From positions 310,001 through 374,000 of the forward strand of contig JAHBXR010000002.1 in NCBI GenBank assembly GCA_019636335.1: a stretch of DNA of 64,000 bases. The letters run 5' to 3'. The notes beneath the pieces were generated by a model, which made no database searches, was not told where the DNA came from, and saw only the letters and a list, made by a program, of their open reading frames with translations. Position 1 is the stretch's first letter. Each line of letters starts with the position of its first letter. Positions 1-64,000 of the stretch are shown here, one piece after another. A program made the position numbers and the translations under genes. This stretch comes from Pirellulales bacterium (GTDB lineage: Bacteria > Planctomycetota > Planctomycetia > Pirellulales > JAEUIK01).

Positions 1-424
1 CGTAGAGCCGGCCATCTTCGATCACGGGGGACGGCGAGGCGTACGAATTGAAGGGATGGCAATACTGCGGCAGCACCACCGTGTGCAGCAGCTTATCGTA
101 GATCACCTCGCCGGTGTTCTTGTCGAGCGCGACGACCGAGAGACGCGTCCCCTCGGGATTCGCGTTCGTCAGATAGACGCGGTCTTCCCAAACGACGGGC
201 GACGACCAGGCCTTGCCTTCGACCGGGGTCTTCCAGACGACGTTTTCCGTCTCGCTCCACTTGATGGGCAGCTTCGCTTCGTCGGCGCGTCCTTGATCGG
301 TCGGCCCACGAAAATTCGTCCAGTTGTCGACGCCGAGCGCCGTGGCGGCCGAGTTGCCAAGCAACAACATCAGGGCAGCGACGGTGCAGCGGAAAGCGGG
401 CCGGGGAATGAAGTGGTTCATCAT
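1..424 (-). CDS. PQQ-like beta-propeller repeat protein, N-terminal part (cut by left edge)
   Basis: Reading leftwards from an ATG at 424 (a second ATG follows at 421), the frame stays open to the window edge, giving 141 codons. The product begins with a signal peptide (basic start, hydrophobic stretch around residues 13-28), then a WTNFRGPTDQGRA motif typical of the first blade of secreted PQQ-like propellers, and blade repeats such as WSSPVVWEDRVYLTN and ALDKNTGEVIYDK. Such proteins are common in planctomycetes and are usually exported; most lack demonstrated PQQ binding or enzyme activity, so no reaction is assigned. It is divergent from the large cytochrome gene that starts at 634, with about 210 bases between them for promoters. 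The family call is firm; the substrate is unknown. Confidence 0.85.
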   Translation of the reverse strand, partial: MMNHFIPRPAFRCTVAALMLLLGNSAATALGVDNWTNFRGPTDQGRADEAKLPIKWSETENVVWKTPVEGKAWSSPVVWEDRVYLTNANPEGTRLSVVALDKNTGEVIYDKLLHTVVLPQYCHPFNSYASPSPVIEDGRLY

Positions 425-633
425 AGCCGAAGATTCACCGAGGATCGGGATGCATGCGTCGAGCAATGGCCCGATTATACGCAGCAAGATCCGCGATCAT
501 CCACCGCCTCGCCAACCTGGCAAACTTGCAAAGTCGATTCCACGAGTCTCGTCCTCGACTGCCGGTTATACTGGCCGGCTATCTGATAGCACGAGGCACC
601 GGGTCGAACCCCAGTGGTTGTGGGTCCAGCACA

Positions 634-3600
634 ATGCACACGCGCAAGGCGATGGCTGTTATCTCTGGTTTCGCCGTCGGTCTCCTGCAAGCGATCGGGT
701 CGGGAGCTTGCGCCGATGACTTTCCGCAGCCGTACAACTCAGAAAAAGCCACGACGGCCCCCATGCCCCCTGAGGAAGTGGTCCGCACGGCGAAGCTGCC
801 GCCCGGCTTCAAGCTCTCCGTCTTTGCCGCCGAACCGGACGTGCAGAACCCGATTGCCATCACGACCGACGAACGGGGCCGCCTGTGGGTGGCCGAGAAC
901 TATACCTGGTCGGGGGCGAGCTTTGGCAACTACGACACCTCGTTGAAAGATCGCATCGTCATCCTCGCCGACCGCGATGGCGATGGTCGGCACGACCAAC
1001 GCACCGTGTTCTGGGATCAGGGGCACAAAGTCACCAGCGTCGAAGTGGGCTACGGCGGCGTCTGGGTACTCGCGTTGCCCAACCTGCTGTTCATTCCCGA
1101 CGCCAATCGCGATGACGTGCCCGATGGCCCACCGCGGATCGTGCTCGAGGGGCTCGACGAGCAGGCCGTGGGTCACACGCCGGCGAATGGCTTGAAGTGG
1201 GGACCCGATGGCTGGCTCTACGCGCGGCACGGCATCCAGGCCACGTCGCGCATCGGCGCCCCCGGCACGAGCGACTCACAACGCGTGGCGATCAACACCG
1301 GCGTCTGGCGATACCATCCCACGCGACGCACCGTCGAGACCGTCCTGCACGGCATGACCAATTCCTGGGGCTTCGATTACGACGCACAGGGCGAGATGTA
1401 CGTCATCAATACGGTCATCGGCCATCTGTGGCACCTGGTGCCGGGCTCGCACGTCGAGCGGATGTATGGCATCGATCTCAACCCGCACGTCTACAGCCTG
1501 ATGGCTCAGGCGGCCGATCACGTCCATTGGGATACCGGCGAGAAGTGGAACGACATTCGTCACGGAATCACCGATAAAACCAACGCGGCCGGCGGCGGCC
1601 ATGCTCATATCGGCCTGATGATCTATCAGGGAGACAACTGGCCCGCCGAGTATCGCGGTCGCGTCTATACGCTCAACCTGCACGGGCAACGCATCAACAG
1701 CGATATTCTCGAGCCCGCCGGCGCCGGCTTCACCGCCAAGCATGGGCCCGATCTTTGCTTTATCGCCGATCCCTGGTATCGGGGCATGGATCTCATCACC
1801 GGCGCGGATGGTGGCGTCTTCATCGCCGATTGGTCCGACACGGGCGAGTGCCACGATCACGACGGCGTCCACCGCACGAGTGGCCGCATCTACAAACTTA
1901 CCTACGAGACGCCTCCCGCGCTCGCCGCATTCGATCTCGCGCAACGGACGAATCTTGAACTGTGCGAGCAATTCACCGCGGCCAATGCCTGGTGGCCGCG
2001 CCAGGTGCTGCAACAGTGGCGGGCGCGCGCGGCCTCCGGCCAGAAGATGTCCGATGTCGCCGCGTGGTTGAACGCCCTGCCGGCCCAGGAAGGCGATACG
2101 GCCCAACGCCGTTTGCAACGCCTCTGGGGGCTCGCCGCGATCGACCAACTCGACGAACCGCAGTTGCTCGCCGCGCTCGACGATCCGGCGCCCGAGGTTC
2201 GCGCCTGGGGCGTGCGTCTGCTGGTCGATTCGTCTACGCCGGAGAGCCCTGGTCTCTCGCCAGCGGCGCAACAGGCGCTCGTGCGCCATGCGCGGCACGA
2301 TCCGGCCGGTATCGTGTCCTTATATCTGGCCTCTGCCTTGCAGCGACTGCCGGTCGTCGATCGCTGGCCCCTGGCCGAGGCCCTGGCCCGTCGCGGCGAT
2401 TGGGCCCAGGATCGCCTGCTTCCGCACCTGCTGTGGTATGGCATCGAGCCGGCCGTGCCGCGCGATCCCTCGCGAGCGATCGCCCTGGTGGCGTCGTCTC
2501 CGGTGGGGCTCTTGCGCCGCCATGTTGCCCGCCGCCTCACGGTCGAGATCGAAAGCCAGCCTCAGGCGGTGGCCGACTTGCTGGCCTTGGCCCAGCAGGA
2601 TCCTGCAAGTGCGCGGTCGGGAGACATCGTTGCGGGCATGGCCGAGGCGCTGCGCGGCTGGCGTCAGGCCCCGGCGCCGGCCGATTGGCCGACGATTACC
2701 GATCGGCTGGCGCAAGGTGCGCCCCCCGAAGCGATTCGCGCCTTGCAGGAGCTCAATGTCGTTTTCGGCGCTGGTCGCGCGCTCGACGACTTGCGCACCA
2801 CCATCCTCGACGCCGCCGCCGAACCCGCCGCGCGACAGCAGGCGTTGCGGGCACTGCTGGCCGGACGCCCCTCCGATGCCGTACCGATGCTGCACGACTT
2901 GCTGGGCGATCGAGCGGTGCTGACCGAAGCATTGCGCGGCTTGGCCCTCTACGATCATCCGGACACGCCGGCGCAGATCGTCGGGCACATCAACTACTAC
3001 ACGCCCGAGGCACGCCGCGAGATGGTCAACACGCTCGCTTCGCGCCCCGCTTATGCCCGCGCGCTCCTTGACGCGGCGGCCAGCGGGCAGATCGCCACCG
3101 ATGAGATTTCGGCCTTTCATGCGCGGCAGATGCGAGCCTTTGAAGACGAGGAACTGACGGGCCGCCTGACCGAGGTCTGGGGCGAGGTGCGCACCTCGGC
3201 CGCGGAAAAACGCACCATGATCGAAGAGTGGCGCTCGCGCTTGTCGAGTGATTTTCTGGCATCGGCCAATCCTCAGGCCGGTCGCGCGCATTTCAATAAA
3301 TTGTGCGCCAACTGCCACGTGCTGTTCGGCGTCGGCCGCAAGCTGGGACCCGATCTCACCGGTTCGAACCGCAAGAATCTCGACTACCTGCTCGAGAACG
3401 TGCTCGACCCCAGTGCCAGCGTCGGCACGGACTTCCGCGCGGTGAACATCGCACTCGCCGACGGTCGCCTCATCTCGGGCGTCCTTAGCCAACAGACCGA
3501 ACGCACCCTGACACTGCAAACCGCCCAGGAAGCGGTCACGATCGATCGCACCGAGATCGACGAGCTGGCCACAAGCGATAACTCGATGATGCCCGACGGA

Positions 3601-3684
3601 TTGCTGCAGAACTTGTCCGCCGAAGAGGTCCGCGATCTGTTCGCTTACTTGATGTCGCTCGAGCAGGTGTCGCTGGCCGATTGA
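634..3684 (+). CDS. PVC-type haem-binding CxxCH protein (propeller + HEAT-like repeats + cytochrome c domain)
   Basis: About 1016 residues. The ATG at 634 (alternative 652) gives a signal peptide ending near GACADD; the frame extends further upstream, but that part looks non-coding. Residues ~35-430 form the membrane-bound dehydrogenase-like propeller of the PVC family (LPPGFKLSVFAAEPDV, RLWVAENYTW, NGLKWGPDGWLYARHG). Residues ~450-860 are helical HEAT-like repeats (WGLAAIDQLDEPQLLAAL). Residues ~880-1010 are the PVC haem domain, with CANCH at 891-895 (Cys-Cys-His for covalent haem c), GPDLTG, and the IDELATSDNSMMPDGL stretch that includes a likely axial Met. Proteins of this architecture are abundant in Planctomycetes and Verrucomicrobia and are thought to act in periplasmic redox steps, often on sugars; the substrate here cannot be read from sequence. 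Confidence 0.93.
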   Translation: MHTRKAMAVISGFAVGLLQAIGSGACADDFPQPYNSEKATTAPMPPEEVVRTAKLPPGFKLSVFAAEPDVQNPIAITTDERGRLWVAENYTWSGASFGNYDTSLKDRIVILADRDGDGRHDQRTVFWDQGHKVTSVEVGYGGVWVLALPNLLFIPDANRDDVPDGPPRIVLEGLDEQAVGHTPANGLKWGPDGWLYARHGIQATSRIGAPGTSDSQRVAINTGVWRYHPTRRTVETVLHGMTNSWGFDYDAQGEMYVINTVIGHLWHLVPGSHVERMYGIDLNPHVYSLMAQAADHVHWDTGEKWNDIRHGITDKTNAAGGGHAHIGLMIYQGDNWPAEYRGRVYTLNLHGQRINSDILEPAGAGFTAKHGPDLCFIADPWYRGMDLITGADGGVFIADWSDTGECHDHDGVHRTSGRIYKLTYETPPALAAFDLAQRTNLELCEQFTAANAWWPRQVLQQWRARAASGQKMSDVAAWLNALPAQEGDTAQRRLQRLWGLAAIDQLDEPQLLAALDDPAPEVRAWGVRLLVDSSTPESPGLSPAAQQALVRHARHDPAGIVSLYLASALQRLPVVDRWPLAEALARRGDWAQDRLLPHLLWYGIEPAVPRDPSRAIALVASSPVGLLRRHVARRLTVEIESQPQAVADLLALAQQDPASARSGDIVAGMAEALRGWRQAPAPADWPTITDRLAQGAPPEAIRALQELNVVFGAGRALDDLRTTILDAAAEPAARQQALRALLAGRPSDAVPMLHDLLGDRAVLTEALRGLALYDHPDTPAQIVGHINYYTPEARREMVNTLASRPAYARALLDAAASGQIATDEISAFHARQMRAFEDEELTGRLTEVWGEVRTSAAEKRTMIEEWRSRLSSDFLASANPQAGRAHFNKLCANCHVLFGVGRKLGPDLTGSNRKNLDYLLENVLDPSASVGTDFRAVNIALADGRLISGVLSQQTERTLTLQTAQEAVTIDRTEIDELATSDNSMMPDGLLQNLSAEEVRDLFAYLMSLEQVSLAD

Positions 3685-4127
3685 CGGGCAGCGGGGCAGC
3701 GGCGTACCACTCTTTTGTACTAAAGGCGAGGTGCTAGCGACATTTTCTGGTCGTATGGCATTACCAAATTTTGCCCGGCGATCCCGTCGTGCGGGGGGGA
3801 ATGCCAGAAAACTCCAGCACGAGGGTCTCTTTTCGGCCCATTCCCAATTGCATCCCTGCCGAGTGGCGTTATCTTGGACATGGGCTTGGCTTGGGTAACC
3901 TTGCCTTGTCCGCGGCCGCTGGTCCCTGCCCCACCAGCGGCCGTTTTTTTTTGCGCTCTGCGCTGGCGATCCGTCTGCCCCCGCGGCGGTCGCTCGTCCC
4001 ATCGCGCGACTCCCCCAGTAGTCCGGCCGTATTGCCCCTTGCCGACGCCGAAAACCGTTCTTTTGGCAAGCTGCTACTCCTGCTAACATTCCGCTCCCCG
4101 GGATGTCGTAACTCAGGAGGACGAACG
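3685..4127. other. Intergenic region between the PVC cytochrome and a secreted protein
   Basis: No convincing gene. The frame of the downstream gene stays open upstream from 3771, but that part has no signal peptide or family resemblance and contains a strong terminator (3913-3952), so translation is placed at 4128, where an AGGAGG Shine-Dalgarno is present. Confidence 0.6.
3913..3952 (+). terminator. Rho-independent terminator
   Basis: A perfect 10-bp GC-rich stem (CGGCCGCTGG at 3913-3922 with CCAGCGGCCG at 3934-3943) and an 11-nt loop is followed directly by nine T residues (3944-3952). This is the clearest intrinsic terminator in the window. It lies about 230 nt after the PVC cytochrome gene and before the next promoter. 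Confidence 0.88.
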
Positions 4128-5132
4128 ATGCTCCGTCAGCTAGCACCGCGCGCCGTGGCGTTCCTCGCCCTTGGGCTGACATCGAGCGCTGCCAGCACGT
4201 GGCACGTCGCGGCCGAAGACGTGCGCATCCTGTTCGACGTGCCCGACAAGATCGAGTGCCACGACGTCACGCCCGAAAAATGTGCGGCGACGCACCCCCA
4301 CCTCAAGGTCATCGAGGCCAAGTTTCGCGTCTCGGCCAGCGTGGCGGCGGGCACCGAGGCCGAGGTCGTCGACTTCACCTACATGATCAGCAGTCCCAAG
4401 CTACGTCTGAAGATCCTCGACTTCCTGCCCAACACCACGCTCGAAAGCCGCTACACCGACGACCGCATCGTCGTCGCCGACATCATCGAGGAGAGCGACG
4501 CCAAGAGCATCGACGCGCAGGTCGGCTACTCGATCTTCTCCTTGAACGCGGTCAAGAATCAGCTCAGCCGCAAGACCGAGCAGAATCAGTATGAACGCAT
4601 CGCCCCCAAGGCCCTGGTGCTGGCCAGCGGCACGATGAATCGAGGGCACGGCGTCTTTTTCAAGCTGCGCCCCTCGAACGCCGCTTCCCTCGAAGGCTCG
4701 AAAGAATTCAGCTTTCTCGCCATCGTGCCACGGGCGTGGCGCGCCGATTGGTGTACGTTCGTTTGCACCGCCCGGGCCAGCAAGAAATCGATCGTCGGCA
4801 ACGCCGTCTGCAATGCCGGCGTCTGCAAGGCGGATGTGGGCCTTTATCTCTTGGGCGATCGCGAAGGGAGCAAGCTCTCCGACCGGCTCTGCGCCCTGCA
4901 GCAAGAGAACGACGGTCTGCTGGCCAAGCACTTTGCGGCCGAGACCGCTCGCGCCATGCAAGAATTGCAGGAATGCCCCTCGGCGCTGCAACTGGTCGGA
5001 CGATTCGACGAAGTGTTTCAGGACCTGGCCAAGCGGGCCTACTACACGAAGCCGATCGACAAGAAGCTGGAAGAGGCCCGGCAATCGGTCCAACTGGTCG
5101 AAGAAGACCTGGGCCGGCTCAGCGGCGCTTAG
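4128..5132 (+). CDS. Secreted protein of unknown function
   Basis: 334 residues from the ATG at 4128, chosen because AGGAGG (4115-4120) sits 7 nt upstream and the start gives a clean signal peptide (MLRQLAPRAVAFLALGL, cleavage near residue 30). The mature part is mixed alpha/beta for ~200 residues and contains a cluster of cysteines (DWCTFVCTA, NAVCNAGVCKAD). The last ~100 residues are predicted helix, possibly coiled coil (KKLEEARQSVQLVEEDLGRL). I recognise no named domain. It is alone between a terminator and a convergent cupin gene, so context gives little. Export and coding status are likely; function is unknown. Confidence 0.8.
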   Translation: MLRQLAPRAVAFLALGLTSSAASTWHVAAEDVRILFDVPDKIECHDVTPEKCAATHPHLKVIEAKFRVSASVAAGTEAEVVDFTYMISSPKLRLKILDFLPNTTLESRYTDDRIVVADIIEESDAKSIDAQVGYSIFSLNAVKNQLSRKTEQNQYERIAPKALVLASGTMNRGHGVFFKLRPSNAASLEGSKEFSFLAIVPRAWRADWCTFVCTARASKKSIVGNAVCNAGVCKADVGLYLLGDREGSKLSDRLCALQQENDGLLAKHFAAETARAMQELQECPSALQLVGRFDEVFQDLAKRAYYTKPIDKKLEEARQSVQLVEEDLGRLSGA

Positions 5133-5156
5133 AGCAATGATGCTTAGGCAGTCGGT

Positions 5157-5549
5157 TCAGTCGAACCACTCGTCGGCCGGATCGAACTTCGGATAGACGA
5201 TGTTCAGCACGCGCATCCGGCCGAGGGCCCGGTGGCGCACGCCCGGCCGAATCATGATGCACATGCCCGGCCGCACGGGAACGATCTCGTCGTCGAGCTG
5301 CATCCGGGCATCTGGCCCGCACTCGAGGAAGTAATAGGTCTCGGTGAGCCCCTTGTGATAGTGGAGCCGCGCGTCGAGCGAAATGTCGACCTGGTGGATC
5401 GAGCCTGGAAAATCTGCCACTTCGACCAGCGCCCGGCGACTGGTACCGCAGGGGCAGGAGACCCCAACGAGCTGGGCAAAGTCGATCATCTCCCAGCCTG
5501 TGCGGTGGGGTTCATCCTGCGAGGGAGGGGTGGGCGAGAGGGTGGCCAT
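5157..5549 (-). CDS. Cupin domain protein
   Basis: 130 residues, ATG at 5549. It is a single small beta-barrel cupin. Motif 1 has H63, H65 and E70 (LHYHKGLTETYYFLECG) and motif 2 has PGMCIMIRPGVRH with H106, so all four usual metal ligands are present. The central LDDEIVPVRPG turn is also standard. Such stand-alone cupins may be isomerases, dioxygenases or sugar/auxin-like ligand binders; the sequence does not decide. The gene converges on the secreted-protein gene ending at 5132, with only 24 nt between them. Two nearby cysteines (C32 and C34 in SCPC) might bind metal, but this is not a known family feature. Confidence 0.88.
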   Translation of the reverse strand: MATLSPTPPSQDEPHRTGWEMIDFAQLVGVSCPCGTSRRALVEVADFPGSIHQVDISLDARLHYHKGLTETYYFLECGPDARMQLDDEIVPVRPGMCIMIRPGVRHRALGRMRVLNIVYPKFDPADEWFD

Positions 5550-6075
5550 AGGCTTTCACCATACCTAAGTGGCCCGCCCGAGGCCAATTCGGGCGGAAAT
5601 TCTGCCTGGGCTATGGTCTAGGAAAACCTTAGGGCTCCCCTAGAGGCCGCAAGGTTTGGCCAACTTACGAGCGCGGCAAAGTCTTCGTAACAAGAGCGGT
5701 AAATCATTTGTAGAAAATTACTTCCGAGCCCTCAAGGCCCTCTCCAAACGCGGACGATACGCTATCTGTCCCTCGTAGAGGAACGCGTGCCGGCCACGGC
5801 ACGAGACAGATAGCGCCAGGGACTGCGTCCCCGAATCGAGCCGAAGGATCGGCTCAGCAGCTTTGGCGCGATACGACGGCCGAACTGCGGGTTTCGACCC
5901 ACCATCCCCACCCGACGCCTTCCCTCAGCACACCGATTGCCGTTCTCACCCGTTGAGAACCCTGCCTGAAGTCAGAAGCACCTGCTTGCGCCGACCCGGC
6001 ACAAGTCGCTTCGAAATTGGCCTGCGTCAGAGTGGGGATGCGCTACCCCAGTTCTATTTAAGGAGACGTTGCTCG
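5550..6075. other. Intergenic region with a nested inverted repeat
   Basis: No gene seen in 526 bases. The notable content is a two-level inverted repeat at 5760-5815: outer arms CGCTATCTGTC-cc-TCGT and ACGAGACAGATAGCG enclose a perfect 7-bp hairpin (CGTGCCG at 5786-5792 with CGGCACG at 5797-5803). No T-run follows, so it is not a standard terminator. The region should also hold the promoter for the Cys-rich gene at 6076; no consensus box was convincing. Confidence 0.6.
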
Positions 6076-6921
6076 ATGAAATGGCACATGGTCTTGGGAG
6101 CGCTGGTGATCAGCGCCGGGTTGTGTACCCAGAGCTTCGGCTTCGAGCTGCTCGATCGCATGCTTGGCCTGCACCACCACGGTGGCTGCGGATCGAGCTG
6201 CTGCGAACCGAGCTGCTGCGAAGCGTCCGCCTGCTGCGAGCCGAGCTGCTGCGAGGCCGCGGACTGCTGCGGAGCGAACGATTGCTGCGGTGGCAATGCC
6301 TGCTGCGAGCCGAGCTGCTGCGAAGCGGATAGCTGCTGCGGTGGCGACTCGTGCTGCGGCAACGCCTGCGAGCCGAGCTGCTGCGAAGCCGCCTCGTGCT
6401 GCAAGAAGTCGTGCTGCAAGAAGCACTGCGATCTGTTCGGCGGCCTGCGTGGTCTGTTCGATTGCAACAAGTGCTGCAAGAAGTCGTGCTGCGAGCCGAG
6501 CTGCTGCGAAGCGGCTAGCTGCTGCGGTGGCGACTCGTGCTGCGGCAACGCTTGCGAGCCGAGCTGCTGCGAAGCCGCCTCGTGCTGCAAGAAGAGCTGC
6601 TGCAAGAAGCGCTGCGGTGGTCTGCTCGACCTCTTCGCCTGCAAGAAGTCTTGCTGCAAGAAGAAGTCGTGCTGCGAGCCGAGCTGCTGCGAAGCCGCTA
6701 GCTGCTGCGGTGGCGACTCGTGCTGCGGTGGCGACACCTGCTGCGGCGGCAATAGCTGCTGCGGTGGTCACTCCGGCGAAGCGGCTCCCGCCGCCGCTGG
6801 TGACGATTCGGCCCCCATGCCCCCCGCTCCCATGGCTGATCCTTCGGCCTCGGTCCAGGGCAAGCGTCGCATCGTCAACACGAACGCCAACCACACGGTC
6901 GTTCGTCGTCACTATCGCTAG
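6076..6921 (+). CDS. Secreted Cys-Cys repeat protein (CCEPSCCEA repeats)
   Basis: 281 residues from the ATG at 6076, preceded by AAGGAG (6060-6065). Residues 1-22 (MKWHMVLGALVISAGLCTQS) are a signal peptide. The mature chain is about one third cysteine, almost all as CC pairs (about 63 by hand count), arranged in blocks EPSCCEA (seven copies), GGDSCCG and KKSCCKK. At DNA level two 186-nt units (6301-6486 and 6487-6672, 62 residues each) and a third partial unit from 6670 are near-identical, which points to recent internal duplication. Short spacers DLFGGLRGLFD and GGLLDLFA break the array. The C-terminus is Ala/Pro-rich, then basic (QGKRRIV, VRRHYR). Possible roles are metal sequestration or a disulfide-crosslinked envelope layer; neither is shown. 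Acidic and lysine-rich CC blocks alternate. Confidence 0.88.
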   Translation: MKWHMVLGALVISAGLCTQSFGFELLDRMLGLHHHGGCGSSCCEPSCCEASACCEPSCCEAADCCGANDCCGGNACCEPSCCEADSCCGGDSCCGNACEPSCCEAASCCKKSCCKKHCDLFGGLRGLFDCNKCCKKSCCEPSCCEAASCCGGDSCCGNACEPSCCEAASCCKKSCCKKRCGGLLDLFACKKSCCKKKSCCEPSCCEAASCCGGDSCCGGDTCCGGNSCCGGHSGEAAPAAAGDDSAPMPPAPMADPSASVQGKRRIVNTNANHTVVRRHYR

Positions 6922-7260
6922 TCTGTAGTCACTTATCCGTCGGTCTGCCCGGGCTGCCAGTAGCCCGGGCAGGCCACGGTCGTTTTCGCGGCCGGTGACC
7001 GCTCTCCGCTCGCACGGAGCCGACGCCGGGGAGGCACGAGAACGACACCCCACGAGATTCGATTGAACGAACTGGCTGGGTCGAAACCCGTGGACCGCCG
7101 ACAGGCGTAGCACGGCGGCCACAAGGCACGAAGCGGGACCACGATGGATTCCGCTCCGCGCCGCACGACATGAGACGACTACGCATAACAGGCGGTCTGG
7201 CCCTCGTGGTCCGGCCGCCTGTTTCTTTGGTGCGCGTGCCGTTTGCCGGGCGAACGGGCG
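6922..7260. other. Intergenic region with two hairpins
   Basis: No gene seen. Besides the 6945-6972 hairpin there is a second one at 7189-7221 (CAGGCGG pairing with CCGCCTG, with further pairing inside) followed by GTTTCTTT, which looks like a weak plus-strand terminator. What would be transcribed between the two hairpins is unclear; a small RNA is possible but unsupported. Confidence 0.45.
6945..6972 (+). terminator. Hairpin after the Cys-rich gene, likely terminator or 3' end
   Basis: A perfect 11-bp stem (CTGCCCGGGCT with AGCCCGGGCAG) and a 6-nt loop lies 23 nt after the stop codon. No T-run follows directly (a TTTT occurs 10 nt later), so it may be a 3'-end stabilising hairpin rather than a true intrinsic terminator. 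Confidence 0.55.
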
Positions 7261-8445
7261 CTATCGCGGCGCGCGTGCTTCGTGCTCGCGCTGCGCCAGC
7301 GCCGCGGCAAAGCTGAGCAGATCGCTCCGCTCGCGACTCGAAGACAAGACCGGCTCGTAGCAGCGTGCCAGCCGGGCGAGCTCGAGCGCCCCGGGGGCAA
7401 AACGTGCCGTCGGCAGCCCTGGCGGGAGCAGCACCAGCGAGGCCTCGAGCGCCGCTTCGCGCCGCCCCAGGCGCAGCAGGAGCACGATGTACACCTCGGC
7501 CGGAAACGTGCCGCGCTGCTCGGCGGGGGCCTCTTCGGCCCGCGCACGAAAGTAGGCGACCGCCTCTTCCACCGCGTGGCCCAACTGTGCCCCGAAGAAT
7601 CGTCCGTGGGCGACGTACGCCTCTTCAAAAGGCGGTTCCCCGGCGAACTGGTAGAGGGACGATAGCCGGCGACCATACTCGGTGAGCTGCCACGCGAGGT
7701 CGATCGATTCGCGGTCCTCGACCAGCCGCGCAAAGCGGACCGTCGCGTGCAGGTGCGACGTGTCGAGATGGTAGTTGTCGTCGGCGAGCAACTCGTCGTG
7801 CCCGGTGAGCAACTCCACCAGCGAACCCTCCTCGCGCGCCGCGATTCCGCGCCGTTCGAGATCGGCCAGCACGTTGGCGCGCAGGTCGCGATAAACGCGC
7901 CGGATCAGGATGCCGACCAACGCCTGCTGTTGCGGTCGGGGGCGCTCGAAGACGATGCCCTCGAGCATGGTGATCGCGTTGCAGGTGCCGTAATGATCGA
8001 GCACGAGCCGGTAGCCCAGCTCCGGATGAACTCCTTCGTGCAAGGCCACTTCGACCAGCGGTTCGAGCTGCTGGCGCTCGAGCAGATCGTCGGCCTCGGC
8101 CAGTCGGTCTAGCGCGGCGGCGACCGTCGCGCGATCCCCCGTGGGACGCAGATACATCCACGCCTCGCGGACGAGACCTTCCTCGAGCAGACGCTGGCCC
8201 ACTTCGCGGCAGGCCTCGACGTAACGCTCCTCGAGCTGCGTGCGTTCCGCCTCGGGCAGCTCGTCGAGCGAGCCTGCGAGAATCGGCGGCAGGCCAAGCT
8301 CGTGCCGTGCCGCCAACAGCCGGGCGTCGAACAGCTCGTGAAAGCGCTTTTCCACCGCCAGTTCGTCGGCGAGCCGTGCCAGCATCGGACCGGTCCCCTC
8401 GGCAGCCAGGGTTTGTTCCAGTCGCTCAAACGTGCGGTCCGACAT
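7261..8445 (-). CDS. Conserved hypothetical protein, all-helical
   Basis: 394 residues, ATG at 8445. The whole chain is predicted helical with leucine-, alanine- and arginine-rich repeats (LARLADELAVEKRFHELFDARLLAARHELG, shown here only in part as LARLADELAVEKRFHELFDA), suggestive of a TPR/HEAT-like solenoid. There is no signal peptide or membrane segment, so it should be cytoplasmic. Motifs such as LVLDHYGTCNAITMLEG and DDNYHLDTSHLHATVRFA contain His and Asp residues that could be functional. I recognise no named family; the call that it is coding rests on length, the lack of stops and codon bias like its neighbours. It is divergent from the haem cluster at 8716, separated by 270 bases. Confidence 0.8.
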   Translation of the reverse strand: MSDRTFERLEQTLAAEGTGPMLARLADELAVEKRFHELFDARLLAARHELGLPPILAGSLDELPEAERTQLEERYVEACREVGQRLLEEGLVREAWMYLRPTGDRATVAAALDRLAEADDLLERQQLEPLVEVALHEGVHPELGYRLVLDHYGTCNAITMLEGIVFERPRPQQQALVGILIRRVYRDLRANVLADLERRGIAAREEGSLVELLTGHDELLADDNYHLDTSHLHATVRFARLVEDRESIDLAWQLTEYGRRLSSLYQFAGEPPFEEAYVAHGRFFGAQLGHAVEEAVAYFRARAEEAPAEQRGTFPAEVYIVLLLRLGRREAALEASLVLLPPGLPTARFAPGALELARLARCYEPVLSSSRERSDLLSFAAALAQREHEARAPR

Positions 8446-8715
8446 GATCTCTCATCGGGCGAGGACAGGGCATTCGCGAAACGACCAATCGTAACAAAGC
8501 AACCACCCCCACACTACAGTCCGGTATCTTCCCCTTTTGAACCATCCCCTTGCCGAGTAGCATGAATCTAGCACGTTCCGCCACGGCGCCGTCGACGAGC
8601 CATCGCCCAACTACGGACGCTCGATCGAGCGAGATCGGAAGTTTCGCCGGAGTCGCCGGCCGTGCCGACCGGAAGAGTTTCCTCGTGACTTCCTCTCAAC
8701 GATGCAGGCCCTCCT

Positions 8716-10677
8716 TTGTCCGCGCCCACCACTGATCTTGCCGGTCTGCGAGTCGCCGCCTTCGAGAGCCGCCGCGCCGAAGAGATGGCACAGTTGATTC
8801 GCCGCTCGGGGGGCGTGCCTGTCATTGGCCCCTCGCTGCGCGAAGTCCCCCTCGACGACCATCGCGAGGCGATCGACTTTGCCAACCTGTTGATCACCGG
8901 TCAGATCGACGTGGTGTTGTTCATGACCGGCGTGGGCACGCGATTGCTCGTGTCGGCCGTCGAGCGGCATGTCGATCGGCAACGCTTCTTGCATGCCCTG
9001 TCCGATGTGGTCACCGTGGCACGTGGCCCCAAGCCGGTGGCGGCGCTGAAGGAATTGGGCCTCGACCCGACGCATCGCGTGCCCGAGCCCAACACCTGGC
9101 GCGAACTGTTGCAAACGCTCGACACGGCGGTGCCGCTGGCGAATCAATCGGTCGCCCTGCAGGAGTACGGTCAGCCGAACCCGAGCCTGATTGCCGGCCT
9201 CGAGGCCCGCGGCGCACGCGTCACGTGCGTGCGTGTCTACCAGTGGGATCTGCCCCTCGATACCGCGCCGCTCGAGCAGACGCTTCGCGAGATCGTGGCC
9301 GGTCGGATCGACGCGATGCTGTTCACGTCGGCGCAGCAGGTCGTACACGTCGAGCAGCTTGCCGCGCGGCTGGGGTTCGCCGACGAGTTGCGCGCGGCGC
9401 TCGATCGCGTGCTGGTCACCTCGATCGGCCCGACGACCAGCGAGACCTTGCGCCAACGGGACTGGCCCGTCGATCTCGAGCCCGAGCATCCCAAGATGGG
9501 GCACCTGGTCGTCGCCCTCACGCGCCACGCCGCCGAGCTGCTCGCGCGCAAACGTCGGCTGGCTGCCGAAATGAAATCGCTGGCGTCATCGCCCCGCGTC
9601 CGCGATGCGTCGCTCGCCGCCGATCGGCCACGCCGCGCCTGGGACGACAGTGTTTTTCTTCGAGCCTGCCGGCGCGAACCCACCGAGCGCACGCCGATCT
9701 GGCTGATGCGCCAGGCCGGCCGCTATCTGCCCGAGTATCGCGAGATCCGCTCGAAGACGACCTTCCTCGAGTTGTGCAAGAATCCTGGCCTTTCGGCCGA
9801 GGTGATGATTCGCACGGTCGAGCGGTTGGGGGTCGATGCGGCGATCATCTTTTCCGATCTGTTGCCCATTCTCGAGCCGATGGGTTTCGAGCTCGAGTTC
9901 TCGGCCGGCGAAGGGCCCGTCATTCACAATCCGCTCCGCGAGGGGGATGACGTCGAGCGGATGATCGAGCTCGAGAGTGTCGAGGCGCTCGACTTCGTCA
10001 TGCAGACGGTGCGTGAGACGCGAGCCGGCCTGCCCGAACTCATCCCGGTGATTGGCTTCGCCGGCGCGCCCTTTACGCTGGCCAGTTATGCCATCGAGGG
10101 GGGCGCGAGCCGCTCGTACCTCCACACGAAGACCCTGATGTATCGCGACCCCGGCGCCTGGCACGAGTTGCTGGGCCGGCTTGCTCGCGGCGTCACGCGC
10201 TATCTGAATGCCCAGCTCGCCGCGGGCGCTCAAGCCGTGCAGATCTTCGATAGTTGGGTGGGCTGCCTCGGTCCCGACGACTATCGACAGTACGTGCTAC
10301 CCCACACCCGCGCGATCATCGACGGCATCACGCCCGGCGCGCCGGTGATCAACTTTGCGACGGGCAATCCCGCGCTGCTGCCCCTGCTGGCCGAAGCGGG
10401 GGGCGACGTGATCGGTATCGATTGGCGCATCTCGCTGGCCGAGGCCTGGAAGGCCGTTGGGCCGCAACACGCCGTGCAGGGCAATCTCGATCCGCTCGTG
10501 CTGCTGGCCACGCCCGAGGAGATTCGCCGCCGCGCGGGCCTCATTCTCGATCAGGCGGCCGGCCGGCCCGGACACATCTTCAATCTGGGGCATGGCGTCT
10601 TGCCGCAGACTCCCGTCGAGCACGTGCTCGCGCTCATCGAAGCCGTCCGCGAGCTCAGTTCTCGTCCTCTCCGCTAA
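8716..10677 (+). CDS. hemDE: Fused uroporphyrinogen-III synthase / uroporphyrinogen decarboxylase
   Basis: 653 residues in one uninterrupted frame. Residues ~10-270 are HemD (LRVAAFESRR, LFMTGVGTRLL, VALQEYGQPN, LFTSAQQVVH, ITSIGPTTSETL-type motif at ~234-245), which cyclises hydroxymethylbilane to uroporphyrinogen III. After a ~35-residue linker, residues ~310-650 are HemE, which decarboxylates it to coproporphyrinogen III: MRQAGRYLPEY (331-341), the FSDLL Asp at 381, GFAGAPFTLASYAIEGG and NLGHGVLPQTP are all present, so both halves look active. The start is TTG at 8716; the next upstream in-frame codons lead to a stop at 8686 without an ATG, and a later start would remove the first strand of HemD. 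The protoporphyrinogen oxidase gene follows 29 nt downstream. The fusion would couple two consecutive cytosolic steps. Confidence 0.94.
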   Translation: MSAPTTDLAGLRVAAFESRRAEEMAQLIRRSGGVPVIGPSLREVPLDDHREAIDFANLLITGQIDVVLFMTGVGTRLLVSAVERHVDRQRFLHALSDVVTVARGPKPVAALKELGLDPTHRVPEPNTWRELLQTLDTAVPLANQSVALQEYGQPNPSLIAGLEARGARVTCVRVYQWDLPLDTAPLEQTLREIVAGRIDAMLFTSAQQVVHVEQLAARLGFADELRAALDRVLVTSIGPTTSETLRQRDWPVDLEPEHPKMGHLVVALTRHAAELLARKRRLAAEMKSLASSPRVRDASLAADRPRRAWDDSVFLRACRREPTERTPIWLMRQAGRYLPEYREIRSKTTFLELCKNPGLSAEVMIRTVERLGVDAAIIFSDLLPILEPMGFELEFSAGEGPVIHNPLREGDDVERMIELESVEALDFVMQTVRETRAGLPELIPVIGFAGAPFTLASYAIEGGASRSYLHTKTLMYRDPGAWHELLGRLARGVTRYLNAQLAAGAQAVQIFDSWVGCLGPDDYRQYVLPHTRAIIDGITPGAPVINFATGNPALLPLLAEAGGDVIGIDWRISLAEAWKAVGPQHAVQGNLDPLVLLATPEEIRRRAGLILDQAAGRPGHIFNLGHGVLPQTPVEHVLALIEAVRELSSRPLR

Positions 10678-10706
10678 CCCGATCGGCCCCTGCGGCCGCG
10701 CCAAAC

Positions 10707-12134
10707 TTGCCAACCGCCGTGCGAAAGGTCGTCGTCCTCGGGGGCGGAATCACGGGGCTCGCCGCTGCGCATCGCGTACACGAGCTCGCGCCCCACGTCG
10801 AGGTCGTGCTCGTCGAAGCCGCGGCACGCGTGGGTGGCGTGCTCGAAACCAAGTACGAGCACGGCTATCTGCTCGAAGCCAGTGCCGACAATTTCATCAC
10901 CAACGTCCCCTGGGCAATTGATCTCTGTCGTCGCGTCGGGCTGGGCGATGAACTGTTGCAGACGAACGATGCCCAGCGGCGCGCGTTTGTCGTGCATCGC
11001 GGAAGGCTTCAGCCGGTGCCCGAGGGGTTTGCGCTCCTGGCCCCCGCGCGGCTCGGTCCGATGTTCACCACGCCGATTTTGAGTCCGGCGGGCAAGCTGC
11101 GTCTGGCAATGGAGCGATTCGTGTCGCCGCGGCGCGACCTGGCAGACGAGAGTCTGGCATCCTTCGCGCGCCGTCGCCTGGGACGCGAAGTATTCGAACG
11201 CCTCGTGCAACCGCTCGTCGGCGGCATCTACACGGCAGATCCAGAGCGTTTGAGCGTCCAGGCGGCGCTCCCGCGCTTTGTCGAGATGGAGCACAAGTAC
11301 GGCAGCCTCATTCGCGGCACGCTTGCCGAGCGCCGCGCACGAGGCGCCGCCGGCGAGCACGAAAGCGGCGCGCGCTATGGCCTCTTTGCGGCGCCGCGCG
11401 GCGGAATGGAAAGTCTCGTACAGGCCATCGTGGCGCGGCTACCGGCCGCGAGCGTACGGCTGCGGACTCGCGTCGAATCGATCGCGCGGCAAGCAGACGG
11501 CGCCTGGCGCGTGGACGTGCTCGACCTGGCAACGTCGCAGCCCGCGCCGATCATCGCCGATGCCGTCGTCGTGGCCTTGCCGGCCCCGGCCGCGTCGCGA
11601 TTGCTCGCTGCCGTCGATGCGCCGTTGTCCGCCGATCTGCGCACGATCGAATACGCCGGCTGTGCGATCGTCTTGGCCGGTTATCGTCGCGAGCAGTTCG
11701 ACCAGCCCCCCTCTGGTTTTGGTTTTGTCGTGCCCGAGATCGAACGGCGACAGATCATCGCCTGCAGCTACAGTAGTCAGAAGTTTCCTGGCCGCGCCCC
11801 CGAGGGAGAAATCTTGCTGCGCGTGTTTCTTGGGGGCGCCTGCCATCCCGAGATCGAGCAGCTCGACGATGCCGAATTGCAACGCATCGCCACACGCGAG
11901 CTGCGCGAGCTCTTGGGCCTGCGCGGCGCGCCCGCGTTCAGCCTCGTGCGTCGCTGGAGCGGCGCCATGCCGCAGTATCACCTGGGGCACGTCGAGCGCG
12001 TGGCTCGAATTCTGGAGCGCGCCAGCACGCACCCGGGCTTGGCGCTCGCCGGCAACGCCTATCATGGTGTGGGCGTGCCGAACTGCATTCGCAGTGGCGA
12101 GCAAGCGGCCTCGCGAATGCTCGGCAGCGCATAG
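10707..12134 (+). CDS. hemG: Protoporphyrinogen oxidase (HemG/HemY type)
   Basis: About 475 residues. It has the FAD-binding start VVVLGGGITGLAAA and the downstream VEAAARVGGVLET, the middle motif LFAAPRGGMESLVQAI, and the C-terminal flavin segment LALAGNAYHGVGVPNCIRSG. This is the oxygen-dependent flavoprotein family (HemY/PPOX) that oxidises protoporphyrinogen IX to protoporphyrin IX; coproporphyrinogen oxidase activity (CgoX type) cannot be excluded from sequence. No ATG begins the domain: candidates are TTG at 10707 (chosen) and GTG at 10719, both just ahead of the Rossmann motif. It lies 29 nt behind the hemDE stop and is surely co-transcribed, giving a late-haem operon. No ferrochelatase gene is in the window. 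Confidence 0.92.
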   Translation: MPTAVRKVVVLGGGITGLAAAHRVHELAPHVEVVLVEAAARVGGVLETKYEHGYLLEASADNFITNVPWAIDLCRRVGLGDELLQTNDAQRRAFVVHRGRLQPVPEGFALLAPARLGPMFTTPILSPAGKLRLAMERFVSPRRDLADESLASFARRRLGREVFERLVQPLVGGIYTADPERLSVQAALPRFVEMEHKYGSLIRGTLAERRARGAAGEHESGARYGLFAAPRGGMESLVQAIVARLPAASVRLRTRVESIARQADGAWRVDVLDLATSQPAPIIADAVVVALPAPAASRLLAAVDAPLSADLRTIEYAGCAIVLAGYRREQFDQPPSGFGFVVPEIERRQIIACSYSSQKFPGRAPEGEILLRVFLGGACHPEIEQLDDAELQRIATRELRELLGLRGAPAFSLVRRWSGAMPQYHLGHVERVARILERASTHPGLALAGNAYHGVGVPNCIRSGEQAASRMLGSA

Positions 12135-12145
12135 TCCCCCGGCGT

Positions 12146-13222
12146 TCAGGTGCGCTCGGCCTCGATCGGCACGGCGCCGCGATTCAAGCAGTCGATCAAC
12201 TGCCGCAAGCGGCCGAGATTGCGCCGATTGAAGCGGAAGACCAGTCGTGGCAGCTTCGCCAGCGAGGGTTCGTCTTTCTCCTCGGGCAAGGCCTCGCGAA
12301 CGGTGAACTCCCCCTCGAGCAGAATGTCTTGAAACTGCTCGTTGATCTCCGCGAGCAACTCCGGACCGGGCGCCGATTGCAGACGCAACACCAGCTTGTT
12401 CCGCACGTAGCGCATGCTGTGGTAGACGCGGAAGAAATTGATGATTTCCTCCACCGCCTCGTCCACTCGATCGGTCAGCTTGTAGAGCGAGAGATCCTCG
12501 GGCGAGATCAGCGCGTGCTTCAGCAGGCATTCGACGACGAACTCGTGCCAGCGCTTCCAGAACGTTCCGCCTGGCTCGTCGAGAAAGACCACCGGCACGA
12601 TGTCGCGCTTGCCGGTCTGCAGCAGCGTGAGCACCTCGAGCCCTTCGTCGAGCGTGCCAAAACCCCCCGGCAGCAAGCACACGGCATCGCATTCCTTCAC
12701 GAACATCAGCTTGCGCGTGAAGAAGTACTTCATGTGGACGAGCTTCGGGTCCCCCGCGATGATCGGGTTGGCCTCTTGCTCGAAGGGGAGCATGATGTTG
12801 AGGCCCATCGAGTGCTCGCGCCCGGCGCCGACGTGTCCCGCCTCCATGATGCCGCTGGCGGCGCCGGTCACGATCAACCAGTTCTGCTCGGCCATCGCGC
12901 GGCCGAAGTCGACCGCTTGCTGATAGCTGGGCACCCCCGGCGGAGTACGAGCCGAACCGAACACGGTCACCTTGCGCACCGAGCGATAGGGGGTGAAGAC
13001 CTTGAAGGCGTAGCGCAACTCGCGCAACGTGCGGCTCAAGAGCTTCAAGTCGCCACGGCTCGGCTCGTCGCCGGCCAGCTTCTCAGCCGATTCCTTGATT
13101 TGCTCGATCAGATCGTTGATGCGACGCCGGCTGACCGCGGGCGTCAATGGATTCGACTCTCCCCCGGGCTCATCAATGGGAGCCGGCGGAACGGGAGGCA
13201 AGGTGTTACTCACAGACTTCAT
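12146..13222 (-). CDS. LOG family protein (TIGR00730-type Rossmann fold)
   Basis: 358 residues from the ATG at 13222; the frame stays open upstream but the domain needs no more. Residues ~84-290 carry the family fold: VTVFGSAR (86-92), [13 protein letters not shown] (117-129) and [10 protein letters not shown] (185-194). The last is the PGGxGTxxE signature of cytokinin-activating LOG phosphoribohydrolases and of the proteins long misnamed lysine decarboxylases. A Pro-rich N-terminus of ~30 residues and a C-terminal extension of ~90 residues are longer than plant-type LOG (about 215 residues), resembling the long bacterial class. Activity on nucleoside 5'-monophosphates is inferred from the family only. 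The gene converges on hemG, 12 nt apart. Confidence 0.88.
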
Positions 13223-13541
13223 TCCTGGACGATACGCCCTCGGCGGCGCGGCAAGCGATGCAAGCTCATGGCCGGTGGCGATTTTCCCCTGGTCGCATCC
13301 CCCACGGATACACGCGACCTTCCGCCCCATTATAGGGCGAGCGAGGCCAAAGTGGATTGCAGAAGTGGCCATTTTGGGGGCTTAGGCTGTTTTCTCAGGT
13401 TTTTTCTCTCCCTGCCGAACAGGACAATTAGCGAAAAAGCGAAACGATTTCTGATTTCGCGTGTTGTTCAGGTGCATAGCCAGGCAGGAATTGGCTGCCC
13501 GAGCGGAGGGGACCCTGTTCGATCGATGCATGGGAGCGCGA
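13223..13541. other. Divergent promoter region between the LOG protein and the SGNH/RTX protein
   Basis: No gene seen in 319 bases. It includes an AT-richer stretch around 13380-13470 and a 6-bp hairpin (GCGAAA at 13439-13444 with TTTCGC at 13455-13460). No clear -35/-10 pair was found. The presumed Shine-Dalgarno for the downstream gene is GGGAG at 13532-13536. Confidence 0.45.
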
Positions 13542-16500
13542 ATGATGAAGCCTCGTTCCAAGTCAGCAAGTCTCTGGAAGACCACCCGGCGTTCTCCGCG
13601 CACGCGTGCTGCGTTGGTGCAGCGTGGACGCCGCCTGGCGGTCGATCAGCTCGAGGAACGGCGACTGCTCGCGGGCATCATCGCGTTCGGCGATAGCTGG
13701 GGCGTGGGCATGCGGGCCCCGACCCAGACGATGTCGAACAATCTGCTGGGGGGCCTGCCGGTGTATGGCGAGGCGATCGGTGGCCGGCGCGCCTATCAAG
13801 ACGCCGATAATCCGGCGAGCGTGATCTCGCGCATCGAAGCGCATCCCAATGCCGACGTGGTGCTCATCTGCCTGGGGGGGAACGATTTTCTGCAGGCCGC
13901 ACAGAACGGGGGATTCACCCTGGGCGGAGATAACTCGCAGCTCTTCGCGACGATCAAGGAAGATCTCGTCACCGTCATGAATACGATCCTGAATGTACGC
14001 CCCGACATTCAGATCCTGTTCGTGGGCTACGACTATCCCAACGTTTGGGACATCGGCACCAACGGCGACCTGATTCGTCTGCTGCTCGGCGTTACCCCCA
14101 CGAACGATCCTGCGGAACGTCTGCAACAAAGTGGGGTGATCAATGCCGAGATGCGTTCGGGAGAAGTCGAGTTCGAGGATATCGGGCTCGACTCGCGGCG
14201 CATTCATTACGTCTCGAATTTCGGTATCGTCTCGACCACGGTCGGTTACACCGGCAACCTGGGTACCTTTTCTGCGCTGGGCGCGTTGGGAAGCCCCACC
14301 GGATTTCCGAATCAGGCGTACACCGATTTGCCCGCCCCCATGTCGCACAAGCCAGCGGGAGATGCGATCCACCTGAATGCGGCGGGGTATTCGATCGTCG
14401 CCCAGCACGCCTACAACACCTTTTTCAATACGGCCTTCCTGCCGGCCGTCCTCGCGGCCCCCGACGTCGACTTTGGCGCGGTGCGCATCGGCGCGACGGC
14501 GACCCAGGACTTGCAGGCCTTCAACATGGGGCCCAACTTCACCAAGTTGGCCAACGTGAGCATTCCCACGATCACCGGCAGCTTCACGGGCAGCGCCGCC
14601 TCGCTGGCCTGGCTCTTCAAGGATCCCACGCTCGGTAGCGACAGCGTCACGTCGACCATCAGCTACACGCCGACCGATCGCCTGCCCGACACGCAGCAGG
14701 TGACCGTGACGAGTGCCGCGGGCAACAAGATCTCCCAGTTGACGGGCACGGGCGTCGGGCCGATCTATTCGAGCATCAGCTCGCTCGATTTCGGCGTGAC
14801 CGAGCTTGGCGCCAATACGCCGCTGCCCATCCAGATCTCGAACATCACCACCGATGGCGACCTGGGGGACCTGACCGCGCTGTCGCTCCGTTCGTTCTCC
14901 TTCAGTGGTGTGGACGCCTCTTACTTCAGCGTCACGGGCTTTACCCCCGGCATGAAGATCGACGCCGGCTCGCTCGCCTCGCTCACCATCCACGTGCTCC
15001 CCACCGCGCCGGTGGGCCTGCGCACGGCCACGCTGACCTTCTCGACCGACGTTGGCGCCGATCTGGGAGCAGCGGGCAGTTCGTACGAAATCGTGCTGTC
15101 GGCCGACGTCGTGGCGATTCCGCCCACGGCGATCGCCGGTGGACCCTACACCAGCATCGAAGGCGTGGCCGTGGCGCTGGTGGGAAGTGGCACCGGTGTG
15201 ATTTCCCTTTACGAATGGGATCTCGGCGACGACGGTTCCTACGATGCGACGGGCAAGAATCTCAACTGGATCATTACCGAAGAGGGCACGTACACCGTCC
15301 GCTTGCGCGTGACGGGCCCTGGCGGCGTCGCCACCGATACGGCGACGATCACCATCGGCAATGCCCCGCCGACGGCGAACGTAACGGGGGTCAATGTCTC
15401 GCACGTCGGGGTCTCGCAGAACTTCGTGCTGCTGGCCAACGATCCCTCGGCGGCCGACCGTGCCGCCGGTTACACCTTTACCATCGATTGGAACGGAGAT
15501 GGCGAGATCGACGAAACCGTCGTCGGTCCGAATGGCACGGTGGTCAGTCACACGTTCAACACGCCGGCGTCCTATAACGTACAGGTCCGCGCCACCGACA
15601 AGGATGGCGGCGTTAGTGCCCCCGCCACGCGCACCGTACACGTCTGGCGACTCGCGCAGGTCGGCGAAAACATCGAGTGGGAAGGGTCGGGAGGCGCCGA
15701 CTCCGTCCAGTTCATACAAACCAGCGCGACCGAGGTGGAAGTTCACACTACCAGGATCGGCGGCTTCACGACCAATTTCGTCACGGTATTCACTGGCGTC
15801 ACCGGCCGTGTGATCGGCAAGGGTCACTCCGGCAACGATGTGCTCGACGCCGCCGCGCTTTCGACCATTTCCGCGACGCTCGAAGGGGGCCGGCACAACG
15901 ATACGCTCATCGGCGGCGACGCCGACGACATCCTCCGCGGCGAGTTCGTTGGCGCGAAGGGGGATGGCGCCGAAGGGAACGACACGCTCATCGGCGGTCC
16001 CGGCAACGACCTGATCGAAGCAGACGGCCTCGAAGGAGGCGAAGACACCGTCTACGGTGGCGCCGGCAACGACACCATCCTGGGCGATGGCAGCGATGGC
16101 GCCGAAGGCCGCGCCGATCGTCTTTTTGGCGAGGATGGTAACGACCAGATCTTCGGCCACCATGGCCACGATCTTTTAGACGGCGGCGACGGAGACGACC
16201 TGCTTACCGGCGGCGACGGCAGCGAAGGGAACGACACCCTCCTCGGCGGCGCCGGCCACGACGTGCTCAGCGGTGGCTCGGGCAAGGACAGCATCTCGGG
16301 AGGGACGGGTAACGATATCCTTATCGGCGGAATGGGACTCGACACGCTGGCGGGAGAAGCGGGCGAAGACCTGTTGATCTCGGACAAGACCATCTTCGAC
16401 TTGAACGCCGCCGCGCTACTGGCCATTCACAACGAGTGGACTTCGGCGGGGAGCTACGAAGATCGCATCGCGCATCTCACCGGCACGCCCGGCGGCGCGA

Positions 16501-16679
16501 ATGGCACGATCTATCTCATCCCCGGCACCACGCTCTTCGACGACGGCGAAATCGACCATCTCACCGGCGGTGCCACCGATCTCGACTGGTTCCTCTACAA
16601 CCTGCTCGAGGACATCCTCGCCGATCACGAGCCGGGAGAGACGGAAACCGACACCAGCCTCTTCCCACTGCCCAATTAA
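13542..16679 (+). CDS. Secreted modular protein: SGNH hydrolase-like + Ig-like/PKD + RTX calcium repeats
   Basis: 1045 residues from ATGATG at 13542 with GGGAG 6 nt upstream. The N-terminus is basic, then has LEERRLLAG (37-45), close to the LEPR-XLL motif that marks large exported proteins in planctomycetes. Residues ~46-310 are an SGNH/GDSL-like hydrolase: FGDSWGVG (Ser at 52), CLGGNDF, and DAIHLNAAGY with the catalytic Asp-x-x-His. Next come choice-of-anchor-D-like strands (PDVDFGAVRIGATATQDLQ, SSLDFGVTELG), two PKD-like domains (YEWDLGDDGSY, FTIDWNGDGEI), and about ten RTX nonapeptides (GGAGNDTILGDG, GGDGDDLLTGG) at ~780-960 that should bind calcium outside the cell. It ends without a sorting motif I recognise. 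A cell-surface or released esterase is likely; the substrate is unknown. Confidence 0.88.
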   Translation: MMKPRSKSASLWKTTRRSPRTRAALVQRGRRLAVDQLEERRLLAGIIAFGDSWGVGMRAPTQTMSNNLLGGLPVYGEAIGGRRAYQDADNPASVISRIEAHPNADVVLICLGGNDFLQAAQNGGFTLGGDNSQLFATIKEDLVTVMNTILNVRPDIQILFVGYDYPNVWDIGTNGDLIRLLLGVTPTNDPAERLQQSGVINAEMRSGEVEFEDIGLDSRRIHYVSNFGIVSTTVGYTGNLGTFSALGALGSPTGFPNQAYTDLPAPMSHKPAGDAIHLNAAGYSIVAQHAYNTFFNTAFLPAVLAAPDVDFGAVRIGATATQDLQAFNMGPNFTKLANVSIPTITGSFTGSAASLAWLFKDPTLGSDSVTSTISYTPTDRLPDTQQVTVTSAAGNKISQLTGTGVGPIYSSISSLDFGVTELGANTPLPIQISNITTDGDLGDLTALSLRSFSFSGVDASYFSVTGFTPGMKIDAGSLASLTIHVLPTAPVGLRTATLTFSTDVGADLGAAGSSYEIVLSADVVAIPPTAIAGGPYTSIEGVAVALVGSGTGVISLYEWDLGDDGSYDATGKNLNWIITEEGTYTVRLRVTGPGGVATDTATITIGNAPPTANVTGVNVSHVGVSQNFVLLANDPSAADRAAGYTFTIDWNGDGEIDETVVGPNGTVVSHTFNTPASYNVQVRATDKDGGVSAPATRTVHVWRLAQVGENIEWEGSGGADSVQFIQTSATEVEVHTTRIGGFTTNFVTVFTGVTGRVIGKGHSGNDVLDAAALSTISATLEGGRHNDTLIGGDADDILRGEFVGAKGDGAEGNDTLIGGPGNDLIEADGLEGGEDTVYGGAGNDTILGDGSDGAEGRADRLFGEDGNDQIFGHHGHDLLDGGDGDDLLTGGDGSEGNDTLLGGAGHDVLSGGSGKDSISGGTGNDILIGGMGLDTLAGEAGEDLLISDKTIFDLNAAALLAIHNEWTSAGSYEDRIAHLTGTPGGANGTIYLIPGTTLFDDGEIDHLTGGATDLDWFLYNLLEDILADHEPGETETDTSLFPLPN

Positions 16680-16961
16680 GCAGTAGCGTTCGTCGCTCGC
16701 GCCCGGCAGCCGGGTCGACACGGCCAAAACCGCGAGTCTGCCAGTAGTTGTGGTCTTCTGCATCGACCAAAGGGGTGCTGGTGTGATCCCCCTCCGCAAG
16801 GTCCCCGCGGCTTGCCCGACCCTACGTGGCGTCGTATCCTGACAGAGACGTGGTCCACGCCACGTTTTCCAGCGCGCGGAGCGGCGCGAGCCGTCTTCCG
16901 TCCTGCAGCGTGCTGCTTTGCCTGCCATCCTTGCCCCGCCCTCGGAACCGGACTCTTCGCC

Positions 16962-19250
16962 ATGCAACGGATCCCGGCTCGTGTATTTACTCTCTTGCTT
17001 CTCTTGTTGGCGAGTGCCGTCGATCGAACGGCCCAGGCGGTTGAAAAGCCCGACCCTGGCGATTGGCCCAACTGGCGCGGTCCGGAGCAGAACGGCATCT
17101 CGCGCGAGTCGGGGCTCATCGATCGCTGGGATCCCGAAGGCGAGAACGTGCTTTGGAAGAATACCGAGATCAGCACGGTCTCGACCCCCATCGTCATGCA
17201 CGGCAAGGTCTACTTGCTGTCGCGCGACGCGATCGAAACGCCCAGCGAGGGGGAAAAGGTCGTCTGCCTCGATGCGAACACCGGCAAGAAGATCTGGGAA
17301 CACAAGTTCAACGTCTACCTGACCGACGTGCCCGCCGAACGCGTGGCCTGGTCGTCGGTCGTGGGCGATCCCGCCACGGGACGTGTCTACGCGATGGGCG
17401 TCTGCGGTTACTTCTGCTGTCTCGATGGCGAGACCGGCAAGCCCCTTTGGACTCGTTCGTTGAGCGAAGAGTTCGGGCTGCTCAGCACGTACGGCGGCCG
17501 CACGAACGTGCCGATCCTGTTCGAGGATCTCGTCATCACGAGCGCGGTGATTATCGGTTGGGGCGATATGGCCCGTCCGGCGCATCGCTTTCTGGCGATG
17601 GATAAGAACACGGGCGAGGTGGTCTGGTTCAACGGCACTTCGCCCCTACCCGACGACACGACCTACAGCACGCCGGTGATCTCGGTGATCGACGGCGAGG
17701 CGCTGATGATCTTTGGCTCCGGCGATGGCGGCCTGCACGCCTTCCAGCCTCGCACGGGCAAGCCCGTCTGGAAGTACAACTTCTCGCGTCGTGGCATTAA
17801 TACGTCGCCGGTGGTGGTCGACGGCATCGTCTACTGTGGCCATAGCGAAGAGAACATGGACAACACGACGATGGGGGCCGTGGCCGCCATCCAGGGAAGC
17901 CTGAAGGGCTTGCCCCCGGAAGAGCCCCCCTCCGCGCCGAAGCCGGCGCCCCCTGGCGCGCCCCCCGCGGTGAAGCTGGGACGCAACATTACGCAGACGA
18001 ATACGTTGTGGCTGAAGAAGGAGATCGGCATCGGCAAGTGTTCGCCGGTGGTGATCGACGGTCGCGTCTACGCCCTGGACGACTCGGGCGGTTTGTACGT
18101 GTTCAATGCCGCCGATGGCAAGCAGATCGGCAAGAAGCAAAAGCTCGGCACGATGATGCGTGCCAGCCTGATCTACGGCGATGGCAAGCTCTATGCCTGC
18201 TCGGTCGACGGCCGCTTCTACGTGCTGAAGCCCAGCGACAAGGGTTGCGATATCGTGCATCGTCTGCGTCTGCCGCAGGGCGAGGAGGTCTACGGCTCGC
18301 CGATTATCGCCCATGGGCGCATCTATCTGCCGACGACCGCCGCGCTCTACTGCATCGGCGACAAAGAGGCGAAGAACTCCAGCGGCGACGTGCAGCAACT
18401 GCCGGCCGAGACTCCCGTCTCGAACGATCCACAGCCGGCGTTCGTACAGGTGGTGCCGGTCGAAGCCCAGGTGAAGCCGGGGGAGAAGGTGCAGTTCGAG
18501 GTGCGCCTGTTCAACTCGAACGGCCAGTTCCTCAAAAAGTCGAAGGCCGAGTTCAGCGTCGATGCCCACGGCACGATCTCGCCCGACGGCGAGTACCTGG
18601 CCGACAGCTCGGCGCAGCACACGGCCTCGACGGTCACGGCCCAGGTGGGCGATCTGCAGGGGATGGCCCGCGTGCGGATCATTCCCGATCTCCCCTGGTC
18701 GTTTGATATCTCGGATGGCGAGGTACCGCTCCCCTGGGTCGGTGCCCGCTATCGCCACATCGTGCGCGAGCTGGATGGCGACCCAGTGATGGTCAAGGTC
18801 ACCACGATTCCCAAGGGGACGCGCAGCCAGGCATGGATGGGGCGTACCGACCTGCACGACTACACGATTCAGGCCGATATCCGCGGCGCCATGCGTGGCG
18901 ACAAGCTGCCCGACATCGGGCTGATCGCGCAGCGCTACACGCTCGACCTGCGGGGCGTCGAACAAGAGCTGCAGATCCGCAGTTGGACGTCGCAGTTGGG
19001 CCGCTTCTCGAAAACGGTTCCGCTGAAATGGGAGCCCGACAAGTGGTACACGCTCAAGTTCCGCGCCGAGGCCCAGGGGGACAAGGCCGTCTTGCGCGGC
19101 AAGGTCTGGGAACGTGGTACGCCCGAGCCGCAAGAATGGCAGATCGAGGCGACCGACAACGCCCCCAACCTCGTCGGTAGCCCAGGCTTATTCGGCAATG
19201 CGACGAACGCCGAGATCTTTCTCGACAACATCCAGGTGACGCCGAATTAG
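16962..19250 (+). CDS. Secreted PQQ-like beta-propeller protein with C-terminal Ig/lectin-like region
   Basis: 762 residues, ATG at 16962. Signal peptide at residues 1-26 (VFTLLLLLLASAVDRTAQA). The propeller covers ~35-490: WPNWRGPEQNGIS, VCLDANTGKKIWEHKF, LAMDKNTGEVVWFNG, SPVVIDGRVYALDDSGGLYV. A proline-rich insert (~320-335, PPSAPKPAPPGAPP) splits two blades. After ~500 comes an Ig-like segment (QVKPGEKVQFEVRLFNSNG), then a jelly-roll-like region (~590-760, DYTIQADIRGAMRGDKLPDI, NAEIFLDNIQV) resembling carbohydrate-binding laminin-G folds. A periplasmic or surface role is likely; no catalytic residues identified. The next propeller gene begins ~100 nt downstream in the same direction, past a repeat element that may separate the transcripts. 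Confidence 0.88.
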   Translation: MQRIPARVFTLLLLLLASAVDRTAQAVEKPDPGDWPNWRGPEQNGISRESGLIDRWDPEGENVLWKNTEISTVSTPIVMHGKVYLLSRDAIETPSEGEKVVCLDANTGKKIWEHKFNVYLTDVPAERVAWSSVVGDPATGRVYAMGVCGYFCCLDGETGKPLWTRSLSEEFGLLSTYGGRTNVPILFEDLVITSAVIIGWGDMARPAHRFLAMDKNTGEVVWFNGTSPLPDDTTYSTPVISVIDGEALMIFGSGDGGLHAFQPRTGKPVWKYNFSRRGINTSPVVVDGIVYCGHSEENMDNTTMGAVAAIQGSLKGLPPEEPPSAPKPAPPGAPPAVKLGRNITQTNTLWLKKEIGIGKCSPVVIDGRVYALDDSGGLYVFNAADGKQIGKKQKLGTMMRASLIYGDGKLYACSVDGRFYVLKPSDKGCDIVHRLRLPQGEEVYGSPIIAHGRIYLPTTAALYCIGDKEAKNSSGDVQQLPAETPVSNDPQPAFVQVVPVEAQVKPGEKVQFEVRLFNSNGQFLKKSKAEFSVDAHGTISPDGEYLADSSAQHTASTVTAQVGDLQGMARVRIIPDLPWSFDISDGEVPLPWVGARYRHIVRELDGDPVMVKVTTIPKGTRSQAWMGRTDLHDYTIQADIRGAMRGDKLPDIGLIAQRYTLDLRGVEQELQIRSWTSQLGRFSKTVPLKWEPDKWYTLKFRAEAQGDKAVLRGKVWERGTPEPQEWQIEATDNAPNLVGSPGLFGNATNAEIFLDNIQVTPN

Positions 19251-19261
19251 CGCACCGTAGC

Positions 19262-19330
19262 TCAGGCACCCCTCACGTGCCTGACAGGAATCAGAACGAC
19301 GGTTTTGTCAGGTACGCCCGTACCTGACCT
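19262..19330. repeat. Two tandem hairpins; second is copy A of a 30-nt palindromic element
   Basis: First hairpin: TCAGGCAC (19262-19269) with GTGCCTGA (19277-19284). Second: GTCAGGTACG (19307-19316) with CGTACCTGAC (19319-19328) across a CC loop. Bases 19301-19330 recur at 24152-24181 with a single mismatch (C at 19318, G at 24169), including the GGTTTT lead. Both lie between genes. This looks like a dispersed palindromic intergenic repeat, not a gene-specific terminator. Confidence 0.75.
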
Positions 19331-19350
19331 ACATGGAGAAGACGCTTCCG

Positions 19351-21066
19351 ATGAAGACCAAACTCGCATCGTCGCTGTTGGCCAGCGGGCTGTTCCTGTT
19401 GCTTGCGAATGGCCATACGCGCGCCAACGAAGCCAACGCACACAAGGTCGAAGCCCCCAAGCCCGTCGGCGTCAAAGACAAGGACTGGGCTCAATGGGGG
19501 GGCAGCACCATCAAGAACAACACGCCCGAGGCCAAGAACATTCCCAGCGAGTGGGAAGTGGGCGAGATCGACGACGAGACGGGGGAGTGGACGCCCGGCT
19601 CGGGGCAAAATATCAAATGGGCCGCGCGGCTCGGCTCGCAAAGCTACGGCAATCCCGTGATTGCCAACGGCAAGGTATACGTGGGCTCGAACAATGGCGC
19701 CGGCTACCTGAAACGCTACCCGGCGACCGTCGATCTGGGCGTGCTGCTCTGCTTCAACGAGGCCGACGGCAAGTTTCTCTGGCAGCACTCGAGCGAGAAG
19801 CTCCCCACGGGTCGCGTTCACGACTGGCCCCTGCAAGGCATCTGCTGCGCTCCGCTCGTCGAAGGGGACAAGCTCTGGTTCGTCACCAGCCGTGGCGAGG
19901 TCGTCTGCCTCGACACGGAGGGCTTCCGCGATAACGGCGAGAACGACGGTCCCTACACGAGCGAGACCCACGTCGCCGAAGACGAGGCCGATATCGTCTG
20001 GAAGCTCGACATGATGAGCGAGCTAGGCGTGTCGCAGCACAACATGTGCAGTTGCTCCGTCACCTCGGCCGGCGATCTGCTCTTCGTGAATACGTCGAAC
20101 GGCGTTGATGAAGGCCACGCCGTGCTGCCGAGTCCTTCGGCCCCCACGTTCCTCTGTCTCGACAAGAACACCGGCAAGGTGCTGTGGACCGACAACTCGC
20201 CCGGGGCAAACGTACTGCACGGGCAGTGGTCGTCGCCGGCCTTTGCCGTGATCGACGGCGTGCCGCAGGTGTTGTTCGGCGCCGGCGATGGCTGGCTCTA
20301 CAGCTTCCGGGGCGAGGCCACCCCCGACGGCAAGCCCGAGCTGCTCTGGAAGTTCGACTGCAATCCCAAGGAATCGAAATACGCCCTGCAGCGCGCCACG
20401 CGCAATCACATCATCGGCACGCCGGTGATTTACAACGGGTTGGTTTTTATCGGGGTGGGAGAAGACCCCGAGCACGGCGAAGGGGCCGGACACCTCTGGT
20501 GCATCGACCCCACGAAGCGCGGCGACGTCAGTCCCGAGTTGGCCTTCAATCTCAAGGATCTCAAGACCCCCATCCCCCACCGCCGCATCCAGGCCGTGAA
20601 CGCCGAAGAGGGCGAAGTGGCTCGTCCGAATCCGAATTCCGCCGCCGTGTGGCACTACACGGGTGTCGATAGCGACGGCGACGGCAAGCTCGAGTTCGAA
20701 GAGACGATGCACCGCACCTGCGGCACCGTGGCGATCAAGGACGACATCCTCTACGTGGCCGACTTCAGCGGCCTGTTCCACTGTCTCGACGCGAAGACCG
20801 GCCAGCCCTACTGGACGCACGACATGCTCGCCGCGGCGTGGGGCTCGCCCCTGATCGTCGACGACAAGGTCTACATCGGCGACGAAGACGGCGACATCAC
20901 CGTGCTCAAGCACGGCAAGGAGCTGGAGATCATCTCCGAGATCAACATGGGCAATTCGGTTTACAGCACGCCCGTGATTGCCAACGGCGTGCTCTACATC
21001 GCGAACAAGAGCCACCTGTTCGCCATCGTGCCCGAGGAGGGCGCCGACGAGGCGAGCGAGAATTGA
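19351..21066 (+). CDS. Secreted PQQ-like beta-propeller protein
   Basis: 571 residues from the ATG at 19351; an in-frame ATG at 19333 would add six residues, but GGAG at 19335-19338 suggests ribosome binding just before 19351. A signal peptide (LASSLLASGLFLLLANGHTRA) is followed by a propeller with WAQWGGSTIKNN, NPVIANGKVYVGSNNGAG, FLCLDKNTGKVLWTDN, GTPVIYNGLVFIGVGE and SPLIVDDKVYIGDEDGDI. Clustered cysteines (GICCAPL, HNMCSCSVT) are unusual for this fold and may form disulfides or bind metal. An acidic DSDGDGKLEF segment resembles a calcium-binding EF-hand-like loop. The stop codon overlaps the start of a receiver-like protein (21063), indicating translational coupling. Catalysis unknown. 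Confidence 0.88.
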   Translation: MKTKLASSLLASGLFLLLANGHTRANEANAHKVEAPKPVGVKDKDWAQWGGSTIKNNTPEAKNIPSEWEVGEIDDETGEWTPGSGQNIKWAARLGSQSYGNPVIANGKVYVGSNNGAGYLKRYPATVDLGVLLCFNEADGKFLWQHSSEKLPTGRVHDWPLQGICCAPLVEGDKLWFVTSRGEVVCLDTEGFRDNGENDGPYTSETHVAEDEADIVWKLDMMSELGVSQHNMCSCSVTSAGDLLFVNTSNGVDEGHAVLPSPSAPTFLCLDKNTGKVLWTDNSPGANVLHGQWSSPAFAVIDGVPQVLFGAGDGWLYSFRGEATPDGKPELLWKFDCNPKESKYALQRATRNHIIGTPVIYNGLVFIGVGEDPEHGEGAGHLWCIDPTKRGDVSPELAFNLKDLKTPIPHRRIQAVNAEEGEVARPNPNSAAVWHYTGVDSDGDGKLEFEETMHRTCGTVAIKDDILYVADFSGLFHCLDAKTGQPYWTHDMLAAAWGSPLIVDDKVYIGDEDGDITVLKHGKELEIISEINMGNSVYSTPVIANGVLYIANKSHLFAIVPEEGADEASEN

Positions 21067-21437
21067 CGCGCCGCGTCCTGAATATCGGTCAGTGCGGCAT
21101 GGATCACGGCGCGATCAGCCGCTTGATCGCCGGGCACTTTGCCGCGCGGATCGACGGCGCCGATGATCTCGCCGAATCGCTCGCCCAGCTTCGCGCGAAC
21201 CAGTACGACTTGGTGCTCGTGAACCGCCTGCTCGATTTAGACGGCAGCGACGGCCTCGACATCATCCGCGCGATGAAGGCCGACGACTCCCTTGCCTCCA
21301 TACCCGTGATGCTGGTCACCAACTACCCCGAGTATCAGGCCCGCGCCGTGGCCGAGGGGGCCGAGCCGGGCTTCGGCAAGAGCGAGTTGCAATCGCCGGC
21401 GACGAAAGAAAAACTCGCTCGGTTTCTCGCTTCGTAG
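21063..21437 (+). CDS. Receiver-like (CheY fold) protein lacking the phosphoacceptor Asp
   Basis: 124 residues. The TTG start at 21063 overlaps the TGA stop of the preceding propeller gene (TTGA), a classic coupling arrangement; no alternative ATG precedes the fold's first strand (RVLNIGQCGMDHGAIS). The pattern fits a response-regulator receiver: YDLVLVNRLLDLDGSDGLDI, IPVMLVTNYPEYQARAVAEG with the switch Thr, and GFGKSEL with the conserved Lys. The phosphoacceptor position after strand 3 is Asn (LVLVN) where Asp is expected, and the N-terminal acidic pair is not evident. It is therefore probably a pseudo-receiver working by protein contact. No output domain or histidine kinase is nearby. Being cytoplasmic and coupled to an exported propeller, its job is unclear. 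Confidence 0.75.
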   Translation: MTRRVLNIGQCGMDHGAISRLIAGHFAARIDGADDLAESLAQLRANQYDLVLVNRLLDLDGSDGLDIIRAMKADDSLASIPVMLVTNYPEYQARAVAEGAEPGFGKSELQSPATKEKLARFLAS

Positions 21438-21456
21438 TGTTTCTGCAAAGTGTGAC

Positions 21457-21480
21457 ACCACTGGCTTGCCCAGCAGTGGT
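21457..21480. repeat. Hairpin between convergent genes
   Basis: ACCACTG (21457-21463) pairs with CAGTGGT (21474-21480) across a 10-nt loop. It lies 20 nt after the receiver gene and before the convergent YfbM-like gene. It may serve as a weak bidirectional terminator. It resembles short CACTG-CAGTG stem elements I recall from other planctomycete genomes, but only one copy is visible here. Confidence 0.45.
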
Positions 21481-21530
21481 TCTTGCCACCGATGCAGTTA
21501 ATCTTTTCGACGGAGCGATGCATTATTCGC

Positions 21531-22019
21531 TCAACTTAGATGGGATACCAGTCCCTTGTTCTTCTCGGCTGCGTCGGCGACGAGTTTCTTCAATTCGTGA
21601 AAGTACATGGTGTACTCTTCGCGCAGATCGCCTTCGCCTTCGTCCCAAATCATTGGGTAAATACCCGCTTGATTCATGGCTTCAGGATCGAAGCGCGCCC
21701 AGAGTTCTTCATCGGAAAGACGGTCTAACGCGAAGTGTACTTCGCGCGCTTGTTCTGGTGAAATCCAGCAAGGTGCTCCATAGCCGGCATCGAGTTCTTC
21801 GATGGGCTCTCCGCTTGCGAAAATGAACCCCAAAGGCAGTGGAGCGTCGGCACTTTCTCCGGTCAGCAAGTAATGCAAGCCATGCCACGACTTTTGCAGG
21901 TCACAGCAGGGGACTTGAGGACGGGACCAGTCGGTTAGCGTCTCCCAGACACCTGGGTCCGAACATACTTTCTGATATTCCTGCGGCGATAGCGCATAGA
22001 TCGCACCACACATGCCCAT
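21531..22019 (-). CDS. YfbM-like (DUF1877) protein
   Basis: 162 residues from the ATG at 22019, chosen because family members begin MGM (here MGMCGAIYALSPQEYQKV). Other family traits are SWHGLHYLLTG, PLGFIFASGEPI, GYGAPCWISPEQAREV, YFHELKKLVADAAEKNKGLV. E. coli YfbM is about 167 residues, so this copy is complete. It is cytoplasmic with no membrane segment; the function of the family is unknown. Base composition looks lower in GC than that of flanking genes, with less GC-biased third positions, so recent acquisition is possible. The frame continues upstream to 22205, but that part lacks family resemblance. Confidence 0.88.
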   Translation of the reverse strand: MGMCGAIYALSPQEYQKVCSDPGVWETLTDWSRPQVPCCDLQKSWHGLHYLLTGESADAPLPLGFIFASGEPIEELDAGYGAPCWISPEQAREVHFALDRLSDEELWARFDPEAMNQAGIYPMIWDEGEGDLREEYTMYFHELKKLVADAAEKNKGLVSHLS

Positions 22020-22129
22020 AAGAGTGCCCCTTTCCTCGATAAGGTAGCGCTCGCGCGACAAACGTGTCGCAGTGGAACGAGCGCACGTGCCACTCGACGA
22101 AATCATCCGAGCGGCTTCGAGGTCGACTG

Positions 22130-22642
22130 TCAAGCAGCATTCGGCCGCACGACCTTCAAGAATCGCCCGCCACTCTCGTACCAACCGGCGCGGGTGAAGC
22201 GGCACCAGCTCACGTCGAGCAGGAGCGAGATGCTGCGGCCATCCTCGGTTTCGAGCGTGGCCACAACGTGGCGATAGGGCAGGGGGGCCTGGTGGAAGAA
22301 GCCCAGCCCCCGTTCCGACAAGTGCCGCCCCACGACAGACAAGCTCTCGCCCAGACGCTCGGTGGCGTTTTCATTCACGGGCGTAAGCGTGACCAGGTGA
22401 GGGAACGGGTAGCGCAGCTCGCGGCGCCGTTCCACCGCCCGACCGCGCGGATAGAGCCGCGTCAGCAGCCCCCACACCAGCGCGCAGACTTCGTCGTCGG
22501 TGGCGGTGTTACCCGCGGTGGCGAACTCCGGCGGCGGTGAAAGGCCGGGCGGAGTCGCCAACTCGGGCGTGGAGGTCGGGACAGCAAACGTACCGCTGGC
22601 GGCAAAGCTCATACCTTCGGATCCTGAATTCGTGGTGCTCAT
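22130..22642 (-). CDS. PilZ-like domain protein
   Basis: 170 residues from the ATG at 22642 (an ATG at 22612 is possible). The first ~50 residues are low-complexity Ser/Thr/Pro. Residues ~70-166 resemble PilZ: RRELR (73-77, the RxxxR c-di-GMP motif), PFPHLVTLTPV, then HLSERGLGFF (107-116), which corresponds to D/NxSxxG with His in place of the Asp/Asn, followed by APLPYRHVVATLE and VSWCRFTRAGWYESGGRFL. This is the planctomycete-type PilZ layout. Ligand binding is inferred from the Arg pair, with doubt from the His substitution. No cyclase or phosphodiesterase is nearby. It lies 110 nt upstream of the YfbM-like gene in the same direction. Confidence 0.7.
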   Translation of the reverse strand: MSTTNSGSEGMSFAASGTFAVPTSTPELATPPGLSPPPEFATAGNTATDDEVCALVWGLLTRLYPRGRAVERRRELRYPFPHLVTLTPVNENATERLGESLSVVGRHLSERGLGFFHQAPLPYRHVVATLETEDGRSISLLLDVSWCRFTRAGWYESGGRFLKVVRPNAA

Positions 22643-23010
22643 CGGTGGGGCGCAAGTAAAAAAGGGGCCGCGCGCAGCGCGAACGAACGTCGCCTTGGCG
22701 CGCGGAATGTTCAACGGGTATTCGTGCGACGGCACGAGAGGAAGGGGCCGCCGTGCAAGTCGAAATAGCTACAGAAATGTTGTGCTTGCCGCTCGGCAGA
22801 ATCACCCCGCGCTCGCCAGAATCGACACGCGCACGCCTGAGTGCTTCGGAACGACCCGTTCGCTAGGAGATGTGTACCGCCAGCGTCGCGCGAACTCGAC
22901 GCCAACAGAACCCTAGCTCAGAAAAACCGGGGAGGCAAATCGGGGGACGTGAGTAAGGGAAGTTGGAGCCTGTTCGGTTACGCGGATCTAGTCAGCTCGT
23001 TCTACCCCGC
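22643..23010. other. Intergenic region
   Basis: 368 bases upstream of the PilZ-like gene and downstream of the transglutaminase-like gene, both on the minus strand. I see no gene, tRNA or strong hairpin. It presumably holds the PilZ gene's promoter; no consensus boxes stood out. Confidence 0.4.
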
Positions 23011-24111
23011 TCAAACACCAGGTTGCGGCAGCGGAACCGCGTTGCCAAATTGCAGCAACTCGAACACACGCTTGGAAAGCAGTTGCGAACGTGCCGCCAC
23101 GAAGTAATCATCGTCCGGGAACTCCGTCACCGCGGCGGCCACGATCTCGCTGGCTGCGAGATATTCGCCGGCGGCCAGGTGGGCTTCGTACGATCGGGCG
23201 TACAGCCGCCGGGCGTTGGCCTTTAATCGTTCGTCGTGCGGGGCGATGGCCCGTGCCTCGGCCAGCAGCTTCAAGGCCTCCGGGTGGTGCCCTTCTTCGG
23301 AGTTTTGCACGGCCCAGTTGTTGTAGGCTGCTGTCAAATTGTCGCGGGCAATGTCGGCTTCGGCATCGAGTTCGAGCACTGCTCGGCACGCCTCGATCGC
23401 TGCCAGATAGTCTCTCTGCTCGAGTTCCACAACGCTGCGGTTGTAGTACACCAGCGCGACCATCCCGTCGGTGTCGAGAGCCCGGACCTCGTGCAAGTCG
23501 ATGTTGCTGCTGAGTTTGTCTTCTGGCCGCCAGCGATCGTTCGTCGTTTCGACGTCGTAGGAGTGTTCACGCGAGTCGACGCGGCACCAGACGTGCCCGG
23601 TGATGAGCATGGCGTGAGATTCCAGCCCGCAGTGGGCTGCCAGGCAGTGGAACAACAGGGTCGAGCCGACGCAATTAAACTCGCCACGATCGAACGCGCG
23701 GCGCGGATCGTGGCACGCGGCGTCGTAGCCGCCGGTGAGCAGGCGCCGGTGCAGAAAGGCGAGGATGAATCGTGCCTGCTCGTGTGTCGGCCACGATCGA
23801 TCGAGCGAACGATCCAACTCGGTGGCTAGTTTTGTAAAAGTGGCCGAGTATCGAGCAAGTTCCTCCGAGCTCATTTCTCCGCTGGCGACGATCGCTCGTC
23901 GAAGCGTATCGAGCGCGTCGTGGGCCTGCCGTTGTTGGCGAAGAGCTTGCCGGGAGTGTGAACTTGAGGGGAGTGTCGCGCCGCGTGCAAGTCCAGTCGT
24001 GGAAAGTGCCACGATAAAAGCGCACAGCGCAGCCACGATCGTGCGCCGCGCGGCACTGGCGGAGCCAGTGGCGCCCAGAGGTCCCCACGGTGATTGAGAA
24101 AGCGTTCGCAT
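23011..24111 (-). CDS. Exported transglutaminase-like protein with TPR region
   Basis: 366 residues, ATG at 24111. Residues ~22-45 (RRTIVAALCAFIVALSTTGLA) form a signal peptide or anchor. Residues ~100-195 carry a transglutaminase/protease-like core with a plausible Cys-His-Asp triad: C147 in GEFNCVGSTLLFHCLA, H173 in MLITGHVWCRVDS and D186 in HSYDVETTN. Residues ~215-350 contain TPR-type helices (ALVYYNRSVVELEQRDYLAA, DNLTAAYNNWAVQN, GHHPEALKLLAEARAIAP). This pairing occurs in other planctomycete proteins, where it is proposed to process or cross-link envelope proteins; that is inference here. The gene stands alone, with a palindromic repeat element just upstream (24152). Confidence 0.82.
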   Translation of the reverse strand: MRTLSQSPWGPLGATGSASAARRTIVAALCAFIVALSTTGLARGATLPSSSHSRQALRQQRQAHDALDTLRRAIVASGEMSSEELARYSATFTKLATELDRSLDRSWPTHEQARFILAFLHRRLLTGGYDAACHDPRRAFDRGEFNCVGSTLLFHCLAAHCGLESHAMLITGHVWCRVDSREHSYDVETTNDRWRPEDKLSSNIDLHEVRALDTDGMVALVYYNRSVVELEQRDYLAAIEACRAVLELDAEADIARDNLTAAYNNWAVQNSEEGHHPEALKLLAEARAIAPHDERLKANARRLYARSYEAHLAAGEYLAASEIVAAAVTEFPDDDYFVAARSQLLSKRVFELLQFGNAVPLPQPGV

Positions 24112-24151
24112 CGGCCGGCCGCGATGGATTTACTGGCAATGCCCACCGTCG

Positions 24152-24181
24152 GGTTTTGTCAGGTACGCGCGTACCTGACCT
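24152..24181. repeat. Copy B of the 30-nt palindromic element
   Basis: Bases 24158-24179 are a perfect 22-nt palindrome (half GTCAGGTACGC), led by GGTTTT and followed by CT. The 30 bases match 19301-19330 at 29 positions. It lies between two minus-strand genes (transglutaminase-like and ribBA), about 100 nt after the ribBA stop. Confidence 0.8.
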
Positions 24182-24280
24182 GCGGACGACGGACTTGCTC
24201 GTGGTGAGGGCGAAACACCTCACACGGCAACTATAGGTTGCGGAAATCGCCTGATTTGGCCGACTTTTGCACCGGTTCGC

Positions 24281-25501
24281 CTATTCCACCTCGGGCAGGT
24301 GGTGCCCCATCTTTTCGCGCTTCGTGGCGATATAGTGCGCGTTGTGCTCGTTGACGGGGGGAATGATCGGCACCTGGTCGACCACTTCCAGGTCGAACCC
24401 GCCGTAGATGGCGGCATCGGTCTTCTTGGGATTGTTCGTCAGCAGGCGGACCTTGGTCAGGCCCAGGTCCTTGAGCAGTTGAATGCCGACACCGTAATCC
24501 CGGGTATCGGCCTTGTAGCCGAGCGCCAGGTTGGCCTCGACCGTGTCGAGCCCCTGGTCTTGCAGGGCATAGGCCTTGATCTTGTTCATCAGTCCGATGC
24601 CGCGTCCCTCTTGCTGCAGGTAGACCAAAACGCCGGCGCCTTCACTGGCGATCATGTCGAGCGCCATGTGCAGTTGATCTCCGCAGTCGCAGCGCAGCGA
24701 ATCGATCAGGTCGCCGGTGAAGCAGGATGAATGGAGCCGGACGAGCGGGGCGGCCGCCTTCGTCAGGTCGCCGCGCACCAGCACGATCGGCTGCTGCGAC
24801 TCGTACTTCACGCCGTAGGCGATGATCTTGAATTGGCCATGCTTGGTGGGCAATTCAGCCTCGGCCTCGCGGTAGACCAGCTTCTCGCTACGGCGTCGGT
24901 AGCGGATCAACTCCTCGATGGTGATGATCTCGAGCTTGTGCTCGGCCGCCAGTTCGAGCAAACGCCGCCGGTCGGCGCGGTCGCCGGTGGGATCGAGGAT
25001 CTCGCACAGCACGCCCGCCGGAGCGAGGCCTGCCAGCCGGGCCAGATCGACGGCGGCCTCGGTATGGCCGGCGCGCCGCAGAACGCCCCCCTCTTTGGCC
25101 ATCAGCGGAAAGAGATGCCCGGGACGCACGAAGTCGCTCGGCCGGCTTTGCGGATCGAGGACGGCCTGGATCGTGGTGGCCCGTTCCTTGGCCGTGATGC
25201 CCGTGCGCGAGGTGCGATGATCGATCGGCACGGTGAACGACGTCTGCAGTGGAGCGTTGTTCAGCGTCGAGTCGACCATCGGGTTGAGCTTCAGCCGATC
25301 GCACACCTCGGGCAGGATCGGCATGCACAACTGGCCTCGCCCGTGCGTAATCATGAAGTTCACGATCTCGGGCGTGACCTTGTCGGCCGCGCAGATGAAG
25401 TCCCCTTCGTTCTCGCGATCTTCGTCGTCGGCGACGATGACCACTTCGCCGCGGGCCAGGGCTTCGACGGCGGCTTCAATGGTAGAAAACGGGCGATGCA
25501 C
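24281..25501 (-). CDS. ribBA: Bifunctional 3,4-dihydroxy-2-butanone-4-phosphate synthase / GTP cyclohydrolase II
   Basis: 406 residues from GTG at 25501, which places FSTIEAAVEALARGE at the usual distance; a TTG at 25531 would add ten residues. Residues ~5-205 are RibB, which makes the four-carbon precursor from ribulose 5-phosphate: DDEDRENEGDF (25-35), HGRGQLC, RPGHLFPL and GHTEAAVDLARLAG (H146). Residues ~210-400 are RibA, which opens GTP: zinc ligands C260, C271 and C273 (SSCFTGD, LRCDCGDQL), QQEGRGIGL and the LLTNNPKK motif. Both catalytic sets are complete, so it should supply both starting precursors of riboflavin. It stands alone, away from other rib genes; no FMN riboswitch was recognised upstream (25502-25681). 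Confidence 0.96.
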   Translation of the reverse strand: MHRPFSTIEAAVEALARGEVVIVADDEDRENEGDFICAADKVTPEIVNFMITHGRGQLCMPILPEVCDRLKLNPMVDSTLNNAPLQTSFTVPIDHRTSRTGITAKERATTIQAVLDPQSRPSDFVRPGHLFPLMAKEGGVLRRAGHTEAAVDLARLAGLAPAGVLCEILDPTGDRADRRRLLELAAEHKLEIITIEELIRYRRRSEKLVYREAEAELPTKHGQFKIIAYGVKYESQQPIVLVRGDLTKAAAPLVRLHSSCFTGDLIDSLRCDCGDQLHMALDMIASEGAGVLVYLQQEGRGIGLMNKIKAYALQDQGLDTVEANLALGYKADTRDYGVGIQLLKDLGLTKVRLLTNNPKKTDAAIYGGFDLEVVDQVPIIPPVNEHNAHYIATKREKMGHHLPEVE

Positions 25502-25681
25502 CGGCGGAACTCCGCGCCACGGGGGGCGCAACTGTGTGGTGTGGCTAGGTTTTCGTTATTATAGGCGAGTCGGGGAGACCTGCCAGCGGTGCGCTACGGC
25601 AGATCCCGGACCGTCTCCCGATCAAGTTTACCTTGCGCCGAACCTGATTCGCGCAAGGACCTCCAACGTCGAAAGCTGTGC

Positions 25682-26527
25682 ATGCCGCTGGAACGCGAGG
25701 AGTACGTCGAGCAGGCCTATTTCTTCCGGACTCTGGCGGAGCGTATTTCTGCGGGCCTGTCGGTCCAGGAACTGCTGGGGACACTACGCGAAGAGGTGCT
25801 CGCCACGACAAAGCTGCCCATGGCCATCGACTTTCTGGCGGCCGAGTTGAAGTTCCACGGCGTCTTCGGTACCGCCATGGCCAAGCTGGGGCATTATTTC
25901 ACGCCCTTTCAGACGTTTTTGGTGGTCGCTTCCGAGGACGAGCGCGCGCGATTCGACTTTCGCACAGCGCTCGACGTGCTCGCTCGCGAAGCGAAGTATC
26001 GCGCCGAAGGGGCCACGATTCAGGGCATCTTCTTGTTTCAGTTCGAGACGCTGAGCCGCAACCGGCTAGGCTACGATGCAGGGCTCGACGCGGTGGCCAA
26101 GGATCCGATTTTCGACGCCGTGTGGCGCGAGTGGATCCACGTCGTGCGACGACAGATCGGCATTATCGACTTTGCCGACCTGCTCTATGTTCGCAGTCAG
26201 CATTATGTCAATCAGCAGAGGGCGCAGGGCCTCTCGAACGACGACTCCCCCGCGGCCGTTTTGTTCGGCGAGAAGGAGGGGCAAATCGCGCTCGCCAATC
26301 GCCGGAAGGATCCGCTGCTGCTGTTCGCGGCGCTCGAGCGTCATCTGGGTTATCCCACGGTACCCCGACCAAAGCCCGAGCCTGAGGAAAGGCAGTTGCT
26401 GCCCTCGTTGGTCCGGCGCATCGAGCGGCTCGAATCGCGGCTGCGGCTCATCGAAGAGGAGCAACAAAAGGGGGGTATCGACCTGTCGAAGTTCTACCAG
26501 CAAGGCCTGCCGCCCGAGGCGGAGTAG
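25682..26527 (+). CDS. Conserved hypothetical protein with C-terminal coiled coil
   Basis: 281 residues from the ATG at 25682 (MPLEREEYVEQAYFFRTLAE); the frame extends upstream, but this start aligns with a typical N-terminus. The protein is helical, soluble and rich in aromatic residues: LGTLREEVLATTKLPMAIDF, MAKLGHYFTPFQTFLV, DILYVRS-like IDFADLLYVRSQHYVNQQ. Residues ~245-272 (LVRRIERLESRLRLIEEEQQ) are a short coiled coil suited to oligomerisation. I have seen similar proteins only in planctomycetes and know no function. It is divergent from ribBA, with 180 bases between, and may share that promoter region. Confidence 0.8.
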   Translation: MPLEREEYVEQAYFFRTLAERISAGLSVQELLGTLREEVLATTKLPMAIDFLAAELKFHGVFGTAMAKLGHYFTPFQTFLVVASEDERARFDFRTALDVLAREAKYRAEGATIQGIFLFQFETLSRNRLGYDAGLDAVAKDPIFDAVWREWIHVVRRQIGIIDFADLLYVRSQHYVNQQRAQGLSNDDSPAAVLFGEKEGQIALANRRKDPLLLFAALERHLGYPTVPRPKPEPEERQLLPSLVRRIERLESRLRLIEEEQQKGGIDLSKFYQQGLPPEAE

Positions 26528-27089
26528 GGTGACGTTATGCGATACGAACGAATCTTCCGTGAGCGAAAGCGCACGGGCTCAGAGGTTGCTGATGACAAAG
26601 CGATTCGGGCAGAGTTTGTCCATCACCCGACATTGGAAGAGTTGGTTTCGACCGGTTCATATGCGGAGTCAATGCCGCAGCCTAAGTTCCTGGCGACGCT
26701 CGAACGAGTCGCTGTGACGTCGCCGCGACTTGTAAAGGGATTTCCCGGGGAAGCTCCCGCCTGCCTGACTTTGTCGTCAGATTGGCAAAAAATCGCTTGA
26801 ATTTGACGTTCAACCGCCGGCGGATACGTGTTAAATTGCGGTCGTCGTTACAATCTTGACGATCGGGCGGACACGAACGGACAGGACGCTTGCGACCGGC
26901 GGCGGCCGGTGCTAACGTTGCAAGGAGAGGCATTGCCGCGCGGCAACGTGTCCGCGTCTTTGGCCTCGACTCGCCGTCGCCTACCCGCCTGACCGAGTCC
27001 GCACCACTGCTTGGAGCCGTCGCCCCGCTGGCACGCGGGTCGAGCGGTTGCTCACCGTGCCGCCGAACTATGCGTTCGGAGTTTGGGCC
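26528..27089. other. Intergenic region, AT-richer in part
   Basis: 562 bases with no firmly supported gene (see the doubtful small reading frame at 26537). Around 26790-26870 the sequence is AT-richer and contains TTGACG (26802) and TTAAAT (26830) boxes too far apart (about 22 bases) for a standard promoter. A small imperfect inverted repeat TTGAA..TTCAA lies near 26796-26812. Confidence 0.4.
26537..26800 (+). CDS. Doubtful small reading frame
   Basis: 87 codons starting 9 nt after the preceding stop. It would encode a mainly helical basic protein (MRYERIFRERKRTGSEVADD, HHPTLEELVSTGSYAES). There is no Shine-Dalgarno, third positions are less GC-biased than in neighbours, and I recognise no family. 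It could be a small real gene, a remnant of an acquired gene, or chance. Reported so the stretch is not left blank. Confidence 0.25.
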   Translation: MRYERIFRERKRTGSEVADDKAIRAEFVHHPTLEELVSTGSYAESMPQPKFLATLERVAVTSPRLVKGFPGEAPACLTLSSDWQKIA

Positions 27090-27554
27090 GTGGACATCGA
27101 GTTGAATCTGAATACGGAAACGGTCGCTCATGCCGGCATGGTCGAGCCATGCTGCGTCGAGCCGAACGTGACCGTGCGCGAATTGTTGGAACTGCTCAAG
27201 GCTCGCAAGACAGGCAGTGCCATCATCTGCCGCGAGGGCGTGCTGGCCGGCATCTTCACCGAGCGAGATGCCTTGCGACTGATGGCGGCCAACGCCAATC
27301 TCGACGCGCCCATCTCGTCGGTCATGACGACCAACGTCACCACGCTGCCGGCCGATGCCAAGGTCGGACAGGCGATCAGCCAGATGTCGGGGGGCGGATA
27401 CCGTCGTCTGCCGATCGTGGATGTCGCGAAACGGCCCGTCGGTCTGGTCAAGGTGTCGGGTATCGTCCACTACCTGGTCCAGCACTTCCCGAAAGCCGTC
27501 TACAACCAACCCCCCGTCGCCCGCGCCGCCACACAGGAGCGTGAAGGCGCGTAA
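27090..27554 (+). CDS. CBS-pair domain protein
   Basis: 154 residues from GTG at 27090 (MDIELNLNTETVAHAGMVEP); a TTG at 27048 would add 14 residues. Two CBS motifs span the protein (~20-75 and ~80-135): VTVRELLELLKARKTGSAII, VLAGIFTERDALRL, and SSVMTTNVTTLPADAKVGQA, GGYRRLPIVD, PVGLVKVSGIV. CBS pairs bind adenine nucleotides (AMP, ADP, ATP) or S-adenosylmethionine and often regulate a partner. The gene sits 73 nt upstream of korA in the same direction, and a second CBS protein follows korB, so nucleotide-level control of that oxidoreductase is a fair inference. No effector domain is attached. Confidence 0.88.
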   Translation: MDIELNLNTETVAHAGMVEPCCVEPNVTVRELLELLKARKTGSAIICREGVLAGIFTERDALRLMAANANLDAPISSVMTTNVTTLPADAKVGQAISQMSGGGYRRLPIVDVAKRPVGLVKVSGIVHYLVQHFPKAVYNQPPVARAATQEREGA

Positions 27555-27627
27555 AAACGCCCGCCGCCTCGGTTGCTCTCCCACCCACCGCGACCGATAT
27601 CATCACGTAGAGGAATCTAGATCCAAG

Positions 27628-29490
27628 ATGGCTAGCACCACGACCTCCGTCGAAACTCACAAGCCCATCATCGAAGTTCACTCCGCCACGGTCCGATTCT
27701 GTGGCGACTCGGGCGATGGCATGCAGTTGGCGGGGACGCAGATGACCAACACGTCGGCGCTGATCGGTAACGACATCGCCACGTTCCCCGACTTTCCGGC
27801 CGAGATTCGTGCTCCGCGCGGTACGAAGGCAGGCGTCTCTGGCTTCCAAATCCACTTTGCCGATACCGAGATCTTCACGCCCGGCGACCGCGTGGACGCC
27901 CTGGTGGCGATGAATCCAGCCGCGCTGGTGACCAACCTCGCCGATCTGATTCCCGGCGGCATCCTGATCGTCAACAAGGATGCTTTCGACGAAAAGAGCC
28001 TCAAGCTGGCCGGTTATAGCGGCAGCCCGCTCGAAGATGGCACCCTCAAGGCCTTTCAGCTCTTCTCGGTCGAAATGACCCGCTTGACCCGTTTGGCCGT
28101 CGAAGGGCTGGGGTTGAGCGTCAAGGAAGCCGATCGATGCCGAAACTTCTACGCCATGGGGTTGGCCTTCTGGCTCTACGATCGTCCGCTCGACACCACC
28201 TTGCGGTATATCGACGCCAAGTTCGGCAAGCGTCCCGACGTGGCCGAGGCGAATCGCCGCGCCCTGCACGCCGGTTACAACTACGGCGAAACGGTCGAGG
28301 CCTTTGCCAGCCAGTTCCGCGTCAATCCCGCCAAGCTGACTCCCGGCAAGTATCGCAACATCACGGGCAACGAAGCCACGGCCTGGGGGCTGCTGGCCGC
28401 GTCGAAGCGCAGCGACTGCGACCTGTTCTACGGCACGTACCCGATCACGCCCGCCAGCGACATCCTGCACGAGCTCGCCAAGCACAAAAATTTCGGCGTG
28501 CGCACGTTCCAGGCCGAGGATGAGATCGCCGCCATCACGTCGGTGATCGGCGCCGCCTTTGCCGGGGCCATGTCGGTGACCGGTTCGAGCGGTCCCGGGA
28601 TCGCGCTCAAGGGCGAAGGCATCGGCTTGGGCGTGATGACCGAACTGCCCATGTTGGTGATCAACGTCCAGCGTGGCGGCCCCAGCACGGGGCTCCCCAC
28701 GAAGACCGAGCAGGCCGACCTGCTGCAGGCCGTTTGTGGCCGCAACGGCGAGTGCCCCGCGCCGGTCATCGCCGCCCGCAGCCCCGCCGATTGCTTCGAC
28801 GTCGTGCTCGAGGCCTGGCGGATCGCGGTGCGGTACATGACGCCGGTCTTCATCCTGACCGACGGGTACATCGCCAACGGCTCGGAACCGTGGCGCATTC
28901 CCGAGGTCGATTCGCTGCCGTCGATTACGGTGACGCACCCGGGCCCGATCACCAACGGAGACAAGTACCTCCCCTACCAGCGCGACGAGCGTCTCTCGCG
29001 TCCTTGGGCGGTTCCCGGCACGGCCGGATTGCAGCACCGCATCGGTGGCCTGGAAAAGCAGGACATCACGGGGAACGTCAGCTACGATCCACTGAATCAC
29101 GAGCACATGGTGCATCTGCGGGCGAACAAGGTGGCGGGCATCGCCAACGACATTCCGCTGCAGGAAGTCGATGGCCCGGAAAAGGGCAAGCTACTGGTCA
29201 TCGGTTGGGGGGGCACTTACGGCGCGCTCGCCACGGCCGTGCGCAAGGCACGTGCCGCGGGAGGCGCGGTGGCCCACTGCCACTTGCGATACCTCAACCC
29301 CATGCCGCGTAACCTGGGAGAAATCCTCAAAAGTTACGACAAGGTCTTGGTGCCCGAATTGAATCTCGGCCAGTTGCGCCTGCTGCTGCAAGGCACGTAC
29401 GGGGTCGAAACCGTGGGCCTGAACAAGGTCCAGGGCAAGCCGTTCACGGTCGGAGAAGTGGAAGACAAGATCAAGGAGCTACTCGCGTAA
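27628..29490 (+). CDS. korA: 2-oxoacid:ferredoxin oxidoreductase, alpha subunit (gamma-alpha fusion)
   Basis: 620 residues, ATG at 27628. The gamma domain comes first (residues ~20-210, VRFCGDSGDGMQLAGTQM), then the alpha pyrimidine-binding domain (from ~245: GNEATAWGLLAASKRSDCDL, FYGTYPITPASDILHEL, VTGSSGPGIALKGEGIGLGV), ending with the ~530-620 C-terminal domain (VIGWGGTYGALATAVRKARA). This order is that of the two-subunit 2-oxoglutarate/pyruvate:ferredoxin enzymes, which form acyl-CoA, CO2 and reduced ferredoxin. Partner KorB follows after 12 nt. The exact 2-oxoacid (2-oxoglutarate versus another) is not certain from sequence; 2-oxoglutarate is the usual choice for this layout in aerobic planctomycetes, replacing 2-oxoglutarate dehydrogenase. 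Confidence 0.92.
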   Translation: MASTTTSVETHKPIIEVHSATVRFCGDSGDGMQLAGTQMTNTSALIGNDIATFPDFPAEIRAPRGTKAGVSGFQIHFADTEIFTPGDRVDALVAMNPAALVTNLADLIPGGILIVNKDAFDEKSLKLAGYSGSPLEDGTLKAFQLFSVEMTRLTRLAVEGLGLSVKEADRCRNFYAMGLAFWLYDRPLDTTLRYIDAKFGKRPDVAEANRRALHAGYNYGETVEAFASQFRVNPAKLTPGKYRNITGNEATAWGLLAASKRSDCDLFYGTYPITPASDILHELAKHKNFGVRTFQAEDEIAAITSVIGAAFAGAMSVTGSSGPGIALKGEGIGLGVMTELPMLVINVQRGGPSTGLPTKTEQADLLQAVCGRNGECPAPVIAARSPADCFDVVLEAWRIAVRYMTPVFILTDGYIANGSEPWRIPEVDSLPSITVTHPGPITNGDKYLPYQRDERLSRPWAVPGTAGLQHRIGGLEKQDITGNVSYDPLNHEHMVHLRANKVAGIANDIPLQEVDGPEKGKLLVIGWGGTYGALATAVRKARAAGGAVAHCHLRYLNPMPRNLGEILKSYDKVLVPELNLGQLRLLLQGTYGVETVGLNKVQGKPFTVGEVEDKIKELLA

Positions 29491-29502
29491 GCGAAGCACA
29501 CC

Positions 29503-30525
<1,023 letters not shown>

Positions 30526-30595
30526 GTTACTTCGGACGAAAACCAGACGCAGACGCGCCGCACTCGGTGCGGCATCGACTGACGAGGAACGCGGC

Positions 30596-31126
30596 ATGGC
30601 GAACTGCCCCGCTTGTGGATACGAGAACATCGACGGCGTCGACACGTGCGAACGTTGCGAATCGCCGATGGAGTTTCTCAGCAAGCCGCAGCCGAAATCG
30701 TGGATCGAACGCAGCATTTTGAAAGACCAGATCGCGGCCCTCTGTCCGCGCAAGCCGCTGATCGTGGCCCCCACCACGCCCGTGGCCGAGGTGCTCCAGA
30801 TCATGGTCGAGAAGAAAATCGGCTGCGTGCTGATCGTCGAGAACGACAAGGCGGCGGGCATCTTCAGCGAACGCGACGCCCTGATGCGTCTGGGGGCGAA
30901 CTACGCCGCGCTCACGCCGCGCCCCATCCGCGAGTTCATGACGTCGAATCCCGAGACGGTCACGATGACCGATCGCATCGCCTTCGCGCTGCACAAGATG
31001 GACCTGGGGGGCTACCGCCACATCCCCGTCCTCGATAACGAGAAGGTCGTGGGGGTCATCTCGGTCCGCGACATCCTGCGCTACATCTCCGAAGACCTGC
31101 TCGCCCCCGGCGCGGTGAACGCGTAA
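30596..31126 (+). CDS. CBS-pair protein with N-terminal zinc ribbon
   Basis: 176 residues from the ATG at 30596. The first 25 residues contain CPAC and CERC (C4, C7, C18, C21; MANCPACGYENIDGVDTCER), a small zinc ribbon. Residues ~50-170 form a CBS pair: TTPVAEVLQIMVEKKIGCVL, AAGIFSERDALMR, RPIREFMTSNPETVTMTDRI, GGYRHIPVLDNEKVVGVISV. It follows korB by about 70 nt in the same direction. Together with the CBS protein before korA it brackets the oxidoreductase genes; a role in sensing adenylate charge for that enzyme is inferred, not shown. The zinc ribbon may mediate protein contact. Confidence 0.9.
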   Translation: MANCPACGYENIDGVDTCERCESPMEFLSKPQPKSWIERSILKDQIAALCPRKPLIVAPTTPVAEVLQIMVEKKIGCVLIVENDKAAGIFSERDALMRLGANYAALTPRPIREFMTSNPETVTMTDRIAFALHKMDLGGYRHIPVLDNEKVVGVISVRDILRYISEDLLAPGAVNA

Positions 31127-31277
31127 AGCTGACTTCGGTTCATCGACGGTGGTTCGCCATTACGGCTATCGTTGAAGTTGGTCCAGTCCCGAGGCAAGCT
31201 TCCTCTAGAGTTGGGAACGAAATTCGGCTCCATGCCGTGTGGCTCGCCTAGCGAGCCCTCATATTCCCAGCTCTATT

Positions 31278-32009
31278 TCACACATAATCCTGGCTCGTCG
31301 GCTTGATGACCAGTTCCGGCACGTGCGCCCTGGGCGGCAGGCAGGCCACCATCAGCACCGCCGCGGCCACATCTTCCGATTGCAGAATTCTGGCGCGATG
31401 TTCTTCCGTAACGGGCACGGGGCGGTTCTTCAGGATTGGCGTATCGACTTCACCGGGATGGACCGTCGTCACGCGGATGCCGCGCTGGCCATCTTCGAGC
31501 GAAGCGGTGATGCCGAGCGCCGCCAGGGCGAACTTCGAGGCGTTGTAGCCCACGCCGCCCAGCAGCCCGGCTCGCTTGCCGGCGATCGAGCCGATGTTCA
31601 CGATCAGCCCGTCGTGGCGCTCGCGCATGCCCGGCAATACCGCTTGCATGGCATGGAACGCGCCGGTGGCGTTCACATCGAGCATGCGCTGCCAATCCTC
31701 GGGCGAGAGTTCGGCCAGCGATCGTTTCACCACGTTCGTGCCGGCGCTGTTGACCAGGATGTCGATCGGGCCGAGTTCCTTCTCCGTCCAGGCGACGAGC
31801 TTCTGCACGCTCTCGCGCGAGGCCACTTCGACCGGATGGCAGAGAATCTTGCCTGCCGAGGCATATTCCGCGGCTGCCGCCTTGAGCTTGGCTTCGTCGC
31901 GGCCGGCGATGACCACGCGGCAGCCCTCGCGCGCCAGGGCCACGGCCGTGGCCAGTCCGATTCCGCTTCCGCCCCCCGTTACCAGTGCCGTTTTGCCGGA
32001 AAGTCGCAT
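31278..32009 (-). CDS. Short-chain dehydrogenase/reductase (SDR) family oxidoreductase
   Basis: 243 residues, ATG at 32009. Classical SDR: cofactor motif TGGGSGIG (residues 11-18), NSAGT in place of the usual NNAG, catalytic Ser in IVNIGSIAGKRAG, and YNASK (Tyr and Lys of the active site). The start of the cofactor pocket (VVIAGRDEAKLKAA), with Arg after the second strand, suggests NADP(H). The substrate cannot be told; annotation as 3-oxoacyl-ACP reductase-like would be a guess. It is the downstream gene of a minus-strand group with the DUF3891 gene (36 nt apart), and converges with the CBS protein gene. Confidence 0.9.
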   Translation of the reverse strand: MRLSGKTALVTGGGSGIGLATAVALAREGCRVVIAGRDEAKLKAAAAEYASAGKILCHPVEVASRESVQKLVAWTEKELGPIDILVNSAGTNVVKRSLAELSPEDWQRMLDVNATGAFHAMQAVLPGMRERHDGLIVNIGSIAGKRAGLLGGVGYNASKFALAALGITASLEDGQRGIRVTTVHPGEVDTPILKNRPVPVTEEHRARILQSEDVAAAVLMVACLPPRAHVPELVIKPTSQDYV

Positions 32010-32045
32010 GGTGTGGTGCTTCCAAGGTGAAAGAAGTTCTGTGGA

Positions 32046-32837
32046 TTAGTTTGTTGCTTGAGGGAGCAGCGTCCAGCGCAGCGTGACGTCGCTCGAATCG
32101 GCCGCGGCCAACTCATCGGTCGAAGCGTAATGCTTCGCTGCCACTTGCCGACCCGGCGTCGAGATTTCCAGTTCGCTCACCGCGAGCGGCCAGGGGGCCA
32201 GCAGCACGCGTCCGCCCGGTTGCGGCGTGAGCGAGAGCTTCGCCGAGGGGGTGTCGAACGTGACGCTTTCGGTGCGCTGGCTGCAGCACAACCAGAGGCT
32301 CAACAGATCGAACCACTGCAGCTCTGCCAGACTGCGGGCCGCCGTGGCCTGGGCTTCCGCGGCCGTGGCGCCGTGCATGACGCACCACTGGCGCAGCCAG
32401 GTCGAGATGGCGTTTTCTTGCCGCGCCTGAAACGAGAGGGCGAGTTGGCGATGCGCGGGGATCTCGCTCCACCGCGAGCTGAATCGCAACAGCAGCGCGG
32501 TGAAATGTCCCGCCACCATGCAACCTGGCAACGGACCCTGTTGTGCTGCCGCGTCGATCGAGCCCTGCCAGATCGGCAACCAGACCTCGATCGGCACCTC
32601 GGTGAAATCGAGCGGTCGGCCGGTTTGCGGGTCGACCGTGGGGCGGCGCTCCCAGGCGGCCCAGCCGTCGTCGTGGTGTTCGATGCCGGCCAGCACCTCG
32701 CCGCGCGGAACGAGCGGTTCGAAGGGGGCGTTCCCCCAAGCCTCGGCGATGCGCGCAGCGAGCCGGGCGTGCTCGACCTGGGAAACGAGAATCCAGGCCG
32801 GCTGGCCATTCGCATCGGTCGCGTCGCGGCGAATCAT
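32046..32837 (-). CDS. DUF3891 family protein
   Basis: 263 residues from the ATG at 32837 (an ATG at 32870 would add 11 residues; family members begin MIRR as here). Family-like features are WILVSQVEHARLAARIAEAW, the HHDDGWAAWE motif (GIEHHDDGWAAWERRP), PLDFTEVP and HFTALLLRFS. The conserved His-His-Asp-Asp pattern recalls HD-type metal sites, so a hydrolase role is possible, but no activity is established for the family. A carboxy-terminal beta-rich part (LSLTPQPGGRVLLAPWPLAV) follows. It lies 36 nt upstream of the SDR gene, so the two may be co-transcribed. Confidence 0.82.
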   Translation of the reverse strand: MIRRDATDANGQPAWILVSQVEHARLAARIAEAWGNAPFEPLVPRGEVLAGIEHHDDGWAAWERRPTVDPQTGRPLDFTEVPIEVWLPIWQGSIDAAAQQGPLPGCMVAGHFTALLLRFSSRWSEIPAHRQLALSFQARQENAISTWLRQWCVMHGATAAEAQATAARSLAELQWFDLLSLWLCCSQRTESVTFDTPSAKLSLTPQPGGRVLLAPWPLAVSELEISTPGRQVAAKHYASTDELAAADSSDVTLRWTLLPQATN

Positions 32838-32945
32838 CGGCAGCGCGGGAATATCGAGGAACCGCGGCACGACGATACCGCGACGGGATGCCCCAGCAAC
32901 CCGCGCGATTCTATGCGACCGGAGAGGCGACTCTCAAGCACCGTC

Positions 32946-34406
32946 TTACTTCGTGCTCTGCCCTGGCAAGGGAGGACCGGCGGGGCTCGCGGGGGCATTC
33001 TCCTGCGCTGCCGTGGCGCCCGCGGGGGTCGGCTCGGGCAGGTTGTCAAAGGCTTTCAGGAAGTAGACCGTATCGGCCAGGCGTTTGCCCGCCTCGCCAA
33101 AGCGTTCGACGAGGGCCTCTTCGACGGTGAACAGCAAGACGGCCTGATTGCCCGTCTCGTCAGTCACGTGGACGTAGCTCCACTGAATCGGCAGTTCCGA
33201 GGCGGTGCCGGTGGCGTCGACGCGCAGAAGGCGGCGTCCGAGCGGGTCGTGTCCTTCGCTGGCCCGCACGAACTGGCCAAAGTGGCTCCCCAGGCTCTGC
33301 TCGATCTCGTGCTGGAACTTTTCGAGCGAAGGGACGTTTTGCGGGCCATTCTGCGCGGGCACCGAGATGTTGCACTGGGCGATCAACTCGCCCCGATCGA
33401 TGTAGCGAAACACCGTCGATTTGCCCTCGTCGTTCATGATGAACCAACGGCGGTCGTACAGGACACCGTAGTTGCCGCCGAACGATTCGTGGCTCAAACG
33501 AGTATCGATGTTCGTGAAGGACTGATTCGTCAGCTTCAAGGCGGCCGGTTCGAGTGACGCGCTCGTGACGCCGGGCGTGAGCTTCATCTGCAGCTTGGCG
33601 ACGACATCGATGCCCGGATCGACATGGCCGATCGAGCGGCGCTCTTTGATGGCCATGGCGAACCAGGTGATGCGGCCAATTCCGAGATCGAACTTGTACT
33701 TGGCTCGCAGTTCGATTTCCGAGGCCACGCCGTGAATCGCCCCATGGACGGTGCCGCTCAATTCGACCTTGGCGGCGTTATCGCTGACGTCGACGAGCAG
33801 GCTTTCGACGTCGGTGGCGCTGGTGGCCTCGAGGCCCAGGAGCAGGGCCAGCGACTCGGCGCTCTGTGGCCAGCGTTGACCCTGGCTGACGGGCGCGGTG
33901 GGCAGGATCGCCTCGATCGCCAGGCTGTTGCCTTGGACGTCGATCAGATCGAGTTCTTCGCGGAGCAGGGGGCCGTCGGGGCTGAAAACCGTGGCCCCCG
34001 ACTTCCCCATCGCGACCCCGATCAGCCGGCGCTCGCCACGCAACTCCGGATGGACGGACCCCTTCTCGATTTTGATATCGGCATTCGCCTGGGTGTAGTG
34101 ACGCAGGGCCCGGAGCGAGGCCAGTGAGTTGGGGGCCCCGTCGATGAGCTTCTCGTCATAGACCAGCTTGGCATTCACCACGAGGGGTAACTTGGCCACC
34201 TTCTCGCTTTCGACCAGGCTCAGGTCGCCGGCCACTTCGAGCAGCGTTTCGACGTGAGTCGTCTCTCCCTTGGTTCGCGACGAGACCAGGCGATACGTCT
34301 TGCCCGCACTGCCCGGCGAATCGGCGGCGTCCGCTGAAACCAACGACAGCCCAACGGCGAGCAACAGGGTCGACAGCACCCACATCGACCAGCGCGAAAC
34401 ACGCAT
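32946..34406 (-). CDS. Secreted protein of unknown function
   Basis: 486 residues from the ATG at 34406, preferred over GTG at 34415 because the GAGGTG just upstream fits a ribosome site. Signal peptide at residues 1-28 (WVLSTLLLAVGLSLVSADA). The mature protein is mostly beta strand: TYRLVSSRTKGETTHVETLL, VAKLPLVVNAKLVYDEKLID, KVELSGTVHGAIHGVASEIE. Its later half (~340-460) has FVRASEGHDPLGRRLLRVDA and FTVEEALVERFGEAGKRLAD, resembling DUF1795/PsbP-like lipoprotein tails in outline. The end is Pro/Ala-rich. I recognise no enzyme motif. It precedes the DUF3891 gene (108 nt) on the same strand. Confidence 0.8.
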   Translation of the reverse strand: MRVSRWSMWVLSTLLLAVGLSLVSADAADSPGSAGKTYRLVSSRTKGETTHVETLLEVAGDLSLVESEKVAKLPLVVNAKLVYDEKLIDGAPNSLASLRALRHYTQANADIKIEKGSVHPELRGERRLIGVAMGKSGATVFSPDGPLLREELDLIDVQGNSLAIEAILPTAPVSQGQRWPQSAESLALLLGLEATSATDVESLLVDVSDNAAKVELSGTVHGAIHGVASEIELRAKYKFDLGIGRITWFAMAIKERRSIGHVDPGIDVVAKLQMKLTPGVTSASLEPAALKLTNQSFTNIDTRLSHESFGGNYGVLYDRRWFIMNDEGKSTVFRYIDRGELIAQCNISVPAQNGPQNVPSLEKFQHEIEQSLGSHFGQFVRASEGHDPLGRRLLRVDATGTASELPIQWSYVHVTDETGNQAVLLFTVEEALVERFGEAGKRLADTVYFLKAFDNLPEPTPAGATAAQENAPASPAGPPLPGQSTK

Positions 34407-34976
34407 GGCGAACACCTCGAAGAGACCAGACCACTTAGAGAACCAGCTGACGGACCGGAACGTTGGATCGATCTTGTGGATCGCAACAGGCGTCCGGGCG
34501 GGGAATGGGCCGCTGTCGGTTCATCGGTCCACCAAGAGAGCCGAGTTCAGTCAATCTGTGCCGGTCGCCCGGGTCGGGAAGAGCTTTCCATCCACCCGTT
34601 GGTTGGGTATGTTTCGCGGCTCCCTTCCCTCCATTGGTATGGAAGTCGCAGGTTAGCCGCAGGAAGGGTCATAACGTGTTATATTTCAGGGAGATACAGA
34701 TGGTAGTTCTGTGTCTCGGCCATCCCTCCATGGAGGGAATCCATTGATTCCAGCCTTATAAAGTGAACTTTTCTTGGACAATTGGACACTTTGCTACGTA
34801 CAACTTGTGTGAGTCGGAGCTTCGATCGACGGGCTACCGACGGGAGTGAACCCCACGGGCGGACGCCGCGATGATTGCTGGCGACGCCCAAGGTGGACCA
34901 CCCAGGAAGTTCAACCTCGCAGAGCGATGGAAGCGCAGGGAACGCTGCCAGGTTGGTGTTGGAAGAGGTGTCTGCC
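34407..34976. other. Long, AT-richer leader region of the sigma factor gene
   Basis: 570 bases with no supported gene. It contains an extended -10-like box (34677-34685), a perfect 16-nt palindrome TCCCTCCATGGAGGGA (34723-34738), and an overlapping 6-bp hairpin GGAATC (34736-34741) with GATTCC (34746-34751) that shares bases with the palindrome, so the two cannot form together. TATAAA at 34757-34762 is a second possible promoter element. A regulated leader or operator for the downstream gene is possible. Confidence 0.45.
34677..34685 (+). promoter_or_regulatory. Candidate extended -10 promoter
   Basis: TGTTATATT: a TG dinucleotide one base ahead of TATATT (five of six matches to TATAAT). No good -35 box lies 17 bases upstream. 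If used it would give a ~285-nt leader for the sigma factor gene containing two competing hairpins. Confidence 0.35.
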
Positions 34977-36644
34977 ATGCATACCGACTATCGCAACCCC
35001 GCGCTGCGTCAGCTCTGCGATCAACAGGTCCGTTTCGCACCGCGCGACAAGAAAATCGATCAAGCCAATCGGGCCGAACGTCTTTTGACCGAGCTCGATC
35101 CGAAGAAGACGTATACGTACGAATATCTCTGCTATCGGATCACCGATTACCGGCCCGAGTCCTACCCCGACTTGCGGCTCAGCGGTGGCGATGCACAGCA
35201 CGACCTGCGTCTCTTCGTTGAAGACGTTTCCGATGCGGCGAATGTCTCGGCCGATGCCGCCGGCGAGCGCGTGCTCACGGTCGAGGAACTGAGCAAAAAC
35301 CTCGACGTCTCGACCAAGACGATTTCGCGCTGGCGCCAGCAAGGTCTGGTCAGCCGCCGCTTTCTGTTCGATGGCCGCAAGCGAGTTGGCTTCCTGCAGA
35401 GCTCGGTCGAGCGTTTCGTGGCCGAGAATCAGGAACGCGTCCGCCGCGGCGGTCGTTTCAGCCAATTGAGTGACGAAGAGCGGCAGGACGCCATCGAACG
35501 CGCCCGTCGCCTGGCCCGGGCGGGCGGTTGCCCCGCCGAGGTCACCCGCCGCGTGGCGAAGCACATGGGACGCAGCGTGGAAACAATCCGTTACACGCTG
35601 AAGAATTACGATCAGGACCATCCCGAGAGCGCTGTTTTCCCCGAAACGAGCGGACCGCTGTCGGATCAGACCAAGTCGCGCATCTACCAGCAGTATCGCC
35701 GCGGCGTGGCGGTCGATGCCCTGGCCAAGATGCACTGCCGCACCAAGACGAGCATCTACCGGGTACTCAGCGAGATGCGGGCGCGCCGCCTGCTCGAGCT
35801 GCCGCTCGACCACATGCCGAACCCGATGTTCTCGCGGAGCAGTGCCGAGAAGACGATTCTCGGGCCGCTGCCTGCCAGCGACCTGCCCACTCGGGCGGCT
35901 CGGCTGCCGAGCGGGTTGCCCCCTTACCTGGCCAGTTTGTACGAGGTGCCCTTGCTCACGCGCGAGCAGGAAGTCCACCTGTTCCGCAAGTTCAACTACC
36001 TGAAGTACAAGGCCAGCGAGCTGCGCAAGGGGCTCGATCCGTTGCGTCCGAAGAGCTCGCTGATGGACGAGATCGAGCGGCTGTACGACGAGGCCGTGGC
36101 GACGAAGAACCAGATCATCCGCGCCAACCTGCGGCTGGTGGTCTCGATCGCCAAGCGTCACGTGGCCCAGACCGACAACTTCTTCGAACTGGTCAGCGAC
36201 GGCAACATCTCGCTGATTCGGGCGGTGGAGCGATTCGACTTCGCTCGGGGGAACAAGTTCAGCACGTACGCCAGTTGGGCGATCATGAAGAACTTTGCCC
36301 GGACGATCCCGGACGAGCACCGCCGCCGGGACCGGTTCCGCACGAGCCAGGACGAGACGTTCACGGCGACCGAGGATCGGCGGACCGACCAGTACGAGCT
36401 GGAATCGGCCCAGGCGATGCGTCATGAGCAGGTCGAGAAGATGCTCGAGCGGCTTGACGAGCGCGAGCAGAAGATTATTATTAGTCGCTTCGGCCTGGAG
36501 CACTCTCACGAGCCCCTCACCTTGAAGGAGGTAGGGGAGGAGATGGGGGTGACCAAGGAACGGATTCGCCAGATTGAGGCCCGGGCGCTCGAAAAGTTGC
36601 GTCGCGCGGCTCAGGAAGACAAGGTCGACCTGATCGGTCTTTGA
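34977..36644 (+). CDS. Sigma-70 family RNA polymerase sigma factor with DNA-binding-like N-terminal half
   Basis: 555 residues from the ATG at 34977 (GAGGTG 7 nt upstream). Residues ~316-350 resemble region 1.2 (YLASLYEVPLLTREQEVHLF). Residues ~375-440 are region 2 (NQIIRANLRLVVSIAKRHV, NISLIRAVERFDFARGNKFS, TYASWAIMKNFARTI) and ~485-545 region 4 (EREQKIIISRFGLEHSHEPL, EEMGVTKERIRQIEARALEK). Region 3 is shortened to roughly 45 residues. The first ~275 residues are not part of standard sigma factors: a MerR-like helix-turn-helix (99-150, LTVEELSKNLDVSTKTISRW), a second HTH-like segment (187-211, VTRRVAKHMGRSVETIRYTL) and a third (235-274, VAVDALAKMHCRTKTSIYRV). It is probably a group-2-like sigma of planctomycetes rather than housekeeping RpoD; the lone Trp in region 2.3 (YASW) supports this. 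Confidence 0.85.
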   Translation: MHTDYRNPALRQLCDQQVRFAPRDKKIDQANRAERLLTELDPKKTYTYEYLCYRITDYRPESYPDLRLSGGDAQHDLRLFVEDVSDAANVSADAAGERVLTVEELSKNLDVSTKTISRWRQQGLVSRRFLFDGRKRVGFLQSSVERFVAENQERVRRGGRFSQLSDEERQDAIERARRLARAGGCPAEVTRRVAKHMGRSVETIRYTLKNYDQDHPESAVFPETSGPLSDQTKSRIYQQYRRGVAVDALAKMHCRTKTSIYRVLSEMRARRLLELPLDHMPNPMFSRSSAEKTILGPLPASDLPTRAARLPSGLPPYLASLYEVPLLTREQEVHLFRKFNYLKYKASELRKGLDPLRPKSSLMDEIERLYDEAVATKNQIIRANLRLVVSIAKRHVAQTDNFFELVSDGNISLIRAVERFDFARGNKFSTYASWAIMKNFARTIPDEHRRRDRFRTSQDETFTATEDRRTDQYELESAQAMRHEQVEKMLERLDEREQKIIISRFGLEHSHEPLTLKEVGEEMGVTKERIRQIEARALEKLRRAAQEDKVDLIGL

Positions 36645-36859
36645 TCGTGCAGGTGCCGGCTCTCCGCCGAAAACTGAATTGAGACAGTAACGCAGGTGCC
36701 CCGAGTCAGGGGATCCAGCTCAACGGGAGGCGTAGAGGTACTCGGAAAAGGCGGTTTGGGTGCTGTAGCCCCGCGTAGGTGGGGTGGCGGCGGGCCCGGC
36801 GGTCTTTTCGGTGCCCTCGAGCGCCTCTCGTTTTTTATTGCACGCTACGGACCAACCAG

Positions 36860-36893
36860 CGACTGGTGGCGAAAAGTTTTTCGCCACCAGTCG
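36860..36893. repeat. Perfect 16-bp inverted repeat upstream of the tRNA-tuf operon
   Basis: Left arm 36860-36875 (CGACTGGTGGCGAAAA) pairs fully with right arm 36878-36893 (TTTTCGCCACCAGTCG) around GT. The stem has an A/T block at its tip and no T-run after it, so it is not an ordinary intrinsic terminator. It ends 2 nt before a plausible -35 box, so it could be a terminator of the sigma gene or a regulatory site for the tRNA operon. Confidence 0.8.
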
Positions 36894-36895
36894 TC

Positions 36896-36923
36896 TTGCG
36901 TTAGTCTTGCGGTTCCTTATATT
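36896..36923 (+). promoter_or_regulatory. Candidate promoter of the tRNA-tuf operon
   Basis: TTGCGT (36896-36901), 16-base spacer, TATATT (36918-36923). The -10 box is good (5/6) and the -35 box weak (3/6). The first tRNA starts 28 bases after the -10, a normal distance for a short 5' leader removed by RNase P. Confidence 0.5.
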
Positions 36924-36951
36924 TAGTGGTTTTCATGGCGGGCCCCGGCAG

Positions 36952-37024
36952 GCTAGCGTAGCTCAATTGGCAGAGCAGCTGATTTGTAATCAGCAGGTTG
37001 TGGGTTCAAGTCCCTCCGCTAGCT
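36952..37024 (+). tRNA. tRNA-Thr (anticodon TGT)
   Basis: 73 nt without encoded CCA. Acceptor GCTAGCG pairs with CGCTAGC plus discriminator T. D arm GCTC/GAGC. Anticodon stem GCTGA/TCAGC with loop TTTGTAA, anticodon TGT. T arm ends in the usual GGTTCAAGTCC. First gene of a cluster Thr-Tyr-Gly-Thr ahead of tuf. Confidence 0.96.
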
Positions 37025-37188
37025 CATATGAGCGGGCGCAACCCCAGGCTCTCATTGAACGGTCGGCGCTTGTGGCGGTCGGTGGCGCGAGTGCTGGAAT
37101 CGAGCGAACTTCGGATCGAGCTGGGTGGTCCCCCAGGAAATGCGGAATGGATACGCCGGCAGGCGACTGAAGTTCAGTCGCCAAGACC

Positions 37189-37270
<82 letters not shown>

Positions 37271-37426
37271 TTGCGAAGAACCAGGAGTGGATGAGTCGGT
37301 CGAGGCGAGGTGGCGGAGGAGTGGATCGGGGAGTCGAGATTTCGCACGAGAAGTGAAGATGTGCCCGGCCTGTGTCGGGTTGCTCGCCGCGAAGTGGACG
37401 GTGGTCTGTGGCGGAAGGCGGCCAGC

Positions 37427-37497
37427 GCGGGTGTAGCTCAATGGTAGAGCAATAGCCTTCCAAGCTAAAGACGAGGGTTCGATTCCCTTCACCCGCT
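37427..37497 (+). tRNA. tRNA-Gly (anticodon TCC)
   Basis: 71 nt. Acceptor GCGGGTG pairs with CACCCGC, discriminator T. Anticodon loop CTTCCAA gives TCC. The outermost anticodon-stem pair is an A-A mismatch (ATAGC against GCTAA), leaving four good pairs. T arm GAGGGTTCGATTCCCTT. Confidence 0.94.
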
Positions 37498-37857
37498 TTG
37501 TAGGCGAAAGAACATCAGGTCGCGGCTGTGGCTCGAGTGGCTGCTCTCGCGAAACAATACGAACCAGCCTGAAGATCGGACGACCGTCCGAAAGGAGAGT
37601 AGCCGAGAATTCTGGCCCGCGACGCACGGCGTCGCCGAGCCGGGTGGCGGCAAGCTGAGCGAGCAAGTTACCGACGCGAGTGTCTGAGGGGGGGACCTGC
37701 CAGGCGGCGCGGCCCGGAAGCGGGTGGCGCCCTCCCTCCTTCGGCGTTCACCCAGAGGTGAGAGGCTCACGAGCCGAGGCCAGTAGCTGGAGTGATTGGT
37801 TCCAGTGGCTGGCGGCGTGTGGTTTTAGCCGGTTGGGGTCGTGGCAAGTTAAGTCGT

Positions 37858-37933
<76 letters not shown>

Positions 37934-38022
37934 GAGAATCAGGGCCGTTGGCGGCCGCAGCATACGCACTAGTCAAGTTAGCAACACGCCTGTTCGTTAG
38001 CACGCAGGGAGATAGAAACAGA

Positions 38023-39222
<1,200 letters not shown>

Positions 39223-39227
39223 CGAGA

Positions 39228-39249
39228 GCGCCGGCAAGCCGGCCGGCGC
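39228..39249 (+). terminator. Hairpin after tuf
   Basis: An 8-bp stem (GCGCCGGC with GCCGGCGC) and a 6-nt loop starts 6 nt after the stop codon. There is no T-run, so partial termination, 3'-end protection or RNase processing before tRNA-Trp are all possible. Confidence 0.45.
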
Positions 39250-39315
39250 GGAACAAGATGTTTGGTTGTGGGTCGGGTGTCGTGCCGCGAAGGCGTGGCG
39301 ACTGGCTCGCGACAC

Positions 39316-39388
39316 AGGGGTGTAGCTCAATTGGCAGAGCGCTGGTCTCCAAAACCAGAGGTTGCGAGTTCGATTCCCGCCGCCCCTG
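39316..39388 (+). tRNA. tRNA-Trp (anticodon CCA)
   Basis: 73 nt. Acceptor AGGGGTG pairs with CGCCCCT (one G-T pair), discriminator G as needed for Trp identity. Anticodon stem CTGGT/ACCAG with loop CTCCAAA gives CCA. It sits between tuf and secE; rpmG (L33), which often lies here in other bacteria, is not present in the gap. Confidence 0.96.
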
Positions 39389-39465
39389 CCATTTTAATTC
39401 GGGCCGCCACCCCGGCGTCGGTCGTCCGCGGTGGGGCGGCTTGTCGACAAGGTGGTTGACACGCA

Positions 39466-39903
39466 ATGGCTGTGCAAGACAAACGAGAGGCTGCCATGGG
39501 CCCATGGCTGGGCGAGCTGTTTCGGTTCGACGTCTACAAGCGCACGCAGGGGCGCGTCACCCGACAGGTGACGTTCGCGGCTATTGCGCTGGTGGCGGTG
39601 CTGGGAGCGTGGCGTTTGGGCCGGAGTCTGATGGACTACGGTCCGACGGGAACCTACGGCGTGCCGTTGGTTCTGGCGGTCGTGGGATGCTGGCTGGCGT
39701 TTCGAGCGGTGAACGTGCCGCGCTTCGCCGACTTTCTCATTTCGGTCGAGGCCGAGATGAGCAAGGTGTCGTGGCCGACGCGCGACGTGCTGTTTCGCAG
39801 CTCGACGGTGGTGATGTTCGTCATCTTCGCCCTGGCCGCCGTCCTGTTCTTGTACGACATGATCTGGAGTCAGTTGTTGAGCCTGTTAGGGATCAGCGGC
39901 TGA
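39466..39903 (+). CDS. secE: Preprotein translocase subunit SecE
   Basis: 145 residues, ATG at 39466 (ATG at 39496 possible). The C-terminal 60 residues are SecE proper: EAEMSKVSWPTRDVLFRSST with the conserved amphipathic helix and hinge, then a transmembrane segment (VVMFVIFALAAVLFLYDMIW). Ahead lie two further predicted membrane segments (VTFAAIALVAVLGAWRLG and YGVPLVLAVVGCWLAF), so this is a three-span form as in E. coli rather than the short single-span form. It clamps SecY in the inner membrane. The position between tRNA-Trp and nusG is standard. Confidence 0.93.
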   Translation: MAVQDKREAAMGPWLGELFRFDVYKRTQGRVTRQVTFAAIALVAVLGAWRLGRSLMDYGPTGTYGVPLVLAVVGCWLAFRAVNVPRFADFLISVEAEMSKVSWPTRDVLFRSSTVVMFVIFALAAVLFLYDMIWSQLLSLLGISG

Positions 39904-39970
39904 CGCGCGGTAGGTGGCTGGGCGCCCCGGGCGCGGCATCCACGGCACGTGAAAAAGGGAACCTGCGGTG

Positions 39971-40819
39971 ATGAACGAGCCGAACCATCCGACGGACGAT
40001 CCGCACGCCGACTCGCTCGGCGCGGAGCCGGAAGTGCCGGTCGGCGGTGCGGGTGAAGCTGCGCCAGCGGAACCGGTCGACGAAGTCGGCGCGGATGCGA
40101 CTCACGGCGAGCTCCAGCGCGAGGAAGAGGAGGCGGTCGCGGCCGAGGTGGCGGACGAAGTCGCCAGCGACGTGTCGGAGGCCGAGGAGCCCGTTGCCGA
40201 GGAAGAGGAGCCCGTTGCCGAGGAAGAGGAGGAGGTTGGCGAAGGACATCCGGTCGAGTTGCTCAGCGAAGAGCGTCCCGATCCCTCGAACAAGTGCTGG
40301 TACATCCTCAAGGTGCAAAGCAACCGCGAGGACTCGATTCGCGATGCACTGCTGCGTCGCGTGGCCATCGCGGGATTCGAGGATTACTTCGATCAGATCA
40401 TTATCCCCACGGAGATGGTCACCGAGTTCAAAAACGGCAAGAAGCGGGTCGTCAAGAAGAAGCTCTACCCGGGCTACCTGATGATCCACATGAGCGTCAA
40501 CGACGACACCTGGTTCCTGGTGCGCGACACCCCCGGCATCGGCGATTTCACCGGCGCCGGCGGCAAGCCGATTGCAATGCAGGAGCATGAGGTCAATCGG
40601 CTGTTGGCCAAGCAGGACGAGAAGACCCCCGACGCGCCGAAGCTGCAGATCAGCTTCAAGGCCGGGGATCGCGTGAAGATCAACGAAGGGACGTTCGAGA
40701 ACTTCGAGGGCGATGTGGACGCCATCGACGAGGCCAATGGCCGCGTGACGGTGATGATCAACATCTTCGGACGATCGACCCCCGTCGAATTGGAATACTG
40801 GCAAATCGAATCGGTGTAA
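39971..40819 (+). CDS. nusG: Transcription termination/antitermination protein NusG with acidic N-terminal extension
   Basis: 282 residues from ATG 39971 (a GTG directly before is possible), against about 180 usually. Residues 1-~107 are extra and strongly acidic ([36 protein letters not shown]), low-complexity and probably disordered. From CWYILKV (109) comes the NGN domain ([25 protein letters not shown]) and at the end the KOW domain ([20 protein letters not shown]). Both domains are complete, so RNA polymerase binding and coupling to ribosomal S10 or Rho should be intact. The acidic tail is unusual in NusG. Confidence 0.95.
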
Positions 40820-40869
40820 GCAGTAACGAGCGGCGCCCCCGCGGCCCCGCGAGAAGGCGATAGCAAACC

Positions 40870-41295
40870 ATGGCCAAGCAGCTTGTGGCGGAAGTGAAGT
40901 TTCAGGTGCCGGGCGGGCAAGCCACCCCGGCTCCGCCGGTCGGTACCTCGCTCGGTAAGCACGGCGTGAACCTCGGGCAATTCGTGCAGCAGTTCAACGA
41001 GCGCACGAAGGATGCCGGCGGCATGCCGATTCCGGTGGTCGTCAAGGTGTTCAACGACCGCAGCTTCGAGTTCGTGACGAAGAGCCCTCCGGCCGCCGCC
41101 CTGCTCAAGCAGTTGGCCGGCATCGCCAAGGGCTCGGGCGTGCCGAACCGTGAGAAGGTGGGCAAGGTCACCGCCGCGCAGGTCGAAGAGGTCGTCAAGC
41201 TGAAGATGGCCGACCTGAATGCCCGCGACGTCGAGCATGCCAAGCGCATGGTCGAGGGGACCGCCCGCAGCATGGGGCTGGTCGTCGAAGGTTAG
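40870..41295 (+). CDS. rplK: 50S ribosomal protein L11
   Basis: 141 residues, the usual length, ATG at 40870. Typical N-terminal domain ([20 protein letters not shown], with its proline-rich loop for thiostrepton and GTPase-centre binding) and C-terminal RNA-binding domain ([32 protein letters not shown]). It forms the GTPase-associated centre with 23S rRNA and the L7/L12 stalk. It lies 50 nt after nusG and 73 nt before rplA; the nusG-rplK-rplA order is standard. Confidence 0.97.
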
Positions 41296-41368
41296 CAGCC
41301 CCCGCGGCGGCGCCGCACGAAACAACGCACGAGCAACTCGAGAGTTCACGAGAGAAAGACGGGAAATC

Positions 41369-42046
41369 ATGGCGAAACAGTCGAAGCGGATGAAGGCCCT
41401 GGTCGCCAAGGCGCCGGCCAATCCGGTGCCGCTCAGTGAGGCGGTCTCCGTAATCAAGCAGTTCGGCAATACGAAGTTCGACCAGTCGGTCGAGATCGCG
41501 ATGCGGCTGGGCGTCGACGCCAAGCAGGCCGATCAGATCGTGCGCGGTTCGATCGTGCTGCCGCACGGCATCGGCAAGAGCCTGCGGGTAGTCGTGTTCG
41601 CCAAGGGAGACCTGGCCGAGCAGGCCAAGCAGGCCGGTGCCGACGAAGTCGGCGGCGAGGATCTCGCCAAGAAGATCAAGGACGGCTGGACCGATTTCGA
41701 TGCCTGCATCGCCGCGCCCGACATGATGGGCCTGGTCGGTCCGTTGGGGCGCGTGCTCGGTCCGCGCGGGTTGATGCCGTCGCCGCGTGCCGGCACGGTC
41801 ACGCCCGAAATCAGCCGCACCGTGAAGGAATACAAGGCCGGTAAGGTCGAGTTTCGCAACGATGCTGGCGGCGTGGTACACGCCCTGGTCGGCAAGATAA
41901 GCTTCGATGCCGGCAAGCTGCTGGAGAACGTGCAGGCCTTTATCAACCACATCAACGCGATCAAGCCGAACACGGTCAAGGGGCAGTACGTGAAGAGCAT
42001 CACGCTCAGTGCGACGATGAGCCCTGGCGTCCACGTGGCCGCCTGA
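41369..42046 (+). CDS. rplA: 50S ribosomal protein L1
   Basis: 225 residues, ATG at 41369, chosen over earlier in-frame codons because L1 begins [11 protein letters not shown]. The conserved core is [20 protein letters not shown] and [21 protein letters not shown]1 binds 23S rRNA at the E-site stalk and in many bacteria represses the rplKA messenger by binding a similar structure there; no such site was identified by eye. Length matches the family (about 230). Confidence 0.97.
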
Positions 42047-42119
42047 TCGCCGACGAGATGCCCCCCGCCCCTCCCACACACAAACCTGACCAGGCCGCCC
42101 GAGCCGCGCGAGTTTTACG

Positions 42120-42668
42120 ATGAGCAAGTACGTCAAAGAGTTGGTCACCGACAGTTTGAAAGAGCGCCTCAGCGGCGTGAACGACGCCTTCCTGGTGAGC
42201 GTGGCGGGCATGAACGCCGGCAGCAACCACCGCCTGCGGATGCAGCTTCGTGCGAAGAAGATGCATCTGCTGGTCATCAAGAACAGCCTGGCCCGTCTGG
42301 CGGCCAAGGATACCCCGCTGGCGGCGGCCTTCGAGAACATCGAAGGGCCGGCGGCGCTGGTCTGGGGGGGAGACGACGTCGTCGCCTTGGCCAAGGAAAT
42401 CACGAAGCTGTCCGAGGACAAGGAATTTCAGCCCTTCGCCATGCGTGGCGGCGTGCTGGACGGACAGACCCTGACGAGCGAAGACGTCAAACAGGTCAGC
42501 AAGTGGCCGAGCCGCGAAGAGCAGCTCAGCATCCTGGTCGGCCAGATCCTGTCGCCGGGCGCCAACCTGGCCAGCCAGTTGACCAGCGTCGGCGGCGCTC
42601 TGGCGAGCCAGATCAAACAGCAGGGCGAAGAGGACGGCGAGGAAGCAGTTGAAGCCCCCTCGGCTTAA
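42120..42668 (+). CDS. rplJ: 50S ribosomal protein L10
   Basis: 182 residues, ATG at 42120. Recognised from KYVKELVTDSLKERLSGVND, RLRMQLRAKKMHLLVIKNSL and LARLAAKDTPLAAAFENIEG. It anchors the L7/L12 dimers to the ribosome through its C-terminal helix (LTSVGGALASQIKQQGEEDG). Slightly longer than E. coli L10 (165). An L10 leader autoregulatory element is expected upstream of rplJ, but only 73 nt separate it from rplA and I could not identify it. Confidence 0.93.
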   Translation: MSKYVKELVTDSLKERLSGVNDAFLVSVAGMNAGSNHRLRMQLRAKKMHLLVIKNSLARLAAKDTPLAAAFENIEGPAALVWGGDDVVALAKEITKLSEDKEFQPFAMRGGVLDGQTLTSEDVKQVSKWPSREEQLSILVGQILSPGANLASQLTSVGGALASQIKQQGEEDGEEAVEAPSA

Positions 42669-42799
42669 GTCATCAGCGGGCAACCCGCAAAGCACGAATC
42701 ACGAGTTTTCATCCCACCCAACCACAACGTCTGATTCGCGGCGGCCGAGCTTGACGTTCGACCCGGCCCGCCGCCAAGTGAGAAAGGATAGCGACAGCA

Positions 42800-43213
42800 A
42801 TGGCCACCGATGCAGCAACGCGAGAGTTCTCGACTTCCTCGAAGGAACTGGGCGACAAGATCGTCGCACTGACGCTGAAGGAAGCGAAGGAACTGAGTGA
42901 TTACCTCGAAGAAGTCCACGGCATCAAGCCGGCGGCGGGTGGCGCGGTGATGGTCGCCGGTCCGGCTGCTGGCGGGGGTGCCGCTGCCCCGGCCGAGGAG
43001 CAGAGCGAATTCAACGTCGTCCTCGAAGGTTTCGGCGACAACAAGATCGCCGTGATCAAGGTGATCCGCGCCGTCACGGGCCTGGGTCTGAAGGAAGCCA
43101 AAGACCTGGTCGAAGGCGTGCCTGCCAAGGTCAAGGAGGGGGTCTCGAAGGAAGACGCCGCCAAGCTCAAAGCCGAGTTGGAAGCGGCCGGCGCCACGGT
43201 GTCGGTCAAGTAG
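42800..43213 (+). CDS. rplL: 50S ribosomal protein L7/L12
   Basis: 137 residues, ATG at 42800 with AAAGGA upstream. An N-terminal dimerisation region with [20 protein letters not shown], an Ala/Gly hinge ([16 protein letters not shown]), and the C-terminal factor-binding domain ([40 protein letters not shown]). It recruits EF-Tu, EF-G, IF2 and release factors. Its N-terminus is ~15 residues longer than E. coli L7/L12 (121 residues). A 131-nt gap separates it from rplJ. Confidence 0.96.
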
Positions 43214-43567
43214 CGTCCATCGAATGGGGCCGCGCCGGTGGCGCCTTGCGCGCCATGGGCGTGGTGTTGCGAATCCTCGAGTCGCCCGCGTCTCGCGCGA
43301 GACGTGGCGGCTCGCAGCGCCCGGATGGAATTGGATTGAGCTCGCCACTGATTTGCGTGAACGAGACGCGGCGACGATCGGCCAGGGCGTGCGCAAGCGC
43401 GTCATGTGCCGGCGACGTTCGGCGTCCGTCCTGCGTTGCTGTCGGCGCTTGGAACGCGCCTTGCCGAAATCGGTCTGCGCATTCCCGCGCGCAGATCTGC
43501 GCCGCGTCGGCAGGTAGTCGCTCGCGCCGGCCCATCTCCTGAGAACCTGGAAGGAGCACGATCTCTT
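43214..43567. other. Intergenic region rplL-rpoB
   Basis: 354 bases. The rpoB frame is open upstream to 43406, but translation at 43568 fits family alignment. In E. coli this gap contains a partial attenuator and RNase III site; here I see only weak GC-rich hairpins (around 43237-43262) and no T-run, so no attenuator can be named. Confidence 0.4.
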
Positions 43568-47278
<3,711 letters not shown>

Positions 47279-47395
47279 GTAAGGCGTGTCGGCTCGGCGA
47301 TCGAGCGGCGCCCACCGTCCCGCAGCGGTGGCGTCGAGCCAGTCTCGATCGCGATTCCAACTTCCCTGGCTTGCCCCCGGTAAGGAGTGTGCATA

Positions 47396-51766
<4,371 letters not shown>

Positions 51767-51846
51767 CGATTCGACGGAAAACAGCCTTCGACCCCGCTCC
51801 GACTGCCCGGCTCGAAAAGAGTGCCGGCGGTTGGGGTCTGGTCGGC

Positions 51847-51874
51847 TTGACAACCCACGGTGACCCTGTAGCTT
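51847..51874 (+). promoter_or_regulatory. Possible promoter of the str genes
   Basis: TTGACA (51847-51852, perfect -35) with a 16-base spacer to TAGCTT (51869-51874, only 3 of 6 matches). It lies in the 186-nt gap between rpoC and rpsL, where a promoter is expected. The weak -10 keeps confidence low. Confidence 0.35.
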
Positions 51875-51952
51875 AAGGGGTTCCACCCCACAGCCAATGG
51901 AGCGCGGGGTGCCCGCTCGTGTGAGCCGGCGCCGCCGCGTGTGAGAGAGATT

Positions 51953-52321
51953 ATGCCGACGATCAATCAATTGGTGCGGAATCGCCGTCGCCAGCCGCGC
52001 AAGTTCAGCAAGTCGCCCGTCTTGGACAAGTGTCCGCAAAAACGGGGCGTCTGCTTGCAGGTCAAGACGATGACCCCGAAGAAGCCGAACTCCGCGCTCC
52101 GCAAGATCGCGCGCGTGCGGCTCTCGAACGGGAAGGAAGTCACCGTCTATATCCCGGGCGAAGGTCACACGCTGCAGGAACACTCGATCGTGCTCGTGCG
52201 CGGCGGCCGTGTCCGCGACCTGCCGGGCGTGCGTTACCACATCGTCCGCGGCACGCTCGACTGCCTGGGCGTGGCCAATCGCAAGCAATCGCGCAGCCTG
52301 TACGGCGCCAAGAAGAGCTAA
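51953..52321 (+). CDS. rpsL: 30S ribosomal protein S12
   Basis: 122 residues, ATG at 51953 ([20 protein letters not shown]). Contains the decoding-site loops [20 protein letters not shown], with the Lys of the TPKKPNSAL motif altered in streptomycin resistance being wild type, and [19 protein letters not shown]. Length matches the family. First gene of the str group; rpsG follows after 72 nt. Confidence 0.97.
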
Positions 52322-52393
52322 CCGGAAGATCAGCATCGGACCGGGCGCGGGCCCCGCACGGCTCGCCGGTCTGCAGAAGGGAACCAGCGAAAC

Positions 52394-52864
52394 ATGGGTC
52401 GTATTACCGCCAGTCGCAAACAGCTTACGCCCGATCCACTTTACGGGTCGCTGTTGGCGAGCAAGTTCATCAATTGCCTGATGTACGACGGCAAGAAGAG
52501 CGTTGCCCAGAGCGTGTTCTATAACGCGCTCGAAAGTGTCCGCGAGCGCGTGCCCGGCGTCGAGCCGATCGAGGTCTTCACCCAGGCGGTCGAGAACGTG
52601 AAGCCGTCGGTCGAAGTCCGCTCACGCCGCGTCGGTGGCGCCGCGTATCAGGTGCCGATGCAGGTGAATCGCACGCGACAGCAGTCGCTGGCCATTCGTT
52701 GGCTGTTGCTGGCGGTGCGTGAGAAGAAGGGACGCGCCATGGAGGAGAAGCTGGCCGACGAGCTGGTGGCCGCTTACAACCGCGAAGGCGCCGCCGTCAC
52801 CCGTCGCGAGAACGTGCATCGCATGGCCGACGCGAACAAGGCTTTCGCTCACTTCGCCTGGTAA
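52394..52864 (+). CDS. rpsG: 30S ribosomal protein S7
   Basis: 156 residues, ATG at 52394. Recognised from [40 protein letters not shown] and [20 protein letters not shown], ending in [10 protein letters not shown]. It nucleates assembly of the 30S head on 16S rRNA and, in E. coli, represses the str messenger between rpsL and rpsG. fusA begins 109 nt downstream. Confidence 0.97.
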
Positions 52865-52973
52865 CCCGACGAACGAACACTACCGCCGCGCCGGACACGG
52901 TTGGTCCGGTGCGGCGTTGTCTTGCGCCCACCCGACCCGCCCCCCGACAACGTCCTGCCGAAGAGCTCCTGCG

Positions 52974-55058
52974 ATGGCTCGCCAGCTCGAAAACCTGCGC
53001 AACATCGGCATCATCGCCCACATCGATGCCGGCAAGACCACCGTCACCGAGCGGATGCTTTACTACACGGGCGCCAGCCACAAGATGGGCGAGGTCGACA
53101 AGGGGACGACGAACACCGACTTCGACCCCGAAGAGCAGCAGCGCGGCATCACGATCTACGCGGCGTGCGTCACGTTCACCTGGGGGGGCGTGGTCGTCAA
53201 CCTGATCGATACGCCGGGGCACGTCGACTTCACGGCCGAGGTCGAACGTAGCCTCCGCGTCCTCGACGGCGGCGTGGTCGTCTTCAGCGCGCGCGAAGGG
53301 GTCGAGGCCCAGAGCGAGACGGTCTGGCGCCAGGCCGACAAGTACCACGTGCCGCGCATCGCCTTCATCAACAAGATGGATCGCGAGGGGGCGGACTTCG
53401 AACGCACGCTCGAGGAGATTCGCACCCGACTCGAGTCGAATCCGATTGCCGTGCAGATCCCGGTCGGCGCGGGGCCGCCGCACCTCAAGGAGCATTTCCG
53501 CGGCATCGTCGATCTGGTCGGGATGAAATTGCTCACGTTCCCCAAGGAATCGTTGGGCAAGGATATCCAGGTTAGCGAGATTCCGCCGGAGTTGACCGAT
53601 GAAGCTGACTTGTGGCGCTCGCAGATGTTGGACCAGTTGTTCAACTACAGCAATGAGCTGGCCGAATTGATGCTGGCCGAAGAGCCGGTGCCCCAGGAGT
53701 TGATGATCCGCGTGCTGCGCGAGGCGACGCTGCACCAATTGATCGTGCCGGTGTTCTGCGGCTCGGCGCTCGACTACGTGGGTATTCAGCCGCTGCTCGA
53801 CGGCGTGGCGCGCTATCTGCCGAGCCCCGCGGACGTGCCACCGGTCGAAGGCAAGAACCCGAAGTCGAAGCAGGCCGAGGCGGTCATCGAGCGCAAGCCG
53901 AGCGTCGGCGAGCCCTTTTGCGGACTGGTCTTCAAAATCGAGGCCGAGAAGCACGGCGACTTGCATTTCGTGCGCGTCTATTCGGGCGAGCTGGCGGCGG
54001 GCAAACGCGTCTACAACCCGGGCAAGGACAAGAAAGAAAACATCAGCCAGCTCTGGCATATCCAGGCCGATCGCCGGCAACAGGTCGAAAGCGTCGAGGC
54101 GGGCGATATCGTGGGGGTGATCGGGCTGCGCAGCTCGGTCACCGGCGACACGATTTGTGACGCTCAGCACCCGATCCTGCTCGAATCGATCGCCTTCCCC
54201 GAGACGGTGATCGCCATGGCGATCGAGCCCGAGAGTTCGGCCGAACGCAAGAAGCTGGCCGAAACGCTCGAGATGATGAAGCGGCAGGATCCCACGTTTC
54301 AGGCCCGCGAGAATGAGGATACCGGCCAGACGCTGATTAGCGGCATGGGGGAGCTGCATCTCGAGATCATCAAGAACAAGCTTTTGCGCGACTTCAACCT
54401 GAACGTGCGCGTTCACAAGCCGCGCGTCAGCTACCGCGAGACGGTCGGCAAGCGGGTCGAGGTCACGGGCGAATGCCATCGGCAGTTGGCCGGCGCCATG
54501 CACTTTGCCGAGCTGCGGGTGCGGATCGAGCCGTTCGAGTCCCCCGACAAACCGGTTCTCGTGACGGCCGAGCCGAAGGTGGGCGAAAAGCTGGGAGAGA
54601 ACTTCCTCAAGGCGGCCCTGGAGGTGCTCAGTGAGCAGGCCGCCGGCGGCGGATCGCTGGGGTTCCCGTTGATGAAGGCGAAGTTCACCATTTTGGGGGG
54701 CGAAACGCGGGAAGGGGAGTCGACCGAGTTGGCCTTCCGGCATGCGGCGGCCGACGCGTTTCAGAAGGGTTTGCAGGAGGCGGGCATTGTGCTCCTGGAA
54801 CCGATCATGCGGCTGGAGATCGTCACGCCCGAGGAAAATCTGGGCGATTTTGTCAGCGATTTGCAGCAGCGTCGGGCGATTATTCAGGACACGCAGGCGC
54901 GCGGACGCAACACGGTGATCGAGGCCGAGGCGCCACTGGCGAACTTGTTCGGATATTCGAACGCGATGCGGAGCCTGAGCCAGGGCAGGGCGAGCTGCTC
55001 GATGGAGCCGGCCGCGTACGGTCCGGCCCCACCAGAGGTGCTGGAGAGCTTCTTTTAG
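52974..55058 (+). CDS. fusA: Elongation factor G, divergent domain IV
   Basis: 694 residues, ATG at 52974. GTPase domain intact: AHIDAGKTT (15-23), RGITI (57-61), DTPGHVDF, NKMDREGADF. Domains II to V follow. Domain IV is unusual: at the normally conserved RQxGGxGQ(Y/F)G segment the sequence reads GECHRQLAGAMHFAELRVRI, so the glycine-rich turn is lost, and the histidine-containing tip loop is not evident. Domain V is typical (VLLEPIMRLEIVTPEENLGD, RRAIIQDTQARG). Planctomycetes are known to carry divergent EF-G types (spd group), of which one may serve translocation and another recycling; which this copy is cannot be decided from the window. Its place after rpsL-rpsG argues for the main translocase. 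Confidence 0.92.
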   Translation: MARQLENLRNIGIIAHIDAGKTTVTERMLYYTGASHKMGEVDKGTTNTDFDPEEQQRGITIYAACVTFTWGGVVVNLIDTPGHVDFTAEVERSLRVLDGGVVVFSAREGVEAQSETVWRQADKYHVPRIAFINKMDREGADFERTLEEIRTRLESNPIAVQIPVGAGPPHLKEHFRGIVDLVGMKLLTFPKESLGKDIQVSEIPPELTDEADLWRSQMLDQLFNYSNELAELMLAEEPVPQELMIRVLREATLHQLIVPVFCGSALDYVGIQPLLDGVARYLPSPADVPPVEGKNPKSKQAEAVIERKPSVGEPFCGLVFKIEAEKHGDLHFVRVYSGELAAGKRVYNPGKDKKENISQLWHIQADRRQQVESVEAGDIVGVIGLRSSVTGDTICDAQHPILLESIAFPETVIAMAIEPESSAERKKLAETLEMMKRQDPTFQARENEDTGQTLISGMGELHLEIIKNKLLRDFNLNVRVHKPRVSYRETVGKRVEVTGECHRQLAGAMHFAELRVRIEPFESPDKPVLVTAEPKVGEKLGENFLKAALEVLSEQAAGGGSLGFPLMKAKFTILGGETREGESTELAFRHAAADAFQKGLQEAGIVLLEPIMRLEIVTPEENLGDFVSDLQQRRAIIQDTQARGRNTVIEAEAPLANLFGYSNAMRSLSQGRASCSMEPAAYGPAPPEVLESFF

Positions 55059-55152
55059 GTGGAAGCAACTTCATGGCGCGCGCCGACGGGGCCCTGAACT
55101 CGCCGGCCACATTCAGAAAAGTTTTCTGGCAGGAAAGTCGCGAGAGGCCCCG

Positions 55153-55181
55153 TTGACACGGGGTCGGAATCGGTCTAAATT
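55153..55181 (+). promoter_or_regulatory. Strong sigma-70 type promoter of the S10 cluster
   Basis: TTGACA (55153-55158, perfect -35), 17-base spacer, TAAATT (55176-55181, four of six). It lies 74 bases ahead of the rpsJ start. A long inverted repeat (ACGGGGCC 55086-55093 with GGCCCCGT 55146-55153) encloses a small perfect hairpin (CAGAAAA at 55114-55120 with TTTTCTG at 55122-55128) and touches the first base of the -35, which may separate transcription from fusA. Confidence 0.7.
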
Positions 55182-55254
55182 CTTCGGTTCGCCCCTTTCC
55201 GGGCGAGTTGACTGTGCAATTGGCATTTGAGCGTCGTCGAGCGAGGGTTGCAGC

Positions 55255-55584
55255 GTGTCTGGTCATTCGAGTGAAACGATCCGCATCCGCATGGAAGCTT
55301 ACGATCATGCGGTCTTGGACCAGAGCGCGGCGGAAATCGTCGATACGGCCAAGCGTACGGGCAGCGAGGTCCACGGACCGATCCCCTTGCCGACCCGCAT
55401 CGAGCGCTACACGGTGCTCTCGGGTCCGCACGTGGATAAGAAGGCCCGGCAGCAGTTCGAGATTCGCACGCACAAGCGTGTGATCGACATCGTGCAGTCG
55501 ACGGCCAAGACCATCGAGGCGCTGAACAAGCTCAGCTTGCCGGCGGGGGTGGATATCAAGATCAAGGCGTCGAGTCGGCATTAG
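55255..55584 (+). CDS. rpsJ: 30S ribosomal protein S10
   Basis: 109 residues from GTG at 55255 ([20 protein letters not shown]); the ATG inside the motif would truncate the first strand. Core motifs [40 protein letters not shown] and the end [13 protein letters not shown] are standard. Also the NusE partner of NusB and NusG in antitermination. First gene of the S10 operon, with its own promoter 74 nt upstream. Confidence 0.97.
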
Positions 55585-55744
55585 TAGCTGCCGGGGCTCG
55601 CGTCCTGCGGTTGTCGTCGCTCCGTTGCTGGGGTGGCGTTTCACGCGCAGTTTGACTTGGAAGAGAGCTATGTCACGGATGCCATGTGGGTAGTGCGAGG
55701 CCTTTCGGCTTCGGAATCCCACCTGGCGACAGACCAAGACGAGA

Positions 55745-56437
55745 ATGGCGATGGCGATTGGACTACTCGGCCGCAAGGTCGGGACAACTCAGATATTTGA
55801 TGAAGCAGGGCATGTCGTCCCGGTGACGGTGATCGAGGCCGGCCCCTGCCATGTGCTCCAGATTCGCACTGCCGAGCGCGACGGCTATGAGGCCGTGCAG
55901 CTCGGCTTCGCCGACAAGCCTCGTCGCCTGGCGATTCGCAGCCAGCGCGGTCATGTCGCCAAGCTCGACAGCAAGCGGACCAAGAAGCGTGGCGCCGCGG
56001 GGGTCGAGTTGCTCCCCAAGGCGGATTGCGAGCCCAAGCGTTTTGTCCGCGAGATTCGCGGCGCGGCGGGGGAGCTTGCCGTGGGCCAAGAGGTTGGTGT
56101 CGGCGTTCTGCAAGACGTCAAGTCGGTCGACATCACCGGCACGAGCAAGGGGCGCGGTACCGCCGGTGTCATGAAACGGCATAACTTTGCCGGTCAGCGG
56201 GCTACCCACGGTGTGAAGAAGTGTCACCGTATGCCGGGCTCGATTGGCCGCAGTGCCTTCCCTAGCCGAGTGCAGAAGGGCCATCCCATGGCCGGTCGCT
56301 ACGGCAATGCCAAGAGCACCATGCGCAACATCAAGGTGGTGCGGGTCGATACGGAAAATAATTTGCTGCTCGTCCGCGGCGCTGTGCCCGGGCCGAACGG
56401 CGGTTTTGTGGTCATTCGCACGACGAACAAGGTGTAG
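55745..56437 (+). CDS. rplC: 50S ribosomal protein L3
   Basis: 230 residues from the ATG at 55745 (alternative ATG 55751 gives the more usual MAIGLLGRK start). Recognised by GLLGRKVGTTQIFDEAGHVV, SKGRGTAGVMKRHNFAGQRA, HRMPGSIGRSAFPSRVQKGH and GRYGNAKSTMRNIKVVRVDT. It reaches the peptidyl transferase centre and is an early assembly protein. A 160-nt gap separates it from rpsJ. Confidence 0.96.
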   Translation: MAMAIGLLGRKVGTTQIFDEAGHVVPVTVIEAGPCHVLQIRTAERDGYEAVQLGFADKPRRLAIRSQRGHVAKLDSKRTKKRGAAGVELLPKADCEPKRFVREIRGAAGELAVGQEVGVGVLQDVKSVDITGTSKGRGTAGVMKRHNFAGQRATHGVKKCHRMPGSIGRSAFPSRVQKGHPMAGRYGNAKSTMRNIKVVRVDTENNLLLVRGAVPGPNGGFVVIRTTNKV

Positions 56438-56525
56438 TTTCGCCGCCAGGCGTGTGGCCAGGGTCGTGCCCCGAGTGGGCCGCAGCGAACGAGAAATTGG
56501 GTGCCCCGGGCACTGGACGGAAATC

Positions 56526-57155
56526 ATGGTCAGCTTGCCAGTCTTCGATCGAGCGGGCAAAGAGGTGGGTCGCTACGAGTTCGACCCCGCCGAATTCGCT
56601 CCGCGCATCAACAAGCAGCTTCTGCACGATGCGGTTGTGATGTACCAGGCGAATCTCCGCCAGGGCTCGTTCCGCTCGAAGAGCCGTGCCGAGGTGGCCG
56701 GCTCGACGAAGAAGATGTATCGCCAGAAGGGTACGGGCAATGCCCGGGCCGGTTCGCGTCGCAGCGGTGTTCGTCGTGGCGGCGGTCACATCTTCGCCAA
56801 GCGTCCGCGCGATTTCAGCTATCGCCTGCCGCGCAAGATGTTGCAGGCGGCGACGCGGATGGCGGTTGCTTCGAAGCTTCGCAGCCAGCAGGTGACGGTG
56901 ATCGACGATTTGTCGTTCTCGACGCCGCGCACGAAGGACATGGCCGCGATCATCAAGGCCCTGAAGCTCGAAGGTGGCAGCCTGCTGGTCACCACGGCGG
57001 CGCACGACGCGAACGTCTATCGCAGCGCTCGCAACATCGCCCGGGTATCGGTTTCGCCGGCTGCGGAGCTCAATGCCCTCGATGTGTTGTCCCCCCGCCG
57101 CATGCTGGTCACCAAGGCGGCGCTCGACGCGCTGCGTGCGAAGTCGAAGGCATAA
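56526..57155 (+). CDS. rplD: 50S ribosomal protein L4
   Basis: 209 residues from the ATG at 56526 (MVSLPVFDRAGKEVGRYEFD), matching the usual N-terminus. The exit-tunnel loop KSRAEVAGSTKKMYRQKGTG and RRSGVRRGGGHIFAKRPRDF is conserved, as is YRLPRKMLQAATRMAVASKL. L4 lines the exit tunnel; in E. coli it also controls S10 operon transcription through a leader, and I found no such leader structure here. Confidence 0.96.
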   Translation: MVSLPVFDRAGKEVGRYEFDPAEFAPRINKQLLHDAVVMYQANLRQGSFRSKSRAEVAGSTKKMYRQKGTGNARAGSRRSGVRRGGGHIFAKRPRDFSYRLPRKMLQAATRMAVASKLRSQQVTVIDDLSFSTPRTKDMAAIIKALKLEGGSLLVTTAAHDANVYRSARNIARVSVSPAAELNALDVLSPRRMLVTKAALDALRAKSKA

Positions 57156-57200
57156 CGAAAATGGCTACGCCGTGCCGCCTGGGCACGCAGAGGAAGAACG

Positions 57201-57512
57201 ATGGCCCGCCAAGTCAATGAAACCAGTCTCACGCTCGAGCCGCACCAGGTGCTGGTCCGTCCGCTCGTGACCGAAAAAGGTGTGCATCGCTCGTCGCGGC
57301 ACAATGCCTATGCCTTCGAGGTCAATCGACTGGCGACGAAGGACGATGTCCGCCGCGCCGTCGAAGAGATGTTCGAGGTGAAGGTCATCGGCGTGAACAC
57401 GCAGAACCGCAAGGGCAAGGCTCGCCGCAGCCGGTTTCGCGCCGGCCGCACCCGCGATTGGAAGAAGGCGATCGTAAAGCTCGATTCGGAGCATCGCATC
57501 GACTTCTTCTAA
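57201..57512 (+). CDS. rplW: 50S ribosomal protein L23
   Basis: 103 residues, ATG at 57201 following GAGGAAG. VRPLVTEKGVHRSSRHNAYA, EVNRLATKDDVRRAVEEMFE and VKVIGVNTQNRKGKARRSRF are typical. It sits at the tunnel exit and docks trigger factor and SRP. A short N-terminal extension (~15 residues) precedes the core. Confidence 0.95.
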   Translation: MARQVNETSLTLEPHQVLVRPLVTEKGVHRSSRHNAYAFEVNRLATKDDVRRAVEEMFEVKVIGVNTQNRKGKARRSRFRAGRTRDWKKAIVKLDSEHRIDFF

Positions 57513-57598
57513 GCCGGTGAAGCGCCGGCGGGGCCAAGAGTGGCTGTTCGATGCCGGATAGCCGCAAGCAGAACACACGGATTTGAAACGAGAGTGCC

Positions 57599-58459
57599 AT
57601 GGGAATTCGACGCTACAACCCGACCTCGCCCGGACGACGCGGCGCTTCGGTCAGTGACTTCGCCGAGATTACCAAGGGCGCGCGCCCGGAGAAGAGCCTG
57701 CTCGTCCCGAAGCGCAAGACGGGGGGTCGCAATAACCAGGGCAAGATCACCGCGCGTCATCGTGGTGGTGGTCACAAGCGGATGTATCGCCTGATCGACT
57801 TCCGCCGCAACAAGGATGGCGTGCCGGCCCGCGTGGCCTCGATCCAGTACGATCCGAACCGCAGTGCCCGAATCGCCCTGTTGCACTATGTCGACGGCGA
57901 GAAGCGTTACATCGTCGCCCCGGTGGGTCTCGAGGTCGGCGTCGAGGTGATGAGCGGTCCCGAGGCGCCCCCGTCGGTGGGCAACTGCCTCCCGCTGAAG
58001 AACATTCCGTTGGGGATCGCCATTCACAACATCGAGCTGCAGCCTGGTCGCGGTGCTCGTCTCTGTCGTTCGGCGGGTGTGGGGGCGACGCTGGCTGCCC
58101 GCGATGCCGACTGGGCGCAGATCACGCTGCCGAGCGGCGAAATTCGTCGCGTGCCGGCCAACTGCCGCGCCACGATCGGGGTCGTCGGCAACGCCGACCA
58201 CATGAACGTGGTGTTGGGCAAGGCGGGCCGCACGCGTTGGCTCGGTCGCCGCCCGCACGTGCGTGGCACGGCGATGAATCCGATCGACCATCCGCACGGT
58301 GGTGGTGAAGGCCGTACGAAGGGTGGGCGTCACCCGGTCAGTCCGACCGGCAAGTCGGCCAAGGGTGGTGCCACGCGTAACCGCCGCAAGCCATCGAATG
58401 CCGCGATCGTGCGTCGTCGCCGTTCGCGCCGCTATGGCCTGTTGAAGCTGATCAAGTAA
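57599..58459 (+). CDS. rplB: 50S ribosomal protein L2
   Basis: 286 residues, ATG at 57599 ([20 protein letters not shown]). Conserved [20 protein letters not shown] and the peptidyl-transferase-associated histidine region [20 protein letters not shown] are intact. Length slightly above E. coli (273). One of the most conserved proteins of the large subunit. Confidence 0.97.
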
Positions 58460-58552
58460 CGAGAATGAAGTTCGTGGCGGCCATCCGGCTGCCCGCGATG
58501 GAACCAACGAGAACCTGTGGCCGGTCGCAAGATCGGCGGAGTCGCACAACCG

Positions 58553-58822
58553 ATGGGACGCTCGCTCAAGAAGGGACCGTTCGTTGACCCGAAGCTCTAC
58601 CTCAAGGTCGAGCGATTGAACGAAACGGGGGCGAAGGAACCGATCAAGACTTGGGCTCGCGCCTGCACGATCGTGCCGGAGTTCGTCGGGCATACGTTCA
58701 TGGTCCACAACGGCCGAAATCACGAGCGCGTTTTCGTGACCGAGGAGATGGTGGGGCACAAGCTGGGCGAGTTTTCCCCGACCCGCACTTTCCGTGGTCA
58801 CGGCAGCAAGGGCAAGCGTTAG
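58553..58822 (+). CDS. rpsS: 30S ribosomal protein S19
   Basis: 89 residues from the ATG at 58553 ([20 protein letters not shown]), chosen because S19 normally begins M(P/G)RSLKKGPF; a GTG at 58517 would add 12 residues. Also [40 protein letters not shown]. It forms the 30S head with S13. Confidence 0.96.
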
Positions 58823-58897
58823 TCGCGCGGGGCGCGCGCCGGGCTGGGGTCCGGCCGGTTGGAATACACGTCAGTCGATTCGGTAAGGACGAAAGCC

Positions 58898-59239
58898 ATG
58901 GCCTACACAGCGACCTATCGCTTCGCCCGGATGAGTGCCCGCAAGGTGCGTCCGCTGGCGGATCTGATTCGCGGCAAGCATGCCGACGAGGCGCTCGATC
59001 TGCTGCGTTATCAGCCGCAGCGAGGGGCGCGATTGGTCGAGAAGGTGCTGAAGAGTGCCTTGGGCAACGCCGAGGATCGCCGCGCCCAGAACGTGAACAA
59101 CCTGATCGTCACCGACGCCCGCGTCGATGGTGGTCCGATGCTGAAGCGCGTGCGTCCGCGAGCGCGAGGCATGGCGTTTCTCATCAAGAAGCGTTCGTGC
59201 CACATTCGTGTTTCCGTGGGTGAGCCCGATCAAGAATGA
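58898..59239 (+). CDS. rplV: 50S ribosomal protein L22
   Basis: 113 residues from the ATG at 58898. ARMSARKVRPLADLIRGKHA, VLKSALGNAEDRRAQNVNNL and the tunnel hairpin GPMLKRVRPRARGMAFLIKK are standard. It contacts all domains of 23S rRNA and narrows the exit tunnel. The stop codon lies 45 nt before rpsC. Confidence 0.96.
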   Translation: MAYTATYRFARMSARKVRPLADLIRGKHADEALDLLRYQPQRGARLVEKVLKSALGNAEDRRAQNVNNLIVTDARVDGGPMLKRVRPRARGMAFLIKKRSCHIRVSVGEPDQE

Positions 59240-59284
59240 GTCGAGCCCGGTCTCGCACCGGGTGAACCGCCAGGAACAAGTTCG

Positions 59285-59989
59285 ATGGGACAAAAAGTCA
59301 ATCCCGTTGGTTTTCGCACCGGCATCATGGTGGGCTGGAAGAGCCGCTGGTTCGCGTCGAAGCGCGAATTCGCGGAACTGCTGGTCGAAGACCACAAGAT
59401 CCGCAAGTTCATCAAGAAGGAATACCGCTACGCGGGCATTCCGAAGATCGAGATCGAGCGGACGCGGGACGAGGTGAAGGTGGTGCTCTTCACGGCCCGG
59501 CCCGGTGTGATCATCGGCCGCAAGGGGCAGGAAGTGGAGCGTCTGCAGGAGCGTTTGCAGGGGCTGATTCACCGCCGCGTGAACATCAAGATTGAAGAGG
59601 TCGCGCGACCCGAGATTCAGGGTCAGCTCGTGGCCGAGGACATCGCCGAGCAGTTGGGCAAGCGAGCCAGCTTCCGCCGGACGATGAAACGGTCGCTCGA
59701 GCAGACGATGGAAGCGGGCGCCAAGGGGATCAAGATTCAGCTCTCTGGCCGCCTGGGTGGCGCCGAGATGTCGCGGTGCGAGAAGCAGAATGCGGGCTCG
59801 ATCCCGCTTTCGACGCTCCGCGCCAAGATCGATTACGGTTTCGCCGAGGCGAAGACCGCGCAGGGACACATTGGCGTCCAGGTGTGGGTCAACCAAGGCA
59901 TGTATCACGAAGATCAGGAGACGCTCGATGGCCCTGATGCCCAAGAGAGTCAAGCACCGAAAAAGCCAAAGAGGGCGTATAAGAGGTGA
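59285..59989 (+). CDS. rpsC: 30S ribosomal protein S3
   Basis: 234 residues, ATG at 59285 (MGQKVNPVGFRTGIMVGWKS). KH domain GVIIGRKGQEVERLQERLQG and the C-terminal domain GIKIQLSGRLGGAEMSRCEK, with TLRAKIDYGFAEAKTAQGHI, are complete. It guards mRNA entry and has helicase activity with S4 and S5. The last ~20 residues (DGPDAQESQAPKKPKRAYKR) are encoded in a region that is simultaneously the first part of rplP in another frame (62-nt overlap). Confidence 0.95.
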   Translation: MGQKVNPVGFRTGIMVGWKSRWFASKREFAELLVEDHKIRKFIKKEYRYAGIPKIEIERTRDEVKVVLFTARPGVIIGRKGQEVERLQERLQGLIHRRVNIKIEEVARPEIQGQLVAEDIAEQLGKRASFRRTMKRSLEQTMEAGAKGIKIQLSGRLGGAEMSRCEKQNAGSIPLSTLRAKIDYGFAEAKTAQGHIGVQVWVNQGMYHEDQETLDGPDAQESQAPKKPKRAYKR

Positions 59990-60344
59990 AGCCCAGCGCG
60001 GCAATCGCGTGGTGTTTGGCGACTTCGGCTTGCAGGCGACGCAGGGCGGATGGCTGAGCGCCCAGACGATCGAGGCGGGTCGTATCGCGGCGCAGCAGTA
60101 CCTGCGCACCGAGGGCCGGCTCTACGTCCGCGTGTTCCCGCATAAGCCGATCACGTCGATCCCGCTCGAAACCCGCATGGGTAAGGGTAAGGGGGAGCCG
60201 GAGTTCTGGGCGGCGGTGATCAAGCCGGGCACCGTGCTGTTCGAGATCTCCGGGGTCGCGGAAGAGGCCGCGCGTCTGTGCTTCCAGCGCCTGGCGCACA
60301 AGATGCCCGTGCGCGTGCGATTCGTGCGGCGGCGGGCCGTGTAG
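59928..60344 (+). CDS. rplP: 50S ribosomal protein L16
   Basis: 138 residues from the ATG at 59928 (MALMPKRVKHRKSQRGRIRG); L16 family members start ML/ALMPKR, so the start cannot be later than the ATG at 59937. Both starts lie inside rpsC, whose stop is at 59989, in a different frame. Conserved FGDFGLQATQGGWLSAQTIE, VFPHKPITSIPLETRMGKGK and GTVLFEISGVAEEAARLCFQ. It binds near the A-site tRNA elbow. Confidence 0.94.
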   Translation: MALMPKRVKHRKSQRGRIRGEAQRGNRVVFGDFGLQATQGGWLSAQTIEAGRIAAQQYLRTEGRLYVRVFPHKPITSIPLETRMGKGKGEPEFWAAVIKPGTVLFEISGVAEEAARLCFQRLAHKMPVRVRFVRRRAV

Positions 60345-60403
60345 GCCAGGCCGGCGGGACCGGACGACGAGACGAGACAGATTTCGAGAGTGAGTGTGAA
60401 GCG

Positions 60404-60613
60404 ATGGCCAAGGCCAAAGAATTGCGGGACATGAGCGACGAGCAACTGGGGCTGACGCTCAAGGATGCGGTCGAGCATTTGTTTCGCCTGCGGGTGCGCT
60501 CGCACACCGAACGGACCAGCGGTTCGAGCGAGAAGCGTTCCTACCGTCGATTGATTGCCCGGATCAAGACCATTCAAGGCCAGCGTGCCGCCAAGGCGGC
60601 GAGCAGCAACTAG
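60404..60613 (+). CDS. rpmC: 50S ribosomal protein L29
   Basis: 69 residues from the ATG at 60404 (MAKAKELRDMSDEQLGLTLK); the frame is open earlier, but L29 is a short two-helix protein. LFRLRVRSHTE and RRLIARIKTIQGQRA match. It neighbours L23 at the tunnel exit. Confidence 0.93.
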   Translation: MAKAKELRDMSDEQLGLTLKDAVEHLFRLRVRSHTERTSGSSEKRSYRRLIARIKTIQGQRAAKAASSN

Positions 60614-60682
60614 CGTGTCGCGTCGGCGACAGGTGGCCTCTCCGCTGCCGGTCGATGCCCGAGAGTGCAGGAAAGAATCACC

Positions 60683-61006
60683 ATGCCGAAGAAAGTCGTC
60701 ATCGGAGTCGTCACGAGCGACAGTGCCCCGAAGTCGCGGCGCGTCTCGATCGAGCGGCTCGTCAAGCACGCGAAGTACGGCAAGTACATGCGTCGCCGCA
60801 CGCGCTGCCACGTTCACGACGAGCAGGAAGAGTCGCACCTGGGCGACACGGTCGAGATCGTCGAGTGCCGGCCCCGCTCGGCGAACAAGCGCTGGGAGCT
60901 GGTACGCGTGGTGAGCAAGAGCCGGGCGGTCGATATCGCGGCCATGCGTGCCGCGGCCAAGGCCGAGGCGGCGGCGGCAGCAGCAGCGGCGGCCGAGCAG
61001 AAATAG
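60683..61006 (+). CDS. rpsQ: 30S ribosomal protein S17
   Basis: 107 residues from the ATG at 60683 ([20 protein letters not shown]). OB fold with [20 protein letters not shown] and [20 protein letters not shown]. It carries an Ala/Glu-rich C-terminal tail (~20 residues beyond the core), so it is longer than E. coli S17 (84). A GTG at 60665 would add six residues. Confidence 0.94.
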
Positions 61007-61080
61007 CGGGACGTGCGCTCCTCGCCTCGCGGCGAGTGCGAGCAGGCAAGAACGATACGAAGAGTTTAGGTGCGTGAACC

Positions 61081-61449
61081 ATGATCCAGATGCAAACGCG
61101 GCTTACCGTGGCCGACAACACCGGTGCCAAGGAAGTCATGTGCATCAAGGTCCTTGGCGGTACCCACCGTCGCACGGCGGGGCTGGGGGACATCATCGTC
61201 TGTAGCGTGAAGAGCGTCATTCCCGGCAGCGACATCAAAAAAGGTGCCGTGGTCAAGGGGGTGATCGTGCGTTGCCGCAAGCCGACGCGTCGGCCCGACG
61301 GCAGCTACGTCCGCTTCGACAGTAATGCCCTGGTGCTGATCGACAACGACCAGAACCCGCGTGGCACGCGCATCTTCGGCGCGGTGGCCCGCGAGCTGCG
61401 TGAACGCAATTTCATGAAGATTGTGAGCCTCGCGAGCGAGGTGATTTAA
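61081..61449 (+). CDS. rplN: 50S ribosomal protein L14
   Basis: 122 residues, ATG at 61081 ([20 protein letters not shown]). The conserved core [40 protein letters not shown] and [20 protein letters not shown] give a firm call. It lies at the subunit interface. rplX starts 2 nt after its stop, so translation is likely coupled. Confidence 0.97.
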
Positions 61450-61451
61450 CC

Positions 61452-61802
61452 ATGCATATTCGAGTCAACGATACCGTCGAAGTCATCACCGGCGACGATC
61501 GCGGCGCCCGGGCCAAGGTGCTCGTGGTCGATCGCGCGGCGGGCAAGCTGGTGGTCGAGGGCGTGAATCGCGTGTACAAGCACGTCCGTCGCAGCCAGCG
61601 CAATCCGCAGGGAGGGCGGCTCTCGAAGGAGATGCCGATCTCGCTGTCGAACGTGCTGCTGGTGTGCCCCTCGTGCGGCAAGCCCAGTCGGACCGGTGCC
61701 CGCTACCTGGCCGACGGCAGCAAGGAACGATTTTGCAAGAAGTGCGGAGCCGCGGCGGGGCAGCTTGCTCCCGCTCGTGCTGCCCACGCCCAGAAAAAGT
61801 AG
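61452..61802 (+). CDS. rplX: 50S ribosomal protein L24 with C-terminal zinc ribbon
   Basis: 116 residues, ATG at 61452. KOW motif VITGDDRGARAKVLVVDRAA and GVNRVYKHVRRSQRNPQGGR mark L24. The C-terminal part has CPSC and CKKC (VCPSCGKPSRTGARYLADGS, FCKKCGAAAGQ) predicted to bind zinc. Many bacterial L24 lack these cysteines. L24 starts 50S assembly at the 5' end of 23S rRNA. Confidence 0.95.
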   Translation: MHIRVNDTVEVITGDDRGARAKVLVVDRAAGKLVVEGVNRVYKHVRRSQRNPQGGRLSKEMPISLSNVLLVCPSCGKPSRTGARYLADGSKERFCKKCGAAAGQLAPARAAHAQKK

Positions 61803-61847
61803 GAACGCGGAAGCGCGGCCGGCCGACGCGCCGGCGAAAGATAAGCC

Positions 61848-62417
61848 ATGAAACCACGTCTGCAAGAACGCTACGAGAAGGAACTGCTTCCGGCGCTCGC
61901 CACGAAGCTGGGCCGCACGAATCGCCATTCGCTGCCCCGGTTGCAGAAGATCGTCGTCAATATGGGAGTGGGCAGCGCGATCAGCGAGAAGAAACATCTC
62001 GAGGACGCGGTGTCGGCCCTGACACAGATCGTCGGTCAGAAGCCGGTGATCACGAAGGCCCGCACCTCGATCGCCGGGTTCAAACTCCGCGAAGGCCAGC
62101 AGATCGGCTGCAAGGCCACGCTGCGTGGCGCCCGGATGTACGAGTTCCTCGATCGACTGATCTCGGTCGCGATCCCGCGCGTGCGCGACTTCCGCGGTCT
62201 CGATCCGGACGGTTTCGACCACCGGGGGAACTACAACATGGGGCTGTCCGAGCAGCTCGTGTTCCCGGAATTGAATCCGGACAAGTACACCCGCGTGCAG
62301 GGGATGAACATCACGATGGTCATCTCGACGAATAGCGACGACGAGTCGCGGGAATTGCTCCGCGGCTTTGGCATGCCCTTCAAGGCGCCCGAGGGTCAAA
62401 AGGCCGGCGCCGCCTGA
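61848..62417 (+). CDS. rplE: 50S ribosomal protein L5
   Basis: 189 residues, ATG at 61848. PRLQKIVVNMGVGSAISEKK, QKPVITKARTSIAGFKLREG, CKATLRGARMYEFLDRLISV and RDFRGLDPDGFDHRGNYNMG are all conserved. It binds 5S rRNA in the central protuberance. Confidence 0.97.
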   Translation: MKPRLQERYEKELLPALATKLGRTNRHSLPRLQKIVVNMGVGSAISEKKHLEDAVSALTQIVGQKPVITKARTSIAGFKLREGQQIGCKATLRGARMYEFLDRLISVAIPRVRDFRGLDPDGFDHRGNYNMGLSEQLVFPELNPDKYTRVQGMNITMVISTNSDDESRELLRGFGMPFKAPEGQKAGAA

Positions 62418-62499
62418 GTGGCGGAAGCGCGTGAGCGAAATCACTGACTTGCCCGGGTCGAATGGCGGCCGCGGGACATAACGACGAACAGGACATTCG

Positions 62500-62685
62500 A
62501 TGGCCAGCAAATCGAAAATCGCGATGGCGAAGCGGAAGCCGAAGTTTTCCACTCGGCTCGTGCGTCGCTGTCTGTTGTGCGGCCGGCCGCGTGCCGTGTA
62601 TCGCAAGTTCGGAATCTGCCGCATCTGCTTCAAGAATCTGGCGAACGATGGCCTGATTCCGGGCGTGAAGAAGGCCAGTTGGTAA
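62500..62685 (+). CDS. rpsN: 30S ribosomal protein S14, zinc-binding type
   Basis: 61 residues, ATG at 62500. The short type Z form with two CxxC pairs ([20 protein letters not shown] then CRICF) which bind zinc, as in many Gram-positive and planctomycete genomes; the long zinc-free form is absent here. Ends [11 protein letters not shown] as usual. rpsH follows after 15 nt. Confidence 0.96.
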
Positions 62686-62700
62686 GGGAACCGCACGACG

Positions 62701-63096
62701 ATGATGACCGACCCGATTGCCGACATGTTGACCCGTCTCCGCAATGCGGTGCGCGTCGAACGCCCTCATGTCGAGATGCCGGTTTCCAAAGTGAAGCGCG
62801 GCCTCGCCGAGGTGCTCAAGCGCGAAGGCTACATCTGGGACTGGGAAGAAGTCGAATCCCAGCCGGTGAAGCAGTTGCGCATTCACCTCAAGTACGGACC
62901 GAACGGCGAGCGCGTCATTCGGCACATTCGCCGCGTCAGCAAGCCGGGGCGCCGCGTGTACAGCGGCCACGGCACGCTGCGGCCGGTGTTGAACGGCCTG
63001 GGCATCTCGATCATCAGCACCAGCCGCGGCGTGATCAGCGACCGCGAGGCGCGACAGCGCAAGCTGGGGGGCGAAGTGTTGTGCGAGTTGTACTAG
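62701..63096 (+). CDS. rpsH: 30S ribosomal protein S8
   Basis: 131 residues, ATG at 62701 (second ATG 62704). DPIADMLTRLRNAVRVERPH, VSKVKRGLAEVLKREGYIWD and NGLGISIISTSRGVISDREA are typical. It binds the central domain of 16S rRNA and, in E. coli, represses the spc messenger at the L5 site. Confidence 0.97.
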   Translation: MMTDPIADMLTRLRNAVRVERPHVEMPVSKVKRGLAEVLKREGYIWDWEEVESQPVKQLRIHLKYGPNGERVIRHIRRVSKPGRRVYSGHGTLRPVLNGLGISIISTSRGVISDREARQRKLGGEVLCELY

Positions 63097-63158
63097 TTGC
63101 CAGCAGCACGCACCCGCCTGTAGCAAACACGAACACGTAACGACAAGGCTCATTCGTC

Positions 63159-63704
63159 ATGTCCCGTATCGGCAAGAAACCGGTTTCCATTCCCGGCGGC
63201 GTCAAGGCCGGCATCGAGGGACGCACCGTCTCGATTGAAGGTCCGCTCGGGAAGCTCTCCTGGGAGTTCCGTCCCGAAGTGACGGTCGAGGCCGACGCCG
63301 GCGCGAACGAAATGCGCGTCTCGCGCAAGTCGGAGGACCGGCTCTCGCGATCGTTGCACGGCCTGACTCGCGCCATGATCCAGAACATGATCGTCGGCGT
63401 CACGCAGGGCTACGAGAAGCGGCTCGAGATCGTGGGGGTCGGCTATTTGGCGGCCGTACAGAAGGACGTGCTGCAGGTGCGTGTCGGCTTCGCGAACGAA
63501 GTCCACACGAAGATTCCACCGGGGCTGACGGTGACCTGCCCCGATCAGACGCACGTGCTGATCAAGGGCATCGACAAGCAGTTGGTCGGTCAGTTTGCGG
63601 CCGAGATTCGCTCGATTCGCAAGCCAGAGCCCTACAAGGGCAAGGGCGTGCGTTATGAAGGCGAAGCGGTCCGTCGCAAGGCCGGCAAGGCAGTGGTGAA
63701 GTAA
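63159..63704 (+). CDS. rplF: 50S ribosomal protein L6
   Basis: 181 residues, ATG at 63159 ([20 protein letters not shown]). Two similar domains: [40 protein letters not shown] and the end of the second, [20 protein letters not shown]. It lies near the factor-binding site. Length matches the family. Confidence 0.97.
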
Positions 63705-63780
63705 GCAATCGATCCCGACGTTCGAGCGGCCCGACGCCGGTGGGCGTCGCACGAGCCCCGACGACAACGAGGCGACTCCA

Positions 63781-64000
63781 GTGAATCACGACAAGACGAT
63801 TTTCCGGCAACGCAAGCGACGCCGTTTTCGAGTGCGCAAGCGCCTGAAGGGGACCGCCGAACGTCCCCGCCTGGCCGTGTATCGCAGCCACAAGAACATC
63901 GCGGCGCAGGTGATCGACGACAGCGAGGGGCGGACCCTCATGTCGGTCAGCACGCAGGATGGCTCGTTGCGTGGCACGTTGAAGTACGGCGGCAACAAGG
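63781..64000 (+). CDS. rplR: 50S ribosomal protein L18, N-terminal part (cut by right edge)
   Basis: GTG at 63781 opens a frame to the window end (73 codons): [60 protein letters not shown]. This is L18, a 5S rRNA binder, in its expected place after rplF. The remaining residues and the following spc genes lie outside the window. Confidence 0.94.

Follow-up and report, generated by a model that had tools for sequence, protein, structure and literature searches.

An exported, cysteine-packed protein family of Pirellulales as a candidate disulfide-linked partner of the YTV wall protein

The window, i.e., the whole stretch of 64,000 nucleotides analyzed here (Pirellulales bacterium, assembly GCA_019636335.1, contig JAHBXR010000002.1, positions 310,001 to 374,000), contains an open reading frame on the plus strand at 6076-6921, which translates to a 281-aa protein with a signal peptide, in agreement with the secretion claimed by the initial annotation. 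The protein has 64 Cys, 63 of them after residue 22, and 28 adjacent-Cys (CC) pairs; the EPSCCEA motif is present seven times, GGDSCCG and KKSCCKK three times each. The seven EPSCCEA copies and about 63 mostly paired cysteines noted previously were thus found again, but the share of "about one third" cysteine was overestimated, since Cys makes up 24% (one quarter) of the mature chain. Aromatic residues are scarce, with one Tyr/Trp in the mature chain, and HHH occupies residues 33-35. The signal-peptide region is a confident helix in the AlphaFold model, and the short paralogs of the family carry AxA cleavage sites immediately ahead of the same mature start. A lipoprotein was considered and rejected, as no lipobox could be read ahead of C17. 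Many open frames are present at the locus and conservation is confined to the 6076-6921 frame; this frame, the signal peptide, the hinges and the tail are kept order-wide, so the ORF is not a product of chance (Table 1).

Table 1. Features of the Cys-block gene and its leader, in positions of the window
Feature	Positions	Strand	Remarks
Shine-Dalgarno AAGGAG and conserved spacer (ACGTTGCTCG)	6060..6075	+	near-identical AAAGGAGAYGTTGSTCG at about 80 family loci
Signal peptide, residues 1-22 (MKWHMVLGALVISAGLCTQSFG)	6076..6141	+	kept in all full-length homologues
Conserved mature N-terminus FELLDRMLG	6142..6168	+	columns L25-G31 nearly invariant
Acidic Cys block 1, 26 Cys, 12 D/E, 0 K/R	6169..6402	+
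Basic hydrophobic hinge 1 (KKSCCKKHCDLFGGLRGLFDCNKCCKKSCCE)	6403..6495	+	LFGGLKGLF motif, order-wide
Acidic Cys block 2, 9 Cys, 0 K/R	6496..6579	+
Basic hydrophobic hinge 2 (SCCKKSCCKKRCGGLLDLFACKKSCCKKKSCCE)	6580..6678	+	
Acidic Cys block 3, 10 Cys, 0 K/R	6679..6774	+
Cys-free C-terminal tail (PPAPMADPSASVQGKRRIVN...VVRRHYR)	6775..6918	+	conserved in homologues
Tandem unit 1, 186 nt	6301..6486	+
Tandem unit 2, 183 nt	6487..6669	+	hinge part diverged from unit 1
Partial third tandem unit	from 6670	+

The gene is preceded by a strong Shine-Dalgarno sequence (6060-6065). The 16 bases ahead of the start codon, 6060-6075 (AAGGAGACGTTGCTCG), hardly vary among about 80 loci from the order, and the 19-mer at the Shine-Dalgarno/spacer is unique in the 6.4-Mb genome when up to two mismatches are allowed; this conservation exceeds by far the requirement of a Shine-Dalgarno sequence. 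The upstream hairpin at 6033-6050 was rejected as a conserved RNA element, having neither a consensus structure nor an Rfam match. The Cys-block gene stands alone, with flanking genes on the opposite strand, and heme genes and a cupin gene are located nearby. An operon or neighborhood role was rejected as well: two different conserved neighborhoods were found, depending on the clade, without a common functional theme. Elsewhere in the window, a single reading frame (8716-10674) fuses HemD (uroporphyrinogen-III synthase) and HemE (URO-D), according to Pfam HEM4 and URO-D, and is followed by an amine-oxidase-family gene, probably of the HemG type. A large secreted-type ORF (13461-16679) shows in translation an SGNH-like N-terminal part, a PKD-like stretch and RTX-like glycine/aspartate repeats, and a perfect 21-bp tandem repeat (GAGGAGCCCGTTGCCGAGGAA) lies at 40184-40242.

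The protein was found to have relatives in most genomes of its order. With the window protein as the query, matches were detected in 7/7 genomes of the same family and in 107/146 genomes of the order Pirellulales, and a profile of 13 sequences matched 60/65 same-order genomes among those listed. The scan of named genomes gave 65 loci, mostly in Pirellulales or Planctomycetaceae MAGs, all planctomycetes by title except one titled only "bacterium", and the gene is intact in nearly all of these loci that are long enough to judge. All hits of the order-wide search, profile search and named-genome scan are planctomycetes. The relatives in other planctomycetes suspected by the initial annotation therefore exist across Pirellulales genomes, and the frameshift or loss of the repeats that it had considered is absent from these homologues, which are intact. 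Full-length members follow a common plan: signal peptide, FELLDRMLG, and three Cys blocks separated by two hinges, the first of the LFGGLKGLF type, with a Cys-free PAPxxDPSAS tail in most of them. The tail was rejected as a common sorting signal, as nothing convincingly similar turned up among the remaining proteins in 12 genomes. In Pfam and NCBIfam, no family scored above its cut-off for the window protein and none matched more than 2/36 members of the Cys-block family; a search for solved structures returned none. The window gene is thus no singular case and belongs to an unnamed, order-wide secreted family packed with Cys. The same genome also encodes a short secreted paralog (L002, G000:C8:54114-54518) of 132 aa with 31 Cys, which has the FELLDRxLG start, the CCEPSCCE motif and one hinge, and no C-terminal tail. 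One-hinge short forms are present in other genomes of family f1 and, outside Pirellulales, elsewhere in the class.

Between close homologues, most differences fall on third codon positions (e.g., p1/p2/p3 = 8/4/43), therefore purifying selection acts on the frame. The near-identical 186-nt duplication described in the initial annotation holds for about the first 120 nt of the units, where 115/120 positions (~96%) are identical, but not for the remainder, which encodes the hydrophobic hinge and has diverged with indels; ungapped identity over the whole unit is 75%. The position of unit 1 and the start of the partial third unit were given correctly, while unit 2 ends at 6669 and not at 6672. The Cys repeats differ by lineage: EPSCCEA in the window, EPACDAGNGCC in another family, and CCEPVCCEPAC, EPACGC and AEPECG elsewhere. 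Cys blocks 1 and 2 share 82% amino-acid identity within one gene vs 58-60% between distant species, and nucleotide identity of the Cys blocks is ~83% within a gene vs 73-76% for orthologous, more distant pairs; the hinges have no such within-gene excess (0.52 vs 0.50/0.43). Concerted evolution is thus limited to the Cys blocks, and the duplication in the window reflects, at one locus, a process that runs through the whole order. The recent duplication or gene conversion proposed earlier agrees with both the unit identity and this homogenization.

Charge is distributed unevenly along the chain. In 82 homologues K/R residues constitute 25% of the hinge regions vs 1.7% of the Cys blocks, and D/E residues 13% of the Cys blocks; the three Cys blocks of the window protein have 0 K/R and 19 D/E. 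The acidic/lysine alternation reported initially is therefore real as conserved segregation, but the lysines flank the two hydrophobic hinges and do not form free cross-linking blocks. The cysteines follow a CC-x3-CC / CC-x4-CC pattern, in which 59/62 of the successive spacings are 1, 4 or 5, with no C-x-C and one C-x-x-C. In 43 homologues the mature chain has an even number of Cys and in 43 an odd one, so selection does not favor complete pairing within one chain. The AlphaFold model, built from 36 sequences, has a mean pLDDT of 48 and shows only the signal-peptide helix, i.e., it predicts an intrinsically unfolded Cys-block protein.

How the walls of planctomycetes are held together, in addition to peptidoglycan or in its place, is a long-standing question, and YTV is the only well-known wall protein family. 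Cys-rich YTV proteins occur in wall preparations from planctomycetes (PMC8567305), a passage of PMC2754498 that cites Liesack 1986 reports a disulfide-bonded protein sacculus, and a YTV protein is among the essential genes of Planctopirus limnophila (PMC10632474). The YTV profile (PF07639) detected YTV proteins elsewhere in the same genome and gave no match to the window protein at E <= 10; the Cys-block gene and the YTV genes are not adjacent. The larger YTV protein (contig C13) is located in a 943-aa frame with 129 Cys and 164 K/R vs 72 D/E, and its C-terminal end is CCEPSCAEPSCAEAPCAG (CCPVPCCEPSCAEPSCAEAPCAG). A codon scan of the 6.4-Mb genome for CC-E-P-x-C-[C/A]-E gave nine matches in only three genes: the window gene has five of them, the short paralog three and the YTV tail one. 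The reversed pattern gave 0 matches in the whole genome. Recent DNA copying between the window gene and the YTV tail was rejected, as the motif codons differ between the two.

In 26 genomes of 13 families, the YTV tails were further compared with Cys-block proteins, either from the same lineage or from other ones; the tails were trimmed by hand, and those of a few genomes, being uninformative, were left out. With kinship handled by averaging within families alone, Cys-containing 4-mers common to the tail and the own-lineage protein numbered 28.8 vs 13.8 (sd 3.3) for shuffled pairings, and 0/20,000 shuffled pairings of the 13 families reached the own-lineage score. When the non-Cys letters of each tail were permuted with the Cys left where they stood, only 2.0 (sd 1.9) of the own-minus-other excess of 16.7 remained, and 0/400 shuffles were as large as the real excess, therefore amino-acid composition alone is not the explanation. 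For instance, a YTV tail with SCGCDAAP is found together with a same-lineage protein with CGCDAAP repeats, and another tail has a GLLNRILG segment and EPDCG, resembling both the hinge and the repeat seen in the corresponding Cys-block protein. The match is weak or absent in families f19 and f3 and in several f7 members (tail ends PCCE). YTV tail and Cys-block protein are thus matched within lineages, and the residue order matters. The YTV wall protein, which is basic and has the motif in its tail, is a more informative candidate partner of the acidic Cys blocks than the lysine segments.

We lean towards the Cys-block protein being a disulfide-linked envelope protein, similar to keratin-associated proteins, with the basic YTV wall protein as its partner. 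It would serve the pirellula-type cell envelope as an exported, unfolded structural component, whose three flexible acidic Cys blocks, with their dozens of thiols, may form numerous disulfides between chains, with the two basic hydrophobic hinges acting as spacers between the blocks. The likely main partner would be the long, strongly basic, Cys-rich YTV protein, with its miniature Cys-block motif at the C-terminus. To the export signal, order-wide architecture, purifying selection, Cys-repeat homogenization, missing predicted fold and YTV-tail motif sharing, all computed here, this proposal adds wall location, disulfide formation and physical YTV contact, which we infer. Linkage by disulfides is plausible.

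The main difficulty for a cross-linker lies with the thiol oxidases. The profile search for DsbA, DsbB and VKOR detected none in the genome itself or in family f1, although the controls were detected; therefore, the thiols could be oxidized by another enzyme or non-enzymatically, or they could be free or metal-bound. A lineage in which these oxidases were not found still encodes exported proteins of >60 and >120 Cys.

For this reason, metal binding is kept as the main rival, i.e., a secreted metallothionein-like protein in which the CC pairs would capture soft metals (Cu, Zn or Cd, for example), either periplasmically or extracellularly. The very high Cys content with almost no aromatics, the lack of a predicted fold, the indifference of the Cys number to odd or even and the missing thiol oxidases are consistent with metal capture, and HHH could supply extra ligands. 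However, CC pairs with gaps of 3-4 residues and nearly devoid of C-x-C and C-x-x-C are not metallothionein-like, the protein is exported, no metal gene adjoins it, and the conserved hinges, the tail and the motif common with YTV have no place in such a function, so we regard metal capture as unlikely. Self-assembly by disulfides without the YTV wall, as a protein of the cell surface or the extracellular matrix (stalk, holdfast or crateriform-pit material), would fit the sequence features equally, and the short paralog agrees with it, as do the relatives of this paralog in further f1 genomes and in the class outside Pirellulales; sharing of the YTV-tail motif is left unexplained, and we consider this role improbable. 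A periplasmic thiol store or redox buffer without a structural role agrees with the dozens of cysteines and the lack of a detected DsbA/DsbB/VKOR oxidase, but the conserved hinges, charge segregation and tail exceed the needs of a simple store, which makes it very unlikely.

The envelope protein partnering YTV could be part of a wider design, which we propose only tentatively and consider rather doubtful: a two-component keratin-like wall of Planctomycetia, in which YTV would be the basic scaffold and the unfolded Cys-block protein the acidic cross-linker, the two co-evolving via a common lineage-specific Cys motif, with the wall made in this lineage without the known Dsb/VKOR oxidases. With a Cys motif that follows the YTV tails from one lineage to the next, the order-wide family is a concrete YTV-partner candidate, and it makes disulfide cross-linking in planctomycete walls directly testable.

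Among known systems, metallothioneins are very Cys-rich, have few aromatics and are unfolded without metal, whereas the window protein is exported, is 281 aa long and has CC-x3/4-CC spacing in place of a pattern dominated by C-x-C and C-x-x-C. The chlamydial OmcA and OmcB are envelope proteins of the PVC superphylum that are thought to be disulfide cross-linked; their architecture differs from that of the window protein, and their families are absent from its Pfam matches up to E 10.

The YTV proteins (PF07639) are secreted, repetitive and Cys-rich, belong to the same phylum and genomes, and have CC-E-P-x-C in the C-terminal tail, and the window family is likewise exported, Cys-rich and restricted to planctomycetes in our searches. 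Unlike them, the window protein has no YTV repeat, is 281 aa vs ~940 aa long, has one Tyr/Trp in the mature chain vs 70 Tyr in the YTV frame, and its Cys regions are acidic while those of the YTV protein are basic.

Mammalian high-sulfur keratin-associated proteins have a similar Cys content (~22-24%), CCxPx-type pentapeptides and even CEPTC units, and form a disulfide-linked matrix (PMC8143586). Keratin_B2_2 (PF13885) matched the window protein at E 0.005 with 17.1 bits, below the cut-off of 27, and the best family member at E 1.4e-5. The window protein is bacterial, exported by a signal peptide and built with hinges and acidic/basic segregation, and descent from keratin-associated proteins is not plausible. 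It has the CCxPx pentapeptide periodicity of these proteins as a likeness of style and not of descent, and, if the proposed role is true, bacteria have converged on the design of keratin and keratin-associated proteins.
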